From Ereboglobus sp. (GTDB lineage Bacteria > Verrucomicrobiota > Verrucomicrobiia > Opitutales > Opitutaceae), in NCBI GenBank assembly GCA_029974595.1, contig JARKRC010000027.1, positions 124,001 to 188,000 of the forward strand: a stretch of DNA of 64,000 nucleotides. The letters are read 5' to 3'. The notes under the pieces are model-generated. The model searched no databases. It saw nothing but the letters and a program-made list of their open reading frames with translations, and was not told the DNA's origin. The number at the start of each line of letters is the position of its first letter. The stretch's first letter is position 1. Position numbers and translations under genes: made by a program. Shown piece after piece: positions 1-64,000 of the stretch.

Positions 1-449
1 CGGTTGTCTCTTTGGGGTCTGTCGATACGCCATATAGTAGGCGAAGTCTTCACGCGTAACTCACGGTGATGATACCTGCCATCGTAGAAGTGAAAAGAGA
101 CTTCTGGATGCTCACCAAATGCTTTCTTTTCTTCGGTGCCATACTGAAATCCCACAACCTTGTAAGCCACCCCTGCCAACTCTCCAGAGCTAAATGTGCT
201 CCATGTCATTTTAATCGAGTCAAACTGAGGGTTATCAATGCCGGACAAATCCTCTTTCTTTACTTCCGCAAATCCCGTGTCGGTCTGAAGTGCGAGAGAA
301 AGAATATTCGAGCGATTCTTCGTGAGAACAATGGTGCCTCCATCTTCGAACGTAAGCACGGCCTTTGAGATTTTCCCGAGGCGGTCTCTGTGTGCAATTG
401 CCGGCACTGTAAATATAAAGGCAAATAATATAAGCAGGTTTTTTTTCAT
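1..449 (-). CDS. Secreted hypothetical protein, 3' end beyond the window
   Basis: An open frame starts at an ATG (449-447) and runs off the left edge without a stop, giving 149 complete codons. The first 20 residues form a signal peptide: a Lys pair, a hydrophobic core LLILFAFIFTV, and an Ala-x-Ala-like end at PAIAH. The mature part contains TFEDGGTIVLTK and a conserved-looking FHFYDGRYHHRELR near the edge. I do not recognise the family; export to periplasm or surface is inferred from the signal alone. No strong Shine-Dalgarno precedes the ATG. A 7-bp inverted repeat (473-479 / 483-489) lies 24-40 nt upstream and could be regulatory. Confidence 0.6.
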   Translation of the reverse strand, partial: MKKNLLILFAFIFTVPAIAHRDRLGKISKAVLTFEDGGTIVLTKNRSNILSLALQTDTGFAEVKKEDLSGIDNPQFDSIKMTWSTFSSGELAGVAYKVVGFQYGTEEKKAFGEHPEVSFHFYDGRYHHRELRVKTSPTIWRIDRPQRDN

Positions 450-682
450 CTTAGGCCAACAGTGTGATTGAGCGGAACTGGGAGTTCCGGTTTTTATGAT
501 GGTAATTATCGACTGCGTTGTTAATGGCGTTTTTTTAGGAATCATTGTTCAATAGGGTTTAGTAAAAAATTCAGCTTGTTTTTTTCTGGTTTCGATGCGC
601 CTTTTGGCTTTATAAATGCCGACAATAACGGAACTGAAAAGCGGAACTGGGGAGAGAGGATACGCCGATCTTGTTTTTTAGG

Positions 683-870
683 TGGAGGGAGTAGTTAGCG
701 AAATTGCGGTGGTCGGACGGAAAGAAGGCGATGCACGAGCGGGTGGTTTTCGGGCTTTTGAAATACTGCAAGGAGAGGGGCGGACGGTGACCATTGCGGT
801 GATACGGGGATATCTGGCGGAGTTGGAGGGGCAGGGCAAGCCGATTGAAGAGGGGTGGGTGGCGACGACG
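683..870 (+). pseudogene. Possible remnant of a tyrosine recombinase N-terminal domain
   Basis: Reading 695-783 in one frame gives LAKLRWSDGKKAMHERVV followed by FGLLKYCKERG. Moving to the next frame continues as TVTIAVIRGYLAELEGQGK and PIEEGWVA. Together these resemble the helical core-binding domain of integron-type tyrosine recombinases, which has an iterated helix pattern ending before the catalytic domain. A TAG at 692-694 and the frameshift near 783 would destroy the gene, and no catalytic domain follows. Family assignment is from memory of sequence style, so this is a weak call; it may be chance coding potential. Confidence 0.25.
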
Positions 871-1004
871 TTTTGTTTCTCACTCCGCGCATCGTGATGC
901 ATTCCGACCAAACGGGGTTCACGCAATGCCGTTTGTGTTTTATAAATCACGGAAACACGGAAGCACGGAAAAGGACGCAACTGTTGAGTTTGCCGCGTCA
1001 GCGC

Positions 1005-1060
1005 CGTAGCGCAGGCTTCCAGCCTGCTTGCCGGAATGCAGGCTGGAAGCCTGCGCTACG
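1005..1060. repeat. REP-like perfect palindrome, 23-bp arms
   Basis: Arms 1005-1027 and 1038-1060 are perfect inverted copies (core GCAGGCTGGAAGCCTGCG) around a 10-nt loop. The right arm recurs at 27794-27815 inside mpl. When translated, such palindromes give the tell-tale peptide SAGFQPA. It behaves like a dispersed extragenic palindrome; no RAYT-type transposase gene is visible in the window. Confidence 0.85.
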
Positions 1061-1124
1061 AAAGGCATTCGCTGCCTCCCGCCAACTTGTGGGTAATCTT
1101 CAGGAGATGTCGCCGCGCGCCAAA

Positions 1125-1955
1125 TCAGAAAGCGCCGTTTTTGCCGCGTCCGGTGAAGCGCAGCTCCAGGCGCTTGCCGCGGCGCGCGAGGCGGATGGGG
1201 GCGTCGAAAGCGGAGGAGAGCGTCTTGTCGGTGAGCGTGGCGGCGAGCGGGCCTTGCGCGAGGACTTTGCCGGCCCGGAGCACGAGGGCATGCGTGAAGG
1301 CGGGCGTGATTTCCTCAACGTGATGCGTGACGAGCACGAGCGCAGGACTGGCGCTTCGTCGGGCGAGTTTTTCGAGGAAGGCGAGGAAGTGTTCGCGCGC
1401 CACCGGGTCGAGGCCGGAGCAGGGCTCGTCGAGGATGAGCAGGCGCGGTTTTGCCATGAGGGCGCGGGCGATGAGGACGCGCTGGCGCTCGCCTTGCGAG
1501 AGATACAGCCACTCGCGGCGCGCGAGGTGTGCGGCGCCAGCGAAACGGAGGAGCTTGAGCGCGGCGGTCTCGTCGGCGCGGGTGGTTTTCATCCAGAGAT
1601 CGAGTTGCGCGTATTTGCCGCTGATGACGGTTTCGATGGCGGGCTCGGCGGGCGGAATCGAGATTTGGAGCGAGGTGGTCACGATGCCGATCTGGAGGCG
1701 CAGATCGCGCCAGTCGCATTCGCCGTAGCGGCGGCCAAGCACGGCGACGTCGCCCGCGGTGGGCGAAAAATAGCCGGTGATGGAACGAAGGAGCGAGGTC
1801 TTGCCGCAGCCGTTGGGGCCGAGGATGACCCAGTGCTGTCCGCGCGCGACGCGCCAGCCGATGTCATCGAGGATGACGGTCTGGCCGCGCTCGATGCGCA
1901 GGCCGGAGACTTCAAGGATGGCGGATTTTGCGGATGTGGCGGCGGACGGTTTCAT
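1125..1955 (-). CDS. ABC transporter ATP-binding protein, ModF/COG1119-like
   Basis: A single nucleotide-binding domain of about 276 residues. Walker A is GPNGCGKTS at residues 46-54, the signature LSQGERQRVLIARAL lies near residue 160, Walker B is LLILDEPCSGLDP, and the switch histidine is in VTHHVEEI. The PhrA/ModF-type single-domain ATPases have the same arrangement, but no permease or binding protein is adjacent, so the substrate is unknown. The ATG at 1955 is preferred; the frame is open to a TTG at 1967. Neither has a clear ribosome-binding site. It faces away from the antiporter gene. Confidence 0.85.
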   Translation of the reverse strand: MKPSAATSAKSAILEVSGLRIERGQTVILDDIGWRVARGQHWVILGPNGCGKTSLLRSITGYFSPTAGDVAVLGRRYGECDWRDLRLQIGIVTTSLQISIPPAEPAIETVISGKYAQLDLWMKTTRADETAALKLLRFAGAAHLARREWLYLSQGERQRVLIARALMAKPRLLILDEPCSGLDPVAREHFLAFLEKLARRSASPALVLVTHHVEEITPAFTHALVLRAGKVLAQGPLAATLTDKTLSSAFDAPIRLARRGKRLELRFTGRGKNGAF

Positions 1956-2075
1956 GACTCTTAACAAAGCAAAAGGCGATACACCCGCAGGCGCGCGATG
2001 CCAAGCGCGGCATTTTTTGCGCCGAGAGTGCGGACTTGGCAGCGCGAGGGCGACCGGCCAACGTGCGCCTTTTGC

Positions 2076-3221
2076 ATGAACGGAATAGAAATCATCGTCT
2101 GTTTGCTTTTGCTGTTTATGAGCGTGCCGGACCTGTGCCGGTGGCTGCGGCGTCCGGCCCTAGCGTATCCGATGTTTGTCGTTTTCGGCCTGTTGATCGC
2201 ACCGCTGACGGGCGGGGAGGTGAAAACGATGCTCGTGCAGGCGGGGCAGATGGGGTTTTTGCTGCTGTTATTCGAGGTGGGATTGGAAATCGACTTGCCG
2301 CGCTTTCGCGAGTTTCGAGGCCCGCTGGCAAAGGCGCTTTTGTGGGCGCTGTTGCAGTATCCGGTGATTTTTGCGCTGGGGCACTTTGCGGGGTTGCGGT
2401 GGGTCGGCTGCCTGATCGCGTGCGCGGCGCTGACGGGATGCTCGGTGGGCATGGGTTATGCGGGATGGAAAAACTATCCCGGCTTGGAATACCAGAAGCG
2501 GCGCGAAATCCTGCTCATGATGCTCGCGCTGGAAATCCTGGCGATTGTGCTCATGTCGGTCGAAACGACGTTCTACGAGCAGGCGCCGACGTGGCTCGTC
2601 AGTTTGAAGCTTAGCGGAATCGTGGTCGTGGTCGGCTTGATCAGCATGTTTTCGCGGCGCATCAAGCTCATCATCGAGCATCTGCTCAAGCAGACGACGC
2701 ACTGGCGCGTGCATTTGATCGTCCTGTTCGTGCTCGTGGTGTGCGCGATCGGCGAACGGCTCGGATTGTCGGCGATCAAAACGGCGTTTTTCCTGGGTTT
2801 GTTTTTGAGCCGGATCGAGCATGACGGCGAGCCGCTGGAAACGTATATCGCGCCCGTAAGCCGGCGGTTTCTGATACCGATTTTCTTCTTTGCTCTCGGG
2901 CTGCAAATCCCGACGGAATATCTCGTCTCGTGGACGGGTTTGATCGCCGTGGGGTCGGCGGCGCTCATCATGGGTTTGCGCTGGGTGATTCAGCGCGTGG
3001 TGCTGCCCGTCGGCGGAAAACAGGGCGAGCGCGTGAGCGCGTTTTTGCTTCTGTGCCCGAATCTGACGATTGTCGCGCTGGCTGCAGGCGTGCTTTTGCA
3101 CGACCCCTCGACCGCGCACGCCGCGTCGCTGGTGCTCCTGGTGGGCCTGTTCATGACGGTGCCCGCGATCCTGATGCTTCCCGCGCCGCCGAAGGGTGGG
3201 CAAATCGATGGAAGACATTGA
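2076..3221 (+). CDS. Cation:proton antiporter, CPA2/KefB-like membrane domain
   Basis: An almost entirely hydrophobic protein of 381 residues with 10-12 predicted membrane segments, typical of the Na+/H+ exchanger (CPA2) domain. It includes the conserved stretch LLLLFEVGLEIDLPRFRE, matching the 'LF..GLE.d' signature of KefB/NapA-type exchangers, and SAIKTAFFLGLFLSR. No C-terminal TrkA-N domain is present, so it is the transport domain only. The ATG at 2076 is chosen because upstream in-frame sequence from 1998 is Arg-rich and not membrane-like. Probable role is monovalent cation/proton exchange at the inner membrane; the ion is not determinable. Confidence 0.85.
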   Translation: MNGIEIIVCLLLLFMSVPDLCRWLRRPALAYPMFVVFGLLIAPLTGGEVKTMLVQAGQMGFLLLLFEVGLEIDLPRFREFRGPLAKALLWALLQYPVIFALGHFAGLRWVGCLIACAALTGCSVGMGYAGWKNYPGLEYQKRREILLMMLALEILAIVLMSVETTFYEQAPTWLVSLKLSGIVVVVGLISMFSRRIKLIIEHLLKQTTHWRVHLIVLFVLVVCAIGERLGLSAIKTAFFLGLFLSRIEHDGEPLETYIAPVSRRFLIPIFFFALGLQIPTEYLVSWTGLIAVGSAALIMGLRWVIQRVVLPVGGKQGERVSAFLLLCPNLTIVALAAGVLLHDPSTAHAASLVLLVGLFMTVPAILMLPAPPKGGQIDGRH

Positions 3222-3277
3222 TTTTTGAAGTCTTAAAAGTGCAGGGGACTGTCGATATAAAGGCATGAAATAAAAAA

Positions 3278-3295
3278 TGCCCTAAACTTAGGGCA
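3278..3295. promoter_or_regulatory. 18-bp palindrome upstream of the siderophore receptor
   Basis: The arms tgccctaa and ttagggca are perfect complements separated by 2 nt. The site is 70 nt before the receptor ATG at 3365. It has no following T-run and a loop too tight for a good RNA hairpin, so a DNA operator is more likely than a terminator. It does not match the Fur consensus. Confidence 0.4.
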
Positions 3296-3364
3296 GAAAC
3301 GGCAAATCATGCAGATTTGTCTTTAGTGAGACGGAGGCGCAGTATTGTTTCAGGATCTTTTATT

Positions 3365-5551
3365 ATGCGACTCAATATCAGAAAACAAATGATTATCTCC
3401 TTGTCGGCGTGCTTGTGGCTCGCCGGTCAGGCCCTAGCGCAGCCGCTGTCAGCATCGGCTTCCGGCGGCGCAGGCAACGCCCCGGGTGCGGCGGGGGATG
3501 AAGTTGTGCAGCTCGAACCGCTCAATGTCAGCGGGCTGCGCGAAAAGGGTTTTGTGCCGAAAAGCAGCGCGGTGGGCACGAAGAGTGTGGTGCCGCTTGT
3601 CGAGGCGCCGCAGTCGATTTCCGTGATCACGGCCGACCAGATGGCGCTGCAAGGCGCGCGCGGTCTGGACGACGCTGTCAAATACAGCTCCGGCGTGATC
3701 GGCAATCCTTACGGCTACGATCCGCGCACCGACTGGCTTTATGTGCGCGGGTTCGCGCCGACGCGTTACATCGACGGGCTCGCGATGCCCGATGGCGTTT
3801 GGACGGGTGTGACGCGCTGGGATCCGTACGGGTTTGAGCGCGTTGAAGTCCTGAAAGGCGCGTCGTCCGCGCTTTATGGCACGATGCCTGTGGGCGGTTT
3901 GGTCAACGCCTCCACAAAACGTCCGACGCTGCAGGCTTTCGGCGAAATCTCCGCCGGGGTGGGCAGCTTCGAGCAGCTTCAGGCGTCGCTCGATGCCGGC
4001 GGCCCGCTCAATGCCGGAAAATCGCTGCTCTATCGCCTGACAGCCTCCGTGCGCGCGGGTGACAGCGTGCTTGATTATTCGAAGGACAACCGCCAGTTCA
4101 TCGCGCCCGCGTTCACTTGGGTCATCAATCCCGACACCTACATCACGTTTCTTGCGCGTTACCAGCGCGACGCGAGCCGGGGTCTGCTCGGCTTCCTCCC
4201 GGCGGAAGGCACCATCGATCCGAATCCCAACGGCACGCTTTCCATCAAGCGTTACACGGGCGAGCCGGATTTTGATTATTACGACAAGGAACTCTGGTCG
4301 TTCGGCTACGAGGCCGAGCACCGTTTCGGCGCGAAACGCGAATGGTATGTCCGCCAGAATCTCCGCGTTGTCGGCGCGAGCGTCGATCAGGCGCTGGTCG
4401 GCGGACTCGGTCTCGATGTCGATCTGCGCACGCTCAATCGCTATTCGTGGACGCCGCACGAAACGTCGCACGGCATCGCCGTCGATACCCAAATCGGCGG
4501 AAAACACGTGCTCAATGAAATCGAGAACAACCTGCTCGGCGGTCTCGATTATCGCCACGGCAGCAACAATGCCGTCTCCGGCATGGGCTTCGGCGTCGCC
4601 CCGCTCGATATTTTCAACCCGGTGTATGGCGCGGCCATCACGAGGCCCGCGGATTCGTCGCACACGTATCAAACGCAAAGCCAGTTTGGCATTTATGTAC
4701 AGGACCGCATCAAGTGGCGCGGCGCCATCCTCACCCTCGGCGCGCGCCAGGATTTCGTCTCGCTCGAAACCGAGGACCGCATGGCCCACACGAGCCAGAA
4801 ACGCAGCGACTCGCGCCTGTCCGGACGCGTCGGCCTTGGCTACCTCTTCGATTTCGGACTCACCCCTTACGTCGCGTGGTCCACATCCTTCCAGCCCAAT
4901 CTCGGCACGTCGTATTCCGGCGACAGTTTTTCGCCCACGACCGGCTCGCTCCTTGAAGCCGGCCTGAAATATCAGCCTCGTGCCGAAGCCGCGCGCGCCA
5001 TCGACGCGCTTTTCACCGTCGCCGCCTACCAGTCGTCGCTCAAAAACATCCTGACCACCGACACCTCCGCGCCCGTGTTCGGTTATTCGCTCCAGCAAGG
5101 CAAAACCCGCGTGCGCGGCGTCGAAGTCGAGGCGCGCGCCACGCCGCTCAAGGGCCTCGGCGTGATCGCCGCCTACACCTACACCGACAGCGAGATTCGC
5201 GAAACCAGCGTCGTCACCGACTTCGGCAAACAAATCCCGCTCGTGCCGCGCAACCGCGTCAGCCTTTGGGGCGATTACACACTGTCCGCCGGTGTGCTCC
5301 GCAATCTCGGCTTCGGCCTCGGCGTCACTTACAACTCCGCCGTTTACGGCGATTCCTCCAACGCCTACAAGGGCAATTCCGCGACGCTCTGGGACGCCGT
5401 CGTCCATTACGATCTCGGCACACAATGGCGTTTCCAGATCACCGCGACCAACGTCTTCGACAAACGCTACGTCTCCGCCGTGCAAAGCTCCATGTGGGCC
5501 TTTTATGGAAACCCGCGCGTCGTGACCGGAAGCGTGACGTATAAGTTCTGA
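3365..5551 (+). CDS. TonB-dependent ferric-siderophore receptor
   Basis: An outer-membrane receptor of 728 residues. The signal peptide ends near LAGQALAQ. The plug domain follows (about residues 50-210) with EAPQSISVITADQM, WLYVRGFAPTRYIDG and the end-of-plug motif RVEVLKGASSALYG. A 22-strand barrel continues to the aromatic C-terminus SVTYKF. The plug pattern and size match FhuA/FpvA-type hydroxamate or mixed siderophore receptors. The ATG at 3365 starts a proper signal peptide; upstream in-frame codons to 3317 are Arg-rich and poor. A PepSY membrane protein follows, a common pairing for siderophore iron reduction. The exact ligand is unknown. Confidence 0.9.
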   Translation: MRLNIRKQMIISLSACLWLAGQALAQPLSASASGGAGNAPGAAGDEVVQLEPLNVSGLREKGFVPKSSAVGTKSVVPLVEAPQSISVITADQMALQGARGLDDAVKYSSGVIGNPYGYDPRTDWLYVRGFAPTRYIDGLAMPDGVWTGVTRWDPYGFERVEVLKGASSALYGTMPVGGLVNASTKRPTLQAFGEISAGVGSFEQLQASLDAGGPLNAGKSLLYRLTASVRAGDSVLDYSKDNRQFIAPAFTWVINPDTYITFLARYQRDASRGLLGFLPAEGTIDPNPNGTLSIKRYTGEPDFDYYDKELWSFGYEAEHRFGAKREWYVRQNLRVVGASVDQALVGGLGLDVDLRTLNRYSWTPHETSHGIAVDTQIGGKHVLNEIENNLLGGLDYRHGSNNAVSGMGFGVAPLDIFNPVYGAAITRPADSSHTYQTQSQFGIYVQDRIKWRGAILTLGARQDFVSLETEDRMAHTSQKRSDSRLSGRVGLGYLFDFGLTPYVAWSTSFQPNLGTSYSGDSFSPTTGSLLEAGLKYQPRAEAARAIDALFTVAAYQSSLKNILTTDTSAPVFGYSLQQGKTRVRGVEVEARATPLKGLGVIAAYTYTDSEIRETSVVTDFGKQIPLVPRNRVSLWGDYTLSAGVLRNLGFGLGVTYNSAVYGDSSNAYKGNSATLWDAVVHYDLGTQWRFQITATNVFDKRYVSAVQSSMWAFYGNPRVVTGSVTYKF

Positions 5552-5555
5552 CACA

Positions 5556-5642
5556 AAGTAGCGGGCAAGAGGTAGCGGGTAGCCAAGCCGCCGTTGTTTG
5601 TGGTTTTTCTGCTCGCTACTCGCTACTCACTGCTCGCTACTT
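5556..5642. repeat. Inverted array of 7-nt words (CTCGCTA family)
   Basis: Arms 5556-5583 and 5615-5642 (28 nt each) are imperfect inverted copies around a 31-nt centre. The right arm reads as 7-nt units CTCGCTA, CTCGCTA, CTCACTG, CTCGCTA; the left arm has the same period on the other strand. Most mismatches are transitions. It lies between the receptor stop and the PepSY start, and would fold as a long RNA hairpin in a shared transcript. Confidence 0.8.
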
Positions 5643-5656
5643 TTCCTCTCCTTTTC

Positions 5657-6736
5657 GTGCGCAAACGCATCTGGCAGCTCCATTCGTTCCTCGGCCTCTT
5701 TGCCGGGTTTGGGCTCCTGCTCATCGGTTTGAGCGGGAGCCTGCTCGTTTTTCACGACGAGTTGGAATGGCTGCTCAACCCCGCGGCCACACGCGTCACA
5801 CCGGCTGAAACCGGGCGCCTCTCCTTCGACGAACTGCTCGCGCGCGCGAATGCCCAGCTCCCCGATTACGAGATCACTGGCTGGCAGCCGCGCGACAACG
5901 GCGCCCGCAACGCCGACGCGCTCTACCTGATCCGGCACGGCGACACCGAGTGGAAAACCGCGACGCTCGACCCCTACACCGGCAAAATCCTCGCCTCGCC
6001 CATTTCGCAGCATCGCACGCTCACCGGCTGGCTGCTCAAATTCCACTACGAGTTTTTCGCGGACGAAATCGGCCGCGCCCTTTGCGCGCTCCTCGCGCTC
6101 GCGCTGCTCGTGCTCGGTGTGAGCGGCATTTTTATTTACCGGCAAATCTGGAAAAACCTTTTCACGCTCCGCTGGAGTCACGCGGCGCGCGTGCTGTTGT
6201 CCGATTTTCACAAACTCATCGGGATCACCTCCGCCGCGTTCAACCTCGTGCTCGGCTTCACCGGCGCATATTGGAACATCACCGAGGTCATCGAGCACGC
6301 GGGCGGCCACGAGCACGCGCAACCCGCATTCGCGACGCGCCTCTATCCCGAAACGCTCGCGCTCGACGCGCTCCTCGCCGACGCGCCGAAACACATGGCA
6401 GGATTTCGTCCCAATTTCATCTCGCTCCCCAGCGTTCCCGCCGCGCCTGCGGTCATGTTTTGGGGCTCGGTGCCCGGCGCAAACCCGTTTCGCAACCCCT
6501 ACGGCAGCACGGTCACCTACGATGCAAAAACCGCCGCGCCCTTCACCCCGACCGCCACGCGCGACATTCGCGAGCAACCGCTTTGGACGCAAATCACGGA
6601 CATGTTTCAACCGCTGCATTTCGGCAGTTTTGGCGGGCTCTTCATAAAAATCATCTGGTCACTTGCCGGCCTCGCCCCCGGCGCGCTTGCCGTGACGGGC
6701 TTCCTGATCTGGCGCAGCCGAAAATGCCGGTCGTAG
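5657..6736 (+). CDS. PepSY-associated membrane protein, probable iron(III)-siderophore reductase
   Basis: About 359 residues with the COG3182 (PepSY/PiuB-like) layout. An N-terminal helix (LHSFLGLFAGFGLLLIGLSG) precedes a soluble PepSY region, then a helix pair around ALLALALLVLGVSGIF and FHKLIGITSAAFNLVLGF, and a C-terminal helix before the stop. The histidines in WQLHSF, FHYEF and FHKL are the sort that bind heme in this family. The GTG at 5657 is chosen because the open frame upstream (from 5594) only translates the repeat array at 5556-5642. Position after the siderophore receptor supports a role in ferric-siderophore reduction at the inner membrane. Confidence 0.8.
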   Translation: MRKRIWQLHSFLGLFAGFGLLLIGLSGSLLVFHDELEWLLNPAATRVTPAETGRLSFDELLARANAQLPDYEITGWQPRDNGARNADALYLIRHGDTEWKTATLDPYTGKILASPISQHRTLTGWLLKFHYEFFADEIGRALCALLALALLVLGVSGIFIYRQIWKNLFTLRWSHAARVLLSDFHKLIGITSAAFNLVLGFTGAYWNITEVIEHAGGHEHAQPAFATRLYPETLALDALLADAPKHMAGFRPNFISLPSVPAAPAVMFWGSVPGANPFRNPYGSTVTYDAKTAAPFTPTATRDIREQPLWTQITDMFQPLHFGSFGGLFIKIIWSLAGLAPGALAVTGFLIWRSRKCRS

Positions 6737-6801
6737 CGTTCATGCGACGCGCATAATAATAGCGTGGCCAAGCCCGGCGCTCGCGAGCACAAGAATTTGC
6801 C

Positions 6802-8109
6802 GTGCGCCTTCTCGCCCGCCAGATCGCCGGACTGTTCCAGCCGCGCCGCCTTGCGCGGCGCGTGGCGCTTGTCACGGCAGCGGGATTGTCGCTGACGCTG
6901 CCGTGCGCAAATGCCGCCGCTGCGCCGTCATTTCTGAAACTGCCGCGCTTCGACGGCGAGGTGAGCGGCGATTTCTCGATGCCGCAAAACGGACTCGAAT
7001 TGCACTGGCGGCTCAAGGTCGAATCCCCTGAAAACGAACCCGGCATCCGGCGCGGACGCTTGGAACTGGAAGGGCAGGGCGCGCATGTCGTGGCGCGCGC
7101 GTCGCTTGATCTCGCGACCGGCGTGACGCAGTGGGAGATCGAAAAAGCCGAGGCCGACCTCGCGGAAATTTTTTCCCTTGTCGCGCCGCTGCGCCTGCCG
7201 GATTTCGCGCATTTGAGCGTGACGGGAACCGTCACCGCGCAGGGCGGGGGACGGCTGGCGGCGGACGGCGCTTTTTCCGGTGCGGCTGTTGTCACAATCA
7301 CCGATGCCGCCATCCGCGATTTCTTCGGCGGCTGGTCGGCGGAGGGGCTGGACGCGCGCGTGGAGCTTCCCTCGCTGCCGGAGCTTCGGACCGCGCCCGG
7401 CGGGAAGCTCGCGCTTCGCAGCTTTTCGTTTCCCTCGGCGGGCGTCGAGATGCGCGACGCGGCGACGGACGCAGAATACGCCGCCGACGGGCGTATTCAT
7501 TTTTCAAATACCAAGGTCTCCGGCTATGGCGGCGGCATCGCGGTGGAGCCGTTCACGCTGGACCCCGCCGCGCCCGCCGTCGCGACGCGCGTGCATGTCG
7601 AAAATATCGACTCGGCGAGCCTCGCGGCGTTTCTGCCCGGCAGCGTCGCGGAGGCGCAGGGGTGTTTTTCGGGCGAGCTCGCGCTTCGCTGGTCGCCGCA
7701 GGCGGGCGTTGTGCCGGGTGTGGGAAAACTCGCGCTCGTGCAGGCTCCCGGCGCCTCGATCCGCATGTCGAAGACGCCGGGCTTTTTCACGTCGAACATG
7801 GAGCCGCGCCTGTATTTCCTGCCGGAGTCGGCGGGGTTTTTGCGGCGCTGGTTTTCGCTGGAAAACCCGGCCTATGACACGCTGAAAAAAATCGAGGAGG
7901 GCGAAATGCCCATCTCGGTGGAAAACATCACGATCAACTTCACGCCCGAAGGCGACGAGGCGGGCCGCTCGGCGTCGGTCATGATCGCCGCCCGCCCCTC
8001 CGATCCGAAAAGCGCGGTGAAAAACCTCCGCATCAATATCAACATCACCGGCCCCGTCTCGAAGATGCTGGAAATCGGCACGGCGGACCGCGTGCAGATC
8101 GGGTTTTGA
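6802..8109 (+). CDS. ydbH: YdbH-like AsmA-type intermembrane protein
   Basis: A 435-residue exported protein with an N-terminal hydrophobic segment (RRVALVTAAGLSLTLP) and then beta-rich, low-cysteine sequence. The C-terminal part (FTSNMEPRLYFLPES through VENITINFTPEG and NININITGPV) fits the YdbH family domain. Identification rests heavily on context: the next two genes are a YnbE-like lipoprotein and a YdbL protein, the same trio as in Escherichia coli. There YdbH and YnbE bridge the envelope for outer-membrane lipid homeostasis. It is shorter than E. coli YdbH (about 880 residues), so it is a reduced version. The start is a GTG; an earlier start is not excluded. Confidence 0.75.
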   Translation: MRLLARQIAGLFQPRRLARRVALVTAAGLSLTLPCANAAAAPSFLKLPRFDGEVSGDFSMPQNGLELHWRLKVESPENEPGIRRGRLELEGQGAHVVARASLDLATGVTQWEIEKAEADLAEIFSLVAPLRLPDFAHLSVTGTVTAQGGGRLAADGAFSGAAVVTITDAAIRDFFGGWSAEGLDARVELPSLPELRTAPGGKLALRSFSFPSAGVEMRDAATDAEYAADGRIHFSNTKVSGYGGGIAVEPFTLDPAAPAVATRVHVENIDSASLAAFLPGSVAEAQGCFSGELALRWSPQAGVVPGVGKLALVQAPGASIRMSKTPGFFTSNMEPRLYFLPESAGFLRRWFSLENPAYDTLKKIEEGEMPISVENITINFTPEGDEAGRSASVMIAARPSDPKSAVKNLRININITGPVSKMLEIGTADRVQIGF

Positions 8110-8176
8110 GCGCGCCGCGAAACCGGGTTTGCAAATGCGTGTCACCCTCTCACAATCGTCTGCGTCTTTTTTCCAC

Positions 8177-8359
8177 ATGCGCCGTTTCCTGCTTCTCTCG
8201 CTCCTCGCACTGCCGCTTGCCGGCTGCCTGCACGTCACGATGGACGTGAACGCCAATGTCAACGTCAACGTGAAGCTCGACCAGGCGCTCACCGACTTTT
8301 TCGGCGACCTCGACAAGAAATCCGCGACGATGCAAACGCCGCCCGCCGAGGCCAGATAA
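8177..8359 (+). CDS. ynbE: YnbE-like small lipoprotein
   Basis: A 60-residue protein beginning MRRFLLLSLLALPLAGC, a textbook lipoprotein signal with lipobox LAGC. The mature part is CLHVTMDVNANVNVNVKLDQ, an alternating beta pattern like the N-V-x-V strand of E. coli YnbE, followed by ALTDFFGDLDKK. In E. coli the YnbE strand polymerises with the C-terminus of YdbH to reach the outer membrane. The ATG at 8177 gives the correct signal peptide; the frame is open back to 8129. The gene lies 67 nt after the YdbH-like gene and 24 nt before ydbL. Confidence 0.8.
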   Translation: MRRFLLLSLLALPLAGCLHVTMDVNANVNVNVKLDQALTDFFGDLDKKSATMQTPPAEAR

Positions 8360-8383
8360 CCGCAACCCGCACGCACACCGCTC

Positions 8384-8764
8384 ATGAAAACATTCCTCCG
8401 CTCCCTCCTCGCCGCCATCGCGCTCATCCTCGCCGCCGGTTCCACGACCGCGACGCTCCACGCGCAGGACGCCGCCATCAAGGCCCGCATGACCCAACGC
8501 CTCCCGCAAATCGACAAACTCAAGGAGGCGGGCGCGCTCGGTGAAAACAATCAGGGCTATCTCGAAGTCCGCGAAAACACTGCCGATGCCGCCGCCGTCG
8601 TCACCGCTGAAAACGCCGACCGCAAAGCCGCCTACGAAGCCATCGCCGCGCAGCAAAAAGTGAGCGCCGTCGAGGTCGGCAAAGCCCGCGCCCGCCAGAT
8701 CGCGCAGCAAAGCAAGCCGGGTGTCTGGATACAGGACGCGCGAGGTAACTGGGCCAAAAAATAA
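8384..8764 (+). CDS. ydbL: YdbL family (DUF1318) periplasmic protein
   Basis: A 126-residue protein with signal peptide MKTFLRSLLAAIALILAAG through TLHAQD. The mature part has the DUF1318 features: KARMTQRLPQIDKLKEAGALGE-like text, then LEVRENTADAAAVVTAEN and NADRKAAYEAIAAQQ. The C-terminus PGVWIQDARGNWAKK matches the usual 'G.w.q...G.W..k' ending. In E. coli YdbL is thought to act as a periplasmic chaperone for YdbH-YnbE assembly. It is the last gene of the trio and is followed by a strong intrinsic terminator. Confidence 0.85.
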   Translation: MKTFLRSLLAAIALILAAGSTTATLHAQDAAIKARMTQRLPQIDKLKEAGALGENNQGYLEVRENTADAAAVVTAENADRKAAYEAIAAQQKVSAVEVGKARARQIAQQSKPGVWIQDARGNWAKK

Positions 8765-8772
8765 TCTCCAAG

Positions 8773-8809
8773 GGCGCAAGCTGCACTTAAGGCTTGCGCC
8801 TCTATTTTT
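8773..8809 (+). terminator. Rho-independent terminator of the ydbH-ynbE-ydbL operon
   Basis: A perfect 9-bp GC-rich stem (ggcgcaagc 8773-8781, gcttgcgcc 8792-8800) with a 10-nt loop is followed by tctattttt. It lies 9 nt after the ydbL stop, so the following receptor gene needs its own promoter. Confidence 0.85.
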
Positions 8810-8837
8810 GCCCTGATGTTAAGCGTGTTTTTAAATA

Positions 8838-10742
8838 ATGAAAACATCTGCATATTTCGCCTTCTGTGCTTTTGGGCTGTCGCTTGTCCCGGTTGCGGCC
8901 GTTCTGCCGGCGCAAACGGAGCCGTCCGACATCGTTTCCCTGCCGAAAATGGCGGTTTATTCGCAGCGCGTGGCGTTGCAGGAGCCGTCCACGGCGGCAT
9001 TTGCCATGCCGGTGTCGGCGCTGGGCTTCGAGCCGCTCGTTGACGTGCAGGCGCGCAATATCGGCGAGGCGCAGGCCGACGTCACGATCCGCGGGGGCAT
9101 TTTTGAAAACACCGGTTTTCGCGCCGGAGCCGCGCCGCTCCATGATCCGCAGACCGGGCATTATTCCGCCGAGATTCCCATCGCCCCGGCGATGCTCGCC
9201 GCGCCGTCCATCTTCACCGGCGCGGACAACGCGCTCGGCGGCTGGAACGCGAACGCCGGCACCATCGCCTACCAATGGCGGCGCATTACGACCTCCGGCA
9301 TGGCGGGCGCCGCCGCAGGCAGTCACGACACCGTGCGCGGCGAGTTTTACCAAGGCTACGCCGCGCCCGATTCCGCAAGTCTGGCCGGACGCCGGCTCGC
9401 ATTCGATGTTGCGGCGGCGTGGGCGGATTCCAACGGCTCGCGGCCTTGGGGCGAGTCGCGTTTTGCGCGTTACAACGCGCGCCTTCAGCTCGCCGGCGAC
9501 AAGGGGCAGACCGATCTTTTTGTCGGCCGCCAGGACAAGTTCATAGGCTGGCCGAACCTCTACACGCCCTACGCCAACGTGTATGAAACCGACGACCTGC
9601 GCACCACGCTCATCGCGCTGAACCATGTCGAAAAGCTCCCCGAAAACGGCGACTACATCGCCGTCGGCGGCGCGTGGCGGCGCAACGAGGATCACTATGT
9701 CTTCAACCGCGCCGACCCCGGCGCCTACAACCCCGCCTTCGCGACCGGCCCCGCCTGGCACACCACCCGCGCGTGGAGCGCGGGCGCGGAAGCGCTCGTA
9801 TCCACAAACAGGATACGCTGGCGCGCCTCGGCGGCCTTTGTCGCCGACGAACTCGAATCGACCTCGCTCGTTTACGGACGATTCAATTCGCGCAGTTACT
9901 ACAAGCTCACACTCGCGCCGGAGCGCGTCTGGACGCTCGGCGACGCGCGCACGCTCACCGTCCGCGCCGGTGTGTCCCTCGACGACACGAACCGCGACGA
10001 CGCGGCCTGGTCGCCCGTCGCCGCCATCGAGCTTCGCGGTCTCGGCAGGCATGTTGACCTGCTCTATTTTTCCTATGCCGCCTCGTCGCAGGTGCCCAAT
10101 TACACCGCGCTCAACTCACGTCCGTCCGCCGGACTTTTTCGCGGCAATCCAAACCTCGGGCGCGAGGACGCAAACAACTTCGAGCTCGGCGTGCGTGCCG
10201 CATGGGGCGCGTGGAGGTTTGACGCCGCCGGCTTTTACCGGCGTGACAACAACCTTGTTGACTGGGTTTACAGCGCCAGCCTCCCAAACGCCCGCGCCGC
10301 GAGTCCCGTTGACGTGGACACGCTCGGCTTCGAGCTGACCGCGCGCTATCCGGCGAAGTGGGGCGAGCTGGTTTTCGGCTACACCGCGCTCACGAAGGAT
10401 TCCGACTACGGCGCGCTTTCCGGTTCTGTTGACGCCAGTTTCTACGCGCTCAACTACGCAAAACACCGCCTCACCGCCGCCGTCGTTTTGCGTCCGTGGC
10501 AGGGCTGGGAAATCCGTCTCGACAACGAAGCGCGCCTGCAACAACCCAACGCCCTCCGCCGTTCTTCCGACGAAGCGCTGCTCACTTCGGGTGCGATTTA
10601 TTACACGCCGTCGATCAATGGCTGGCGCGGCCTTCGTCTCTTCGCGCAAATCACGAATGCCTGGAACTCCGATTTCGAGGAATCCCCCTCCGTCCCCGCC
10701 GCGCGCCGCCAGTGGTGCGCGGGCGTGATGGCGGCGTGGTGA
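8838..10742 (+). CDS. TonB-dependent receptor, small barrel type
   Basis: A 634-residue outer-membrane receptor. The signal peptide ends near AAVLPAQ, and the plug (about residues 40-150) includes DVTIRGGIFENTGF and NALGGWNANAGTIAY. The rest alternates in beta-barrel fashion, with SSQVPNYTALNSRPSAGLFRGN close to the conserved 'a.g...p....l.g.pnL..E' region of BtuB/FecA-like barrels, and ends in Trp (MAAW). The size is BtuB-like, but I see no cobalamin riboswitch upstream, so the ligand is unassigned. It begins 28 nt after the ydbL terminator and is transcribed alone. Confidence 0.85.
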   Translation: MKTSAYFAFCAFGLSLVPVAAVLPAQTEPSDIVSLPKMAVYSQRVALQEPSTAAFAMPVSALGFEPLVDVQARNIGEAQADVTIRGGIFENTGFRAGAAPLHDPQTGHYSAEIPIAPAMLAAPSIFTGADNALGGWNANAGTIAYQWRRITTSGMAGAAAGSHDTVRGEFYQGYAAPDSASLAGRRLAFDVAAAWADSNGSRPWGESRFARYNARLQLAGDKGQTDLFVGRQDKFIGWPNLYTPYANVYETDDLRTTLIALNHVEKLPENGDYIAVGGAWRRNEDHYVFNRADPGAYNPAFATGPAWHTTRAWSAGAEALVSTNRIRWRASAAFVADELESTSLVYGRFNSRSYYKLTLAPERVWTLGDARTLTVRAGVSLDDTNRDDAAWSPVAAIELRGLGRHVDLLYFSYAASSQVPNYTALNSRPSAGLFRGNPNLGREDANNFELGVRAAWGAWRFDAAGFYRRDNNLVDWVYSASLPNARAASPVDVDTLGFELTARYPAKWGELVFGYTALTKDSDYGALSGSVDASFYALNYAKHRLTAAVVLRPWQGWEIRLDNEARLQQPNALRRSSDEALLTSGAIYYTPSINGWRGLRLFAQITNAWNSDFEESPSVPAARRQWCAGVMAAW

Positions 10743-10751
10743 CGGAGTGGG

Positions 10752-10883
10752 CGAGGCTTCGCCTCGTCGGGCGGCGGGGACGCCGCCCCTTGTCGCACGC
10801 GTTGTTTGGAAATTTATTTGAATGCCACGCCCTCGGAGCACTCGGGCTTTTTCACCTTTCACACTTCACATAAAGGTGCCCGA
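10752..10883. terminator. Convergent gap with stem-loops and a short TTCAC array
   Basis: The gap between two converging genes has three stems: cgaggc/gcctcg (10752-10766), an 8-bp stem gggcggcg/cgccgccc (10769-10788), and an outer tcgggc/gcccga pair (10842-10883). The last encloses three 7-nt units, TTTTCAC, CTTTCAC, ACTTCAC (10849-10869), the same word family as 28757-28905. It probably acts as a bidirectional terminator, although T-runs are weak. Confidence 0.45.
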
Positions 10884-10890
10884 AGGCGCC

Positions 10891-11745
10891 TCATGCGAAC
10901 GTGCGCAGGCGCTTCATCACGTCGGCGTGGTATTCGGCGAGCACGGTTTCCATGAAAGCGTCGATTGTCGGGCCGCCGTCCTGGATGAGCGGCGTGATGT
11001 CGATCGACCAGGTAATGCCCGCCATCTTGTCGCTCGAATGCGAGGCGTTATAAGTAGCGTGCGCGGCGCGGCGGCCAAGCGTCGCGAGGTCGTAGCGTTT
11101 GCCGCCGCTGATTTGTGAATCGAAAACCTTCAGCAACTCGGCGGCGAGCTCGGGCCTGCGTCCGGCGTCGAGCGCGACCTTGCGCGACTCGGGCAGCCAG
11201 TCGAGATCGCGCCAGACTTCGCAGCCGAGCACGCGCGCGGGACGCTGCGCGGCGGGCAGCGAGCAGATCGCGTCGATGCTGCGGCGGAGGACGGCGATGT
11301 GCGTGTCATGCTTGTCGGCGGGATTGTGCAAGTAGACGACCTGCGGACGGCAGCCGGCAAAAATCTGGCGCAAATCGGCGGCGACGCCGGGATTCGCGGA
11401 TTGTTTCACGTCGGCGCTCGTGTGGCGGAGCTGGAGCTGGATGGCGTAATGGCCGAGCGCGGCGGCCTTGCGCTGCTCCTCGCGGCGCACTTCCTGCATT
11501 TGCTCGTCGGTGTAGTGCGCATACGGGCCGATGCGCGAGGAACCGGCGCCGTTCGTCACGACCACGCCGCCGAACGCGCGCGTCTGCGGCTCCTCAAGGC
11601 AGTCAACTATGCCCGCGTGCGCCATGATTTCGATGTCGTCCTGATGCGCGGCCACGCAGAGATGCGTGACGCGGGCGAGGGCGGCTTCGGGCGCGGTTTT
11701 TTCATCTGGAACGTAAATGTCGGCGTCTGATCTTGTGAATTTCAT
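10891..11745 (-). CDS. PIG-L family (LmbE-like) deacetylase
   Basis: A 284-residue cytosolic protein with the PIG-L zinc site: AHQDDIE near residue 33 (family AH.DD.E) and the second-shell HNPADKHDTH near residue 150. Family members hydrolyse N-acetyl groups from GlcNAc-containing substrates such as GlcNAc-PI, GlcNAc-Ins, bacillithiol precursors or chitin oligosaccharides. Here it lies beside a ROK kinase and near two GH20 hexosaminidases, which favours an amino-sugar substrate. It is the second gene of a minus-strand pair, 67 nt after the kinase. The catalytic Asp and His positions appear intact. Confidence 0.85.
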   Translation of the reverse strand: MKFTRSDADIYVPDEKTAPEAALARVTHLCVAAHQDDIEIMAHAGIVDCLEEPQTRAFGGVVVTNGAGSSRIGPYAHYTDEQMQEVRREEQRKAAALGHYAIQLQLRHTSADVKQSANPGVAADLRQIFAGCRPQVVYLHNPADKHDTHIAVLRRSIDAICSLPAAQRPARVLGCEVWRDLDWLPESRKVALDAGRRPELAAELLKVFDSQISGGKRYDLATLGRRAAHATYNASHSSDKMAGITWSIDITPLIQDGGPTIDAFMETVLAEYHADVMKRLRTFA

Positions 11746-11812
11746 GGGTGCGGGTGGTTTGTGGTTTTTTCTGTGCGTGTTTTGAGTGATTCGGAAGCAG
11801 GCCGGGATTTTT

Positions 11813-13207
11813 TTATTTCAGCGCGGGCAGGCTCGCAGCGGCGATTGCCTGGCCGTGACGTTTGTCTTTTTCGTCGGGCATGCCCAAGCGGATGCGTTCG
11901 GCGTATTCGGGAAATTCCCCGCGCAGGACTTCGCGCGCGCGTTCGAGGATGCGCTCGCCACCCTCGCCCGATGTCACGCGGCCGAGCACGAGCAGGTGGC
12001 GCACGTCGTAAAAATCGGCATAGTGCGCAACGGCGTAGCCGAAGCACACGCCGATCGAATCATAGATGGCCGCCGCGCGCGGATCGCCCGCGGCCATGGC
12101 TTTTTGCACTTCGACGAGGCGGTCGGCAAACGGCATCGAGTCGGCAAAATCGAAACCGGCCTTGGCCGCAAAACGCGCCACGCCTTGCTGCGAAAAATAC
12201 TGCACGCCGCAACCCAGGTCGCCCGACCATTCGTCGCGGGGCGCGCCCTCGCGGTAATCGACGGGTGCGAAGGCGAGCTCGTTGAGCCACGGTGTGATAG
12301 CGCCGTCTGGCCGCACGTAACCGCCCGCCATGCTGGTGCCCATCGAGACGCCGAGCACGGCGTTGTCGCCGAGCGACATCGAGCCGGCGAGCGCGGTGAC
12401 CTCGCCGTCGTTGACGACCTCGAACGGCACCCCGCCCCAGCGTTCCTGCAGGGTGAAAAACATGCGGCGGATGTGTTTTTCGAAAAGCTCCGGCGGCACG
12501 CCGCGGAAGAGCGAGGCGACGCGCACCTCGTTGTTCACATACACGCCCGCCGAGCTGCCGCCGATCGCGTCAACACGGGGCAGGTGCGCCGCGGCGCGCT
12601 TGAGCGAATCATGCACGCCCTCGATGTGATACGCGGGGTCCTTTTGGAAATACGGATCCCAAGGGATTTCCTCGGAGAAAACGACCTTGCCGTCGATCAC
12701 GGCGGCGGCCTTGCGGTCGCTGCCGCCAAGGTCAAAGCCGATGCGGCAGCCTTCGAGATGGCGGCCCATTGGGAGGCCTGCAACGCGCTCCTGCGGCATG
12801 TCGTCGGGCGAGGCGGTGGCCACGATTTCAAACGGGCGGCCGTAAACCTTTTCGCCCATGAATTCGCCGTCGAAGGCGCGTTCACCCTGCGGTCCGTAGG
12901 CGTGGGCCAGCGCGCGGGCGATTTCCGGCGCGCCCTGCACGACGACGCGGCAGCCGCCTTTTTGCCAGAGCAGGAATTTCAAGAGCCGCTCGGCGTATTT
13001 GAAATTCAACGCCGCCGCGGGATGCGCCTCGGCGAGCACGCGACTGTCGTGGCGCGTCACGGTGCCATCGGCCTGCACAAGCGCGAGCGCGAACGGGCGC
13101 GACGCCGGATCTGCGGCGGCGAGTTTTTTATACGCGCGGTTCCAAAGCGGAGCGGGCAGATAATCGGTGTCGAGGGCGGGAATATATCGGGGAGCGATGG
13201 ATAACAT
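11813..13207 (-). CDS. ROK-like sugar kinase, long form lacking the Cys zinc motif
   Basis: A 464-residue ASKHA-fold kinase. The phosphate-binding motif is FDLGGSDRKAAAV near residue 160, the catalytic acid lies in EVVNDGEVTALAG near residue 270, and the second glycine loop is GVSMGTSMAGGY. It is about 150 residues longer than ordinary ROK kinases, with an extra N-terminal region. The usual ROK zinc motif C.CG..GC.E is absent; the equivalent place reads DLGCGVQYFSQQG. The ATG at 13207 is used because upstream codons are low-complexity non-coding. With the neighbouring PIG-L gene it probably phosphorylates an amino sugar or a related hexose; the substrate is inferred from context. Confidence 0.75.
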   Translation of the reverse strand: MLSIAPRYIPALDTDYLPAPLWNRAYKKLAAADPASRPFALALVQADGTVTRHDSRVLAEAHPAAALNFKYAERLLKFLLWQKGGCRVVVQGAPEIARALAHAYGPQGERAFDGEFMGEKVYGRPFEIVATASPDDMPQERVAGLPMGRHLEGCRIGFDLGGSDRKAAAVIDGKVVFSEEIPWDPYFQKDPAYHIEGVHDSLKRAAAHLPRVDAIGGSSAGVYVNNEVRVASLFRGVPPELFEKHIRRMFFTLQERWGGVPFEVVNDGEVTALAGSMSLGDNAVLGVSMGTSMAGGYVRPDGAITPWLNELAFAPVDYREGAPRDEWSGDLGCGVQYFSQQGVARFAAKAGFDFADSMPFADRLVEVQKAMAAGDPRAAAIYDSIGVCFGYAVAHYADFYDVRHLLVLGRVTSGEGGERILERAREVLRGEFPEYAERIRLGMPDEKDKRHGQAIAAASLPALK

Positions 13208-13397
13208 GGGAAAATGCGGTGGTTGATGCTCGGTGCTGTTGTAACAAAAATCGCCCTTTCTGAAAATTGCCCGAACGATTATGTTTTTAGCAAAAATGAC
13301 AGTCACGGGACGCCGTGCGCCCGGCTCCGCGGCGCGCAAGTTGGTTCTTGTTTGCACGGAAATCGGCGTTATTCTTCGGAGTAGAAAGGTTTATCCC

Positions 13398-13946
13398 ATG
13401 AAGAAAAATCCCGAAAGTGTTTCATTGACCGCCGCGCTCGCATGCCTGTTTGCGATTTGCGCGCTCATCCTGTCCGCCGGTTGCAGCCAGCCCGATCCGC
13501 GCACGATGCCGATCACAGCGGCGACGCCGGAGGATTTCGCCGAATGGAAAAACACCGCCGTCCAAAAAATCACGGGGCCCGAGATGCACGAATTCGAATC
13601 CTGCGTAAACGAAATCCGCATGGGCATCATGCAGCGCAGGGAGGCCACGGGCGCCGGGCCGATCGCGCAGAAACTGTGCGGCTACATCGACGGAAAAACG
13701 ATGCGCGAGGTGATCGTGATGGGCCACAACGCGACCATCGCCTGGGTGACAAAGGAAATCGCCTTTCAGCGCGCGAACATCGCAAAGACCGAGGAAGCCT
13801 TGCGCGGCCCCGGCAGCGACTCGGCCAAGCAGGGACTCCGCGATTACCTGGCGACGGCAAATGACAATGTCGCAAAACTCGAAGCCCGCCTCGCAAAAGC
13901 AAAAGCGCGCCTCGCGGAACTCCGGACGATCCCGACGACCCCGTAA
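13398..13946 (+). CDS. Lipoprotein, copy 1 of a duplicated module
   Basis: A 182-residue protein. The signal is MKKNPESVSLTAALACLF followed by AICALILSAGC, lipobox LSAGC. The mature part has ATPEDFAEWKN, a Cys in FESCVNEIRMGIMQRR, and a C-terminal coiled-coil AKLEARLAKAKARLAEL. The family is not recognised. The start at 13398 follows gtagaaagg, a good ribosome-binding site. A close relative lies at 24437-24973 (there with a stop) and a decayed piece at 14768-14960. It is followed after 58 nt by the methyltransferase-like gene, so the two probably form a functional pair at the cell surface or periplasmic face. Confidence 0.75.
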   Translation: MKKNPESVSLTAALACLFAICALILSAGCSQPDPRTMPITAATPEDFAEWKNTAVQKITGPEMHEFESCVNEIRMGIMQRREATGAGPIAQKLCGYIDGKTMREVIVMGHNATIAWVTKEIAFQRANIAKTEEALRGPGSDSAKQGLRDYLATANDNVAKLEARLAKAKARLAELRTIPTTP

Positions 13947-14004
13947 AGCTGTGCCCTCGATACAAACGCCCCGCCACCTCGCCAATAAACCTGTTGATCT
14001 AAAG

Positions 14005-14703
14005 GTGAATAACGCCCAAGAAGCCAGGACCACCGAAAACATGAGAATGTCCAACCAGGAAATCGCGTTCTTCACCGAAGAAATCAGCTTATCCACAAGC
14101 TATCTGGAATACGGTTCTGGCGGCAGCACCAAACTTGCGGTGCGTCAGGCGTCCGTCAGAAAAATTACTTCTGTGGAGTCGGATCCCGGGTTCCTTGATT
14201 CCGCCGTCCTCCCCGATTCGGAGGTTCAAAAGGCGATTCTAGATTCGCGTTTGAGCTTTCTGGTCCCCGACATCGGACCGACGGGAGAATGGGGGATCCC
14301 CAAGGATTCCACGGCGATCCATCTCTGGCCCAACTATGCGCTGTGTCCATACTTGCACGGCAGCATCACGCCGGACCTGATTCTGGTGGACGGCCGGTTT
14401 CGGGTGGCTTGCTGTCTTGTCGCCGCGTTACAGGCCCCGGCGGCGACGGTCTTGGTTCACGATTACACTATACGCCGCCACTACCACATCCTGGAAAACT
14501 ATTTTGAAATCGAGAAGCAGGTGGACACTCTCGTAAAATTTCGCCGGTTGCAGAACTTCAATGCCCGATCCGCCAGAAATCTTCTGAAGAAATATTTATA
14601 TTCACCCTGCGACGACCGGCAGACTCCCCACGCGCGCTTTTTCCGTTTCCTCTCAAACGCGAGACGAAGTCTGAAAAGGCGATGGAAATCGAAAAAGGAT
14701 TGA
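14005..14703 (+). CDS. SAM-dependent methyltransferase-like protein, copy 1
   Basis: A 232-residue protein with Rossmann methyltransferase-like motifs: a glycine-rich loop LEYGSGGSTKLAV near residue 36, the acidic strand end VESDPGFLD, the LILVDGRFRVACCL strand, and VHDYTIRRHYHI. A basic C-terminal tail (RRSLKRRWKSKKD) follows. The GTG at 14005 aligns exactly with the ATG of copy 2 at 25042, so both proteins are 232 residues. The last 60 residues of the copies are nearly identical. There is no signal peptide. The family occurs as conserved hypothetical proteins; catalytic activity and substrate are unknown. Confidence 0.7.
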   Translation: MNNAQEARTTENMRMSNQEIAFFTEEISLSTSYLEYGSGGSTKLAVRQASVRKITSVESDPGFLDSAVLPDSEVQKAILDSRLSFLVPDIGPTGEWGIPKDSTAIHLWPNYALCPYLHGSITPDLILVDGRFRVACCLVAALQAPAATVLVHDYTIRRHYHILENYFEIEKQVDTLVKFRRLQNFNARSARNLLKKYLYSPCDDRQTPHARFFRFLSNARRSLKRRWKSKKD

Positions 14704-14767
14704 AGCAAGCAATCCGGGTATTATTAATAAAATGAGCGTAAGTCATGATATATTAATTATCTGCCAG

Positions 14768-14960
14768 CTTCCCTTGTTTGCGATCTGCGCATTCATTCTC
14801 TCCGTCGGTCGCAACCACAAAGACCGAGAAATTCTTGCGTAGCGGCGGCAACGACTCAGTCAAGCAGGGCCTCCGCAATTATCTGGCGACGGCAGACGAC
14901 AATATCGCAAAACTTGAAGTGCGCCTCGCTGAACTAGAGAGCACCCTGGCGGGCGGATAA
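14768..14960 (+). pseudogene. Internally deleted remnant of the duplicated lipoprotein
   Basis: The sequence near 14775-14815 encodes LFAICAFILSVG, matching the signal peptide of the 13398 lipoprotein. It runs after a deletion directly into the C-terminal part (GGNDSVKQGLRNYLATADD then NIAKLEVRLAELES). A stop at 14839-14841 and loss of the lipobox Cys confirm decay. It shows that a second lipoprotein once followed the methyltransferase-like gene. Confidence 0.7.
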
Positions 14961-15008
14961 AATATTTACCCGGTTCGCATCTCTTGTCATTGCATCTTTG
15001 CCAAAATA

Positions 15009-15365
15009 TTAGTGCGCAAGGCGGATAAACGTCTTTCTCCACTCCAGCGCCTGTGCGCCCAACTCCCGATGACCGCAGGTCAGGTACACATCGGTGAAAC
15101 CGAGCAGCGCGAGACGCGCGGCCAGCTTTTCGGGCGCTCCGGCGTAATCTTTCACCGTACGCGATTCATACACATAGACTCCGCTGCGAAACACTCCCTG
15201 CGTCTGGATCGTGCCTCGAAACTGTGCATCTCTTTCCAACATCGCCGGCGTGAGGCCGGCGGCGCCTTCGGGAAAACGCGCGTCCGCCGCGCGTGCCGCG
15301 CCGATCCAAACCGAAAAAGTCACCAACAACAAGGCGTGGAACCGATATATACAATACAGGCTCAT
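15009..15365 (-). CDS. Short exported protein, probably truncated
   Basis: An 118-residue protein with signal peptide RFHALLLVTFSVWIGAARAA. The mature part is RFPEGAAGLTPAMLERD and GFTDVYLTCGHRELG. The ending EKLAARLALLGFTDVYL and then EWRKTFIRLAH resembles the first beta-alpha unit of a TIM-barrel domain, cut off at the stop. The start ATG overlaps the upstream hexosaminidase stop by one base (TGATG), so translation is coupled. Its stop lies about 50 nt from the decayed lipoprotein remnant, so truncation by the duplication event is likely. Function unknown. Confidence 0.55.
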   Translation of the reverse strand: MSLYCIYRFHALLLVTFSVWIGAARAADARFPEGAAGLTPAMLERDAQFRGTIQTQGVFRSGVYVYESRTVKDYAGAPEKLAARLALLGFTDVYLTCGHRELGAQALEWRKTFIRLAH

Positions 15366-17272
15366 CACTCCAGCTCCCTGATCATGATATTCCTGCATTG
15401 TTTCACGCGATCCGCGGGCATCAAGCGTATGGGGCCGCCTTGCATGGCGGCATCACTGACCGACCACGCCATGCAGCCGTCAACGGTAAGCGTGATGACA
15501 GAACCTCGCGCGGTCAGCTCGTAACTGTGCCAGCCTTTCAAATCGCGCAACGACCGCATAAGCACATGCCCCGGCGGCGGCGTCACCGGCACGGGATATC
15601 CACCGCGCACCGTGATGCCGCAAAAACCGGGTGTGGTTTCCGTATCGAGCTCAAAGGTGAGGATAAAATCACGGTATTCTTTCGCACTCTCCAGCGGATC
15701 CGCGCCCCTTTTCGCATCTTCAAACAACGGCACGGCCGGGCGTCTGTACTCGGGCGAGACGCCCAGTTGCGCCAAGCGCCGTTCATGCACGGGCCAGCGC
15801 GCCTCGAAATCCGCCAAGTCACCGGCGCGGCCCTCGGACCAGAGCGTTTCGGCCACGCAAAGCGCGCGTGGATACAACCGTTTTTCGACAAGACCCTGCT
15901 CCGTTGCCCACATGCAGGCCTGCCCGCCGAGGATCAACGCGCGCGGCGGAAGTTTTGCATATTTCACCCTGGCCGCGCCGGGTCTCGGGTCTTCGGCGCC
16001 AAAAAGCGTGGGATTCCAGTCCCTTACGGCGGAGAGCGCCACGCCCTCCCTAACGCCAAACGATGTCAAGTAAAGCGGCGCATAAGAGGAGTTGATCATG
16101 GTATATCCCGCCGCAGCCAGCGCTTGGGCGTTTTTATGATTTGTCCATGCATGAATGGTGATTTCCCGCGGAGGCATTGGCTCGACGCCGGGGTGGATGG
16201 CGTCATTCCAGACAATGAGCTTTTTGCCGTTCCGTTTCGCAATATCATTCAGATCCATGACAAAGGTATGATAAAATGCATCCAGCGTGGCCACGCCCTT
16301 GGCCTTCATGCGCAGCTGGCAATCCGGGCAATCTTTCCAACGCTTGATCGCAAAAGGCTCGTCGGCGCCCAAATGCAGGTAGCGCGACGGAAATATCGCC
16401 GCGACCTCCGCAATCACCTTCTCCATAAACTCCCACGTAAACGCTTTTCCCGGGCAAAGGATGCTATCGTTCATCTCGCGCGTCCTGCCCTCGCAATCAA
16501 GCTGCGGATAGGCCGCGATCTCGGCATGCGAATGCCCCGGAAAATCCAGTTCCGGCACAATTTCCACGCCATAACGCGCGGCGTATTTTACAAGCTCGCG
16601 CAACTCATCCTGCGTATAAAATTTCTCGCCGGGGCGATTGCATTTTGGAAACGCCTTTGTCTCGAACGCCCACGACTGATCGTCGATCAGGTGCAAATGG
16701 AGCATGTTCATTTTATAAGCCGACATCACGCGAATCGTGCGCCGCACAAAATCCAGTTCGAGAAACGAGCGCGAGGGATCGAGCATGAGCCCGCGCCAGG
16801 TGCGCGCAGGCTGGTCGTTGATGGACGCATGACCGATATAATATTGCCCATTCTCGCATTCGATTCCCTGGAGAAGTGTCTGCGCGCCCCAAAGGAGACC
16901 TTCGGTCGAAGACGACGCCACGACAATACCCTTCCCTCCAACCTCCAAAGAATAAGACTCACGGGCGCAGACGTCCGCCGAAGACGGGGTCTGCAATATA
17001 AATGTCACCGCGCCAGGCTCGATGGCATCGGAGGCGGCCAGCTTGCAGGCAAGCGAGGTCTGCTCCTTGAGCGCTTCCGCAAAGACCTCGGCGATTTCGC
17101 GGACGCGACTGGGGGACTGCGCAGGGACGCTCACGCGCAGTCCGGGCTTGAGCAGTTCGCGGCCCGCGCCTTGTTCGAGGCGGAGGGGCTTGGGCATCAT
17201 TGTATCGAAGCCCGCTGCGTGCGCGAGAATCGCGGCGGCAATATACAAAAAGAGGGTGATTGCTCGCCGCAT
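15365..17272 (-). CDS. Beta-N-acetylhexosaminidase, GH20 (copy nearer the receptor)
   Basis: A 635-residue exported enzyme. The signal is MRRAITLFLYIAAAILAHA. The N-terminal GH20b-like domain spans about residues 25-145, followed by the GH20 barrel with HLHLIDDQSWAFE and the catalytic Asp-Glu pair in HLGADEP. About 130 residues after the barrel are beta-rich and may bind carbohydrate. GH20 enzymes release terminal GlcNAc or GalNAc by substrate-assisted catalysis in which the Asp orients the acetamide. It starts 14 nt after the TonB receptor stop, so they share an mRNA. Probable job is trimming imported amino-sugar oligosaccharides in the periplasm. Confidence 0.9.
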   Translation of the reverse strand: MRRAITLFLYIAAAILAHAAGFDTMMPKPLRLEQGAGRELLKPGLRVSVPAQSPSRVREIAEVFAEALKEQTSLACKLAASDAIEPGAVTFILQTPSSADVCARESYSLEVGGKGIVVASSSTEGLLWGAQTLLQGIECENGQYYIGHASINDQPARTWRGLMLDPSRSFLELDFVRRTIRVMSAYKMNMLHLHLIDDQSWAFETKAFPKCNRPGEKFYTQDELRELVKYAARYGVEIVPELDFPGHSHAEIAAYPQLDCEGRTREMNDSILCPGKAFTWEFMEKVIAEVAAIFPSRYLHLGADEPFAIKRWKDCPDCQLRMKAKGVATLDAFYHTFVMDLNDIAKRNGKKLIVWNDAIHPGVEPMPPREITIHAWTNHKNAQALAAAGYTMINSSYAPLYLTSFGVREGVALSAVRDWNPTLFGAEDPRPGAARVKYAKLPPRALILGGQACMWATEQGLVEKRLYPRALCVAETLWSEGRAGDLADFEARWPVHERRLAQLGVSPEYRRPAVPLFEDAKRGADPLESAKEYRDFILTFELDTETTPGFCGITVRGGYPVPVTPPPGHVLMRSLRDLKGWHSYELTARGSVITLTVDGCMAWSVSDAAMQGGPIRLMPADRVKQCRNIMIRELE

Positions 17273-17286
17273 GATAATCTATAGAA

Positions 17287-20200
17287 TCAGAATGTGTATT
17301 TGACGCCAAGTATCATCTGAACGCCGAAATGCTGGATGCTGTAGAGTCTGGCATAGGCGGGGGTGTTGTCGCCGTAGCGTTTCAGGACGTAGGGTTCGTT
17401 GGTGACGTTGCGGGCGGTGAAGTAAACGGCGAGGCCCTTGGTGATGCGATACTCCGCGTCGATGTCGAGTTTGGTGCTGCCAGCCAGGTATTGGTAGGTG
17501 TTGGCGGCGATGCGGTTGCCTTCATAGATGCCGATGGTATCGGGGTTGTCGGTGGAGATGAGCCTGCCGAGGTTGTTGCCGAGGCGCTGCTCGCTGCGGT
17601 TTGTCCACTTGAGCATGATGGAATAGCGGGGGCGGTTTATCGAGATGCCCCAGTTCATGGTGCGAGGGACAAAGGTGCTGAAATCGGCAAGGGGGCTGCC
17701 GGTGAGGCTTTGGAATGTGGCATTGCCGAATATGGAGATACCGCGCGCCCAGTCGGGGAGGAAGGTGAGTTGCTGGGTGTAATCGAGCTCAAGACCGCGG
17801 AGGCACATTTTGTCGACGTTTGTCATGGTGGCAATGCGAACTTTGTCATTAAAGACGCGGTCTCCATTGCCGTTTACATAATAGAAAAGCGAGGAGTCGA
17901 TGTTGTAGGATTCAAGCAGCTCGGGGGTGGCCGCTTGCAGGGGATCGAGGGGGATGGTGGTGCTGCCGAAGAAGTTTTTTATGCTTTTGTAGAAGAAGCT
18001 GGCGCTAAAGCGGGCGGATTTTTGGAAATAGTATTCGACTGACACGTCAAAGGCGTCGGCTTCCCAGGGTTTCAACTCGGTGTTGTTGACGGTGATGGTT
18101 TGCTGGACGCTGGTGCCGGAGACGGTGGTCGTGTCGGGGAGGACGACGAGAGGGACGATGCTCATGAAGTCAGGGCGCGCGATGGAGCGGGCGTAACCGG
18201 CGCGGATGATAAGGTCGTCCTTGAGGAGGAAGGTGGCGCTGAGACTGGGGTAGAAGCCGTCGTAGCTGTGCTTGAGTTTTTCGCCGCGGATTTGATTGAT
18301 CACGTAATTGGCGGCATGTTTGTAGGGATTGGCGAGGCTGGTGTAGGTGGTGGTGGGAGTGGGGGCCAGGGGAGCGAGATGGAACCGGTCCATGCTGGCA
18401 ATGAAGGCATCGGAGAACTGGGTTTTGTCGGGCATGCCGGTGACGGGGTCCGTCTTGAAGATGGCATTGGGCTGGCGGCGCGGGCCGGCGGCTTTGTCCT
18501 CGGTGTGTTCCCAGCGGACTCCGCCGACGAGCCAGAGGCGGTTGTTGAAGAGTTTGATGTCGCCGCGGATGTAGAGGGAGCTGATGGTTTCCTCCATGTG
18601 GAAGGAGTTGTTGGCAAGGAGGAATGGCTCGGTGTTGTTGGCGACGATGGCTTGGGAGAACCAGTTGTTGGGGTCGAGGTTGGCGACGGGGGTCCCGGGG
18701 ATGTCGGTGTCGCGATTGTAGTGGAGGAGAAAATCCTTATAGACTTTGCTGGGATCGACCCATTGGACGTAGCCGAGGCCGTAGGGTGCGGGGACTTTGG
18801 AGAAGGAGTCGTTGATATAGTGGGAGGCGAGCCGGTATGCCTCGCCGCCGCGGTTGACGGGATCTTCGCCGTTGGCGCCTGGTTCGCCGCCCCAGAATTC
18901 CCAGACGTTGGGTCTCATGGCGATGTCGCGGGTTTCGCGGCGGATGTTGCCACCGAATTGGAGGCGGATGGGGATGTTGCCGGCCGTGAAGAGGCGGTGG
19001 GCGTTGGCGTAGGCTTCCTCGGTTTTGTTGTAGGAGTCGCCTTGTGTGGTGGCAACGGAGCCGCGGTAGCCGGTGCCGTTGTTGCTGTAGGGGGTATAGC
19101 GCATGGTGTAGCTGTAGGAGTGTTGCTGGCGGATGCCGTTGGCGTTGATGTCGGCGGCTTCGTTTTGAAGGGCGAGGATGTAGGGGTCTATGGGGAGGAG
19201 GACGCGGTTGCCGGCGGGGCCGGTCATGCTGAAGGTGGAGATTTTGTTGGGGATGCCGTTGGTGATGTCATCGAAGTTGACGATGACACCGCGGATGCCG
19301 GCGACGACGTTGTTGAAGTAGCCTTCGTCCATGTCGCGGTAGTTGTTGGTGGCCTTGGAGGCGCTGATGCCGGCGTCGATGGTCCAGACGGGACCGTTGT
19401 GGCGGTAGGTGAGGTTGGTGAGCCAGGTGTTGCCGAATTTGCGGCGGTAGTTGGTGGAGTTGGTGACGGAGCCGGCGTTGTTGCGGTTGGCGGGCATGCC
19501 GTCGATGTCCGAGATGCCGCCGTGGGTGAAGTTGGGGCCATACCAGTTTTGTGTGTTTTGGGGCGGGAGGCCGGACTCGAGGCCGCCGCCGCCGCCGACG
19601 TCAAAGGCGAGGGCCGAGGCGTAGAAGGAGTTGTCGTAATTGTTGTATTGGTAGCGGAGGTTGAAGATATCCTGGCGGGTGGCGCGCCAGTCGAGGGAGA
19701 TGCCGACGGAGGAACGTTCAATGACGCTGGGGGAAGTTTGGACGCGATAGGAGGCCAGGTAGGGGTTCCTGGGGGTGACGGTGACGGGGGTGGGAGTGAC
19801 TTCGGTGTTGGCACCGGCCGAGGAGGGGATCCAGGAGGTTTGCTGGAGGGTTTGGGGGTTGTACTGGCCGGAATACATGCCGGTGATGGTGATCCCGAAG
19901 TTTTTGGTGAGAGGGTTGATGTAGGTGAAATCGAAGCCGGGTTTGACAAGTGTTTCCTTGTGGCCGTCGGGGCCGATGGGCTGGCGACTGAGACTGGTTT
20001 GGGTGCTGTTGAAATTGGTGTAGGCGCGCACGGTGGCGTGGACGCTGGAGCGCTCAAAAGCGGATTTGCTGACCATGTTGATCGAGCCGCCGAGGGCGCT
20101 GGCAGGCTGGTCGGGAGTGCGGCTTTTGGAGACGGAGATGCGGGAGGCGTTGTTGATGGAGATTTGCTCGAACTCGACGGCTCGGCTCGGGCTGTAAACG

Positions 20201-20919
20201 CCGTCGGCGGCGAATGAGGAGGAGGGAACCTTGAAGCCGTCCATCGTGATATCGACGGTGGACGGGGGGAGGCCGCGGACGGTGACGGTGCGGGCGGCGG
20301 CGGCGTTGTAGTCAACGGTGAGGCCGGGTATGTATTTGAGGAATTCGCCGATGTTGCCCTCGGTGATGTTGCCGAATTCGTCGGTAGAGACGACGTTTTG
20401 GATGTTGGGGGCGTTGCGCTGTTCGTTAAGGGCGATTATTTTTGCGTCGGTTTCGCGGCGGGCCTGGACCTGGTATGTGTCGAGTTTGACGATTTCATCG
20501 CCGGCGCCGGCGCGTTCCATGTCGAAGTCCTGCTCGATGGTGGCGCCTTCGGCGATGGTGATTATGTATTGTTTCGGGGTCATGTCGCCATAGGTGGCCC
20601 GGATCACGGCTTCGCCGGCGGGGGCGTTGGTGATTATGTACTCACCATAGCCGTCGGTATATGAAACCAAGTCGGAGCCGGCGATGCGCACCTGCGCGTT
20701 CAACAGATACCTGCCGGTTGATGTGTCCAGCACGCGCCCCCGCACGACGGCGGAGCTGGCGGCGGCAAAAGCGGACATTGGCAAAAGGACCGCCGCAGCC
20801 AGGACAGCGATGGCCGGCCGGATGCGGTTCGAAACACATACAAATGCCTTCCTGACCAATGATATATTGTTTATCGCAGGAGCCGGCCGGTGTGGGATGC
20901 AATCAGTATTTTGTTTCAT
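17287..20919 (-). CDS. Large TonB-dependent receptor with carboxypeptidase-regulatory-like N-domain
   Basis: A 1210-residue outer-membrane receptor. A long N-region with a signal segment (AIAVLAAAVLLPMSAFAA) precedes a carboxypeptidase-regulatory-like domain (VVRGRVLDTSTGRYLLNAQV, about residues 58-140). The plug follows (GEFLKYIPGLTVDYN, RTVTVRGLPPSTVDITMDG), then a large barrel ending LGVKYTF. Receptors of this type import glycans in Verrucomicrobiota and Xanthomonads. Flanking GH20 enzymes and a LacI regulator point to GlcNAc-containing oligosaccharides. It is the central gene of a minus-strand cluster; the 133-nt gap upstream may hold its promoter and an operator. Confidence 0.9.
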   Translation of the reverse strand: MKQNTDCIPHRPAPAINNISLVRKAFVCVSNRIRPAIAVLAAAVLLPMSAFAAASSAVVRGRVLDTSTGRYLLNAQVRIAGSDLVSYTDGYGEYIITNAPAGEAVIRATYGDMTPKQYIITIAEGATIEQDFDMERAGAGDEIVKLDTYQVQARRETDAKIIALNEQRNAPNIQNVVSTDEFGNITEGNIGEFLKYIPGLTVDYNAAAARTVTVRGLPPSTVDITMDGFKVPSSSFAADGVYSPSRAVEFEQISINNASRISVSKSRTPDQPASALGGSINMVSKSAFERSSVHATVRAYTNFNSTQTSLSRQPIGPDGHKETLVKPGFDFTYINPLTKNFGITITGMYSGQYNPQTLQQTSWIPSSAGANTEVTPTPVTVTPRNPYLASYRVQTSPSVIERSSVGISLDWRATRQDIFNLRYQYNNYDNSFYASALAFDVGGGGGLESGLPPQNTQNWYGPNFTHGGISDIDGMPANRNNAGSVTNSTNYRRKFGNTWLTNLTYRHNGPVWTIDAGISASKATNNYRDMDEGYFNNVVAGIRGVIVNFDDITNGIPNKISTFSMTGPAGNRVLLPIDPYILALQNEAADINANGIRQQHSYSYTMRYTPYSNNGTGYRGSVATTQGDSYNKTEEAYANAHRLFTAGNIPIRLQFGGNIRRETRDIAMRPNVWEFWGGEPGANGEDPVNRGGEAYRLASHYINDSFSKVPAPYGLGYVQWVDPSKVYKDFLLHYNRDTDIPGTPVANLDPNNWFSQAIVANNTEPFLLANNSFHMEETISSLYIRGDIKLFNNRLWLVGGVRWEHTEDKAAGPRRQPNAIFKTDPVTGMPDKTQFSDAFIASMDRFHLAPLAPTPTTTYTSLANPYKHAANYVINQIRGEKLKHSYDGFYPSLSATFLLKDDLIIRAGYARSIARPDFMSIVPLVVLPDTTTVSGTSVQQTITVNNTELKPWEADAFDVSVEYYFQKSARFSASFFYKSIKNFFGSTTIPLDPLQAATPELLESYNIDSSLFYYVNGNGDRVFNDKVRIATMTNVDKMCLRGLELDYTQQLTFLPDWARGISIFGNATFQSLTGSPLADFSTFVPRTMNWGISINRPRYSIMLKWTNRSEQRLGNNLGRLISTDNPDTIGIYEGNRIAANTYQYLAGSTKLDIDAEYRITKGLAVYFTARNVTNEPYVLKRYGDNTPAYARLYSIQHFGVQMILGVKYTF

Positions 20920-21010
20920 TGGATATTGGGTATTGCTAAAGGGCTGAAACGCGGGTCGATCGGAACGTGCAAACTAAAGCACCTGCATGGCGCGTGGGAC
21001 AAAAAGTATT

Positions 21011-21026
21011 TTGGTAAACGTTAAAC
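21011..21026. promoter_or_regulatory. Candidate LacI-type operator before the receptor gene
   Basis: The stretch ttggtaaacgttaaac has the central CG and partial dyad symmetry (5 of 7 positions per half) expected for LacI-family operators. It lies 92 nt upstream of the receptor start, between lacI and the receptor. A GC-rich palindrome (cgcgggcgcgcccgcg) next to it could end the lacI transcript. This is a visual match only. Confidence 0.25.
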
Positions 21027-21052
21027 GCGCGGGCGCGCCCGCGCCGGGGAAA

Positions 21053-22081
21053 CTATTGCCGGCACCGGAGGGATTTGCCTTCGATCCACTCGCTTTCCAC
21101 AAGCTCCAGGCGCGGGTGGCGGGGAATGCCGAAATCGGCGTTTATAATCCGCGAAATCAGCTGCTCCACCGCCCATTCGCCCATGAGCCGCTGGTTTTCC
21201 TGCAAACCGGAAAACACCGTGCCCTCCAAAACCTGGCTCAGCGCGACGACACCAAGGTCGCCGGGCACATTGCGGCCGAGTTCCTTTAGCATCCCATAAA
21301 ACTCGTCCAGCACTTCATACACATGCGCGATCACAATGACATCGGGCGCATAGCGTTTCAACCAGGCATGCAGGGATTTTTGATCGATTCGTTTCATCCG
21401 CAGTATGGGCATCACGTCCGAAGCTCCGAGGTTGCGCTCACACCAGCCGAGATACGCGCAGGCGTTCGCCATGCCGCCGCGCTCGTCTTCGTAGCGGCCG
21501 AGGAGCAGACCGGGGCGGCGGTAACCAAGCGCGTAGGCGCGGTTCAGCGCATGCATGGTGTCATTATAGGCATGGTTGATCACCCGGTGAAGCGGCGTTT
21601 TGATGCTGAGCCCCTGAGTCACGATTGCAAAATGGTCGAGCTCCGCCGGAAATTGGGCCGTGATGTCAGGGCTGCCGAAACAAAGGAGGCCGTTGATGCC
21701 TCGGGCATCGAGCACTGACCGAAGCCGTTTTGGGCTCATGCCGGGAGCCGAGAGCCAAAACGGCTCCAAGCGATACCCAAGTGTGTCGGCGCGATGCAAC
21801 ATGCCTTCATACATGCGCGTGAGGTGCAGCGATTTTTCCCAGGGGCGGGGTGTTTCATACAGGGAAATGACACCGATGCAGGCACCTTCGCCGGGCCTGG
21901 CAGACTGGCGAATCTGGCTCATCAGCTCGGCGACCTTGGCGTTGGGCTTGTAGCCGATCTCATGCGCGACCCGAAGCACCCGTTCGCGTGTAAGCGGGGA
22001 GATTTTTCTATTGTTTTGCAGTGCGAGCGAGACCGTCGCCACCGAAAGCCTCGTAATGCTGGCGATTTTGCGGATGCTCAT
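21053..22081 (-). CDS. LacI family transcriptional regulator
   Basis: A 342-residue protein. The N-terminal helix-turn-helix is MSIRKIASITRLSVATVSLA with hinge helix NAKVAELMSQIR. A periplasmic-binding-protein-like effector domain follows, with family landmarks such as GLLCFGSPDITAQ, RPGLLLGRYEDERGG and DLGVVALSQ. Length is standard for the family. It lies between a GH20 gene and the TonB receptor in the same orientation, so it most likely senses a product of GlcNAc-oligosaccharide breakdown and represses the cluster, possibly including itself. A hairpin (22191-22244) separates it from the upstream GH20 gene. Confidence 0.9.
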   Translation of the reverse strand: MSIRKIASITRLSVATVSLALQNNRKISPLTRERVLRVAHEIGYKPNAKVAELMSQIRQSARPGEGACIGVISLYETPRPWEKSLHLTRMYEGMLHRADTLGYRLEPFWLSAPGMSPKRLRSVLDARGINGLLCFGSPDITAQFPAELDHFAIVTQGLSIKTPLHRVINHAYNDTMHALNRAYALGYRRPGLLLGRYEDERGGMANACAYLGWCERNLGASDVMPILRMKRIDQKSLHAWLKRYAPDVIVIAHVYEVLDEFYGMLKELGRNVPGDLGVVALSQVLEGTVFSGLQENQRLMGEWAVEQLISRIINADFGIPRHPRLELVESEWIEGKSLRCRQ

Positions 22082-22190
22082 AGGGTGAAAGGTCGGGCAC
22101 GTTAAGTCGGGAGATTCCGCGCCCTTGGAGCCAGAGGGCGCTTATATAAATGCAAGATAGCGCCCCGGGAGCCTCCTGTAAAGCAGACAT

Positions 22191-22244
22191 CGGGTTTCCA
22201 ATTTGATGCGAAATGCCAGCGCGCAATCGGAGCTTGGAAACCCG
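22191..22244 (-). promoter_or_regulatory. 11-bp stem-loop between GH20 and lacI
   Basis: Arms cgggtttccaa and ttggaaacccg are perfect complements with a 32-nt loop. On the minus strand the hairpin begins 5 nt after the GH20 stop and lacks a T-run. It may be a Rho-dependent pause, an mRNA 3'-end stabiliser or a processing site that uncouples GH20 from lacI. Confidence 0.45.
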
Positions 22245-22248
22245 AAGC

Positions 22249-24342
22249 TCATGGCGCTGCTTCGACAAGCTGCATGATGCCTTTCACCGCAGGGAGATCG
22301 ACCGCGGCCGCATTGGGTTTTGTGACCGCATCAACGGTCTCGATGCTTTGTTTTTTCCAGCCCGCCGGATTTGATCTTCCCGTCTCAAGCGCCGCAAGCG
22401 CCTCCTCGGCAATCCGGATGCTCTTTATAAAACCTTCCGCCATTTTTCCAGCGTCCTGAAGGCGGGGCGACTGTGCCGCAAGCGCCGTCGCAACGATGTG
22501 CGCGGCATCATGCCAGGTTTGCAACTGTTTGCGGAGACCGACGATTGCCGCCTTGCGATCAGCCTGCCCGTCGCCGGTGAGAAGCGCGGCGACGGCGTTG
22601 TTAAAATCACGCGCGCTGGCGCTGTCGGGAACCGTCGCGTCTGCAAACCCGCCAAGGGGGTTGAACCAGCTTTTAAGCTGGAGCCGCCCGCGCGCATATT
22701 GCTTCACCGGCTCGCAGGCATCGGAAAAGGTGCGGAGCGCCGTGAGTTCGGGACCCGTCGGTGCAAAGGCATCACCCGCGAGGCGGCGCAACAGCGAGGT
22801 GCGGTTTTTCTCGTGCCGCATGCCGGCTTCATCGAGGCGCAGGCTCACAATCGCAAGGCGCCGGTACATGTCGGCGACATCACGCACGGCTTGCGGCGAC
22901 CAGAGACGCTCGGCAATGGCGGCCGTGCGAGGCCAGATGCGCGAGTCGATGGTTTCGGAGGACGTCCATTCACTCCACATGGTGGCCTCGCCGCCCAGGA
23001 CGAGCTTTTGCTGCCCGGGCGTGAGCTTGCTGCCGGGAGGGATCGGATCGTTCAAATAGTGGCTCGATGCGGGCTCGCTGAGGTCGATATAGTAGCCGTG
23101 AGACAAAATCACGCGGTGCCCGCTGGAAACGGCTTCGGCGACACCTTTTGGCCCGCGCCACGAATGCACGACGGCGCTCGCGGGCAAATCGGGATGCAGG
23201 ATCTCATCCCAGCCGAGCAGGACTTTGTTGTTGCGCGCAAGAATTTCCGAGAGGCGGATGCTGAAATGCGCATGGAGCCCCCGGTTGTCCTTCAGCCCGT
23301 TGTCTGTAATGAATTTTTGAATACGACTGTTGGCGTTCCATTGCTTGCCATTGTTTTCATCCCCGCCGACATGGACGCAGGCATCGGGGAACAGAGCGGC
23401 CATTTCGCCGAAAAAATCCGAAAGCAGCTCATAAACCGCGGGATTGGCCGGATCCATCGCGGGATCGAAAATGCCCCACTCGCGCTCGATCGCATAAGTG
23501 GAGCTAGGCGGGCCGCTGAGGAGCTCCGGATGCGAAACGCCCCACGCGGTTGCGTGGCCGGGAAGATCGAACTCGGGGACCACGCGTATGGCCCGCTCCG
23601 CGGCGTAAGCGATGATCTCGCGCATCTGGTCTTGCGTGAAAAAGAGCCCGTCGGAACCAAGCATGTGAAGCTCCGGATGCGTTTTGCTTTCGATGCGGAA
23701 ACCCTGGTCATCGGTGAGGTGCAGGTGCAGGACGTTAAGTTTGACGAGCTCCATGCCATCGATAACGCGCTTGATTTCGCCAAGCGGCTGCCAGCGACGC
23801 GAAACGTCGATCATAAGCCCGCGCCAGGAAAAACGCGGCATATCCCTGATGGTGACCGCCGGCAGGTAGTAACCGTGCGCATCCTGCCGGACGAGCTGCA
23901 GGAACGTTTGCAGGCCGCGCAATGCGCCGGTCGTCGTGGGGGCGGAGAGCGTAGCCTGGCGATCCGTGATCACAAGCGCGTAGGACTCGTCCTCATCGAG
24001 CGTCGGAATGGCCGGGGCCGGCGAACGAACGTCGAGGAGCAGCCCGGCCTTTTTCACATCTGTGCCAAGACTCGGCAATCCCGGCGCAACGGCCGTAAAG
24101 ACGATGCCGGTGCGGGTGACGAGGGAATGATACAAACGATTTGTGGCCGAACGAAGACGCGCGTCCGTTATTCCCGTGACCGCAACGACAAAATCAGCAT
24201 CGAGAGGCAATCGGGCCTCCGGCGCGGGAAACCGGACCTCGGCTGGGCACGGCATGATGTCCAGGGCCGCGAATGACGGATTGCGTCCGCTGAAGAGCAA
24301 AACGGTCGCAACGAGAGCAGGGGCAATTTTATTTTTAATCAT
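22249..24342 (-). CDS. Beta-N-acetylhexosaminidase, GH20 (second enzyme)
   Basis: A 697-residue exported enzyme. Signal MIKNKIAPALVATVLLFSG is cleaved near NPSFA. An N-terminal GH20b-like domain is followed by the barrel with HLHLTDDQGFRIESKTHPE and the catalytic Asp-Glu of HVGGDENNG. About 200 residues then follow, mainly helical, with KQYARGRLQLKSWFNP. That tail is absent from the other GH20 of the cluster, so the two probably differ in specificity. The ATG at 24342 is chosen because it begins the signal peptide; the frame is open to 24420. It is the first gene of the minus-strand cluster and is divergent from the lipoprotein copy at 24437. Confidence 0.9.
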   Translation of the reverse strand: MIKNKIAPALVATVLLFSGRNPSFAALDIMPCPAEVRFPAPEARLPLDADFVVAVTGITDARLRSATNRLYHSLVTRTGIVFTAVAPGLPSLGTDVKKAGLLLDVRSPAPAIPTLDEDESYALVITDRQATLSAPTTTGALRGLQTFLQLVRQDAHGYYLPAVTIRDMPRFSWRGLMIDVSRRWQPLGEIKRVIDGMELVKLNVLHLHLTDDQGFRIESKTHPELHMLGSDGLFFTQDQMREIIAYAAERAIRVVPEFDLPGHATAWGVSHPELLSGPPSSTYAIEREWGIFDPAMDPANPAVYELLSDFFGEMAALFPDACVHVGGDENNGKQWNANSRIQKFITDNGLKDNRGLHAHFSIRLSEILARNNKVLLGWDEILHPDLPASAVVHSWRGPKGVAEAVSSGHRVILSHGYYIDLSEPASSHYLNDPIPPGSKLTPGQQKLVLGGEATMWSEWTSSETIDSRIWPRTAAIAERLWSPQAVRDVADMYRRLAIVSLRLDEAGMRHEKNRTSLLRRLAGDAFAPTGPELTALRTFSDACEPVKQYARGRLQLKSWFNPLGGFADATVPDSASARDFNNAVAALLTGDGQADRKAAIVGLRKQLQTWHDAAHIVATALAAQSPRLQDAGKMAEGFIKSIRIAEEALAALETGRSNPAGWKKQSIETVDAVTKPNAAAVDLPAVKGIMQLVEAAP

Positions 24343-24436
24343 AATACACAGGAAATGCGGGGTGCTGAAAGGCATCACGGGAATTTTAAAAGTTTGCCAA
24401 CAATAGTCCGAATGCGGCACTTGTTAAATTGCAGGA

Positions 24437-24973
24437 ATGATTATGTTTTTAACAAAAATAACATTCGGAAAAGCGGCTGCGGCGGCTTGCGTTGGCGCGG
24501 TCCTCTGGTGTTCGGGCTGCGCGAAACCGGACGCGGGCCTGAGGCCGGTCACGGCGGAGACGCCGGAGGAGTTTGCCGCGTGGAAAAGTGAAGCGGCGCA
24601 AAAAATCCCCGCCACCACCATGGAGGAATTCGAGTCCTGCGTGAACGACATCCGCATGGGCATCATGCAGCGCAGGGGAGCGACGGGCGACGGGCCGATC
24701 GCGCAAAAACTGTGCGATTACATTAACGGGAAAACGATGGGCGAGGTGATCGTCATGGGCCACAACGCAACCGTCGCCTAGATGACGAAGGAGCTCGCTT
24801 TCCTGCGCGCAAACATCGCAAAAACCGAGGAAGCCCTGCGCGGCCCCGGCGGCGATTCGGCCAAACAGGCGCTCCGCGATTATCTGGCGACGGCAAACGA
24901 CAATGTCGCTAAACTCGAAGCCCGCCTCGCAAAAGCAAAAGCGCGCCTCGCCGAGATCGAAAAGGCGCCGTAA
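24437..24973 (+). pseudogene. Lipoprotein, copy 2, with an in-frame TAG
   Basis: This copy parallels the 13398 lipoprotein: PEEFAAWKSEAAQKI, FESCVNDIRMGIMQRR, YINGKTMGEVIVMGHNAT. A TAG at 24779-24781 stands where copy 1 has a Trp codon (TGG). The same frame continues TKELAFLRANIAKTEEALRG to the matching coiled-coil C-terminus. The lipobox is the unusual WCSGC. The first 115 residues might still be made as a short lipoprotein lacking the coiled coil. The base change tgg to tag is the only disabling difference I see. Confidence 0.7.
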
Positions 24974-25041
24974 ATCCCGCAACCTCCAGCGCGCCACAAG
25001 CGCCCCGCCGCCCCGCCAATGCCATATCTGTTTATCGAAAG

Positions 25042-25740
25042 ATGAATGACGCCCGCAACGCCAAGCCCGTCGAAACCATGCGAATGACCGGCGGGGAAAT
25101 CGCCTTCTTCACCGAAGAAATCGGCTTGTCCACAAGCTATCTCGAATACGGCTCGGGCGGTAGCACCAAACTCGCCGTCCGTCAGGCGTCCATCAAAAAC
25201 ATGACGTCCGTGGAGTCGGATCCGGCGTTCCTTGATGCCGTCGTCCTTCCCGACCCGGAGATTCAAAAGGCGATTGCCGATTCGCGTTTGCGGTTTCTTC
25301 TCCCGGACATCGGGCCGACGCGGAAATCGGGAGTCCCGAAGGATTCCACGGCGATCCATCTCTGGCCAAACTACGCGCTGTGCCCCTACCTGCACGGCAG
25401 CGCCAAGCCGGACCTGATTCTGGTGGACGGCAGGTTTCGCGTCGCCTGCTGCCTCGCCGCCACGCTGCAGGCTCCGGCAGCGGCGGTTCTGGTTCACGAT
25501 TACACCCTGCGCCGCCACTACCACGTCCTGGAAAACTATTTTGAAATAGAGAAGCAGGTGGACACCCTCGTAAAACTCCGCCGGTCGGAGAACTTCAATG
25601 CCCGGTCCGCGAGAAATCTTCTGAAGAAATATCTATATTCACCCTGTGACGACCGGCAGACTCCCCACGCGCGCTTTTTCCGTTTCCTCTCAAACACAAG
25701 ACGAAGCCTGAAAAGGCGGTGGAAATCGGAACGAGATTGA
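25042..25740 (+). CDS. SAM-dependent methyltransferase-like protein, copy 2
   Basis: A 232-residue paralogue of the 14005 gene with the same motifs: LEYGSGGSTKLAV, VESDPAFLD, LILVDGRFRVACCL and VHDYTLRRHYHV. Many changes to copy 1 are conservative (Ile/Val, Lys/Arg) and the C-terminal third is almost unchanged, so both copies look under purifying selection although the partner lipoprotein here is broken. The ATG at 25042 is preceded by cgaaag. There is no signal peptide; a basic tail could contact membrane or nucleic acid. Substrate unknown. Confidence 0.7.
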   Translation: MNDARNAKPVETMRMTGGEIAFFTEEIGLSTSYLEYGSGGSTKLAVRQASIKNMTSVESDPAFLDAVVLPDPEIQKAIADSRLRFLLPDIGPTRKSGVPKDSTAIHLWPNYALCPYLHGSAKPDLILVDGRFRVACCLAATLQAPAAAVLVHDYTLRRHYHVLENYFEIEKQVDTLVKLRRSENFNARSARNLLKKYLYSPCDDRQTPHARFFRFLSNTRRSLKRRWKSERD

Positions 25741-25800
25741 AGCGACCAAGCCCGATATTATTAGTAAAATAAGTGCAGATTCTGATATACGAATTATCCC

Positions 25801-25853
25801 TTGATTCTTGATCTGCGCATCGATTCTTTCCGTCAACCGCAATCGCAGGATTT
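25801..25853 (+). pseudogene. Trace of a further lipoprotein signal-peptide copy
   Basis: The text after copy 2 (gatctgcgcatcgattcttt, ccgtcaaccgcaatcgcagg) parallels the sequence after copy 1 (gatctgcgcattcattctct, ccgtcggtcgcaacc). The duplicated unit therefore included the start of a following lipoprotein. Only about 50 nt remain, and no reading frame is kept. Confidence 0.4.
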
Positions 25854-27158
25854 CTACTGCATTTTTTTCAAAACATCATACAGCAGTTCCGATTCCGTTT
25901 TATCTTGAGGTTTTTTGATGCCTTTTTCGACCAATCTACGAAGCGTCGCAGCATTTTCACGACTCAGCAGGGATCTGTGCTTCGGCATTGTTTCATTGAT
26001 CGCTACTAATGTAATCATACGGCAGTCTGATGGGCAGGTATCATCAAGCGCCAAGATCAATGCGGATAACAATGTTTGATAAAAACCTGTTCTGAGCTTC
26101 TCCAGCCCATCCATTCGCGCGGCATTTCTTTCATCCTTAGGCAAGGCTGATAAATATTCATTTGAAACGGACCACATCATCTCGAAAACATATATTACAA
26201 ATGTCTGAACAACAGCATAATCTTTCGTAATCTTATCGCCCGAAATAACCTGCATCGCATACATTTTCTGGATGGCAGAAATACCATTCAAGATTTCCAT
26301 CATTTCCGCCATGCGCTGCTCCGGCGGAAGGGTCTTGTCGCTGGCAAACGCTAAATTATCCCGTGAGACTATTTTACTGAACAACTCCCGGCTTGCAGCA
26401 TCAGCCTGCGTCGGAAGAGGCATCTTGCTTTGTATGATAAGCTCCGCCACCTGCCTGTAGTCATTGGCCATCCATACTTTGTTTGTTGGTGGTGCGATTG
26501 TGCCCGTAGCGGATATTTCCGGGAGCATTAACCCAACAGGATATGCTTTACGCTGTTCGTCTTCGGCCTTGATACGAAGGGATGATAAAAATGTCAATCC
26601 CATCGGCCTCGCCGCATTTGAATACAACTCGGGGTATTCAAACACCATAAGGACGGTAAATCCGCCCCCGTGCACTGCGCGCATGAAAGCCTCTGTATTC
26701 CCTTTTTTTATAAATGCGGCCACCGCTGGATAAGCGCCAAATGAAGTCCTGTCAATTTTCTGCAATCCGCTGCCTTCTGAAAGTGCCTGTATGTTTTTTT
26801 GCAGCCATGAGGCGGCATCCATCTCCGGAGCTGCGGATTCCATTACATGGAAAGTGAACCCCTCCATGCTTTTTGCATTGATTATATTCAATGCAAACGG
26901 GTTTCCTTTTTCACCCTTTGCATGAATCGTCATTTCCTCAAATGGAACGGGCACAAGCACTGAAAAATTTCCGCGAGATGATTCTGCGAGCAACCATCCC
27001 GAGTCTTTGTCCTTGGGCGCCGACTTTTGCGTCGCTGCGACATCCCTGTGCACTTCAACTTCCGGAGCATCTTCAGCGCGCAATGGCAGTAATTTCTGCC
27101 ACAAGCAGAAGATTATTATATAAACCATGCATCTCGGGATATATTTGGAATAACTCAT
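25854..27158 (-). CDS. Exported protein of unknown function
   Basis: A 434-residue protein with a signal-like N-terminus (CMVYIIIFCLWQKLLPLRAE). The mature region has WLLAESSRGNFSVLVPVPFEE and a FHVMESAAPEMDAASWLQKN stretch reminiscent of small mixed alpha/beta PsbP/DUF1795-like domains. A helical second half (residues 220-434) ends in a Lys-rich tail. I cannot name the family. GC content is visibly lower than in neighbouring genes, which suggests transfer or relaxed codon use. It converges with the methyltransferase-like copy 2 and stands alone. Confidence 0.65.
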   Translation of the reverse strand: MSYSKYIPRCMVYIIIFCLWQKLLPLRAEDAPEVEVHRDVAATQKSAPKDKDSGWLLAESSRGNFSVLVPVPFEEMTIHAKGEKGNPFALNIINAKSMEGFTFHVMESAAPEMDAASWLQKNIQALSEGSGLQKIDRTSFGAYPAVAAFIKKGNTEAFMRAVHGGGFTVLMVFEYPELYSNAARPMGLTFLSSLRIKAEDEQRKAYPVGLMLPEISATGTIAPPTNKVWMANDYRQVAELIIQSKMPLPTQADAASRELFSKIVSRDNLAFASDKTLPPEQRMAEMMEILNGISAIQKMYAMQVISGDKITKDYAVVQTFVIYVFEMMWSVSNEYLSALPKDERNAARMDGLEKLRTGFYQTLLSALILALDDTCPSDCRMITLVAINETMPKHRSLLSRENAATLRRLVEKGIKKPQDKTESELLYDVLKKMQ

Positions 27159-27207
27159 GAGTGGTTATGTTATTTTTAACAAAACCGGCATCCTGTCCAC
27201 CAGATAC

Positions 27208-28722
27208 TTATTCGCGCCCGACTCCAACCGATTTTGCGTAGGTGGCGATGATGCCGTCGAAGCTGCCGTTGCTGAAAAAGACGACGGCACGCGGACGGGC
27301 GGCATCGGGCGGGAGCGTGGAGGCGGAGAGTTTTTCGAGAAGCGCGGCGTTGGTCGCGAAGGCTTCGGCGCGGAGGTTGCGCGCCGTGAGATGACGCGTG
27401 ACCGCTTCGGCGTCGAAACGCTCCTCGGCGGAGAGTTTTTCGGCGCGATTGACGGGGCCGAGATAAACTTCGTCGGCAAACGAAAGCGCGGCGGCAAAAT
27501 CATCCTGCAAGGTCCGCGTGCGGGCGGTGTTGCTGCGAGGCTCAAAGACCGCCGTGAGCGTCGCGCCGGAGAAGCGGTTGCGAAAGGATTTCAGCGTTTC
27601 GGCAAGCGCGGTCGGATGGTGGCCGAAATCCTCGACGACGGTGAGCGCGGGCGTGGAGACGAGGGTTTCCTGACGGCGGCGGACGCCGCGAAAGCGGGCG
27701 AGCGGGCCGGCGATGGCGACGGCTTGTTGTAGCGCAGGCTGCGCCGGTATTTCTGAAAACATGGGCAGGATGCCCATGCCACTCGATCCGGAGGCAGGCT
27801 GGAAGCCTGCGCTACGACAGGCCAGCGCGGTAGCGACGGCGGCCATCGCGGCGTTGCGGGCGTTGTAGAGGCCGGGGGTCGCCATGCGGATTTTTGTCCA
27901 TTCGACGCCGTCGTGAAGGAGCGTGAACGAGATGCCGGCGGCGTTTTCCGAAAAATCGGCAATGCGCACGGCATTGTTTTCGCCAATGCCGACGGCGAGG
28001 GTTTTGCACCAGGTCACTTTTTCAACGATTTCGCGGAGGCTGGCGTCGTCGCCGTTGAAGATGATGGCGCCGTTGCCCGGGACGATGCGGGTGAGGTGCG
28101 TGAAGGCGCGCTTGATGTCGGCAAGGTCGCGGAAGATGTCAGCGTGGTCGAACTCGAGGTTGTTGAGGATGGCGATGCGCGGGGCGTAGTGGATGAACTT
28201 GCTGCGCTTGTCGAAGAAGGCGCTGTCATATTCGTCGCCCTCGATCACGAAAGAGTCCGCGGGCAAGCCGAGGTGATTGCCGGTCGGCGGGTCCTGTGGG
28301 ACGCCGCCGATGAGGTAGCCGGGGTCGCGTCCGTTTTCACGGAGGAGAAACGCGGTCATCGCGGTGGTGGTGGTTTTGCCGTGGGTGCCGCAGACGACGA
28401 TGTTGTCGCGGCGGGCGAGGATGCGGTCGTGGAGAAGCGCGGGGAGAGAGGTGAAGGGGATCGCACGGCGGGCGAGGAGCCACTCGACCTCGGGGTTGCC
28501 GCGCGACATGGCGTTACCGATCACGACGAGGTCGGGAGCGAGTTTCGCGAGGCGCGCGGAGTCGTAGCCTTCGTGGAGCTCGATGCCAGCGTCTGCGAGC
28601 ACGGCGCTCATGGGCGGATACACACCGGAGTCGGCTCCGAGGACCTCGTGCCCGGCGGCGCGCACGAGAAGCGCGGCGTTGCCCATCGCCGTGCCGCAAA
28701 TGCCCATGAAGTAGATTCGCAT
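27208..28722 (-). CDS. mpl: UDP-N-acetylmuramate:tripeptide ligase (Mpl), with a repeat-encoded insertion
   Basis: A 504-residue Mur ligase. Its N-terminal nucleotide loop is YFMGICGTAMGNAALL, the ATP loop is VVCGTHGKTTTTAM near residue 110, and it contains VIEGDEYDSAFFDKRSKF, the Mpl hallmark. The C-terminal ligase domain begins VVEDFGHHPTAL. Mpl recycles the murein tripeptide L-Ala-gamma-D-Glu-meso-DAP onto UDP-MurNAc in the cytosol. About 30 residues (CRSAGFQPAS to PALQQAV) between the central and C-terminal domains are encoded by a palindromic repeat (27729-27815) that keeps the frame. The ATG at 28722 is selected because upstream codons only translate the repeat array. Confidence 0.92.
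   Translation of the reverse strand: MRIYFMGICGTAMGNAALLVRAAGHEVLGADSGVYPPMSAVLADAGIELHEGYDSARLAKLAPDLVVIGNAMSRGNPEVEWLLARRAIPFTSLPALLHDRILARRDNIVVCGTHGKTTTTAMTAFLLRENGRDPGYLIGGVPQDPPTGNHLGLPADSFVIEGDEYDSAFFDKRSKFIHYAPRIAILNNLEFDHADIFRDLADIKRAFTHLTRIVPGNGAIIFNGDDASLREIVEKVTWCKTLAVGIGENNAVRIADFSENAAGISFTLLHDGVEWTKIRMATPGLYNARNAAMAAVATALACRSAGFQPASGSSGMGILPMFSEIPAQPALQQAVAIAGPLARFRGVRRRQETLVSTPALTVVEDFGHHPTALAETLKSFRNRFSGATLTAVFEPRSNTARTRTLQDDFAAALSFADEVYLGPVNRAEKLSAEERFDAEAVTRHLTARNLRAEAFATNAALLEKLSASTLPPDAARPRAVVFFSNGSFDGIIATYAKSVGVGRE
27729..27815. repeat. REP-like palindrome embedded in frame in mpl
   Basis: The right arm (27794-27815) is identical to the palindrome arm at 1038-1059. The left partner gtagcgcaggct (27729-27740) is partial. 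A second hairpin, catgggca/tgcccatg (27760-27778), lies between. The composite has a length that keeps the mpl frame and encodes the linker peptide SAGFQPAS and GMGILPMF. Confidence 0.85.
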
Positions 28723-28756
28723 GATACCATGTATGCGCGTGGATTTTCGACGAAGT

Positions 28757-28905
28757 GTCAAAAGCAGAAGAGTGAAGTGTGAAAGGTGAAGTGTGAAAAG
28801 GGCGAGTGAGAGCCGAAGCACAAAGCGCGAAATTTGCGCGAGCCTTCGGGTTTCCTGTCTTTCACCCCTCACTCTTCACCTTTCACACTTCACTCTTCTT
28901 TTGAC
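28757..28905. repeat. Inverted array of 7-nt words (AGTGTGA family)
   Basis: The left arm (28757-28799) reads as units AGAGTGA, AGTGTGA, AAGGTGA, AGTGTGA. The right arm (28860-28905) is the inverted array TTCACCC, CTCACTC, TTCACCT, TTCACAC, TTCACTC. The outer boundary gtcaaaag/cttttgac is complementary, and the centre carries a nested ccgaag/ccttcgg stem. It fills the gap between divergent mpl and marC-like genes. Confidence 0.85.
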
Positions 28906-28923
28906 CTTCCGGCGGGGTTTGAA

Positions 28924-29517
28924 ATGATACGAGGCATGATCGAACTGGTTGAAAAGTTCCTGAAGGCTTTTATCCCGCTTTTTGTCGCGATGGATCCGAT
29001 CGGGCTGGCGGCGCTGTATTTGTGTTTCACCCCGCTCATCGCGCCCGGGAAGCGCAGGCGCATCACGCGGCAGGCGATCCTCACGGGCGCGGGCGTGGCG
29101 TTGCTGTTTTTGTTTCTCGGGCAGGCGATTTTTCGCGCGCTCAATATCACGCAGGGCGATTTCCAGATCGCGGGCGGGCTCATCCTGCTGATCCTCGCGG
29201 CGCGCGATTTGCTCACGTCGAGCGACGCCGTTCCGCAGGTGCTTTCCGACGACTTCGGGGTCGTGCCGCTCGGGATGCCGCTGATCGCGGGGCCGGCGGT
29301 GATCGCGACGCTTTTCCTGTGCGCCGACCAGGTGGGGCTCGTCATGACGCTCGTGGCGCTCGCGGTGAACTTGCTACTGGTCGTGATCGCACTGGCGTGG
29401 AGCGAAAAGCTCGGAAAACTGATCGGGATCACGGGCATGAAGGCGATTTCAAAAATCGTATCCATGTTGCTCGCGGCGATCGCCATCGCCATGATCCGCC
29501 AGGGTTTCAAGAGTTGA
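28924..29517 (+). CDS. MarC family membrane protein
   Basis: A 197-residue protein with six hydrophobic segments. It carries the family features FVAMDPIGLAALYLCFT near the start, GDFQIAGGLILLILAARDLL in the middle, PLGMPLIAGPAVIATL, and the C-terminal ISKIVSMLLAAIAIAMIRQG. The ATG at 28924 or 28936 may be used; the upstream frame is repeat sequence. MarC proteins are inner-membrane proteins of unknown function, and earlier links to multiple antibiotic resistance were not confirmed. No partner gene is evident. Confidence 0.88.
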   Translation: MIRGMIELVEKFLKAFIPLFVAMDPIGLAALYLCFTPLIAPGKRRRITRQAILTGAGVALLFLFLGQAIFRALNITQGDFQIAGGLILLILAARDLLTSSDAVPQVLSDDFGVVPLGMPLIAGPAVIATLFLCADQVGLVMTLVALAVNLLLVVIALAWSEKLGKLIGITGMKAISKIVSMLLAAIAIAMIRQGFKS

Positions 29518-29530
29518 TCGCGGGGGCGGA

Positions 29531-29573
29531 GCGACAAGTGCTTCCGCAGCTTCCCGTTTTCCGTGCTTGTCGC
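29531..29573. terminator. Hairpin after the MarC-like gene
   Basis: Arms gcgacaag (29531-29538) and cttgtcgc (29566-29573) are perfect, and the loop contains an internal cttcc/ggaa-type pairing. It lies 13 nt after the stop. There is no T-run, so it may stabilise or weakly terminate the transcript ahead of pdxH. Confidence 0.4.
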
Positions 29574-29608
29574 GGGGAAATTCAGGCATTCGCTTTTGCA
29601 TATCCAAT

Positions 29609-30211
29609 ATGTCCGACACCACCACCACCACCGATCCCATCGCGCTCTTCAAACAATGGCAGGCCGACGCCGCGCAGACCAAGGTCGGCGATCCCACCGC
29701 CATGGCGCTCGCCACCGCCGACGCGCAGGGCCGCCCGTCTGTGCGCATGGTGCTGCTCAAGGCCGTCGATTCGCGCGGCTTCGTTTTTTACACCAACATC
29801 GACAGTCCCAAAAGCACCCAGCTCCGCGCGCAGCCGCACGCGGCCCTTTGTTTTCACTGGCACGCAATCGACCGGCAGGTGCGCGTCGAAGGCCCCGTCG
29901 AGCCCGTGACCGATGCCGAGGCCGACGCGTATTTCGCCACCCGCGCGCGCCTCAGCCAGATCGGCGCGTGGGCCTCCAAACAATCGCGGCCCATGGAGGG
30001 TTATTGGGAGCTCGAAAAAGCCGTCGCCGCCACGATGCTCCGCTTTCCCATCGGGAGCGTTCCGCGCCCGCCCAACTGGTCGGGTTTCCGCGTAAAACCG
30101 CTCCGCATCGAGTTTTGGTGGCAAAAGCCCTTCCGCCACCACCAGCGCTTTTCCTTCGAACGTGCCTCGACCGATGCGCCTTGGGGCAAGGAGCAGTGGC
30201 TCTATCCGTGA
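29609..30211 (+). CDS. pdxH: Pyridoxamine 5'-phosphate oxidase
   Basis: A 200-residue FMN enzyme with the PdxH signatures: RPSVRMVLLKAVDSRGFVFY with FMN-contacting Arg and Lys, the mid part HAALCFHWHAIDRQVRVEG, RARLSQIGAWASKQS, and the C-terminal signature FWWQKPFRHHQRFSFER ending LYP. It oxidises pyridoxamine- or pyridoxine-5'-phosphate to pyridoxal phosphate in the cytosol. The ATG at 29609 gives the usual N-terminal length; an open frame reaches 29567. Length matches the family (about 200-220). The expected final residue Pro is kept. Confidence 0.95.
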   Translation: MSDTTTTTDPIALFKQWQADAAQTKVGDPTAMALATADAQGRPSVRMVLLKAVDSRGFVFYTNIDSPKSTQLRAQPHAALCFHWHAIDRQVRVEGPVEPVTDAEADAYFATRARLSQIGAWASKQSRPMEGYWELEKAVAATMLRFPIGSVPRPPNWSGFRVKPLRIEFWWQKPFRHHQRFSFERASTDAPWGKEQWLYP

Positions 30212-30341
30212 GTGGCGCCGCCACCGGACGTCATCTTTTCTTCAAACATGCGATAATATTGCGCCGACCGAATATTTTTGTTTTCCGCACAGGCTGACGG
30301 GCGTATCCATGCTCGCCCGCTGCCAGCAAACGCACAATTCC

Positions 30342-30818
30342 ATGTCCTCCCAGCCACCACAACGCCGCACCCGCGAAGAGCTTCAAAAACTCTATCTCGA
30401 CGCCCTCGAAAAAGAAGGCTACCGCCCCGAGCTCGATCAGGATGGCGACGTGCGTTTCCGCCACGAAGGCAGCAGCTATTTTATCGAGGTGCGCGAGGAC
30501 GATCCCATGTTTTTCCGCGTTGTCCTGCCAAACTTCTGGGACATCGAATCCCCCAAGGAACGCGCCCGCATCATCGAGGCCGCCAACACGACCTGCAGCG
30601 ACATCAAGGTCGCCAAGGTTTTTATTGTGCGCAACGACACGTGGTGCGCGGTCGAACTTTTCCTCGCGCAGCAGGAACATTTCATCCCAATCCTCCAACG
30701 CTGCCTCCTCGCGATCCGCGCGGCCGTCAACACCTTCAGCGAACACATGCGCAGCGAACCCCGCCCTCCGCCCGCATCCAATCCCGGCGAGCAAGACGAC
30801 GACCCCGATTTCAAATAA
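30342..30818 (+). CDS. YbjN-like (type III secretion chaperone fold) protein, tandem copy A
   Basis: A 158-residue cytosolic protein with an alpha-beta-beta pattern. The helix TREELQKLYLDALEKEGYRP is followed by strands DGDVRFRHEGSSYFIEV and FFRVVLPNFWDI, the helix SPKERARIIEAANTT, strands VAKVFIVRNDTWCAVELF, and a final helix. This is the layout of the YbjN/T3SS-chaperone-like superfamily. It has an acidic, Pro-rich tail. The paralogue begins 15 nt downstream with the same order and the same DTWC motif. No signal peptide. Function unknown. Confidence 0.7.
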   Translation: MSSQPPQRRTREELQKLYLDALEKEGYRPELDQDGDVRFRHEGSSYFIEVREDDPMFFRVVLPNFWDIESPKERARIIEAANTTCSDIKVAKVFIVRNDTWCAVELFLAQQEHFIPILQRCLLAIRAAVNTFSEHMRSEPRPPPASNPGEQDDDPDFK

Positions 30819-30832
30819 AAGAAGCCACGCCC

Positions 30833-31249
30833 ATGAGAAGCCACACACCGGAATCACTCGCCAGCCTTCGCGCCACCATCAAGGACTACATGGTCGAGGA
30901 AGGCTACCGCCCCTCGCTCAACGCCGACGGCGAGATCATATTCCATTTCGAAGGCAGGATTTGCTATCTCCAAACCGACGCCAAAGACCACGACAGCCTC
31001 CGGATCGTAATCGTCAACTTCCACCCCCTCCCAACCGAAGCCGCCCGCGCCAGGGCCACCGTCGCCGCGCAGGAAGCCACCGCCTCCACCAAGGTCGTCA
31101 AAATCTTCACCCTCGGCGACGATACCTGGTGCACGGCCGAGCTCATTATGCACGAGCCCGAACGCTTCACCGAAGTTCTTGGCCGCACCCTCTCGGCCAT
31201 TCGCGCCGCCCTTCATTCCTTCGAAAAAGCCCTCGCGAATCAAAACTGA
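30833..31249 (+). CDS. YbjN-like protein, tandem copy B
   Basis: A 138-residue paralogue of the preceding gene. It has IKDYMVEEGYRPSLNADGEI, the strand block FHFEGRICYLQTDAKD, the strand pair TKVVKIFTLGDDTWCTAELI and the C-terminal helix VLGRTLSAIRAALHSFEKAL. The shared EEGYRP/KEGYRP and DTWC.(V/A)EL motifs are the conserved anchors. The ATG follows 15 nt after the stop of copy A, so the two are co-transcribed and may form a heterodimer, as chaperones of this fold often do. The acidic tail of copy A is missing here. Confidence 0.7.
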   Translation: MRSHTPESLASLRATIKDYMVEEGYRPSLNADGEIIFHFEGRICYLQTDAKDHDSLRIVIVNFHPLPTEAARARATVAAQEATASTKVVKIFTLGDDTWCTAELIMHEPERFTEVLGRTLSAIRAALHSFEKALANQN

Positions 31250-31556
31250 CATACTTTTCGCCAAAAACGGCCCTCCTAGAGCCGTTTGAAATGTGAAGAT
31301 CAAAGGAAACGTACGCCAAAGGCGTACTCCGGTTTCACTTTTCACCCTTCTTTTTTCACATTTCGCGCAGCACCGACGACGCGCCCCGAATCTGACCGTC
31401 CCCTGAAAATCCAGCAAAAAGAGTCTCGACAATAAAATCGCGCCACGAGAAAGCTCTCGTGTCCTAATTTCCCAATCCCCTACTCTCCCGACCTCGCCCA
31501 CACACCCTTTTGTTTTCTTATCTCATTTGTTATCAATAACGAAAACTCAATAATCC
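31250..31556. other. Intergenic region with inverted TTTCAC word array
   Basis: An aacggc/gccgtt stem (31266-31287) lies just after the YbjN-like pair. It is followed by an inverted array at about 31289-31369. The right side reads GTTTCAC, TTTTCAC, CCTTCTT, TTTTCAC, ATTTCGC (31332-31366) and the left side begins aaatgtgaa. The centre is a clean gtacgcc/ggcgtac stem (31311-31327). The last 150 nt carry no gene that I can support. Confidence 0.6.
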
Positions 31557-33077
31557 ATGAAAACACCCGCCCAAAACGAAAACGCCATTGACCGCCGTAC
31601 CTTTATCAAAACCGCCGCCCTCGCCAGCGCCGGTCTCGCGCTTGGCTCCAACATCGCCAGCGCCGCCGGACAAGCCGGCGGCAAACGCCGCTACGCCATC
31701 GTCGGCTGCGGCGGACGGCACCGCATGTATCTCAATGCCATCCTCAAGGACTACAAGGACGTCGCCGAAATCGTCGCCGTGTGCGACGTCAATCAGGGCC
31801 GCGCCGAAGCCTCAAAAAACGCCGCCGCGCAAGCCGGCGTACAAATCAAAGCCTATTATCCCGCCCCCGGCGCGAATCCCAAAACGCCCCAGTTCGACCG
31901 CCTCATCCCCGAATTCGAAACCATGATCAAAGAGACGAACCCCGACATCGTCATCGTCACCACCACCGATTGCGCGCACGACCGCTACATCACCCGCGCC
32001 ATGGAACTCGGCTGCGACACCATCACCGAAAAACCCATGACCATCACCCCCGAAAAGTGCCAGCGCATCCTCGACACCAAAAAACGCACCGGGAAAAACA
32101 TCCGCGTCACCTTCAACTACCGCTACTCCCCGCCCCGCACCCAAGTCAAAGACCTCCTCATGTCCGGCGCCATCGGCGACGTGCTCTCGGTGGACTTCAC
32201 CTGGCTGCTCAACACCCGCCACGGAGCCGACTATTTCCGCCGCTGGCACAGCAACAAACGCAACTCCGGCGGCCTCATGATCCACAAGGCCACGCACCAT
32301 TTCGACCTTGTGAACTGGTGGCTCAGCGCCTCGCCCGTCGAAGTCACCGCCGTTGGCAAACGCGAATTCTACACCCCTGAAATGGGCCGCCGCTTCGGCC
32401 TGAAAAACCCCGGCGACCGCTGCACCGGCTGCACCGAGGCCAAGACCTGCGGCTTCTACATGAACCTCGCCGCCGCCTCGGGAACACGCGCCATGTATCT
32501 TGAAAACGAAAAATACGACGGCTACCACCGCGACCGCTGCGTCTTCCGCCCCGACATCGACATCGAGGACACCATGAACGTCATCGTAAAATACGACACC
32601 GGCGCCACCATGAGCTACTCGCTCAACGCCTTCAACGCATGGGAAGGCTACATGATCGCCTTCAACGGCACCAAGGGCCGCCTCGAACACTCGATCGTCG
32701 AGCAAATCTACGTCAACGCAGCCGACAGCGACGCCGCGCAAGGCGCGATCAAAGCCGGCGGCACGACCGTCCGCGTGATCCCGCTCCGCGACTCCGCCAT
32801 CGACCACAAACCCTGGAAAGGCGAAGGCAGCCACGGCGGCGGCGATGTTGTCATGCTCAACGACGTATTCCTCCCGAATCCGCCCGCCGACAAATATCAA
32901 CGCAACTCCGACGAACGCGGTGGCGCCGAGTCGATCCTGATCGGCGCCGCGGCCAACCTCAGTTTCAAAACCGGCAAAACCGTAAAAATTGCCGACCTCA
33001 TAAAAGACCTCGCCAAACCCTCCTACCCTCCGATGCCCACCAGCAAAGACCCGGTAAAAATGCCCCGCCGCGTGTGA
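31557..33077 (+). CDS. Gfo/Idh/MocA family oxidoreductase, Tat-exported
   Basis: A 506-residue protein. The twin-arginine signal is DRRTFIKTAALASAGLALG. The NAD(P)-binding Rossmann motif is YAIVGCGGRHRMY (G.GGR) near residue 45, the dehydrogenase motif ITEKPMTITPEKC holds the conserved EKP, and the C-terminal domain includes NSGGLMIHKATHHFDLVNWW. An unusual Cys-rich insert reads GDRCTGCTEAKTCGFYMN near residue 285. Members of this family act on sugars, and Tat export means folded, cofactor-loaded delivery to the periplasm. A short fragment of a second copy lies at 35561-35640. Specific substrate unknown. Confidence 0.88.
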   Translation: MKTPAQNENAIDRRTFIKTAALASAGLALGSNIASAAGQAGGKRRYAIVGCGGRHRMYLNAILKDYKDVAEIVAVCDVNQGRAEASKNAAAQAGVQIKAYYPAPGANPKTPQFDRLIPEFETMIKETNPDIVIVTTTDCAHDRYITRAMELGCDTITEKPMTITPEKCQRILDTKKRTGKNIRVTFNYRYSPPRTQVKDLLMSGAIGDVLSVDFTWLLNTRHGADYFRRWHSNKRNSGGLMIHKATHHFDLVNWWLSASPVEVTAVGKREFYTPEMGRRFGLKNPGDRCTGCTEAKTCGFYMNLAAASGTRAMYLENEKYDGYHRDRCVFRPDIDIEDTMNVIVKYDTGATMSYSLNAFNAWEGYMIAFNGTKGRLEHSIVEQIYVNAADSDAAQGAIKAGGTTVRVIPLRDSAIDHKPWKGEGSHGGGDVVMLNDVFLPNPPADKYQRNSDERGGAESILIGAAANLSFKTGKTVKIADLIKDLAKPSYPPMPTSKDPVKMPRRV

Positions 33078-33388
33078 CGACGCAGCAACCGGAGGACAGA
33101 AATCAGAGGAGATCAGCCCGAGGATGAAAAATCCGCGCGGCGTCCGATCCCTGTCTCACGATTCCCATCCCCTTTTCCTGCATAGTTTTTCGAATTTCGT
33201 TTTTTACTCTTACATGCCTTAAACCGCATGTCCCCGTGTGAACGAAAAGAGAGCGAAGTCCACAATCGCCCAATAAAATGATCTTATGAAGATCGACAGT
33301 TCCTGTAATAAGTAAGGCATCAAAACCCTATTATATTGATACTGAGTCTCGAAATCCAAATTAAGGACTCTTTTTCAATTTAGATGCC
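33078..33388. other. Intergenic region upstream of the CSNC receptor
   Basis: AT-rich leader with cagttcctgtaataagtaag and tattatattgatactgag before the receptor ATG. The latter weakly resembles half of a Fur-type site, but I cannot call it. There is no gene, repeat array or clear terminator. Confidence 0.4.
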
Positions 33389-35548
33389 ATGAAATGCAAA
33401 ATCGCGCTATGTATTACAGCTGTTTCAGCCATATTGACCGGTCATGAGCTTGACGGCTCGCCTCAAGCCGAAGACGAGATTATCAATATGGAACGCATTA
33501 CCGTCTCCACCGGCACGCGCACGGAACGCCTGGCTTCGGACGCGCCCGTCAAAACCGAATTCTTTCTCGCCTCGGAAATCAAGGCCCACGGTGGAGTGAC
33601 ACTGGCCGACAGCTTGCGGATGGTGCCAAGCGCCCGATTTGAGTCGAGTTGCTCCAACTGTGGTCTTAATGAAATCCAACTGCTGGGCCTCGGCACCGAC
33701 TACACCGCGATTTTGTTTGACGGGGCGCCGCTCTATTCCGGGCTCGCCAAGGTCTATGGCGCCGATCTTTTCCCAACGATCTTCATCGATCGCATCGAAA
33801 TCGTAAAAGGCAGTAGCTCGGTGCTTTATGGCCCGGAGGCCATCGCCGGAGTCGTCAATCTTATCACTGCGATGCCCACGCACGACCATGCCAGCGTCCT
33901 GCTGACGCATTCCAGTCTGAAAAGCGATGCCGACGAATGGGAGTTTACCTTCAAGACCAGCCATTTGAGTCGATCTGGAAGATTTGCCGTGACAGCCTAT
34001 GGCCTCTGGCAGGACCGAGAGGGGCTCGACCTGACTACGGATGGATTTACCGAACTGCCCAAGTTCAAAAGCAAAGTCGGCGGCATCCAGCTCTTCTACA
34101 AGCCCGACGAGCATAAATTGCTCAAGGCCACTTATCAATACATCGATCAGTCGCACCGTGGCGGCGACCAGCTCGATCTCCCCGAGGAGCAGGCCCGCGT
34201 GGCCGAATCGCTGGCGCACAACATCCACGTGCTCAACCTGCAATGGGACCAACAGCCCACGCCAAGTGCCTCCTACTCCTTGCGTGGCTCCTACCTGGGA
34301 CTGCAACGCGACGCCTTTTATGGCGCGCGCGCCGATGCCGAGTTTATCGCCTTCGATGAGGCATCGGGCTTCGCCGATCCGGACAATCCCACACCCGCCG
34401 AAAACGCCGCGCTGGCCGGGTTCGCCGCCGATCCCGCCAACCAATCCGCAATCAATGCCGTCGCCAGGCGCATCTGGAGCGACACGCGCAACCATGTCTT
34501 CTTTCTCGACGGACAAGTCACCCACAAACTCGGCTCGCATGAACTCGTTTATGGCGCGCAATACCGTTACGAAAAGTTGAAGGAACGCCGTCCCAACGAT
34601 CCAGCGCTGGCCAACACCAGCGACGATTTTGGCACCTGCGGCCTCTTCGTTCAGGACATCTGGACTCTCCGGCCCGGGCTCGAACTCGTGCCCGGCATGC
34701 GTGTCGACCGGCATGACAATGTCAATGGCACGATCCTTTCCCCGCGCATCGCACTGCTCTACGAGCCGACCCGCGCCCTGACGTTGCGCGCCTCCTATTC
34801 CGCCGGTTTCAACGCCCCCGGCGCCTACAACGAGGACCTGCATATTGGCGTGAGTTCCGGCGGCGCCATTTTCCTGCGCAATGCCGCTGACCTTAAGGAA
34901 GAGCGCTCCGATTCCCTCACGCTCGGCGGCGACTGGCGGGTGCCCTCGCTCGGCAGGCGGCTCGTGTTCAGCACGACGTTTCACTATACATTCCTGCACG
35001 ACACATTCGACATCGACGACAGCGATCCCAATGGCACAGGCATTTGGGAACGTATCAACGGCCCCGACGCCAGGGTTTTTGTCTGGGAAAACGGCTTTCA
35101 ATGGATGCCGGCCCGCGGGTTGCGCGTCGAGGGCAGCATCAGCTACATCCGCGCGCGCTTTGACGAAGCCATCGCGCGCGCCACCGGCCTGTCCACCCGC
35201 GAATTCATAAAACGTCCCGAATGGACCGGACTCTTTTCCATCACATATAAACACGATTCGGGCTGGCAAATCGCATCCCTGCTGAACTATACCGGCAGCA
35301 TGCTGGCCGTCGGGCAGGAAGCGGACATCCATCGCAAAACGCCCCGATTTTGGGAACTCGATTTTAATATATCGAAAACCTTCCAACTTTCACAGCACAC
35401 CGAGCTGAAACTCGGCGTCGGCGTGCGCAATCTCCTCGATGACCGCCAGAAGGACCTGTTCAATAATGGCGAGGATCGCGACCCAACCTATCTATACGGC
35501 CCTGTGCGCCCGCGCACCCTGCTCATCACCGCCGGAATCGAGTTCTAA
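33389..35548 (+). CDS. TonB-dependent receptor with a Cys-rich plug motif
   Basis: A 719-residue outer-membrane receptor. The signal region is MKCKIALCITAVSAILTG. The plug (about residues 30-165) has the TonB-box-like ERITVSTGTRTERLA, LADSLRMVPSARFES, the Cys motif SSCSNCGLNEIQLLGLG and IDRIEIVKGSSSVLYGPEAI. The barrel ends LLITAGIEF. The CSNCG plug pattern recurs in a branch of BtuB/CirA-like receptors from Bacteroidetes and relatives and may relate to metal handling, but its ligand is not established. It is followed by a remnant of the Gfo/Idh/MocA gene and stands alone. Confidence 0.87.
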   Translation: MKCKIALCITAVSAILTGHELDGSPQAEDEIINMERITVSTGTRTERLASDAPVKTEFFLASEIKAHGGVTLADSLRMVPSARFESSCSNCGLNEIQLLGLGTDYTAILFDGAPLYSGLAKVYGADLFPTIFIDRIEIVKGSSSVLYGPEAIAGVVNLITAMPTHDHASVLLTHSSLKSDADEWEFTFKTSHLSRSGRFAVTAYGLWQDREGLDLTTDGFTELPKFKSKVGGIQLFYKPDEHKLLKATYQYIDQSHRGGDQLDLPEEQARVAESLAHNIHVLNLQWDQQPTPSASYSLRGSYLGLQRDAFYGARADAEFIAFDEASGFADPDNPTPAENAALAGFAADPANQSAINAVARRIWSDTRNHVFFLDGQVTHKLGSHELVYGAQYRYEKLKERRPNDPALANTSDDFGTCGLFVQDIWTLRPGLELVPGMRVDRHDNVNGTILSPRIALLYEPTRALTLRASYSAGFNAPGAYNEDLHIGVSSGGAIFLRNAADLKEERSDSLTLGGDWRVPSLGRRLVFSTTFHYTFLHDTFDIDDSDPNGTGIWERINGPDARVFVWENGFQWMPARGLRVEGSISYIRARFDEAIARATGLSTREFIKRPEWTGLFSITYKHDSGWQIASLLNYTGSMLAVGQEADIHRKTPRFWELDFNISKTFQLSQHTELKLGVGVRNLLDDRQKDLFNNGEDRDPTYLYGPVRPRTLLITAGIEF

Positions 35549-35560
35549 GTGCTTTTTTAG

Positions 35561-35640
35561 GGAGGCGATATGGGCGTGGTTGTCATACTCAACGACACCT
35601 CCCTCTCGAATCCACCCGCCGGCAAATACCAGAAGACGGA
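35561..35640 (+). pseudogene. Fragment of a second Gfo/Idh/MocA gene
   Basis: The frame encodes GGDMGVVVILNDTSLSNPP and AGKYQK. This matches GGDVVMLNDVFLPNPPADKYQ of the intact oxidoreductase (32837-32905), with three inserted codons after GGD. No further similarity continues on either side, so about 80 nt survive. Confidence 0.65.
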
Positions 35641-35845
35641 AATCAGAGAACAGAGCTCCCGCCCTTGGGCCTTGGTGTACCACTCCTCCGTGCTCTGCTC
35701 GGCAAATTAAAATATGCATTAAGGCTTTCAAATCCCGACCGGCTCGCACATTCTGCCAGCCGATGTCGTCCGATCGCCGTCAACCTCAAAAATATCCGCC
35801 ATCGCAAAAAGCAAGGCCTTGGCTCGCAGGATTGTCCTGGTTTTT

Positions 35846-36088
35846 ATGAAAGCAAAAAAATTAAGCTTTGTTTTTCTGCTTTCCGGCACGCTGCTGGGAC
35901 TGACTTATTATTTATCATGGCAGATTCTTTGCCAGGAAAGACCCGATGGCACGTATGGAGAACTATATGGCCCGATGCTTTATTTTAAGCCCATCGTTAT
36001 AATCATTGTTATAATCTTCCTGCTGCTTTCAACCTTGTTTTTTATCAAGTCATTTACGAGGAAATGGCCGAACGGCTCTCCTGAATAA
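35846..36088 (+). CDS. Small two-helix membrane protein
   Basis: An 80-residue protein with two hydrophobic segments: KLSFVFLLSGTLLGLTYYLS and PIVIIIVIIFLLLSTLFFI. The short loop between them is polar (QERPDGTYGELYGP), and the tail is basic. The ATG at 35846 is the first Met followed by a Lys pair and hydrophobic core; the frame is open to 35819. GC content is low compared with the window. I do not recognise the family. It precedes another AT-rich membrane protein by 61 nt on the same strand, and the pair may be a small acquired unit. Confidence 0.55.
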   Translation: MKAKKLSFVFLLSGTLLGLTYYLSWQILCQERPDGTYGELYGPMLYFKPIVIIIVIIFLLLSTLFFIKSFTRKWPNGSPE

Positions 36089-36149
36089 TAATAGGCAATA
36101 CGAAACATAATCGCATTGAAACGCTGCTTCTCATTCAACCCATACTCTC

Positions 36150-36677
36150 ATGAAAACTAAAGTGTTTTTATCGAGCGTTCTATGCGCGTTGTGGCTTCTT
36201 GTGCTATTTGGGCCGAAAAGCTGGTTCTCCTCTGAGGAAAGTCGTATTATGGGCGTTGCTTTCATAGATTTCTTGCTGCTCGGCATTTTTTCATGGTGCA
36301 TTTTTTCCTGGATAAACGAGCGAAAGAGAGGGCTGTTGACGGCAGCGAGCGTATTCGTGTTAATAATTCGGGTCATTGGCCTTGGATCCCTTCCAAGATT
36401 CCCTGCAAATATCTTTCTCATTCTCGCTCTCATAGATATTTTATTGCTTGGCGTCTTTTTCTGGTGCGCGTTTTCTTGGATAAAAGATCGCGAAAAGACA
36501 CCCATCCTAATGGCGCTTGCATTGGTATTGATATCTCACGTTGCCCTGCCGCCCCTCGAGGGGGCAACCTTCTACATCGTCGCCATGGCACCCATCATAT
36601 TATTTTTCACCACCGTCTTAATAACCATTTATCGCGTTTTGCTGAAAGCTCAACCAAGCCCAAGCTCTGAAAACTGA
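36150..36677 (+). CDS. Membrane protein with an internal two-fold repeat
   Basis: A 175-residue protein with five to six hydrophobic segments. Two halves repeat: FIDFLLLGIFSWCIFSWINE at about residues 38-57 and LIDILLLGVFFWCAFSWIKD at about residues 91-110. They share the order I-D-(F/I)-L-L-L-G, W-C-x-F-S-W-I. The gene is AT-rich like its upstream neighbour and unlike the rest of the window. An N-terminal segment (LCALWLLVLFGP) comes first. The family is unknown; the duplicated unit suggests a dimer-like or pseudo-symmetric helix bundle. Confidence 0.65.
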   Translation: MKTKVFLSSVLCALWLLVLFGPKSWFSSEESRIMGVAFIDFLLLGIFSWCIFSWINERKRGLLTAASVFVLIIRVIGLGSLPRFPANIFLILALIDILLLGVFFWCAFSWIKDREKTPILMALALVLISHVALPPLEGATFYIVAMAPIILFFTTVLITIYRVLLKAQPSPSSEN

Positions 36678-36980
36678 GTCGTCCATGAAAACGACGCGCT
36701 GTTTTATCCATGCAATAAGTGCGAATCGAATACTGGACTCGACGATGCCAGCCGTAAATCATGGTCTGAGTTTCAGCTTTTTCCCAATGCGGGTTTCTGA
36801 AACAAAAAGTCGCGGAGATGGGAAGGGGTATCCTGGCTTATACAATAAATCGATCACCAAAACTTGCCGTCATCGAACAATCTGACTTGCATGCAAGTTA
36901 ATTATATTTTCACATTTGCCTGTCCCCGCGCTGCTTGCACAAGCGGAAGCACACACAACACACCCGCCTTCTTTTTCATC
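36678..36980. other. Intergenic region entering the NfeD duplication
   Basis: The first 200 nt contain only a weak 66-codon open frame (36685-36885), which I do not support as a gene. From 36879 the sequence closely matches 40949 onward (shared upstream block of the NfeD-like gene), including cttgcatgcaag, a perfect palindrome here that is imperfect in the other copy. Confidence 0.55.
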
Positions 36981-37365
36981 ATGGCCTCCCCATCGATACT
37001 CGTAAATATCCTCACCGACTGGTGAACCGCACCGAGCCTTGCAAAACAGATCTTCTACGGCATCGCGATTTTTCGCAGCCATGCTTGTGATCGTGCTCGC
37101 CGTTATCTCGATGTTCGAGGTCAGCGACGATGTTGAAGTCGATGCCGATGTGGCCGACAGCGGCGGCACGCTCTTTTCATTGAAACCGATCATTGGCTTT
37201 TTGTTCGCGTTTGGCTGGGCCGGCGGCGCGTCGCTGAGCAGCGGGTTGAGCATTCTCGTCGCGCTTGGCTGCGGGCTTGCCGTGATGCTTGCACTTGCCT
37301 GGGTGTTGCGCACGCCTCTGCGATCTGCCCAGCCGTCAGCCGATGTTGTGTCACCAGCCGGATAA
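36981..37365 (+). pseudogene. Broken copy of the NfeD-like membrane protein gene
   Basis: It aligns with 41048-41395 (same ATG region, SVSDDVEVDADVADSGG-like core, FSLKPIIGFLFAFGWAGG). It carries a TGA in place of a Trp codon (37021-37023), an extra T causing a frameshift near 37072, a 9-nt deletion near 37260, and loses all similarity before the C-terminal OB-fold. The intact gene is 4.1 kb downstream. Confidence 0.85.
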
Positions 37366-37773
37366 CCTGCAGCTTCCTGCGGTTTCGCTCATTATATTCT
37401 TGCGCCCATGCCGCTTCCAGCTCCGCCGTGCGCTCTTGTCCAAGTATTCGGCAATACTCTCATGCCCGTGTTGCTATCGCGCTAACCTCATCTCGTAAAG
37501 TGCCATTGTAATTAGAAGATGGTATAATACAGAGGACAGAGAACCGAAGGAAGCACTCCGGCCTTCAGGCTTTCGGTTTTTCTTCCTCCGTCCACCGTGT
37601 TCTCCCGTGATGAATTAAAAAGTGTATTGAGATTTTTGAACCCGGCCCAATTGGCCCGTCTTTATCAGCCAAGATGCCTCCCTTTTCCCACCGCCTCCAA
37701 AGTCGGAAATAATTGCTCCCCTTGCGCAGGAATTAACGATTTCCAGACCGCCGCGCGCTTGTCTTGGCGATCT
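37366..37773. other. Intergenic region with an ACAGAGG-type inverted array
   Basis: About 160 nt of non-coding sequence follow the pseudogene. Then comes the hairpin at 37529-37598: outer arms acagaggacagag / ctccgtccaccgt with 7-nt periodicity, and an inner accgaa/ttcggt stem (37543-37577). The remaining 175 nt up to the protease stop hold no gene I can support. Confidence 0.5.
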
Positions 37774-40620
37774 TTATTTTTTTCCAGGAACGACGTTGGC
37801 GCGGAAAGCGCGTTCGGGGGCAAGGTATCTTTTTGCGAGTTCGTCGATTTCAGCCTTGGTGATCGCTTTGGTGTCGGCATAGCGGGTGCGTGGCCAATCC
37901 AAACGCTCGGGATACTCTTGCACGCTTGCGAGTGCGGCGGTGAGCCAATAGCGGTTATTGCGCGCTTCGTCTCTGATGAGCGTGAGCGCGGGATTTTTGG
38001 CCCGGGTGAGTTCATCCTCGGTTACACCGTTTTGCGACAGGTCCAATGCAATCGCGGTAATCGTGCGGTCCAGATGCTGCATCTTGGACGGATCGATGAT
38101 CGCATGCACGGTCAGCGCGCCGTAACCGCGGCAGCCAGTGCTGCAATAGCTGAAAGCGTACGGATTGTAGGACTCGCCCAGTTGCTCGCGAATTTTCAAC
38201 CGGAGGCGGTCGTTGAAAATTGCCGCAAGCATGGAAAGACGGCGACTGACGCGCGCATCATATCCGTCCGTTGTGGGCCAGAGAAAGGCTATCACTCCCT
38301 TGGGGATTTCAGTGTCGATGGCATGGACGACCGTGGTTGGAGCGACATATGCCACGCTGAGTGAGTCGTTGTAAGGTGGTTTGGAGGCGCGGGAGGGAAG
38401 CGCGCCAAAGGTATTGGAGACGGCGGCAATGGCGGCCTTGGTGTCAATATCACCGACGATGGTGATTTCGATTGGCCCGCTCGACAGCTGGGGCTTGAGC
38501 CAGTCGCGGACTTCCGCGAGGGTGCGCGAAAAGAGTTCGACGCGAGTGGCAAGGTCGAAGCGCGTGTCGCCGCCTTTGGCTTCGCGGGGCAAGTCCATGA
38601 GGAGCGGCCGCATGGGATTGTGGGCAAGTCCGTTGTAATAGGCTTCAAAGTGTTTTCTTGCCAGTTGGTAGGATTCGGGGCGGAAACCGGGGTCGGTGAG
38701 ATAGGCAGTCAAAAGCTGGAGCTGCCCGAGCAGTCCCTGGCGGCTGATATCGGTGGTGAATGTGATCGCATCGTGCTCGAAATCAAATTTCATATCTCCA
38801 CTGCGGCCTGCATAAATGCGTTTGATGTCATCGGCGCTGTGTTTGCCGAGGCCGCCGTTGATAAAGACTGTTGCGGCAAGCTGGGCCAGGCCGGGTTTGT
38901 CCCCGGGCTGGGCAATCAGGCCGGATCCGATGCGCACGTGTATATTGACTTTGCCGGCTTCAAAATTGGTTTTCTTGAGATTGAGGCGGACGTTGTTGGC
39001 GTAAGTGATAAGGTCGCAATCGAGATCGCCGATGTGCCGGCGGCCAATGATCTTGCCGGGTGTGGCGGGCAGGGGATATGCGAAATATCGATTACTCGCA
39101 CGGCCCGGGAGCGGGACTATTTTGGCGGTGTTTTTTTCATAGGCCGCTGTGATCATTTCCGCGGCGTCGCCGTCGATGACTGCGTTGCCGATGACCGTGA
39201 TATAGCGTCCGGATTCGGGAAAAAGATCGTTCAGGGTGACGCGCAGGGTGTTTAACGTGATGTTCGGGATTATGGATTGGGCCAGCTTGAGCTCGTCCGA
39301 TGGGCGTGTGAAAACCCGGCCTTCAATGAGCGAGTAAGCGAGTATGTTCGCGAGCTTGTCGGAAGTGCGCGTGGAGGCTTGAGCCGCGTTTTTTCTGAAA
39401 TAGCCGCCCATGTTCGAAAATGCCTCGCGCAGTTCCTCGAACGTAAAGCCGTGTTCAATGGCGCGCTTGAGTTCCTGTTTGAGTAACGCGAGCGCCCGGG
39501 GCCATTCCCTGGCGTCGCAGTGAAATTTGATCGCCGCAGTGCGGTATAAATTAAGCCCCGTGCTGACGCTGGCGTAGCCCGAAATAATCGGAACGCCTGC
39601 CTTTTTTGCTAGAATTTCGAAACGGCGGTTGAGCAAGATGACGACAAGGTTGCGGCAAATGTCGGCGGCGCGCGCGACGACCGTGTCCGAGTCTGTCATA
39701 TGACTGATGGTTTGTATTCCCACTACGGTGGCGGCAGCTTCGGGCTCGTGGTGATACAGGGCGCGAATGCCGATGAATTCGCCGATTGGCCCGAGATCGG
39801 GGTCCGGCTGCGCGGGCGCGCGCGGCTGGAGCCGTTCGAATTTTTCGGCTATCAATTTTCTAAAAGCGGAGGCGTTGAAATCACCGACCGCGACGATGGC
39901 CATGCGCTCAGGTCGATACCAAGTATCATAGTAACGAACAAAATCATCGCGGTTTGCTTTTTCGATAACGGAGTCGAGGCCAATCGGCCGGCGCTCGGGT
40001 ATGCGGTTTCCTTCGAGGACAAGGGCTTGTTCGGCGAGGAAGCCGCGCTGAGCGACGGAATCGCGCGTGCGTTTTTCGCTGAGAATAATGCCGCGTTCCT
40101 TGTCAATTTGCTCTTGGGGAAAAAGGAGCCCGCCGGCACAGTCCGCGAAAACCAAAAGGCCTTCGTTAAGGGTGGCGGTCCTAGTATCGGGGAGTTCGAG
40201 CATGTAGATTGTGCAGTGGGGTAACGTCATGGCGTTGGAATCCTTGCCGAGGTCCATACCCATTCGCTGGAAATACTCCACCATGGTGTGGGGCGCGTAA
40301 TGCGTGCTGCCATTGAAGGCCATGTGCTCAAGAAAATGCGCGAGCCCTTGTTGATCGTCATTCTCCTGAAGTGACCCGGCGAGAACGACAAGACGCAACG
40401 AGGCTCGTTTTTTCGGCTCGCGATTGGGCAAGATTGCATAGCGCAAGCCGTTTTTCAGGACGCCAAATTTTACCGCGGGATCGGCTTTGAGATCGCTGCG
40501 CTCATGCGCAAACTGCAATCTGGAGGGCGCCTGGGCGGCGTGAGCGGCGGCAATGTATAAGAAAAGCGCAATAGCAAGAGCGACCGGGACGCGTATAAGA
40601 TGTAGGTTTTGGGTATGCAT
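37774..40620 (-). CDS. M16 family zinc metallopeptidase, two-domain secreted form
   Basis: A 948-residue exported protease. The signal is HLIRVPVALAIALFLYIAAA. The first M16 domain has the inverted zinc motif HFLEH in QGLAHFLEHMAFNGS near residue 80 and the downstream Glu region NEGLLVFADCAGGLLFP. The second, inactive M16 domain covers the last third (VIAFLWPTTDGYDARVSRRL). Pitrilysin-like proteins of this size act as periplasmic peptidases. The ATG at 40620 starts the signal peptide; the open frame reaches 40686. No partner gene is adjacent. Confidence 0.9.
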   Translation of the reverse strand: MHTQNLHLIRVPVALAIALFLYIAAAHAAQAPSRLQFAHERSDLKADPAVKFGVLKNGLRYAILPNREPKKRASLRLVVLAGSLQENDDQQGLAHFLEHMAFNGSTHYAPHTMVEYFQRMGMDLGKDSNAMTLPHCTIYMLELPDTRTATLNEGLLVFADCAGGLLFPQEQIDKERGIILSEKRTRDSVAQRGFLAEQALVLEGNRIPERRPIGLDSVIEKANRDDFVRYYDTWYRPERMAIVAVGDFNASAFRKLIAEKFERLQPRAPAQPDPDLGPIGEFIGIRALYHHEPEAAATVVGIQTISHMTDSDTVVARAADICRNLVVILLNRRFEILAKKAGVPIISGYASVSTGLNLYRTAAIKFHCDAREWPRALALLKQELKRAIEHGFTFEELREAFSNMGGYFRKNAAQASTRTSDKLANILAYSLIEGRVFTRPSDELKLAQSIIPNITLNTLRVTLNDLFPESGRYITVIGNAVIDGDAAEMITAAYEKNTAKIVPLPGRASNRYFAYPLPATPGKIIGRRHIGDLDCDLITYANNVRLNLKKTNFEAGKVNIHVRIGSGLIAQPGDKPGLAQLAATVFINGGLGKHSADDIKRIYAGRSGDMKFDFEHDAITFTTDISRQGLLGQLQLLTAYLTDPGFRPESYQLARKHFEAYYNGLAHNPMRPLLMDLPREAKGGDTRFDLATRVELFSRTLAEVRDWLKPQLSSGPIEITIVGDIDTKAAIAAVSNTFGALPSRASKPPYNDSLSVAYVAPTTVVHAIDTEIPKGVIAFLWPTTDGYDARVSRRLSMLAAIFNDRLRLKIREQLGESYNPYAFSYCSTGCRGYGALTVHAIIDPSKMQHLDRTITAIALDLSQNGVTEDELTRAKNPALTLIRDEARNNRYWLTAALASVQEYPERLDWPRTRYADTKAITKAEIDELAKRYLAPERAFRANVVPGKK

Positions 40621-41047
40621 AGGATATGTGGAGATTCTGAGGAGAACGCCGCCGAAGTGGTGAGAAACCTCCCGGGGATTAAGCACGTGGAGAGGCCGGT
40701 TGAGGATGCTCCGGATTGATGGATGCGGGATTGGGAGTCGGAGCAGGAGGAAGCGTTACGGAACCAAGCCTTGATTTTTGCAATGCGTGCCTTTGAAGCC
40801 ATAGATCGGGAGTTTTGGCGGCGTACAACATCCTGAGTTATAAGACAGGAGATCACCAAGGTTTGAAAGCCTCAAGTTGCCGTTCCACAACATCTTTCTT
40901 TGTTCCTTTCGTGCTTGAATAGTTCGGTTTCCCGGCATTTCTCCGCATAATCTGGCTTGCATACAAGTTAATTATATTTTCACATTTGCCTGTCCTTGCG
41001 CTGCCTGCGCAAAAGCGACCCAAACCACACCCGCCTTTTTTTTCATC
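40621..41047. other. Intergenic region, upstream block of the NfeD duplication
   Basis: No gene is supported between the divergent protease and NfeD-like genes. From 40949 the sequence is the near-identical counterpart of 36879 onward (aatctggcttgcatacaag then an attatattttcacatttgcc box). It probably carries the NfeD-flotillin promoter. Confidence 0.5.
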
Positions 41048-41632
41048 ATGATCTCCCCCTCGATACTCGCGAATATCTTCACCGACTGGTGGACCGCACT
41101 GAACCTTGCAAAACAGATCTTCTACGGCATCGCGATTTTCGCGGCCATGCTTGTGATCGTGCTCGCCGTCATCTCGATGTTCGGGGTCAGCGACGATGTT
41201 GAGGTCGATGCCGATGTGGCCGACAGCGGCGGCACGCTCTTTTCGTTGAAACCGATCATTGGCTTTTTGTTCGCGTTTGGCTGGGCGGGCGGCGCGGCGC
41301 TGAGCAGCGGGTTGAGCATTCTCGCCGCGTGCCTCATCGCGCTTGGCTGCGGACTTGCGGTGATGCTTGTCCTCGCCTGGGTGCTGCGCGCGACACAGCG
41401 GCTCAAGGCGGACGGCACGCTCAAAAAAGAAAACGCCATCGGCGCAATTGCCACGGTTTACGTAACCATTCCGCCCGGCAGCCAGGCAGGCGGACAGGTT
41501 ATTGTGCCGGTTGACGGACGCACGATCACACTCGGCGCCTTGCAAAAAGGTTCCGCGCCAATCCCCGCCGACGCGAAGGTCAAAGTCATCGCGCTGATCG
41601 ACCCGCACACGGTGCTCGTCGAACCGATCTGA
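41048..41632 (+). CDS. NfeD-like (YuaF-type) membrane protein
   Basis: A 194-residue protein with three hydrophobic segments: QIFYGIAIFAAMLVIVLAVI, IIGFLFAFGWAGGAALSSGL and LGCGLAVMLVLAWVL. An OB-fold-type C-terminus follows (AIGAIATVYVTIPPGSQAG, VIVPVDGRTITLGALQKG, VKVIALIDPHTVLVEPI). The arrangement and the following flotillin gene match the Bacillus YuaF-YuaG pair, where the NfeD protein partners flotillin in membrane microdomains. It starts 113 nt before the flotillin frame. A damaged duplicate lies at 36981-37365. Confidence 0.85.
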   Translation: MISPSILANIFTDWWTALNLAKQIFYGIAIFAAMLVIVLAVISMFGVSDDVEVDADVADSGGTLFSLKPIIGFLFAFGWAGGAALSSGLSILAACLIALGCGLAVMLVLAWVLRATQRLKADGTLKKENAIGAIATVYVTIPPGSQAGGQVIVPVDGRTITLGALQKGSAPIPADAKVKVIALIDPHTVLVEPI

Positions 41633-41745
41633 TTGCCGGCAAACAAGCGCGTGCCGCCTTTCGCCCCCATCAATTTTCTCATCCTTAACTTCCAACCAAC
41701 ACACACCGCAATCCGCATCCTAAATTCCAAACCCGCATCTCACCT

Positions 41746-43227
41746 ATGAACGACATCACTGTACCGCTTCTCGCCGTTTTTGTTATTTTCATTGTCATGA
41801 TGGGCATCGGCATCGCGCGCCGCTACCGCATGTGCCCGCCCGACCGCATCCTTGTCGTTTACGGCAAAGTCGGCGCAGGCCCGGCCCGCTGCTACAACGG
41901 CGGCTCGACCTTTGTCATGCCCATTTTCCAAAGCTACGCCTACCTGAACCTCACCCCGATCACGATTGAAATCCCCCTGCGCAGCGCGCTTTCCAGCCAG
42001 AACATCCGCGTCAACGCCCCCGCGAACTTCGCCGTCGCCATCTCCAACGACTCCGAAATCATGGGCAACGCCGCCACGCGCCTCCTCGGCAAAGCGCCCT
42101 CCGAAATCGCCGAGCTCGCCCGCGAAATCATCACCGGCCAGATGCGCGTTGTCATCGCCTCCATGACCATCGAGGAAATCAACTCCGACCGCGAAAAACT
42201 CATCTCCCTCATCACCAAGGGCGTCGAGGTCGAGCTTCGCAAAATCGGCCTGCACCTCATCAATTGCAACATCACCGACATCACCGACGAGTCCGGCTAC
42301 ATCGACGCGCTCGGCAAGGAAGCCGCCGCCAAGGCCATCAATGACGCCCAAATCAAAGTCGCGCAGGAAAACCAGCGCGGCGCCATCGGCAAAGCCGAGG
42401 CCGAACGTCTGCAAGCCATCCGCGTCGCCGAGGCCGAGGCCGCCGCCGCCATCGGCCGCAACAAAGCCGAGCAGGACATCGTCGCCTCGCAAGCCGAGCT
42501 CGCCGAAAAGAGAGCCGAGGCCGACCGCCGCGCCGAAGTCGCGTAAAAAACCGCCAAAGCCCGCGCCGAGCAGGCCGCCTACGAAGCGCAAAAAGCCACC
42601 GAGGACGCCCGCGCCAAACGCGACGAAGCCAGCGCCGTCGCCGACCAGGTCGCCCAAGCCAACGCCACCAAGGAAAAAGTCCGCGTTGATGCCGAAGCCA
42701 CCGCGATCCGCGCCAAGGTGACTGCCGAGGGCCAGGCCGCCGCCGTCCGCATTGCCGCCGAGGGCGAAGCCGCCGCCGTAAAAACACGCGCCGAAGCCGA
42801 TTCCGCGGCCATCGCGATGAAACTCACCGCCGAGGCGAAAGGTAAACAAGCCATCCTCGAAGCCGAGGCAAAAGGCCGCCAGGCGCTCCTCGATGCGCAA
42901 GCCGACGGCTTGGCGAAGTTCACGCAAGGCGGCCGCGACGCCACCGCCGCGATCAATCTCATCCTCGCGCAGCAAGTCGTCGAAGTCGCCCGCGTGCAAT
43001 CCGACGCGATTCAAAAACTCAAATTCGACAAAGTCGTCGTCATGGGCGGCGGCAAGGACGGCGGCACCGCAGGCGGCTTTGTTCAGGATCTCTACAAAAA
43101 CGTGCTCCCGCTGCACGAAGTCGCAAAAGCCGCCGGAGTCGTGCTCCCCGGCTTCCTCGGCACGGAGGCAAATGCGCCGCAAGCGCCCGTTGCCGCAGCG
43201 CCCGTCACGCCGCCGAAGAAAGCCTGA
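41746..43227 (+). pseudogene. Flotillin (SPFH) gene interrupted by one in-frame TAA
   Basis: The frame from 41746 to 43227 encodes a flotillin/YuaG-like protein of about 493 residues. It has a membrane hairpin (PLLAVFVIFIVMMGIGIA), the SPFH domain (RILVVYGKVGAGPARCY, ITGQMRVVIASMTIEE) and a long Ala/Glu coiled coil. A C-terminal QVVEVARVQSDAIQKL with KFDKVVVMGGGKDGG follows. A single TAA at 42544-42546 splits it after AEADRRAEVA; the next codons continue the coiled coil (KTAKARAEQAAYEAQKATED). The base change from CAA to TAA would explain it. It may be a true nonsense mutation, a sequencing error or a read-through site. The NfeD partner upstream is intact. Confidence 0.8.
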
Positions 43228-43297
43228 AAGCGCCCGCGGCACCAGCGCGCGGGTTTGCCGTCCTCGCGAAAGCCCACCCGGAAACCCATGCGCTGGC

Positions 43298-43326
43298 TTG
43301 ACCCCTTTCATTCCGGACGGTTTATT
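43298..43326 (+). promoter_or_regulatory. Candidate sigma-70 promoter of pyrH
   Basis: ttgacc (43298-43303) and tttatt (43321-43326) are separated by 17 nt, close to the TTGACA/TATAAT consensus. The expected start site would be only about 5 nt before the pyrH ATG (43338), suggesting a very short leader. Confidence 0.4.
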
Positions 43327-43337
43327 GCACACTCAAT

Positions 43338-44084
43338 ATGCAAGACGCTCCTCGTCCGCTTGATTCATCCGTAAAATACAAACGCATCGTCCTCAAATTG
43401 AGCGGGGAGGTTCTCCGCAGCGGCAAAACAGGCGATCCGTTTGACCGCGCGATCCTCGACAAAATCTGCGCACAGGTTAAGGAAATCTACAATCTCGGCG
43501 TGCAAATCTGCCTCGTCATCGGCGGCGGCAATATTTTCCGCGGCCTCCAAGGCGAAAAGCGCGGCGTCGATCGCACCACCGGCGATTACATGGGCATGCT
43601 CGCCACCGTCATCAACTCGCTCGCGCTCATGGACAGCCTTGAAAAATGCGGTGTCGTCACGCGTGTCCAAAGCGCCATCCCCATGAACCAGATCGCCGAG
43701 CCCTTCATCCTGCGCCGCGCCATGCGCCACCTCGAAAAAGGCCGCGTGGTCATCTTCGCCGCCGGCACCGGCAACCCGTATTTCTCCACCGACACCACCG
43801 CCGCCCTCCGCGCCTCCGAAATGCACGCCGACATCATCATGAAGGCCACCAAGGTTGACGGCATTTACGACAAGGATCCGAAAAAATATCCCGACGCCGT
43901 CAAATACGACGAGCTCACCTACATCGACGCCCTCAAGCAGCGCCTCAATGTCATGGATTCCACGGCGTTCTCGCTTTGTCTCGACAACAACGTCCCCATC
44001 CTCGTGTTCGACCTCAACGCCGATCATGCCATCCTCAAGGCCGTGCGCGGCGAAAAAGTCGGAACGCTCGTCCACGGCGGATGA
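43338..44084 (+). CDS. pyrH: UMP kinase
   Basis: A 248-residue amino-acid-kinase-fold enzyme. It has the phosphate loop [10 protein letters not shown] near residue 20, [12 protein letters not shown] near residue 57, the UMP-binding [17 protein letters not shown], and the late loop [32 protein letters not shown] and [16 protein letters not shown] complete the PyrH pattern. It phosphorylates UMP to UDP with ATP in the cytosol. frr follows after 139 nt, a near-universal bacterial pairing. The N-terminus has about 10 extra residues before the kinase core. Confidence 0.97.
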
Positions 44085-44088
44085 GTCG

Positions 44089-44160
44089 AATGCGGAATGG
44101 GGATTTCGGAATGGGGAATTGACAAACCGCAAACACGAACACCTTCACGCATTCCGCATT
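44089..44160. repeat. Inverted array of 7-nt words (GAATGGG family)
   Basis: Left side: GAATGCG, GAATGGG, GATTTCG, GAATGGG, GAATTGA in 7-nt register (44088-44122). Right side: CGCATTC, CGCATTT (44148-44161). The 11-bp arms aatgcggaatg / cattccgcatt (44089-44099, 44150-44160) are perfect inverse copies. It lies between pyrH and frr. Confidence 0.75.
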
Positions 44161-44223
44161 TGCCAACCGCTCCCGCCCCTTTAGTTTTCTATCCAACAAC
44201 AATCTTCAACACCCGCATACACC

Positions 44224-44781
44224 ATGTCCCACCCGATTCTCAACGACATGCAGGCCAAGATGAAAAAAGCCTTGGAGCACACCCTGCACGAATTCAGCCA
44301 GATACACACCGGCAAAGCCTCCCCCGCCATGGTCGAAAACGTCATGGTTGAAGCCTACGGTTCCACGATGCGCCTCAGGGAATGCGCCGCCATCTCCACG
44401 CCCGACGCCCGCATGATCCTGATCCAGCCTTGGGACAAGGGCATCACCCAGTCCATCGTCAAAGGCATCCAGATCGCAAACCTCGGCCTCAACCCCGCCG
44501 TCGATGGCACCAACGTCCGCGTGCCGTTGCCCGAGCTCAGCCGCGAACGCCGTCAGGAAATGGTCAAACGCGCCAGCATCATGGCCGAGGATGGCCGCGT
44601 TCAGGTGCGCAATGTCCGCCGCGATGCGATGGATGCCCTCAAAAAAATCCAGAAGGACGGCGGCCTTTCGGAGGACGAAGGCAAGCGCTGCGAAAAAGAA
44701 GTCCAGGCGGCCACCGACAAAACAATCAAGGACATCGGCGACTATCTCGCCAAAAAAGAGAAGGAGCTCACAACGCTCTGA
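44224..44781 (+). CDS. frr: Ribosome recycling factor
   Basis: A 185-residue protein with the classic RRF sequence: MKKALEHTLHEFSQIHTGKA near the start, VEAYGSTMRLRECAAIS, PWDKGITQSIVKGIQIANLG, LNPAVDGTNVRVPLPELSRE, and the C-terminal helix ending KKEKELTTL. With EF-G it splits post-termination ribosomes. It follows pyrH across an inverted heptad array and ends with a good terminator. Length equals the family norm. Confidence 0.97.
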   Translation: MSHPILNDMQAKMKKALEHTLHEFSQIHTGKASPAMVENVMVEAYGSTMRLRECAAISTPDARMILIQPWDKGITQSIVKGIQIANLGLNPAVDGTNVRVPLPELSRERRQEMVKRASIMAEDGRVQVRNVRRDAMDALKKIQKDGGLSEDEGKRCEKEVQAATDKTIKDIGDYLAKKEKELTTL

Positions 44782-44846
44782 CACCGGCGCCCGGCCAATC
44801 ATCCAAGCCGGACTGAATAATCGCCGACTTCGCGCAAATCGATGAC

Positions 44847-44880
44847 AAAAGGGGAACCTTTGCGGTTTCCCTTTTTCTCT
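44847..44880 (+). terminator. Rho-independent terminator after frr
   Basis: Stem aaaggggaacc (44847-44857) pairs with ggtttcccttt (44863-44873) with one G-T position and a 5-nt loop, followed by a T-rich tail. It ends the pyrH-frr transcript. Confidence 0.8.
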
Positions 44881-44972
44881 TTTGATGCCGATCTTCGCAT
44901 CTACGTCCTGCCTTCGTGCATTGACCGTTTGCAACGCCGTATAGCCGGGGATCCTCATTATTCCGTTGATAT

Positions 44973-46193
44973 ATGATGACCGCATCCGACCAGCCGCCGA
45001 TTTATCTCATCACACACGAGTTTTATCCCAAGCGCGGCGGCATTGCGACCTTTGCGGAAGAAATCGCGCGCGCCGCGGTCATCCTCGGACACAGAATCGA
45101 AGTCTGGGCCCAGTCCGCCGCGTCCATTAACGAAAAACCCTGGCCGTTCGAAGTATACCGCCTCCCGATAAAAGGCACGCACGACCTCGCCTGCCGCGCG
45201 AAATCCATGTTCGCGATCATCAAACGGCGCCGCGAACTGCGCAACGCCACCGTCTATATTCCCGAGCCCGGCCCCATGCTTGCGCTCATGTTTCTTCAGT
45301 TCAACAAAAGCATGCGCCCCAAAGAGCTGATTCTCACTTTCCACGGCTCGGAAATCCTCCGCATGCACGCCAACCCCGCCCGTCGCATGCTCATGCGCCG
45401 CCTCATCCGCAAGGCCACCCGCATCAGTACGCTCACCGAGTTCACGCGCGACCTGCTCCACGAGCATTTTCCCGAGGCCAAGGGCAAGACGATCATCACG
45501 CCCGGCGCCATTCGCAGCGATCTCGCCACGCCCGCCCTCGCAAACGGCGCCGCCACCGCAGCCCCTTCCGGCTGGCATCCGATTCCCGAACGCCCGCCCG
45601 GCAAACAGGTCGTGCTCACGGTTGGCCGCATCCATCCGCGCAAAGGCCAGCTCCACACGCTGCGCGCCCTGCAAGCCCTCCCGCAACCGCTCCGCGAACG
45701 CACCGAGTATTGGATCGCCGGAAAAATCAACGGCTCCGGTTATGAAAAAACCCTTGTCCGGGAAGCCGAGGCCGCCGCGGCCACCGGCCTTGTCGTCCGC
45801 TTCCTCGGCGACGTGCCCGATCCCAAACTCGGCGACGTCTATGCGCGCGCCGATATTTTCGCGATGACGAGCATCAATTACCGCCGGAGCATCGAGGGCT
45901 TCGGCCTCGTTTATCTCGAAGCCTCCGCGTATGGCCTGCCGATCATCGCCCACCATGTCGGCGGCGTCAGCGAAGCCGTGATCGACGGCGAAACCGGCCT
46001 TCTTGTCGAACCCGACGCCTCGGGTGACAGCAACACAAGCCCGCTGACAGCCGCCTTCGAAAAGCTCCTTGCCGACGAAGCCCTCCGCCGCCGCATGGGC
46101 GAAGCCGGACGCCGCCACGCCCAAAGCAACAACTGGGTGGACTCCGCAAGAAAACTTTTCTCCCCCGCGTATCTCGCATTGGACGGCATGTGA
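44973..46193 (+). CDS. Glycosyltransferase family 4 (GT-B) protein
   Basis: A 406-residue GT-B enzyme. The N-domain opens ITHEFYPKRGGIATFAEEIA, a donor/acceptor glycine loop typical of GT4. The C-domain has VVLTVGRIHPRKGQLHTLRA, the phosphate-contacting motif EGFGLVYLEASAYGLPIIAH and GGVSEAVIDGETGLLVEPD. The E(x)7E element (EGFGLVYLE) is intact. There is no signal peptide or membrane helix. Probably extends a lipid-linked saccharide or glycolipid. The sugar and acceptor cannot be inferred; the next gene, a thioesterase, follows by 24 nt. Confidence 0.92.
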   Translation: MMTASDQPPIYLITHEFYPKRGGIATFAEEIARAAVILGHRIEVWAQSAASINEKPWPFEVYRLPIKGTHDLACRAKSMFAIIKRRRELRNATVYIPEPGPMLALMFLQFNKSMRPKELILTFHGSEILRMHANPARRMLMRRLIRKATRISTLTEFTRDLLHEHFPEAKGKTIITPGAIRSDLATPALANGAATAAPSGWHPIPERPPGKQVVLTVGRIHPRKGQLHTLRALQALPQPLRERTEYWIAGKINGSGYEKTLVREAEAAAATGLVVRFLGDVPDPKLGDVYARADIFAMTSINYRRSIEGFGLVYLEASAYGLPIIAHHVGGVSEAVIDGETGLLVEPDASGDSNTSPLTAAFEKLLADEALRRRMGEAGRRHAQSNNWVDSARKLFSPAYLALDGM

Positions 46194-46216
46194 TTTTTTG
46201 CCACACTCGCCGTTCC

Positions 46217-46642
46217 ATGATCCAGACCAAGGTGACAATAAACGTCCGATACGCTGAAACGGACCAGATGGGAGTCGCTTACCACGGCAATTATCTCGCC
46301 TGGTTTGAAGTCGCGCGCACACGCATGTTCAAGGACGTGGACATCTCCTACAAAAAGATCGAGCAAGACGGCTACTATTTCCCCGTGCTCGAAGTCTCCG
46401 TGAAATATCACCGCCCCGCGCTTTACGACGACGACCTTACCGTGGTTGCCAGGCTTGAGGAAAAACCAGTCCTCCGCACCAGGATAAACTACGAAGTCTA
46501 TCGCGGCGACACCCTGCTCGTGACCGGCTCGACCACGCACGCCTTCATCGACCGCGAAGGCCGCCCCGTCCGCCCGCCGCCCTACGTGACGGCGAAAATG
46601 AACGAACTGTTCAGGCAATCACCCCCTCCGCAGCCCCAGTAG
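46217..46642 (+). CDS. Acyl-CoA thioesterase, YbgC/4HBT hotdog family
   Basis: A 141-residue single hotdog domain. The family signature [20 protein letters not shown] contains the catalytic Asp and His-Asn-Tyr. [20 protein letters not shown] and [20 protein letters not shown] fit the rest of the fold, with [15 protein letters not shown] near the end. YbgC-type enzymes hydrolyse acyl-CoA and often sit near Tol-Pal genes, which are absent here. The ATG at 46217 is preferred over the frame start at 46190. It overlaps the 3' end of convergent tlyA by 24 nt. Confidence 0.88.
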
Positions 46643-47362
46643 AAATTCGCGATTCCCGTCCGCGCCCGTGATCGGCGAATCCATGCTCCCGATCAGCTCC
46701 GCGCCCGCCAGCCCGCGCAGCGCGAAATCCGTGATGTCCGCCAGGATCGCCTCCTGCAATGCGCGGTCGCGAATCACCCCGCGCCCCTTGTCCACCTCGG
46801 CCTTGCCCGCCTCGAATTGCGGCTTCACGAGCGCGATCAAAACGCCTCCGCCCGCCCGCACAAACGGCCACACCGCGGGCAGCACCGCCTTGAGCGAGAT
46901 AAACGACAGGTCCATCACAACCGCGTCAAAATCCCCGCGCGGCAAATCCCCCGGCGCGAGATGGCGCGCGTTCACCTTTTCGAGATTCGTCACGCGCGGA
47001 TCGGCGCGCAGCTTCGCATGCAACTGCGCCCGCCCCACGTCCACGCACACCACATCCGCCGCGCCCGCCTGAAGCGCGCAATCCGTGAATCCGCCCGTTG
47101 ACGCGCCCACGTCGAGCACATGCGCGCCGCGCAAATCGACCGGAAACTTTTCCAGAAATCCCGCGAGTTTTTCCCCGCCGCGGCTCACAAACCTCGGCGG
47201 CTGCTCGACCGCGAGCGCGATGTCATCGGGGTATTCCTTGCCAGGCTTGTCGAGGCGCTCCGTGCCATGCAGCACGCGCCCGCTCATGATGAGCGCCTTG
47301 GCTTGCGAACGGCTGCCGGCAAGCCCGCGTGCGACGAGCAATTCATCGAGGCGCTGTTTCAT
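46619..47362 (-). CDS. tlyA: TlyA-type rRNA 2'-O-methyltransferase / hemolysin A family
   Basis: A 247-residue protein. The N-terminal S4 RNA-binding domain is [20 protein letters not shown] with [11 protein letters not shown]. The FtsJ-like methyltransferase domain has motif [20 protein letters not shown], the acidic strand [11 protein letters not shown], the catalytic-like [15 protein letters not shown] and [14 protein letters not shown]. TlyA family enzymes methylate 16S and 23S rRNA, and the loss of this activity confers capreomycin resistance in mycobacteria. The ATG at 47362 is used; a further ATG lies at 47371. It converges with the thioesterase gene. Confidence 0.92.
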
Positions 47363-47506
47363 GGGACGCATGGATGCAGACTACTTCGTAAACTAACATT
47401 TGTATTACAAGACAAACGTGAACTGGAATTCACATGATGCTGTCTGTCACTCGCGTTTTCACAAAAAGACAAACGGCGTCCGCGCCACAACCATGAACCA
47501 CGACAT

Positions 47507-47980
47507 ATGAAACCGACAAACAAACGCAGCACCGTCTATTTCCTCGCAGTTCTCGCCGCAGGCATCGCAACCCTCCTCGACGCCGGTTGCTCGGAAAAAA
47601 AGCCCGCCGACACTGAAGCCGCCGTGAAGGACACCGCCGCAAAAATCAGCGATGCCGCCACGGACCTCTGGACCAACGTCAAAAATGCCACCCACGAGCA
47701 GCGCACAGCGCTCTCCGATTCGATAGGCAGGGCCGCGGACAACATCCAAAGCAAAGCCGATGATCTGGGCGCCAAGCTCTCCTCTCTCAGCGGCGATGCA
47801 AAAACCAGGGCGCAAGACGCGCTCGACGACCTCAACAGCGCGCTCACGGACGCGAAAGCCAAGGCGAAGGATCTCGGCAGCGCCTCGGCAAACGCCTGGG
47901 ACAATGCCAAGGGCGATCTCTCCGCGGCGTGGCAAAAAGTCGAGGACGCATACGCAAAAGCCAAGGCGAGTTTCAACTGA
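47507..47980 (+). CDS. Lipoprotein with amphipathic helix repeats
   Basis: A 157-residue lipoprotein. The signal is RSTVYFLAVLAAGIATLL with lipobox LDAGC. The mature part is highly charged and helical with recurring blocks (AAVKDTAAKISDAATDLW, DSIGRAADNIQSKADDLG, DDLNSALTDAKAKAKDLG), like apolipoprotein-type or LEA-type helical repeats. No catalytic motif is seen. It is probably a periplasmic or outer-membrane-attached structural lipoprotein. A strong terminator follows 35 nt after the stop, so it is transcribed alone. Confidence 0.75.
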   Translation: MKPTNKRSTVYFLAVLAAGIATLLDAGCSEKKPADTEAAVKDTAAKISDAATDLWTNVKNATHEQRTALSDSIGRAADNIQSKADDLGAKLSSLSGDAKTRAQDALDDLNSALTDAKAKAKDLGSASANAWDNAKGDLSAAWQKVEDAYAKAKASFN

Positions 47981-48014
47981 CGGCCAGATGCAGGATCGTC
48001 CCGCCTTTCCCCGG

Positions 48015-48042
48015 GTGTCACGCAATGCGTGACACTTTTTTT
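48015..48042 (+). terminator. Rho-independent terminator after the helical lipoprotein
   Basis: gtgtcacgca and tgcgtgacac form a 21-nt near-perfect palindrome that would fold as a 7-8-bp stem, directly followed by seven T residues. Confidence 0.85.
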
Positions 48043-48215
48043 GCACCCGCTTTTGTCCTTCCGCGACCCGCGGACGGCTTTTTGCGCGTATGATAAATTA
48101 TTTTATCGAAAATTCCGCGCGGTGTGTTCTAAGCAATCACGTCTCAACCACCAACGTGAGCGCACTCAACATAAACCCGCACACCAGCAACGCGGCCCCG
48201 CCTGCCAGCCCAACG

Positions 48216-49097
48216 ATGAACGTCGCCGAAGTCACAGCCAAGGCAAAGGTGCTCCTCGAAGCACTCCCCTATATCCAGGATTTCCACGGTTCCACTTTCG
48301 TCGTGAAATACGGCGGCAGTTTCATGGACGATCCCGACCCGACCGTCCGCAACCGCGTTGCCTACGACATCGCGTTTCTTGCCGCGGTCGGCATCAACGT
48401 CGTCGTCGTGCACGGCGGCGGCAAGGCCATCACCAAGGCCATGTCCGAATCCGGCCTCAAAGCCAGCTTCGTGCAAGGCATGCGCGTCACCGACGAGCCC
48501 ACCATGGCCATCGTCAAGAAGACGCTCGACGAAGTCGTGAACAAGGACGTGTGCGCCGCCGTCGCCGCCGCCAAGGGCAAACCCAAGGGGCTCCCCGGCG
48601 ACAGCGTCCTCGAATGCGCAAAAATCACGACCGACGACGAAGGCAAGCCCATCGACCTCGGCTACGTCGGCGACGTCACCGAGGTAAAGGTGAAAATCAT
48701 CAAAAAGGAAATCGCCGAAGGTTTCACCCCCATCATCTCGCCGGTCGCCGAAGGACTCGACGGCAAGCCCTACAACGTGAACGCCGACCTCGCCGCGGGC
48801 CGCGTTGCCAGCGCCCTGCGCGCCCGCCGCCTCGTTTACATGAGCGACGTACCCGGCCTCCTCTCGAATCCCGCCGATCCGTCATCGCTGATTTCCACCC
48901 TGAAAATTTCCCAGGTGGACGACCTCAAGAAGAAAGGCGTGATCGACAAAGGCATGCGCCCGAAAGTGAACAGCGCCATCCGCGCCCTCCAGGAAGGCGT
49001 GCAGCGCGTCCACTTCATCGACGGACGCCTCCCGCACAGCCTGCTCCTCGAAATCTTCACCGACAAAGGCATCGGCACAGAAATCGTGCACGGCTGA
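48216..49097 (+). CDS. argB: Acetylglutamate kinase
   Basis: A 293-residue amino-acid-kinase-fold enzyme. It has the phosphate loop [11 protein letters not shown] near residue 30, [13 protein letters not shown] (substrate glycines), the conserved [31 protein letters not shown] and [12 protein letters not shown]. The ending GIGTEIVHG is standard for ArgB. It phosphorylates N-acetyl-L-glutamate, the second step of arginine synthesis. The ATG at 48216 gives a normal length; the open frame to 48090 adds an atypical Asn/Ser-rich piece. argD follows across a 31-bp inverted repeat. Confidence 0.95.
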
Positions 49098-49100
49098 GCT

Positions 49101-49232
49101 GAAATTACGATTTACGAATTACGATTTACGATTGAAAGCCCCTGCGCCAATTATCACGCGCCAATGTTTTCTCATATTTGTAACTCCGGCCTTTCCTTCA
49201 TTCGTAAATCGTAATTCGTAAATCGTAATTTC
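49101..49232. repeat. Perfect 31-bp inverted repeat of 7-nt words between argB and argD
   Basis: Arms 49101-49131 and 49202-49232 are perfect inverse copies, 70 nt apart. Each consists of alternating ATTACGA and TTTACGA words in 7-nt register. The right arm ends one base before the argD ATG (49234), so it occupies the place of the argD ribosome-binding site. Folding would sequester the argD start region. Confidence 0.92.
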
Positions 49233-49233
49233 C

Positions 49234-50445
49234 ATGAGAACCCATATCGTCCGCACCAGCACCGCCGACCTCTACGACGCGTATGTTTTGAAAAACTACG
49301 CGCGCGCGCCCATCACGCTCGCGCGCGGACAAGGCACGCAAGTCTGGGACGACGAGGGCCGCGCCTACCTCGACTTCACCTCCGGCATCGCCGTGAGCGC
49401 GCTCGGCCACTGCCACCCGCACTGGGTCGCCGTCATGCAGCGCCAGGTCACGGAGCTCATCCACACGAGCAATCTCTTCCGCAACTCCAACCAGGCCGAA
49501 CTCGCGCGCCGCCTCGTCGGTTACGCCGGGCCCGGACGCGTTTTCTTCTGCAACAGCGGCACCGAGGCCAACGAGGCCATGATAAAACTCTCGCGCCTCC
49601 ACGGCATGAAAAAAGCCGGCGGCATCGAGGGCAAATGCTACAAGATCATCTGCGCCAAAAACGCCTTCCACGGCCGCACCTTCGGCGGCATGAGCGCCAC
49701 GCCCCAGGAAAAAATCCAGAAAGGTTTCGCGCCTCTCGTCCCTGGTTTCGTTTTTGCCGAGTTCAACAACCTGCAAAATTTCGCCGACCTCGTTGACGAA
49801 AGCACCGCCGCCATTTTTATCGAAACCATCCAGGGCGAAAGCGGCGTGAACGAGTGCACGCGCGAATTCCTCGGCGGCCTGCGCGCGCTCTGCGACAGGC
49901 ACAACCTGCTCCTCATGATCGACGAGGTGCAATGCGGCATCGGGCGCACCGGCAAATTCTACGCCTTCGAGCACGCGGGCATCCGCCCCGACGCGATCGG
50001 CATGGCCAAGGGACTCGGCGGCGGCATGCCCATGGGCGCTATGTGGGTGCGCGAAGATCGCGCCGATCTTTTTCACGCCGGACACCACGGCTCAACCTTC
50101 GGCGGCACGCCGCTCGCCTGCGCCGCCGGCCTCGCCGTGCTCGACGTGATCGAGCGCGAAAACCTCCTCGAAAAAGTCACGCGCCAGTCCGCGCCGTGGA
50201 TTACCTCGCTGAAAAAACTCGCCGCCGATTTTCCGCAAAAAGTCGCCGGCGTGCGCGGCACGGGTTATCTCGTCGGGGTGCAAATGACGGGCGACATCGC
50301 GCCCACCGTCGCGGCGCTGCGCGAACGCGGCCTCCTCGCCGTCGGCGCGGGCAACAACACCATCCGCCTCCTCCCGCCGCTCAACGCGAGCGCGGAAGAT
50401 CTCGCAAAATCAACGGATATTTTCCGCAGCGCGCTGGCCGGGTGA
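49234..50445 (+). CDS. argD: Acetylornithine aminotransferase
   Basis: A 403-residue class III aminotransferase. It has the PLP pocket NSGTEANEAMIKLSRLHG near residue 105, ETIQGESGVNECTREFLGGL, the Asp in LLMIDEVQCGIGRTGKFYAF, the Schiff-base Lys in GMAKGLGGGMPMGAMWV, and HGSTFGGTPLACAAGLAVLD. It converts N-acetylglutamate semialdehyde to N-acetylornithine in arginine synthesis. No Shine-Dalgarno is visible because the repeat arm abuts the start codon. The gene follows argB in the same orientation. Confidence 0.95.
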   Translation: MRTHIVRTSTADLYDAYVLKNYARAPITLARGQGTQVWDDEGRAYLDFTSGIAVSALGHCHPHWVAVMQRQVTELIHTSNLFRNSNQAELARRLVGYAGPGRVFFCNSGTEANEAMIKLSRLHGMKKAGGIEGKCYKIICAKNAFHGRTFGGMSATPQEKIQKGFAPLVPGFVFAEFNNLQNFADLVDESTAAIFIETIQGESGVNECTREFLGGLRALCDRHNLLLMIDEVQCGIGRTGKFYAFEHAGIRPDAIGMAKGLGGGMPMGAMWVREDRADLFHAGHHGSTFGGTPLACAAGLAVLDVIERENLLEKVTRQSAPWITSLKKLAADFPQKVAGVRGTGYLVGVQMTGDIAPTVAALRERGLLAVGAGNNTIRLLPPLNASAEDLAKSTDIFRSALAG

Positions 50446-50464
50446 CGGCGCGCGCGTCCCGGGA

Positions 50465-51223
50465 TTATTCCAGCTCCAGTCCCACGGGGCAGTGGTCGCT
50501 GCCCATGACCTCGGGGCTGATCCAGGCGCGCTTGAGCGAGGAGCGGAGTTTTTCGCTGGCAACAAAATAATCGACGCGCCACCCGATGTTCCGCGCGCGG
50601 CAGTTCATCATCTGGCTCCACCAGGTGTAGTGGCCGAAGCCTTTTTCGAATTCGCGAAATGTGTCCACAAAACCACTACCGAGCAGCGTCGTGAAGTTTT
50701 CGCGCTCCTCGTCGGTGAAGCCCGCGTTGCGGCGGTTGCTCTTCGGATTGGCGAGGTCGAGCTCGGTGTGCGCGACGTTGAGGTCGCCGCAGAAGACGAC
50801 GGGCTTCTTTTTTTCGAGTTTTTTCAGGTAGGAGAGAAACGCCGGGTCCCACTCCTTGACGCGGTATTCGAGGCGCGTGAGACCGCGCTGGGAGTTGGGC
50901 TGGTAAACATTCACGAGGTGGTATTTCGGAAACTCCATCGTAATCACGCGCCCCTCGGCGTCGTGCCCGGGCATCCCGATGCCGAAGCTCACGGAAAGCG
51001 GTTTCACGCGGGTGAAGATGACCGTGCCGCTGTAGCCTTTTTTGACCGCGCTGCACCAGTGCGGCTCGTAGCCGGCGGCCCAGGCCACGTGCTGGACGTC
51101 GCCCGCGTGGGCCTTGGTTTCCTGGAGGCAGATTGCGTCGGCATCGCAGTTCTGCATGTAGTCGAGAAAACCTTTTTTCAGGACGGCGCGCATGCCGTTC
51201 ACGTTCCAAGAGATCAATTTCAT
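50465..51223 (-). CDS. xth: Exodeoxyribonuclease III
   Basis: A 252-residue exonuclease III/APE family enzyme. It has KLISWNVNGMRAVLKKGFLD at the N-terminus with the first metal Asn, CLQETKAHAGDV with the catalytic Glu, VVFCGDLNVAHTELDLANP with the Asp-Asn pair, AGFTDEERENF, RVDYFVASEKL, and the terminal SDHCPVGLEL with Asp-His. It cleaves abasic sites and degrades 3' ends during base-excision repair. The ATG at 51223 fits the family; the frame is open to 51271. It converges with argD. Confidence 0.95.
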   Translation of the reverse strand: MKLISWNVNGMRAVLKKGFLDYMQNCDADAICLQETKAHAGDVQHVAWAAGYEPHWCSAVKKGYSGTVIFTRVKPLSVSFGIGMPGHDAEGRVITMEFPKYHLVNVYQPNSQRGLTRLEYRVKEWDPAFLSYLKKLEKKKPVVFCGDLNVAHTELDLANPKSNRRNAGFTDEERENFTTLLGSGFVDTFREFEKGFGHYTWWSQMMNCRARNIGWRVDYFVASEKLRSSLKRAWISPEVMGSDHCPVGLELE

Positions 51224-51360
51224 GCGGCGAAGATCAACGTGCGCGGGGCTAAGTCGATTGAAATCAGCCAAAGCCGCGGCAAGACGGCGCGTTTTTTATA
51301 TGGGTTTTTATAATATTCGCGTTTATTCGTGCCCGCTCGCAGTTAAATATTTTCCGCATC

Positions 51361-52875
51361 ATGCCTATCGCACACATTCCTCTCGGCCGGCGCATCCCGG
51401 ATTCGCTTCACGGCGTTTCCGTCAGTCTGCCCACGATGCGCGATGTGATCGGATACGAGGAGCGCGACCCGGCGATCGTGCGGCACATCACCTCGGGATA
51501 TCCGCGGTTTGTGCAGCATCCGTTGCTGCGGCAGGCGGCGGAGCACATGGCGCGCGCGCTGAAGCTGGACGGGTGGCAGATATGGACGACGTCGTCGATC
51601 CGCGCGGCGGAGGAATTGCGCCGCTGGCTCGCGCCCGCGACGGCAAAGGTGGTCGCGCACGAACGGCTGACGGGCGTGGCGTTCCCGGCGGGCGACGAGA
51701 TTTTTTTCCGGGCAAAAACATTCCTGCAACACACGGGAGGGCAGCTGTCGTCGCGCGAGGCGGAGGACTATCTGGTGCGCAACGGCGCGCTGGCCTCGGC
51801 GGAGCCTGAGCCGGCGTTCGACGGCTACGCGCCGGGACGCGTGAAGGGCGCCGTGGCGCGCGCGTTCGGCCACGAATGGAGCGACGACGTCTTTCTGGCG
51901 AACAGCGGAATGAACGCCGTGTATGCGGCGTTCCGCGCGGCGGACGCGGCGCAGCAGGCGCGCGGGCGGACGCGCTGGGTGCAGCTCGGCTGGCTGTATC
52001 TGGACACAATCGCGATTTTGCGAAAGTTCACCGCCCGCCCGGAGCGCGATCATCATTTCGTCGCGGAACCGGCGTCGGACGCGGGACTGGCGTCACTGCG
52101 CGCGTATTTTGAAAAACACGGCGGTGAGATCGCCGGCGTCATCACCGAAGCGCCCACAAATCCGCTGATCGAAACGCCGGACATGGCGGCGGTGGCTGCG
52201 CTTTGCCGCGCGCACGGGGCGATTTTTATCGCGGACCCGACCGTGGCGTCGCCGCTCAACATCGACATATTTCCGCACGCCGACGTGGCGGTGAACAGCC
52301 TCACAAAATACGCGGCAAGCTGCGGCGATGTGATCGCGGGCGCGGTCGTGGTGAATCCGCATTCGGAGTGGGCGGGCATGTTCCGCGCGAGCCTGCCGGG
52401 GCATCTGGAGCCGCTTTACTCGCGCGACCTCACGCGGCTGGCCTCGCAGATCGGCGACTACTCCGCAGTGATGGGGCAAATCAACCGGAACACGCTGGCC
52501 GTGGTGGAGTTTTTGCAGACGCATCCGGCAGTGGATCGCATTTTCTGGTCGATGCAGCCGGGACGCAGCCGGGATAATTATCTCGCGCTGGCACGGCATC
52601 CGAACGCGGTGGGCAGCATGCTTTCGTTCACATTGAAAGACAAGCCGCTGGCGTGGTTTTATGATCGCGCGCGACTGGCAAAGGGACCGAGCTTCGGCAT
52701 GAAGACATCGCTGCTCTCGCCGTTTTTATACATGTCGCATTTCGACATGGTCATGACGTGCGCCGGCCGCGAGAAGCTCAACGCGATTGGCGTGCCCCCG
52801 GATGTGCTGCGCCTTTCGGTCGGATGCGAACCGGCGGCGGAAATCATCGACGCGCTGGCCGAGGCGTTGAGGTGA
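51361..52875 (+). CDS. Fungal-type cystathionine gamma-synthase-like PLP enzyme
   Basis: A 504-residue protein. The C-terminal 350 residues are a Cys/Met-metabolism PLP domain: NSGMNAVYAAFRA, VITEAPTNPLIETPD, the PLP Lys in VNSLTKYAASCGDVIAGAVV, and RLSVGCEP near the end. The first 150 residues carry HGVSVSLPTMRDVIGYEE and SGYPRFVQHP. These resemble the N-terminal extension of fungal cystathionine gamma-synthases (STR2/MET7 type) rather than the short bacterial MetB. It probably acts in trans-sulfuration or methionine synthesis. The start at 51361 has gcatc before it. No partner gene is adjacent. Confidence 0.82.
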   Translation: MPIAHIPLGRRIPDSLHGVSVSLPTMRDVIGYEERDPAIVRHITSGYPRFVQHPLLRQAAEHMARALKLDGWQIWTTSSIRAAEELRRWLAPATAKVVAHERLTGVAFPAGDEIFFRAKTFLQHTGGQLSSREAEDYLVRNGALASAEPEPAFDGYAPGRVKGAVARAFGHEWSDDVFLANSGMNAVYAAFRAADAAQQARGRTRWVQLGWLYLDTIAILRKFTARPERDHHFVAEPASDAGLASLRAYFEKHGGEIAGVITEAPTNPLIETPDMAAVAALCRAHGAIFIADPTVASPLNIDIFPHADVAVNSLTKYAASCGDVIAGAVVVNPHSEWAGMFRASLPGHLEPLYSRDLTRLASQIGDYSAVMGQINRNTLAVVEFLQTHPAVDRIFWSMQPGRSRDNYLALARHPNAVGSMLSFTLKDKPLAWFYDRARLAKGPSFGMKTSLLSPFLYMSHFDMVMTCAGREKLNAIGVPPDVLRLSVGCEPAAEIIDALAEALR

Positions 52876-52902
52876 AACGAGGCCGCCGGGCGGCTGCGAT
52901 TT

Positions 52903-54849
52903 CTACTTCGCCGGAGCGGGCGGGCCGGGATCGCGCGGACCGTAGGTAATGGCGTGGAGCGCGTCGATCAACGGCTGCTCGGCCTCGAAGATCACGCGGT
53001 ATTGCGGCGAGCCGATGTATTGCGTGGTGCCCCCGGAACGGGTGGCAATGAAGAGGTCAATTTTGTCGGTGCGGGCCGCCGCGCCGCCGCTGAGCGCGAT
53101 GGTGACTTCGAGCTGGTAAGCCCAGGTACGCTCCTCGCCGCCGATGTAGATGGTGTTCGCGAAGTCGTCGGAGACGAATTGTTTGACGCGAAGCGCGCGG
53201 AGTTGTGCGGCGAGCGCCTCGATCGAGGCGCGCCCCGCGGCGTCGGCTGCGAGCGGAAACGCGGCATCGAGGAGCACATTGCGACTGCCGAGATCGGTGA
53301 GCTTCAAGGCTGAGATTTGTGCGCCGGCGGGGAGTTCGCGGAGGAGGTGGTCGCGATACGCGAGCGGACTCGCGGGGATGTCGTCGAGGACATCGGGGGA
53401 AACGAGGTAAATGTAATTTTGATTGGTGACGCGGGCGTAGGTTTTCCGGTCGGTGCCGGAGCCGATCTGGAGCGTGATTGCGGGCGGCGGGATCGCGGAG
53501 CCGGACGCGGAAGCCGGTGCGGCAAAGCTGAGAGTGACCTCCCGGGCGGGACGCGTGGTGAAGCCGTAGTTTTCTTTTTCGGCATCGGAGGGCGCGTCGT
53601 TGACGAAGCCTTTTTCCTCGGTGTTGTCCTGAAGGACTTTGAGGCTGGCGAGCGTGTCGATGAGGCGGACGACGGCCTCATGGTCGGCGGCGGTGATTTG
53701 CGGGCCGTGATCGGCGGAGCGGCGGATGATCTGCCAGGGGGCGTTTTCGGGATTTCCGGTGGTTTCCAATCGCTGGAGGATGACCTCGCTTTGCTGCGCG
53801 GCGTTGATGGTGATGGAGGTGAGGGCGGCGCGGTTGAAATCGAGGATGACACGGTCGCGGAGATCCTGTTGCGCATCCCGAAGCGTTTTGACGAGGGCGT
53901 CGGGGATGAGGACGGTGAAGTAGGCTTTGCGTCCGTCGAGTTGCGCATAATAATCGGAAGCGGCGTCGGTGGATGCCGGTGCGGCGGCTGGCGCGCCGGG
54001 AACGCGGGCGCCGATGAGGAGGGTTTCGGTGCGGTTGTTGCCCTCGATGGTCACGCGAAGGGCGGGCGCGGCAAGGCTGTCGCGCGCAGGCGCGGAGGCG
54101 TCGGGTGTGTCGAGAAAGCGACCAACGCGCAGGCGGCGAAGGTCGTTGAGGGCGAGTTCGGTGTCGGTTTTGTTGGCGCGGGCCTGAATGGGCGCTTCGA
54201 GCGCCCAGCGATCGTTATCGCGGCGAACCCGGACGCGCGAACCGCCGGTGGGCTCGATGTTGAGGGAGCGGGCCTCGAAGACGTCGATCGAAAAGAGCGT
54301 ATCGGCGCGCAGCGTGTCGAGCGCGACGTTGAGGCTTTCGGCGAGAGAGCGGAGGACGACATGGACGCGCTGGCCGTCGGGCGAGAGGATGTAGAGGCGG
54401 TTGCCGACCTTGGTCGGCGCGCCGATTTTCAAGGTAATGGCGCGCGCAGGCACGCCAGGGAGCGCGGCGGGGGTGAAGGTGAGGATGCGCCTGGGTTTTT
54501 CGAGGCCGTAGTCGTCGAGGGTCTGGCCGTTGGCGACGAGGTCTTTGACGGTGAAACTGGTTTCGGAATGGAGGCGCTGGAGGTCGGCGATGATCGGGCG
54601 GACGGCATAGGGGCTGGCGGGCCATTCGACGGGCGAGGTGATGATCCAGCTGTCGCCGCGGCGAGCGAGCTGGATGGCGGAGTCGGGGCGGTCGGGATCC
54701 TCGATGGCGATGGTCTGGATGTTCGAAGCTTCGGCGCCGAGAATCGTCGTGGCCTCAAGCGGATCGACGCTGGGCGGCCGCACGTAGAAAATGTAATAGA
54801 AAAGCCCGACGTTGAGCAGAAGGAGGGCGATGGTGACTTTGGTGCGCAT
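52903..54849 (-). CDS. DUF4340-containing protein of the Gld-like ABC operon
   Basis: A 648-residue protein with one N-terminal membrane anchor (VTIALLLLNVGLFYYIFYV), then repeated beta-rich domains such as SIDVFEARSLNIEPTGG and VGNRLYILSPDGQRVHV. A C-terminal block holds TLQIGSGTDRKTYARV and YLVSPDVLDDI. DUF4340 proteins accompany Gld-type ABC transporters (GldA/F/G) in bacteria and archaea, most likely as periplasmic accessory parts. It is the last gene of the operon, starting 31 nt after the GldG-like gene. An Ala/Pro-rich tail (GPRDPGPPAPAK) ends it. No enzymatic motif is seen. Confidence 0.82.
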   Translation of the reverse strand: MRTKVTIALLLLNVGLFYYIFYVRPPSVDPLEATTILGAEASNIQTIAIEDPDRPDSAIQLARRGDSWIITSPVEWPASPYAVRPIIADLQRLHSETSFTVKDLVANGQTLDDYGLEKPRRILTFTPAALPGVPARAITLKIGAPTKVGNRLYILSPDGQRVHVVLRSLAESLNVALDTLRADTLFSIDVFEARSLNIEPTGGSRVRVRRDNDRWALEAPIQARANKTDTELALNDLRRLRVGRFLDTPDASAPARDSLAAPALRVTIEGNNRTETLLIGARVPGAPAAAPASTDAASDYYAQLDGRKAYFTVLIPDALVKTLRDAQQDLRDRVILDFNRAALTSITINAAQQSEVILQRLETTGNPENAPWQIIRRSADHGPQITAADHEAVVRLIDTLASLKVLQDNTEEKGFVNDAPSDAEKENYGFTTRPAREVTLSFAAPASASGSAIPPPAITLQIGSGTDRKTYARVTNQNYIYLVSPDVLDDIPASPLAYRDHLLRELPAGAQISALKLTDLGSRNVLLDAAFPLAADAAGRASIEALAAQLRALRVKQFVSDDFANTIYIGGEERTWAYQLEVTIALSGGAAARTDKIDLFIATRSGGTTQYIGSPQYRVIFEAEQPLIDALHAITYGPRDPGPPAPAK

Positions 54850-54880
54850 GGCGTGAGTGGTTCGGAGCGGGTTTCGGGTT

Positions 54881-56392
54881 TTATCTTCTGCGCGTCCAGT
54901 AAACAATGAGACCCAGGAGGGCAAAGGCTCCGGGAACGGCGAATATGAGGATGTAGCGAAGGCGCGAGAGCTGGCCCTGGCCGAGGGCGAGCTGGAACTT
55001 TTCGATGGGACGCGCCGGAATATTGTCCTCCGTGCCGCCCGTGCCAAGCCAGTTGAGGGTGGAGAAAAAGATGGTGCTGTTGGCGCGCGCGCCAAGGCGG
55101 CCGTTGGCGATGAAATCCGAGCAGCCAAAGGCGGCGAGGCGTCCGACGGGAATGCTGAAGGGCAGGTCGTTTTTCGCGGTGATGCGCTCGGCAACGGTGA
55201 CGACGGCCAGCGGGCCGGGAAGATCGGCGCCGGCGTCGTAACGCAAACGCTGGCCGCGCCGGATGGAACGGTAGGAAACCTCGCCCCAGGAGGTCGGCGA
55301 GGTGAGCACGAGCGGGGTTATGGAAAGGCCGGGGTCGGTGGCGCGCGAGGGCGCGGGACGCACGGAGCGGGTGGCGCCGAATTTGAGCGCGAGGTGATTG
55401 TCGGCGAGGGTTTGGGTGATGTAGTGCTGGTTGTTCGTGGTGAGGATGAGGTCGTCGTTCACGTCGCGTTGGCTGGAACCGGGAACGTCCAACATCCAGT
55501 TGTTGTCTGCCACGATGCCCCACTCGCGCAAGAGGTCTTCCAAGCCGGTGGGCGCGGTGCCGGGCGCGGTGAAGAGCATGAGGCGTCCGGCGCGCGCGGT
55601 CATGTAGCGGCGGAGGATTTCCTCCTCGTAGGCCTCGTAGGGATTTTGCGCGCCGGCGGAAATGATGAGCGTCGCATCGGCGGGGATTTCACGGGCGCGA
55701 GAAAGGTCGAGGACGCCGAGATCGTAGTTGCGGGCGCGGAGGGCGTCGCGGATTTCGGAGAGTCCGCGCTGCGGATCGACGCTGTGGGGATCCATTTCGC
55801 CGTGGCCGGTGAGGAAATAGATTTTTTTCTTCACGGGACTGGCGACGGTGAGGATGGCGCGGGTGAAGGCCTGCTCGCCGAGGAAGGCGACGCGCTGGTT
55901 GTCCTTGCGGCGGTAGAGTTCGTCGAGTGTGACCTCGCTGGGGCGGTCGCCGGCGAAGAAATGGATCGTGTTGGGTTTCAGGTTATCCCGCTCGGCGTCG
56001 CGGGGGCGTTGATAGACGTCGATGTAATCGATGCGAAGCGAGGCGTTGGCGTTCGTTTCGAGGGCGTAGGTGTATTCGCGGAGGAGGCCGGCGACGTCGT
56101 TGTTGATCTGGTCGAGGTCGGCGGGGGCGGTGTCGCCCGTGAGCGCCGCGTCCTTCGGAAACGTGACGACGACGCGGATCTGGATGGGCTGGTTGCGGCC
56201 AAGCTGCGCGAGATAGGCGCGCGTCTCGGCGGAAAGCGAGTGCTTGCGAAACTGCGTGATGTCGAAGCGCCACGCGTAGTGCAGCGCGAGGTAGTTGAGC
56301 CCGCCGAAAAACGCGACGAAGAGCAGCGCCTGCAAAACGAGGTTGGTGCTGCGGAGCCAGCGGGCGGCGCGGAAACTTTCGAAGATTTTCAT
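54881..56392 (-). CDS. GldG-like ABC transporter auxiliary protein
   Basis: A 503-residue membrane-anchored protein. It has an N-terminal helix (NLVLQALLFVAFFGGLNYLA), the GldG landmark FDITQFRKHSLSAETRAYLA at about residue 45, and a large extracytoplasmic part with KIYFLTGHGEMDP, ATLIISAGAQNPYEAYEEEI and RAGRLMLFTAPGTAP. The C-terminal helix YILIFAVPGAFALLGLIVYW precedes the stop TRRR. GldG/GldF/GldA form an ABC system required for gliding in Flavobacterium, but homologues are widespread in non-gliders. It starts 3 nt after the permease stop. Confidence 0.85.
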   Translation of the reverse strand: MKIFESFRAARWLRSTNLVLQALLFVAFFGGLNYLALHYAWRFDITQFRKHSLSAETRAYLAQLGRNQPIQIRVVVTFPKDAALTGDTAPADLDQINNDVAGLLREYTYALETNANASLRIDYIDVYQRPRDAERDNLKPNTIHFFAGDRPSEVTLDELYRRKDNQRVAFLGEQAFTRAILTVASPVKKKIYFLTGHGEMDPHSVDPQRGLSEIRDALRARNYDLGVLDLSRAREIPADATLIISAGAQNPYEAYEEEILRRYMTARAGRLMLFTAPGTAPTGLEDLLREWGIVADNNWMLDVPGSSQRDVNDDLILTTNNQHYITQTLADNHLALKFGATRSVRPAPSRATDPGLSITPLVLTSPTSWGEVSYRSIRRGQRLRYDAGADLPGPLAVVTVAERITAKNDLPFSIPVGRLAAFGCSDFIANGRLGARANSTIFFSTLNWLGTGGTEDNIPARPIEKFQLALGQGQLSRLRYILIFAVPGAFALLGLIVYWTRRR

Positions 56393-56395
56393 CGG

Positions 56396-57154
56396 TTAGC
56401 TGTGAAGGATTTTCGCCTCCAGGCCGAGTATGCTGAGGATGAGGGTGAGCGTCGCGCCGCTTGCATAGAAAAGAAGCTGGCGCGTGTCGATGATGCCGCG
56501 GCTGAAATCGTCGAGGTGCTGAAAAATCTGCGCGCGTTGCACGACGGACTTGAAGGGCGAGAGCGTTTCACTGCTGAGCAGGTCGGTGTCGGACACGAAA
56601 TTGAGCCCGAGGATGAGCGCAAGCAGCGTGAAGCAAAGAAAACCGGACACCGCCTGATTGCGCGAAAGCGAACTCGCGAAGATGCCGATGCCCACGAAAA
56701 AAAGGCCCGACACCGCGATGAAAAGATAACCGCCGATGAGCGGCCCGCGGTCAAAAAAACGCAAGTCGCCCGCGTATTTTTGGAGGATATAGAAAAAAAC
56801 CGCCGTCGAACCCCAGAGAAGAATATAGAGGAAATAAGCCGCGCCATATTTGCCGAGGACCACCTCGGCAGTGCTGACCGGCGAGGTGAGAAGCGTCTCG
56901 AGCGTGCCGTGGCGGCGTTCCTCCGAGATGCTTTTCATCGTGAGCAGCGGCACCATGAAAAGAACGGGCACCCAGAAAAGCCGGAAAAAAACCGTGGCAG
57001 GCGAGATTTCCTGAGGCGCGGCGCTGTAGGCGGTGACCAGATCGACAAAAATCGATCCCATGACCGCCAGAAAAAACACCCCCGCGATGTAGGTGCCGGG
57101 ATTTACCAGCAACATGCGGATTTCGTGACTGAGAATGGTGAAAAAGTGACGCAT
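56396..57154 (-). CDS. GldF-like ABC-2 permease
   Basis: A 252-residue permease with six hydrophobic segments: TYIAGVFFLAVMGSIFVDLV, FWVPVLFMVPLLTM, YFLYILLWGSTAVFFYIL, LIGGYLFIAVSGLFFVGIGI, GFLCFTLLALILGLNF and TLTLILSILGLEA. The cytoplasmic loop SISEERRHGTLETLLTSPVS is the ABC-2 coupling motif. The ATG at 57154 matches the family length; the frame is open to 57211 over repeat-derived codons. It is 189 nt downstream of the ATPase gene, with an inverted array between them. Confidence 0.87.
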   Translation of the reverse strand: MRHFFTILSHEIRMLLVNPGTYIAGVFFLAVMGSIFVDLVTAYSAAPQEISPATVFFRLFWVPVLFMVPLLTMKSISEERRHGTLETLLTSPVSTAEVVLGKYGAAYFLYILLWGSTAVFFYILQKYAGDLRFFDRGPLIGGYLFIAVSGLFFVGIGIFASSLSRNQAVSGFLCFTLLALILGLNFVSDTDLLSSETLSPFKSVVQRAQIFQHLDDFSRGIIDTRQLLFYASGATLTLILSILGLEAKILHS

Positions 57155-57163
57155 TGTGCGGAG

Positions 57164-57380
57164 AAATTCCAAATCCCGGCTACCAAATCCCAAAAAAATC
57201 CCAACGTCCAATGGACAAATCCCAAAGGGAGCAAACAGCGTGTCGGCGTGTGAATGGCGCGGGCATGTGACGGAAGAATATTAGAGCGCGGACGTTTTGT
57301 GTGAATGAATGTTTTTTGAAGTTTGGAGTTTGGGATTTGGAATTTATTTGGAATTTGGAGTTTGGGATTTGGAGTTTCGC
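57164..57380. repeat. Inverted array of 7-nt words (GGATTTG/GGAATTT family) between ABC genes
   Basis: Left side: aaattccaaatccc (57164-57177) and two further caaatccc copies. Right side: GAAGTTT, GGAGTTT, GGGATTT, GGAATTT, then GGAATTT, GGAGTTT, GGGATTT, GGAGTTT (57318-57376) in 7-nt register. The arms at 57164-57177 and 57332-57345 are perfect inverse copies. The end of the ATPase gene reads into this array, giving its tail NSKSQTPNSK. Confidence 0.88.
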
Positions 57381-58393
57381 CCCTTGGGCGCCTTCGGTGT
57401 ATCAATGATGTCGCGGCTGCGGCGGGTCGCGACAAGAAAGACATCCTCAAGCGTGGGATGCTCGCGCACGAGACCGCGCAGGCGGAAACGCGCATCCGCG
57501 CCGAGCGAACGCATGAGTTGCTCGCCGATGGGATCGTCGCGGTCGGTGGTGAGATAAAGCGCGCGGAAGCCGTCGGCGTCGGGCGCGTTGGTCTCGCTGA
57601 TTTTCAGGGTGGGCTCGACGGCAGTGAGCGCGGAGGAAAGCAAGTCGAGGTCGCCGGAGATTTCGAGTTTGTAAACCGAGTGACCGATGATGTCGCGCCG
57701 CAACTCGGCGGGCGTGCCCATTGTGACGACGCGGCCCTGGTTGATGATGAGCACGCGGTCGCAGGTGACTTCGATTTCGGGAAGGATGTGCGAGGAAATG
57801 ATAACCGACATGCGCCCGCGAAGGCTCGCGATGAGGTCGCGCACGAGCTGGATTTGGTGCGGGTCGAGCCCGATGGTCGGCTCGTCCATGATGATCACGG
57901 GCGGCTCGGAAAGGATAGCCTCGGCAATGCCCACGCGCTGGCGAAAGCCCTTGGAAAGTTTGCCGATGATGCGGTGCCGCTCGCGTCCGAGATCGCAAAG
58001 CTCCATCACCTCGGCGATGCGCGAGGTGAGTTTGCGGCGGCGGAGCTCCTTGAGGCGTCCGCGGTAATGCAAGTATTCGGAAACGCGCATGTCCTCGGGC
58101 AACGGATTGTTTTCGGGCATGTAACCGATGAGGCGCTTGACCTCCTCGGGATGCGTGGCGACGGGAATATCGCAAACCCTGGCTGCCCCCGAAGTCGCGG
58201 GAAGGTAGCCGGTAAGGATGCGCATGGTGGTGGATTTTCCCGCGCCGTTGGGCCCGAGAAAACCGAGGATTTCGCCGCGCCGCACGGTGAAGCTGACATT
58301 GTTGACAGCCAGAAAGCCCGCGTAGGATTTGACGAGGTTTTGCACCTCGATGGCGGGCGAAGTCGGGACGGTCTGCGTGGAATCGTCTGGCAT
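57344..58393 (-). CDS. GldA-like ABC transporter ATP-binding protein
   Basis: A 349-residue ATPase with Walker A GPNGAGKST near residue 49, Q-loop GYMPENNPLP, signature LSKGFRQRVGIAEAIL, Walker B VIIMDEPTIGLDP, and the switch His in VIISSHILPEI. A C-terminal extension (residues 245-340) with RDDPIGEQLMRSLGAD is typical of GldA/CcmA-like export ATPases. The last about 13 residues (KGRNSKSQTPNSK) are encoded by the inverted repeat array, so the original stop was probably earlier. It is the first gene of the operon that continues with the permease, the GldG-like and DUF4340 proteins. Confidence 0.9.
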   Translation of the reverse strand: MPDDSTQTVPTSPAIEVQNLVKSYAGFLAVNNVSFTVRRGEILGFLGPNGAGKSTTMRILTGYLPATSGAARVCDIPVATHPEEVKRLIGYMPENNPLPEDMRVSEYLHYRGRLKELRRRKLTSRIAEVMELCDLGRERHRIIGKLSKGFRQRVGIAEAILSEPPVIIMDEPTIGLDPHQIQLVRDLIASLRGRMSVIISSHILPEIEVTCDRVLIINQGRVVTMGTPAELRRDIIGHSVYKLEISGDLDLLSSALTAVEPTLKISETNAPDADGFRALYLTTDRDDPIGEQLMRSLGADARFRLRGLVREHPTLEDVFLVATRRSRDIIDTPKAPKGRNSKSQTPNSK

Positions 58394-58570
58394 GTTACGT
58401 GCGTGTGTTGCGAGTGCGATGGCGTGTGACAGACATCAATGCACGCTTTCCGTGCCACTTGCAAAGCACGGAAATTGGCAGGGGAATCCGTCCGGTTGCC
58501 CGGATGTTTTTTGGCATTCCTAATCACGCTTTTTCCAATTTGGTCTTGCATAAAGCTCGAATCATAGAAA

Positions 58571-58595
58571 AATTGGTCTTCATGAAAGACCAATT
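58571..58595 (+). promoter_or_regulatory. 10-bp hairpin enclosing the start codon of the DUF4143 ATPase gene
   Basis: aattggtctt (58571-58580) and aagaccaatt (58586-58595) are perfect complements with a 5-nt loop, and the ATG (58582) lies in the loop. The word ttggtctt also occurs 31 nt upstream (58541-58548). It could be a translational switch or an operator overlapping the start. Confidence 0.55.
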
Positions 58596-59919
58596 TACCG
58601 ATGTGGTGAGTGAAAAACTTGCCGACGCAGTTGAGATGGAGCTTCCCGCGGGCATACGACGCGAGCAAACCTTGCCCGATGTGCCGGGGAAGGCTCACGC
58701 AATCACGGGCATGAGGCGCGCGGGCAAGACGTTTTATTTGTTTCAGTGTCTTCGGGATGCGCTGGCGGAAGGTGTCGCCCGCGAGCGACTCGTTTATTTC
58801 AATTTTGAGGATGAGAGGCTCGGCACGCCGGAGACGGCGCAGCTTTCGCAAATCGTGGAATCGTATTACCGGCGCTTCCCGGACTTTCGGCGGAAGGAAG
58901 AGGTATTTTTCTGTTTTGATGAAATTCAGGTTGTCCCGGGATGGGAGCGTTTTACGCGACGTTTGATGGATTCCGAAAAGGTTCGCATTTTCCTGAGCGG
59001 GTCGTCCGCGAAGATGTTGAGCCGCGAGGTCGCCACGAGCATGCGCGGGCGGGCGATGGAAACGGTAATCACACCGTTTAGTTTTCGGGAATTTGCGACG
59101 GCGCGCCAAGTGGCGGTGCCTAATGGCGATGAGACGCCGTCCGCGCGCGCGCGTTCGTTGCTCCAGAAGACGCTGGACGACTATCTGCTCTTCGGCGGGT
59201 TCCCCGAGGCGGTGCGTGTCGCGGCGGAACGGGACAGGGTCGGCTTGCTGCAAGGCTATGTGGAAAGCGTGCTGTTTCGCGATGTCGCCGAGCGGCACGC
59301 GGTCGGCAACATAGTGGCGTTGCGTGCATTCGCGAGGCAGCTTTTGCGCAACCCGGCGCGCGAATTCAGCGTGAGCAAAATCGCCGCCGATTTCGCCTCG
59401 CGCGGCATCGCTGTGTCCAAGGAAACATTGCTGGCGTTTCTTGATTATTTTGAGGATGCGTTTCTGGTTTCCCCGGTCGCGATTTTCTCGCGTTCCGAAC
59501 GCCGGCGCCAGGTCAATCCGCGAAAGTTGTATCTCGCCGACCACAGTCTGGCGTCCGCTTTTAGTCCGGCTGCCGGCCTCGATCGCGGACGACTGTTGGA
59601 AAACATGGTCGCGTGCGAACTGGCGCGCAAAACGCGCGAACTCGCCTATATCAAGACGGCGAGCGGGCGGGAGGTGGATTTCATCGCCACGGCCTTTGAT
59701 GGCAGCCGGCATTTGATACAAGTGGCGTCCGATATTTCCTCGCGGCAAACATGGGAGCGTGAAGTCAAGGCGTTGATCGAGGCGCGGGAGGAGGCGCGGG
59801 ACGCAACGCTCTGGCTGCTTTGTGAAACCATGCCGCCGCCGGATTTTGAAATGCCTGAAAAAACGAACGTGGTTCCGCTTTATCAATGGTTTTGCCGGAA
59901 GGAATTGAAAGGCTATTAG
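58582..59919 (+). CDS. AAA-like ATPase with DUF4143 domain
   Basis: A 445-residue protein. The ATPase domain has Walker A ITGMRRAGKTFYLFQ near residue 45, the acidic strand CFDEIQVVPGWERF, and sensor-type FLSGSSAKMLSREVATSMRG. The C-terminal DUF4143 part has GGFPEAVRV, LYLADHSLASAFSP, LLENMVACELARKT and the nuclease-like end GREVDFIA. Such proteins are common in bacteria and archaea and are associated with mobile or defence contexts, but their function is not established. The ATG at 58582 is chosen since the upstream frame (to 58399) is not protein-like. The start lies inside a hairpin. Confidence 0.85.
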   Translation: MKDQFTDVVSEKLADAVEMELPAGIRREQTLPDVPGKAHAITGMRRAGKTFYLFQCLRDALAEGVARERLVYFNFEDERLGTPETAQLSQIVESYYRRFPDFRRKEEVFFCFDEIQVVPGWERFTRRLMDSEKVRIFLSGSSAKMLSREVATSMRGRAMETVITPFSFREFATARQVAVPNGDETPSARARSLLQKTLDDYLLFGGFPEAVRVAAERDRVGLLQGYVESVLFRDVAERHAVGNIVALRAFARQLLRNPAREFSVSKIAADFASRGIAVSKETLLAFLDYFEDAFLVSPVAIFSRSERRRQVNPRKLYLADHSLASAFSPAAGLDRGRLLENMVACELARKTRELAYIKTASGREVDFIATAFDGSRHLIQVASDISSRQTWEREVKALIEAREEARDATLWLLCETMPPPDFEMPEKTNVVPLYQWFCRKELKGY

Positions 59920-59965
59920 CCGTGCTGGATTTTAGTGTTTGCTCACATGGGAGAGCAGGTCTGCG

Positions 59966-61936
59966 TCATGTCTCCGCTCGCGCTCGGGCGTCGGCTTCGA
60001 TGAGGGTTTTTATGCGGTCGAGCTCGGCTTTTACGGCGGTTTTGGTTGCGGCGAGGTTTAACTTTTTGCCTTTTGCGGGCTTTCCGGCATTTGCGAAGAG
60101 GTAGAATTTTATCTTCGGCTCGGTGCCGCTGCCGCGCGCGGCGAAGGTGAAGCCGTTCGCCAGCGTCACGAAATAGAGGTCTTGCGCGGGGATGCGCTCG
60201 CCGTCGACGTCGAGGATTTTGGCGCGTCCGAAATCCTGGAACTTCTTCACCGCGATGTCGCCGAATTTTTTCGGAGGGCTGTTGCGGTAGGTTTCGAGGA
60301 TGCGCTTGATTTTCACCGCGCCGCTCGCGCCTTCGTAATAAATGTTGATTACGCCCTCGGTGTAGTAGCCGTGCTTGCGGTAGATTTCATCGAGGTATTC
60401 GGGCACGGTGAGCTTGCGCGTTTTCACGTAGGCGCAGAGTTCGGCGAACATGAGGCAGGCGGTGTTGCCGTCCTTGTCGCGCATGTCGTCGTTGCCGAGG
60501 TAGCCGTAGCTTTCCTCGTTTCCGAAGACGTAATAGGTGCTGTATTTCTGGAGCAGCTTCGCGCGGGTGGCGCGCGGCGTGCGGTCATAGTCGAGCGCGA
60601 TGCCTTCCTTCGCGAGGAGGCGCGCCTTGAGCTGCTCTTCGTAGCCGCGAAGTTTGGCGGCGATCCATTTGAAGCCGGTCAGGGTGTTGATGACTTTCAC
60701 GCCGTGGGCGTGTCCAATGGCGTCCTGGAGCGGCGTGGTGACGAAGGTTTTTATGAGGGCGATGTTTTTGCCGCCTTTTTTCGGGATGATGCCGAGCTGC
60801 TTGAGTTTCGCGATGCGGTAGTCGGCAAAGAGGACGCCGACCTGGTTGCCGGTGAGCAGTTCCATCTTGCCTGCCTTGTTGCGCACGGCGACGCCCATGC
60901 GGTCGCAATCGGGGTCGGTGGCGAGGACGACGTCGAGTTTGTTTTTCTCGGCGAGCGCGACGGCGATGGAAAGCGCCTCGGCGTTTTCGGGGTTGGGCGA
61001 TTTGACAGTGGGGAATCGGGGATCCTCGGCGGCTTGCTGGGGCACGTGGGTGACAAGTGCGCCGGCAGCCTTGAGGAGGGGAATCGAGGTGATGGCACCG
61101 GTGCCATGGATGTTGGTGAAGGCGATTTTGAGTTTCGCTTTTTTGAAGACGGTTTTGTCGATGACGGATTGCGCGGCGACGGTTTCGTAGGCGGTGTCGG
61201 CAGTGCGGGAGAGGGTGATGACTCGGGAAAGGTCTTTGTCGAGATAGACGCCGAGTTCGGAGAGGGGAACGGCGTTGACTTGCGCGACGATGCCCTTGTC
61301 GTGCGGGGCGATGACTTGCGCGCCGTCCTCGAAGTAGGCCTTGAAACCGTTGTCGTGCGGAGGGTTGTGGCTGGCGGTGATGACGGCGCCCGCGTGGGCT
61401 TTCAGGTAGCGGACGCTGAACGAGAGTTGCGGCGTGGAGCGCGGTCCGTCGAAAATGCAGGCGGTGCCGCCGAGGCGGGTCCATGTGCTGGCGGCGAGTT
61501 CGCAGAAATGGCGCGAGAAGTGGCGGACGTCGTGCGCGATAACGAGCTTGGGCGAGTCGGCGCGGTGGACGCTGGCGAGATAACCGGCGGTGTAGCGGTA
61601 GAGGCCGATGACGGCGCGGATGAGCGTGAAATCATTGAGGACGTTGCTGCCGATGGCGGCGTGCTCGGGCGTGCCGAGCGGGGAAAGCATGCCGGTCTCG
61701 GCGGCGGCGGGAACGGCGCCGATGGTGCGTCCGCGCATGCCGCCGGTGCCAAATTCGAGGTAGCGATAAAAGCGATCGTTGAGCTCGGGCCAGGCTTCTT
61801 TTTCGACGAGCTCATCAATGCTGGCGACGGCCCATGTGGGGAGCGAGGCGGCGAGCCAGTCGGCGAGATTTTTGGCAGTCGAGGGAAGGATGTGGCCGGC
61901 TTTTTCGGCGGCTTGGATTTTTTCGAGAGTGCTCAT
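59966..61936 (-). CDS. Phosphohexomutase (phosphoglucomutase-type)
   Basis: A 656-residue alpha-D-phosphohexomutase. The catalytic Ser loop is VITASHNPPHDNGFKAYFED near residue 195, the metal loop is ATDPDCDRMGVAV near residue 340, the sugar-specificity loop is GNEESYGYLGND, and the phosphate-binding loop near the end is ARGSGTEPKIKFY. This pattern fits the long PgcA-like branch. It interconverts glucose-1-phosphate and glucose-6-phosphate, or related sugars. Downstream pathway fit: the UAP1-like gene upstream (62144) uses a hexose- or hexosamine-1-phosphate. The N-terminus begins STLEKIQAAEKAG. Confidence 0.9.
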   Translation of the reverse strand: MSTLEKIQAAEKAGHILPSTAKNLADWLAASLPTWAVASIDELVEKEAWPELNDRFYRYLEFGTGGMRGRTIGAVPAAAETGMLSPLGTPEHAAIGSNVLNDFTLIRAVIGLYRYTAGYLASVHRADSPKLVIAHDVRHFSRHFCELAASTWTRLGGTACIFDGPRSTPQLSFSVRYLKAHAGAVITASHNPPHDNGFKAYFEDGAQVIAPHDKGIVAQVNAVPLSELGVYLDKDLSRVITLSRTADTAYETVAAQSVIDKTVFKKAKLKIAFTNIHGTGAITSIPLLKAAGALVTHVPQQAAEDPRFPTVKSPNPENAEALSIAVALAEKNKLDVVLATDPDCDRMGVAVRNKAGKMELLTGNQVGVLFADYRIAKLKQLGIIPKKGGKNIALIKTFVTTPLQDAIGHAHGVKVINTLTGFKWIAAKLRGYEEQLKARLLAKEGIALDYDRTPRATRAKLLQKYSTYYVFGNEESYGYLGNDDMRDKDGNTACLMFAELCAYVKTRKLTVPEYLDEIYRKHGYYTEGVINIYYEGASGAVKIKRILETYRNSPPKKFGDIAVKKFQDFGRAKILDVDGERIPAQDLYFVTLANGFTFAARGSGTEPKIKFYLFANAGKPAKGKKLNLAATKTAVKAELDRIKTLIEADARARAET

Positions 61937-61962
61937 GTCGATGCGGAAGATTACGGAAATTG

Positions 61963-62133
61963 CACAGAGGGCACGGAGGAGGCGCAGAGGCCGGAAAGCC
62001 CGTCCGGTTGATTTGATGATTTTATGCGAAAGTTCGGTTTTGAAATTAAAAGAATGAAAGCGGCGTTTTGCGTGAAGGTGCGCGCAATCTTGATGGCCTC
62101 CCCAAACTCTGCGCTTTCTCTGTGCTCTCTGTG
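61963..62133. repeat. Inverted array between the mutase and pyrophosphorylase genes
   Basis: The 27-nt arms cacagagg.. (61963-61989) and ..ctctctgtg (62107-62133) align with four mismatches, all G/A, so all remain G-U pairs in RNA on one strand. The words recur at about 9-nt spacing (cacagag, gcacgga, gcgcaga). It is the same architecture as the heptad arrays but with a different period. Confidence 0.75.
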
Positions 62134-62143
62134 TGATCGGCTT

Positions 62144-63571
62144 TTATTCGAGATAAAGGCCGTCGGCGACGGCGGGCTTGGTGGGAAGGCGGTTCCATGA
62201 TTCGGCGAAGGTGTCCTCGTCGTATCCAAAAAGTGGCGACACCTCGACGGTGATTTTCGGGAGGCCGGTGGCGTCGGTTTCGACCGGGGCCTTGTTCGCA
62301 TTGAGCCAGCGGGCGAACTGGCGGAGCTGGTCTTCGCAGCAGGTTTTCGGCGAGTCGAGGCCGGCGGCGTTTTTCACGGGGGAAAAATCGTTGGCGCGGA
62401 GGGTTTCGATGATGACGGGATTTTTTGCGTGCGGGACGGCGTCGAAGACGAACATCTCGAATTTCACGCCGTTGGGTTTTTCGGGTTTCACGGGGTTGCC
62501 CGCGGCGTCGATCGTGGGGATTTTTTTGTCGGCGCGGTGGAACGGAAGCTCGACGTCGCCGCCGCCGGCGGCCATGCGGCGGATGAACTTTGTATCCAAA
62601 ATGTGGATTGCGATGCTGCCCGCGATGAAACGGAGCCTGCCCGTGGCCGGGTCGGTTTCTTTTTGCAGGGCCATCGGGAGATCGGAGTATTCGACGACGA
62701 CGAGGCGGTTGTTCTGTATGCAGAAGTGCCCAATTTTTTCCTCGGCATAGGCTTTCGGGATCATTTTGGAGGACATCTCGGAGCGGCGCAGGAGATGCCA
62801 GCCGATGAACGCGGGGTCGATGACGCGGATGAGGGGATTGTCCACCTGAAAATAACTGAGCGTGTCGATGCCCTCGCGCTCCATGATGTCGAGCGCGCCG
62901 GAGCGCTGGAGCGCGCGGAGCGAGCCGCCATGTCCGTCGGGGGACATGGCGATGGAGGATTTGGTTTCGAGGAGGATTTTGCCGTTCGGGTCAACGGCAG
63001 GCATGCGGCCCTGCCGGAAGAGGTGGACGCGCGAAGGCGAAAGGCCGAACCAATCGTGCTGCTTGAAAAAGGCCTCCGTGGCGGCGTGGTTCACATGGCT
63101 GGTCATGATGAACCAGTGGATGGGTTTTCCGTAGTGAAGACCGGCGGCCCGGATTTTTTCGGCGAAGACTTGAAAGAGGGTTTTCTTTTTGAGCGGCGTG
63201 ACGGGATAGGTGCCCTTGGGTCCATCGTAGCCGAGGCGCGTGCCCTGCCCTCCCGCGACGACAAAAGCGGCGACGCGACCGGCGCGAAGGGCGTCCTCGC
63301 CTGCGGTTTTCGCGGCGGCCCAGGCGGCGGCATCCCCGCCGTTTTCGGGAAGCGGCTCGTAGGGGGCGGGCGTGAGGCCGTCGAAGTTGAGCGCTGCGGA
63401 GGCGTTGCCCGCGACGAGCGTGCGGTGGAGACGCGCGGTTTCATCGAGGTCAATTTCGGCGGCGTCGGCGAGGAGGTGTTCGCGGGCCGCGGTGTCGAGT
63501 TCGTCGTAAAAAGCAAAGACGTGTCCTTGCCCGGCGCGTTTGAAAGCTTCGATAATGTCAGTGGTGGCCAT
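62144..63571 (-). CDS. UAP1-type UDP-N-acetylhexosamine pyrophosphorylase
   Basis: A 475-residue protein of the eukaryotic-like UDPGP family. The nucleotide loop is AAFVVAGGQGTRLGYDGPKG near residue 95, matching the LAGGQGTRL..PKG signature, followed by FIMTSHVNHAATEAFFKQHD, the sugar-contacting YFQVDNPLIRVIDPAF and MIPKAYAEEKIGHFC. The C-terminal part is standard and ends WNRLPTKPAVADGLYLE. It makes UDP-GlcNAc (or UDP-Glc/GalNAc) from UTP and the sugar-1-phosphate. Proteins of this type occur in eukaryotes and some bacteria in place of GlmU. It sits directly before the phosphohexomutase gene on the same strand. Confidence 0.88.
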   Translation of the reverse strand: MATTDIIEAFKRAGQGHVFAFYDELDTAAREHLLADAAEIDLDETARLHRTLVAGNASAALNFDGLTPAPYEPLPENGGDAAAWAAAKTAGEDALRAGRVAAFVVAGGQGTRLGYDGPKGTYPVTPLKKKTLFQVFAEKIRAAGLHYGKPIHWFIMTSHVNHAATEAFFKQHDWFGLSPSRVHLFRQGRMPAVDPNGKILLETKSSIAMSPDGHGGSLRALQRSGALDIMEREGIDTLSYFQVDNPLIRVIDPAFIGWHLLRRSEMSSKMIPKAYAEEKIGHFCIQNNRLVVVEYSDLPMALQKETDPATGRLRFIAGSIAIHILDTKFIRRMAAGGGDVELPFHRADKKIPTIDAAGNPVKPEKPNGVKFEMFVFDAVPHAKNPVIIETLRANDFSPVKNAAGLDSPKTCCEDQLRQFARWLNANKAPVETDATGLPKITVEVSPLFGYDEDTFAESWNRLPTKPAVADGLYLE

Positions 63572-63658
63572 GTCGCAGTAATCGGATCGAGTGGTGGCTT
63601 GCGTGAAGGTGTATTGAAAAAAACGCAGGGCCGCGCACGCAATGCTTATGTGCGGCTG

Positions 63659-64000
63659 TCAGCGTCGGGGGCGCTGCTGCTGTTGCTGCGGAGGCGGCGT
63701 CGGGATGTTTTCGGCGGGAAGCGGGGGAAAAAGGGGATCGGTCGTCGCGGGAACCTCGAAATTGTAGATCAACTCGCCCGGTTTTGCGTAACCAAGACGG
63801 CGGCGAATGATCATCTCGACAAATTCGGGATCGGTGCGGAGGCGTTCGAGGATGCGCTGGCTTTCGATGAGTTTTTCGTTCGTCTCGGAATAGCGCAGGG
63901 CGAGTTGCTCGCTGTTTCGGACGAGCTCCTTGTTTTCGCGGCGCAGCTCGGAATACTGCCACATGAAGTAGCCCGCAAGGACGAGCATTACCGCCGTTGC
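63659..64000 (-). CDS. Septum-formation-initiator family (FtsB/DivIC-like) protein, 5' end beyond the window
   Basis: At least 109 residues. Its hydrophobic N-terminal segment MLVLAGYFMWQ reaches to the window edge, where the frame stays open, so the true start lies outside. A leucine-zipper-like coiled coil follows (YSELRRENKELVRNSEQLAL, RYSETNEKLIESQRILERL), then the FtsB/DivIC-type motif DPEFVEMIIRRRLGYAKPGE. The C-terminus is Pro/Gln-rich (PPPQQQQQRPRR). Family members stabilise the division septum with FtsL and FtsQ. Assignment is from the coiled coil plus the 'R..LGya.pGE' motif. Confidence 0.78.
   Translation of the reverse strand, partial: ATAVMLVLAGYFMWQYSELRRENKELVRNSEQLALRYSETNEKLIESQRILERLRTDPEFVEMIIRRRLGYAKPGELIYNFEVPATTDPLFPPLPAENIPTPPPQQQQQRPRR

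Follow-up and report, generated by a model that had tools for sequence, protein, structure and literature searches.

A heptad-armed palindrome between argB and argD of Ereboglobus, probably one copy of a dispersed intercistronic repeat

Background

Heptameric repeats of the types GGGAATC and GGGGA(C/T)T have been described in Xanthomonas and Nostoc (Rehm et al. 2015, PMC4692102). They often form convergent inverted pairs (70 and 75 cases), are intergenic and mostly situated between aligned ORFs, and are found shortly after stops on the coding strand and shortly before starts on the other strand; 83% of the heptad repeats of one species were at the same place in a sister species (PMC4692102). 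Direct TAACTGA repeats that end a few nucleotides upstream of starts are known from the marine Beggiatoaceae, where Shine-Dalgarno sequences are few (MacGregor 2015, PMC4679880). Slippage is the explanation quoted for the excess of heptamers in both papers (PMC4692102, PMC4679880). An excess of heptads in bacterial genomes is already described, with its cause and function left open in these papers.

ERIC sequences are palindromic repeats of about 100-130 bp in transcribed intergenic regions, MITEs normally show target duplications, and in E. coli REP sequences shortly after a stop codon are reported to protect the 3' end of the mRNA. Opitutus terrae belongs to the same family as Ereboglobus. 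REP sequences are described as GTAG- and CGTC-tagged palindromes of 20-40 bp with stems of 5-13 bp that occur with RAYT transposases (PMC3733652, PMC12306157). O. terrae is reported to be highly enriched in GTAG repeats (PMC3733652), and for E. coli ribosome stalling is reported where a REP is no more than 15 nt from a stop codon (PMC12306157, which cites Liang et al. 2015). Within the literature covered, with most subscription journals and all preprints outside it, no description was found of heptad hairpins in Opitutaceae or of different spellings at one orthologous gap.

Results

The repeat studied here is found between argB (acetylglutamate kinase, 48090-49097, + strand; NCBIfam TIGR00761, 222.6 bits against a cut-off of 151.3) and argD (acetylornithine/succinylornithine family transaminase, 49234-50445, + strand; NCBIfam TIGR00707, 468.7 against a cut-off of 410.05) in a window of 64,000 nucleotides, the whole stretch of Ereboglobus DNA that was analysed. 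The argD start is the ATG at 49234-49236, which is supported because the alignments of the closest homologues begin at residues 1-5. The first-pass annotation had described a perfect 31-bp inverse heptad repeat with alternating units that ends 1 nt from this ATG. A sequence check confirms the description: 49202-49232 is the exact reverse complement of 49101-49131 (31/31), and ATTACGA and TTTACGA alternate in both arms. The arms can be extended to 36 nt with one mismatch, giving a left arm at 49101-49136 and a right arm, inverse of the left, at 49197-49232 (both +), which are 60 nt apart. The spacer or loop (49137-49196) is by eye unlike the spacers of other copies save at its two ends, GATTGAA and TTCATTCG. 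The left arm begins 3 nt past the argB stop TGA (49095-49097), a single base, the C at 49233, separates the right arm from argD, and the repeat is 132 bp overall with the ends GAAATTACG.

A strong RNA hairpin, as the annotation had proposed, is predicted for this segment, with an uninterrupted 31-bp stem at -59.2 kcal/mol (z = -7.6). None of 200 shuffles of the repeat folded equally well, and period 7 was the commonest (17) among the tandem arrays scoring at least 12 in the 400-kb contig, where periods 5, 6, 8, 9, 10 and 11 gave 0 to 7 arrays; for these two reasons chance is excluded as the source of the repeat. There is one G in each ATTACGA or TTTACGA unit, and G-tracts capable of forming a quadruplex are absent. 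Between 48900 and 49400 neither an intrinsic terminator on the + strand (GC-rich stem followed by a U run) nor a sigma-70 promoter was found. Rfam gave no match at gathering scores in the whole window, and near the repeat just one chance-level match to SNORD94 (14 bits against 60).

The window's own genome (G000) was compared with three other Ereboglobus genomes, namely G001, G002 (65% complete) and G003 (Ereboglobus sp. PH5-10), and with more distant relatives. A query of 451 bases from the argB-argD region gave at least 68 matches in G000, a total in which each arm and each strand counts and which includes the self-match of the query and one match of argB-like type; the figure is a lower bound since 40 of the 89 candidates were scored. 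Grouped by hand, the ATTACGA elements of this genome occupy 23 sites, and of the 22 that were read about 14 have two arms while the others have single or broken arms. The inner ends GATTGAA...TTCAATC or TTCATTC are common to many of these copies, with variable spacers. The same kind of hairpin also occurs in G000 with the heptad spellings GATTTTC, AATTAAG, AAGTAGA and GTGAAGT. Copies of the GATTTTC spelling are 77-92% identical between loci over their full length, spacer included, across the four Ereboglobus genomes.

The match counts per genome for three spellings are lower bounds wherever part of the candidates went unscored. At E <= 1e-6 ATTACGA matches number 44 in G000 and 2 in G013, and the element is absent at this threshold from the other 27 of 29 genomes, including all of G001-G003 (G002 being 65% complete). 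GATTTTC (E <= 1e-4) gives 33 matches in G000, 24 in G001, 45 in G002, 57 in G003, 22 in G017, 10 in G005, 4 in G007 and one each in G004, G006 and G018. GGAATGC (E <= 1e-6) gives 42 in G000, 44 in G001, none in G002, 20 in G003, 2 in G004 and one each in G007 and G012. The annotation had suggested recent formation of the argB-argD repeat, and this is likely given that ATTACGA is found in only one of 28 relatives (G013) and in none of the three genomes of the same genus. The perfection of the repeat, held to set it apart from other arrays, is real but not distinctive: with 22/22 complementary positions against 18-21 it is the best of the eight ATTACGA copies compared, hence the top of a graded series and no separate kind.

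The window contains further elements of this type. An inverted pair with GTGAAGT/GTGAAAG heptad arms of 31 nt each is found at 28766-28899 (contig positions 152766-152899). A degenerate GAATGCGG/GAATGGGG array of GGAATGG type (44088-44164, + strand, in the gap 44085-44164) has by eye a short inverse partner at 44149-44164. The array begins 3 nt past the stop of the ORF at 43338-44084, which we take to be pyrH, and in G003 a GATTTTC-type hairpin begins 3 nt past the stop of the homologous ORF. Of two more heptad arrays in the window, one is of the CTCGCTA type (5557-5641) and has upstream of it an inverse partner that has diverged, and the other is a direct TTTGGAA/TTTGGAG array (57307-57377). 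The window's contig (C25), on which the window occupies 124001-188000, also has non-heptad palindromes of similar size at 15940-16085, 93147-93202, 205823-206011, 236706-236854, 254567-254640 and 397229-397418, some of them recurrent, e.g. ACGCGTGCGACAAGGAG..., CAAAGACGCAAAG... and GGTGGCACGGGCTTCCAGCCCGTG.

Thirty heptad hairpins from G000 were placed relative to genes; the 400-kb contig supplied 4 of them, and 14 stretches picked for ATTACGA or GATTTTC matches supplied the other 26. Four were dropped as overlapped by a called gene, which left 26 usable elements; genes were called with a simple home-made caller, and the null came from 110-nt intervals placed at random in non-coding DNA. The flanking genes are co-directional at 24 of the 26 (null 0.40), convergent at one and divergent at one. 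All 24 co-directional elements start no more than 17 nt past the upstream stop (null for <=20 nt: 0.10), and in 19 of them (19/26 of the whole set, null 0.005) each end is at most 20 nt from the ORF on its side. G001, G002 and G003 yielded 19 elements, one of which was dropped, from stretches that are mostly counterparts of the G000 regions and partly orthologous to each other. Sixteen of the 18 are within 19 nt of a stop or overlap it and only 8 are within 20 nt of a start, so the stop codon of the upstream gene is the steadier anchor. Among the neighbouring genes are a ribosomal-protein operon and a cell-wall/division cluster, named from their translated starts and not from a family search.

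Long-range synteny between the window and its relatives is limited to short blocks. For 48 gaps in three operon regions the counterparts were located in G001 (47), G003 (46) and G002 (15), with presence called by script and spellings judged by eye. The 14 gaps that hold a hairpin in G000 have the same spelling in 3 cases, a different array or hairpin in 4 and none detected in 7 when compared with G003; compared with G001, 5 differ and 9 have no detected counterpart, though weak or non-heptad repeats are present in some of these 9. On contig C13, position 6772 has ATTACGA in G000 and GATTTTC in both G001 and G003, and position 11879 has a 131-bp AATTAAG hairpin in G000 where both sisters have about 32 nt of intergenic sequence. 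The ribosomal-protein cluster (L182, C13:12001-30000) contains eight intergenic heptad hairpins in G000; in both sisters none was detected at four of these gaps, and a differently spelled array or hairpin is present at three. The argB-argD gap has a GGAATGC hairpin in G001, a 9-mer array in G002 and nothing in G003. Co-occupancy above chance was not shown in the three operon regions, with 5 of 14 hairpin gaps against 6 of 33 other gaps occupied in G001, and occupancy in G003 was not clearly higher at the hairpin gaps (7 of 14 against 7 of 32). A swap of spelling at one gap may therefore partly be coincidence in these regions. Other unit types that fill gaps in the sister genomes are a CTGAAGG-type hairpin (L200) and the CTGATCTGG unit of the 9-mer array in the argB-argD gap of G002 (L030).

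The first-pass annotation proposed that the hairpin displaces any Shine-Dalgarno sequence and controls the translation of argD relative to argB. No such signal exists to be displaced: 13 of 237 ATG starts on C25, as set by the home-made caller, are preceded by a Shine-Dalgarno 4-mer, against 14.4 expected from shuffles. The sole clear start context is a C at -1 (59% of the 237 starts), which argD also has. A search of the own genome for the 16S rRNA, as a source of the anti-Shine-Dalgarno sequence, gave no match, so that this conclusion is drawn from the upstream sequences only. Control of argD is further weakened by the occurrence of the element between many unrelated genes, among them ribosomal-protein genes, which means that it is not an argD device, and by the same gap in close relatives, where the repeat is missing or another hairpin is found. 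A lack of the repeat in close relatives was one part of what the annotation had itself named as refuting a regulatory role. The two arms of a copy show no copy-specific co-variation (permutation p = 0.87 for 8 ATTACGA copies and 0.51 for 4 GATTTTC copies). Arms of one copy match no better than arms across copies, hence nothing indicates that pairing is repaired locus by locus, within the resolution of so few copies. Compensatory arm evolution was thus rejected as proof of RNA function, and the lack of co-variation also speaks against argD control. On these sequences, specific hairpin control of argD is unlikely.

In 75 relatives with a readable argB-argD gap, detection by script gave a heptad hairpin in 12, an array without a detected partner in 7 and a gap shorter than 40 nt in 27. 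The same detection gave 7 hits among 329 sampled co-directional gaps, three of which were argB-argD gaps (G000, G001 and G004). Over 66 named loci, nine strict hairpins in 4.4 kb of argB-argD gap compare with four (one merely GC-rich) in the other 372 kb. Plain neutral dispersal is insufficient here, since the average gap is occupied far less often than this one. Hairpins of several other Opitutaceae also end 0-5 nt ahead of argD. A tree of ArgD was built by a quick method (63 rows, 15 with a hairpin, labels by eye), and on it the presence of a hairpin requires 14 changes. The GATTTTC spelling requires 8 changes, 6 of them forced by well-supported branches, and ATTACGA 3, of which 2 are forced. 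All labels together take 18 changes against 19.3 in shuffles, a value as low being reached in 34 of 200, and the hairpin labels are therefore little clustered. A single ancestral argB-argD hairpin was rejected on the 14 changes and the differing spellings, with labels assigned by eye. Occupation of this gap across Opitutaceae looks like repeated gain or loss and not like one inherited regulator, as far as the compared sequences indicate.

Inspection by eye of five empty sites, where intergenic divergence hides old junctions, revealed no target-site duplication. The four Ereboglobus genomes together have 62 matches to Y1_Tnp (RAYT). Six of these loci were read, two of them cut by contig ends, and at none of the six does a heptad hairpin directly adjoin the match, so that no linked transposase emerged from them as a mobilising enzyme. 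At one Y1_Tnp locus (G003, C9) a heptad pair is found on the far side of the neighbouring gene, at a distance of about 1.6 kb. These 6 of 62 matches gave no support to REP/RAYT mobilisation. Mobility is consequently inferred from the distribution of copies only, given that neither a target duplication nor a linked transposase was found. G002 has 42 of the Y1_Tnp matches, most of them spanning only about profile positions 5-67, compared with 6-8 in each of the other Ereboglobus genomes.

Discussion

The heptad hairpins of Ereboglobus are a dispersed family with turnover at stop-codon-proximal gaps. The repeat between argB and argD is probably one copy of such a dispersed, REP-like intercistronic palindrome of about 100-130 bp with inverted tandem-heptad arms. 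The elements would spread as repeats and persist in those gaps of co-transcribed genes where they are tolerated. On the mRNA of argB and argD, the 31-bp stem would begin 3 nt past the argB stop. Any effect on expression would most likely be REP-like and act behind this stop, by stalling of the terminating ribosome or by protection of the mRNA 3' end, and not by masking a ribosome-binding site of argD.

Whether the position behind the stop reflects function is a separate matter. A hairpin within about 15 nt of the stop could stall the terminating ribosome or block 3' decay, in which case function and not insertion bias would set the spacing. This is possible although doubtful: 40 of 42 co-directional elements in four genomes are spaced no more than 19 nt from the stop, and stalling is reported for E. 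coli REPs at up to 15 nt (PMC12306157), but sister species have no element at many of these gaps, the ribosomal-protein operon being no exception, copy-specific arm co-variation is lacking, and in tightly packed operons the stop-proximal position could be the sole tolerated place. A more far-reaching and rather unlikely idea is that the stop-codon slot inside operons without a Shine-Dalgarno signal is a structural module, refilled with hairpins of unrelated heptad spelling. If the strong stop-start stem is kept and its sequence is not, unrelated repeats would replace one another even in ribosomal-protein operons. It is hardly probable that the hairpin is a bridge which folds the gap away, brings stop and start side by side and keeps translational coupling without a Shine-Dalgarno sequence. 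Such a bridge would fit the missing Shine-Dalgarno signal and the 19 of 26 G000 elements in co-directional gaps whose two ends are each at most 20 nt from an ORF, yet only 8 of 18 elements in the sister genomes are that close to a start, and short gaps yield the same geometry without selection.

Origin in place, with period-7 slippage and template switching between the arms making and renewing arrays locally and no movement between loci, is improbable. Period 7 is strongly favoured over other periods, the arms within one copy are near-identical, slippage is quoted for the heptamer excess in both heptamer papers (PMC4692102, PMC4679880), and no target duplications were seen by eye at the five empty sites. 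However, one spelling with the same order of A/T variants recurs at unrelated loci, the GATTTTC family has 77-92% identity between loci with the spacer included, and several occupied sites are empty in sister genomes. The shared spelling, the shared variant order and the whole-length match of GATTTTC copies, spacer included, mean that copying between loci is needed. A locus-specific hairpin that regulates the translation of argD relative to argB is very improbable. The predicted stem does end 1 nt from the argD ATG and hairpins of several other Opitutaceae end 0-5 nt ahead of argD, but the same element is present in many other gene pairs, G003 has no hairpin and the tree indicates repeated gain or loss, there is no use of Shine-Dalgarno sequences to regulate, and in 27 of 75 relatives the gap is below 40 nt and has no room for a hairpin. 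A dispersed intercistronic palindrome thus remains the preferred reading of the argB-argD repeat.

This reading guards against labelling a dispersed repeat an arginine regulator. What deserves following is the broader pattern, in which the hairpins behind stop codons are exchangeable. Ereboglobus offers a clean comparative system in which the same junctions are empty or differently spelled in sisters, even in the ribosomal-protein cluster, and with it tolerated parasites, slippage products and action on the mRNA behind stops can be tested against each other.

The repeats resemble several known systems and differ from each. REPs are also dispersed palindromes and are partly found shortly after stop codons. 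Unlike REPs, the argB-argD repeat is 132 bp long with arms of 31-36 bp and a perfect stem of 31 bp, is built of heptads, and has no GTAG or CGTC tag but the ends GAAATTACG; a transposase linked to the family did not emerge from the 6 of 62 Y1_Tnp loci read. Like ERIC it belongs to palindromic repeats of about 100-130 bp in transcribed intergenic regions, and its heptads distinguish it from both ERIC and MITEs. The target duplications normal for MITEs were not visible at the five empty Ereboglobus sites inspected, where old junctions are hidden by divergence. The TAACTGA repeats share heptads that end a few nucleotides before starts and the scarcity of Shine-Dalgarno sequences. They have, however, one spelling in direct repeats without a hairpin pair, apart from one reported indirect case, whereas the argB-argD repeat has another sequence in inverted order. 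The nearest known system is the GGGAATC inverted heptad pairs of Xanthomonas. As in that type, the heptads of the argB-argD family are arranged in tandem, form convergent inverted pairs and are situated between aligned ORFs (24/26 co-directional, 24/24 at most 17 nt from the stop and 19/24 also at most 20 nt from the start). The Xanthomonas and Nostoc repeats are G-rich and quadruplex-forming, whereas the ATTACGA repeats of Ereboglobus are AT-rich and have no quadruplex G-tracts. Further differences from the Xanthomonas type are that a single Ereboglobus genome contains several spellings and that one orthologous gap can be spelled differently from genome to genome.
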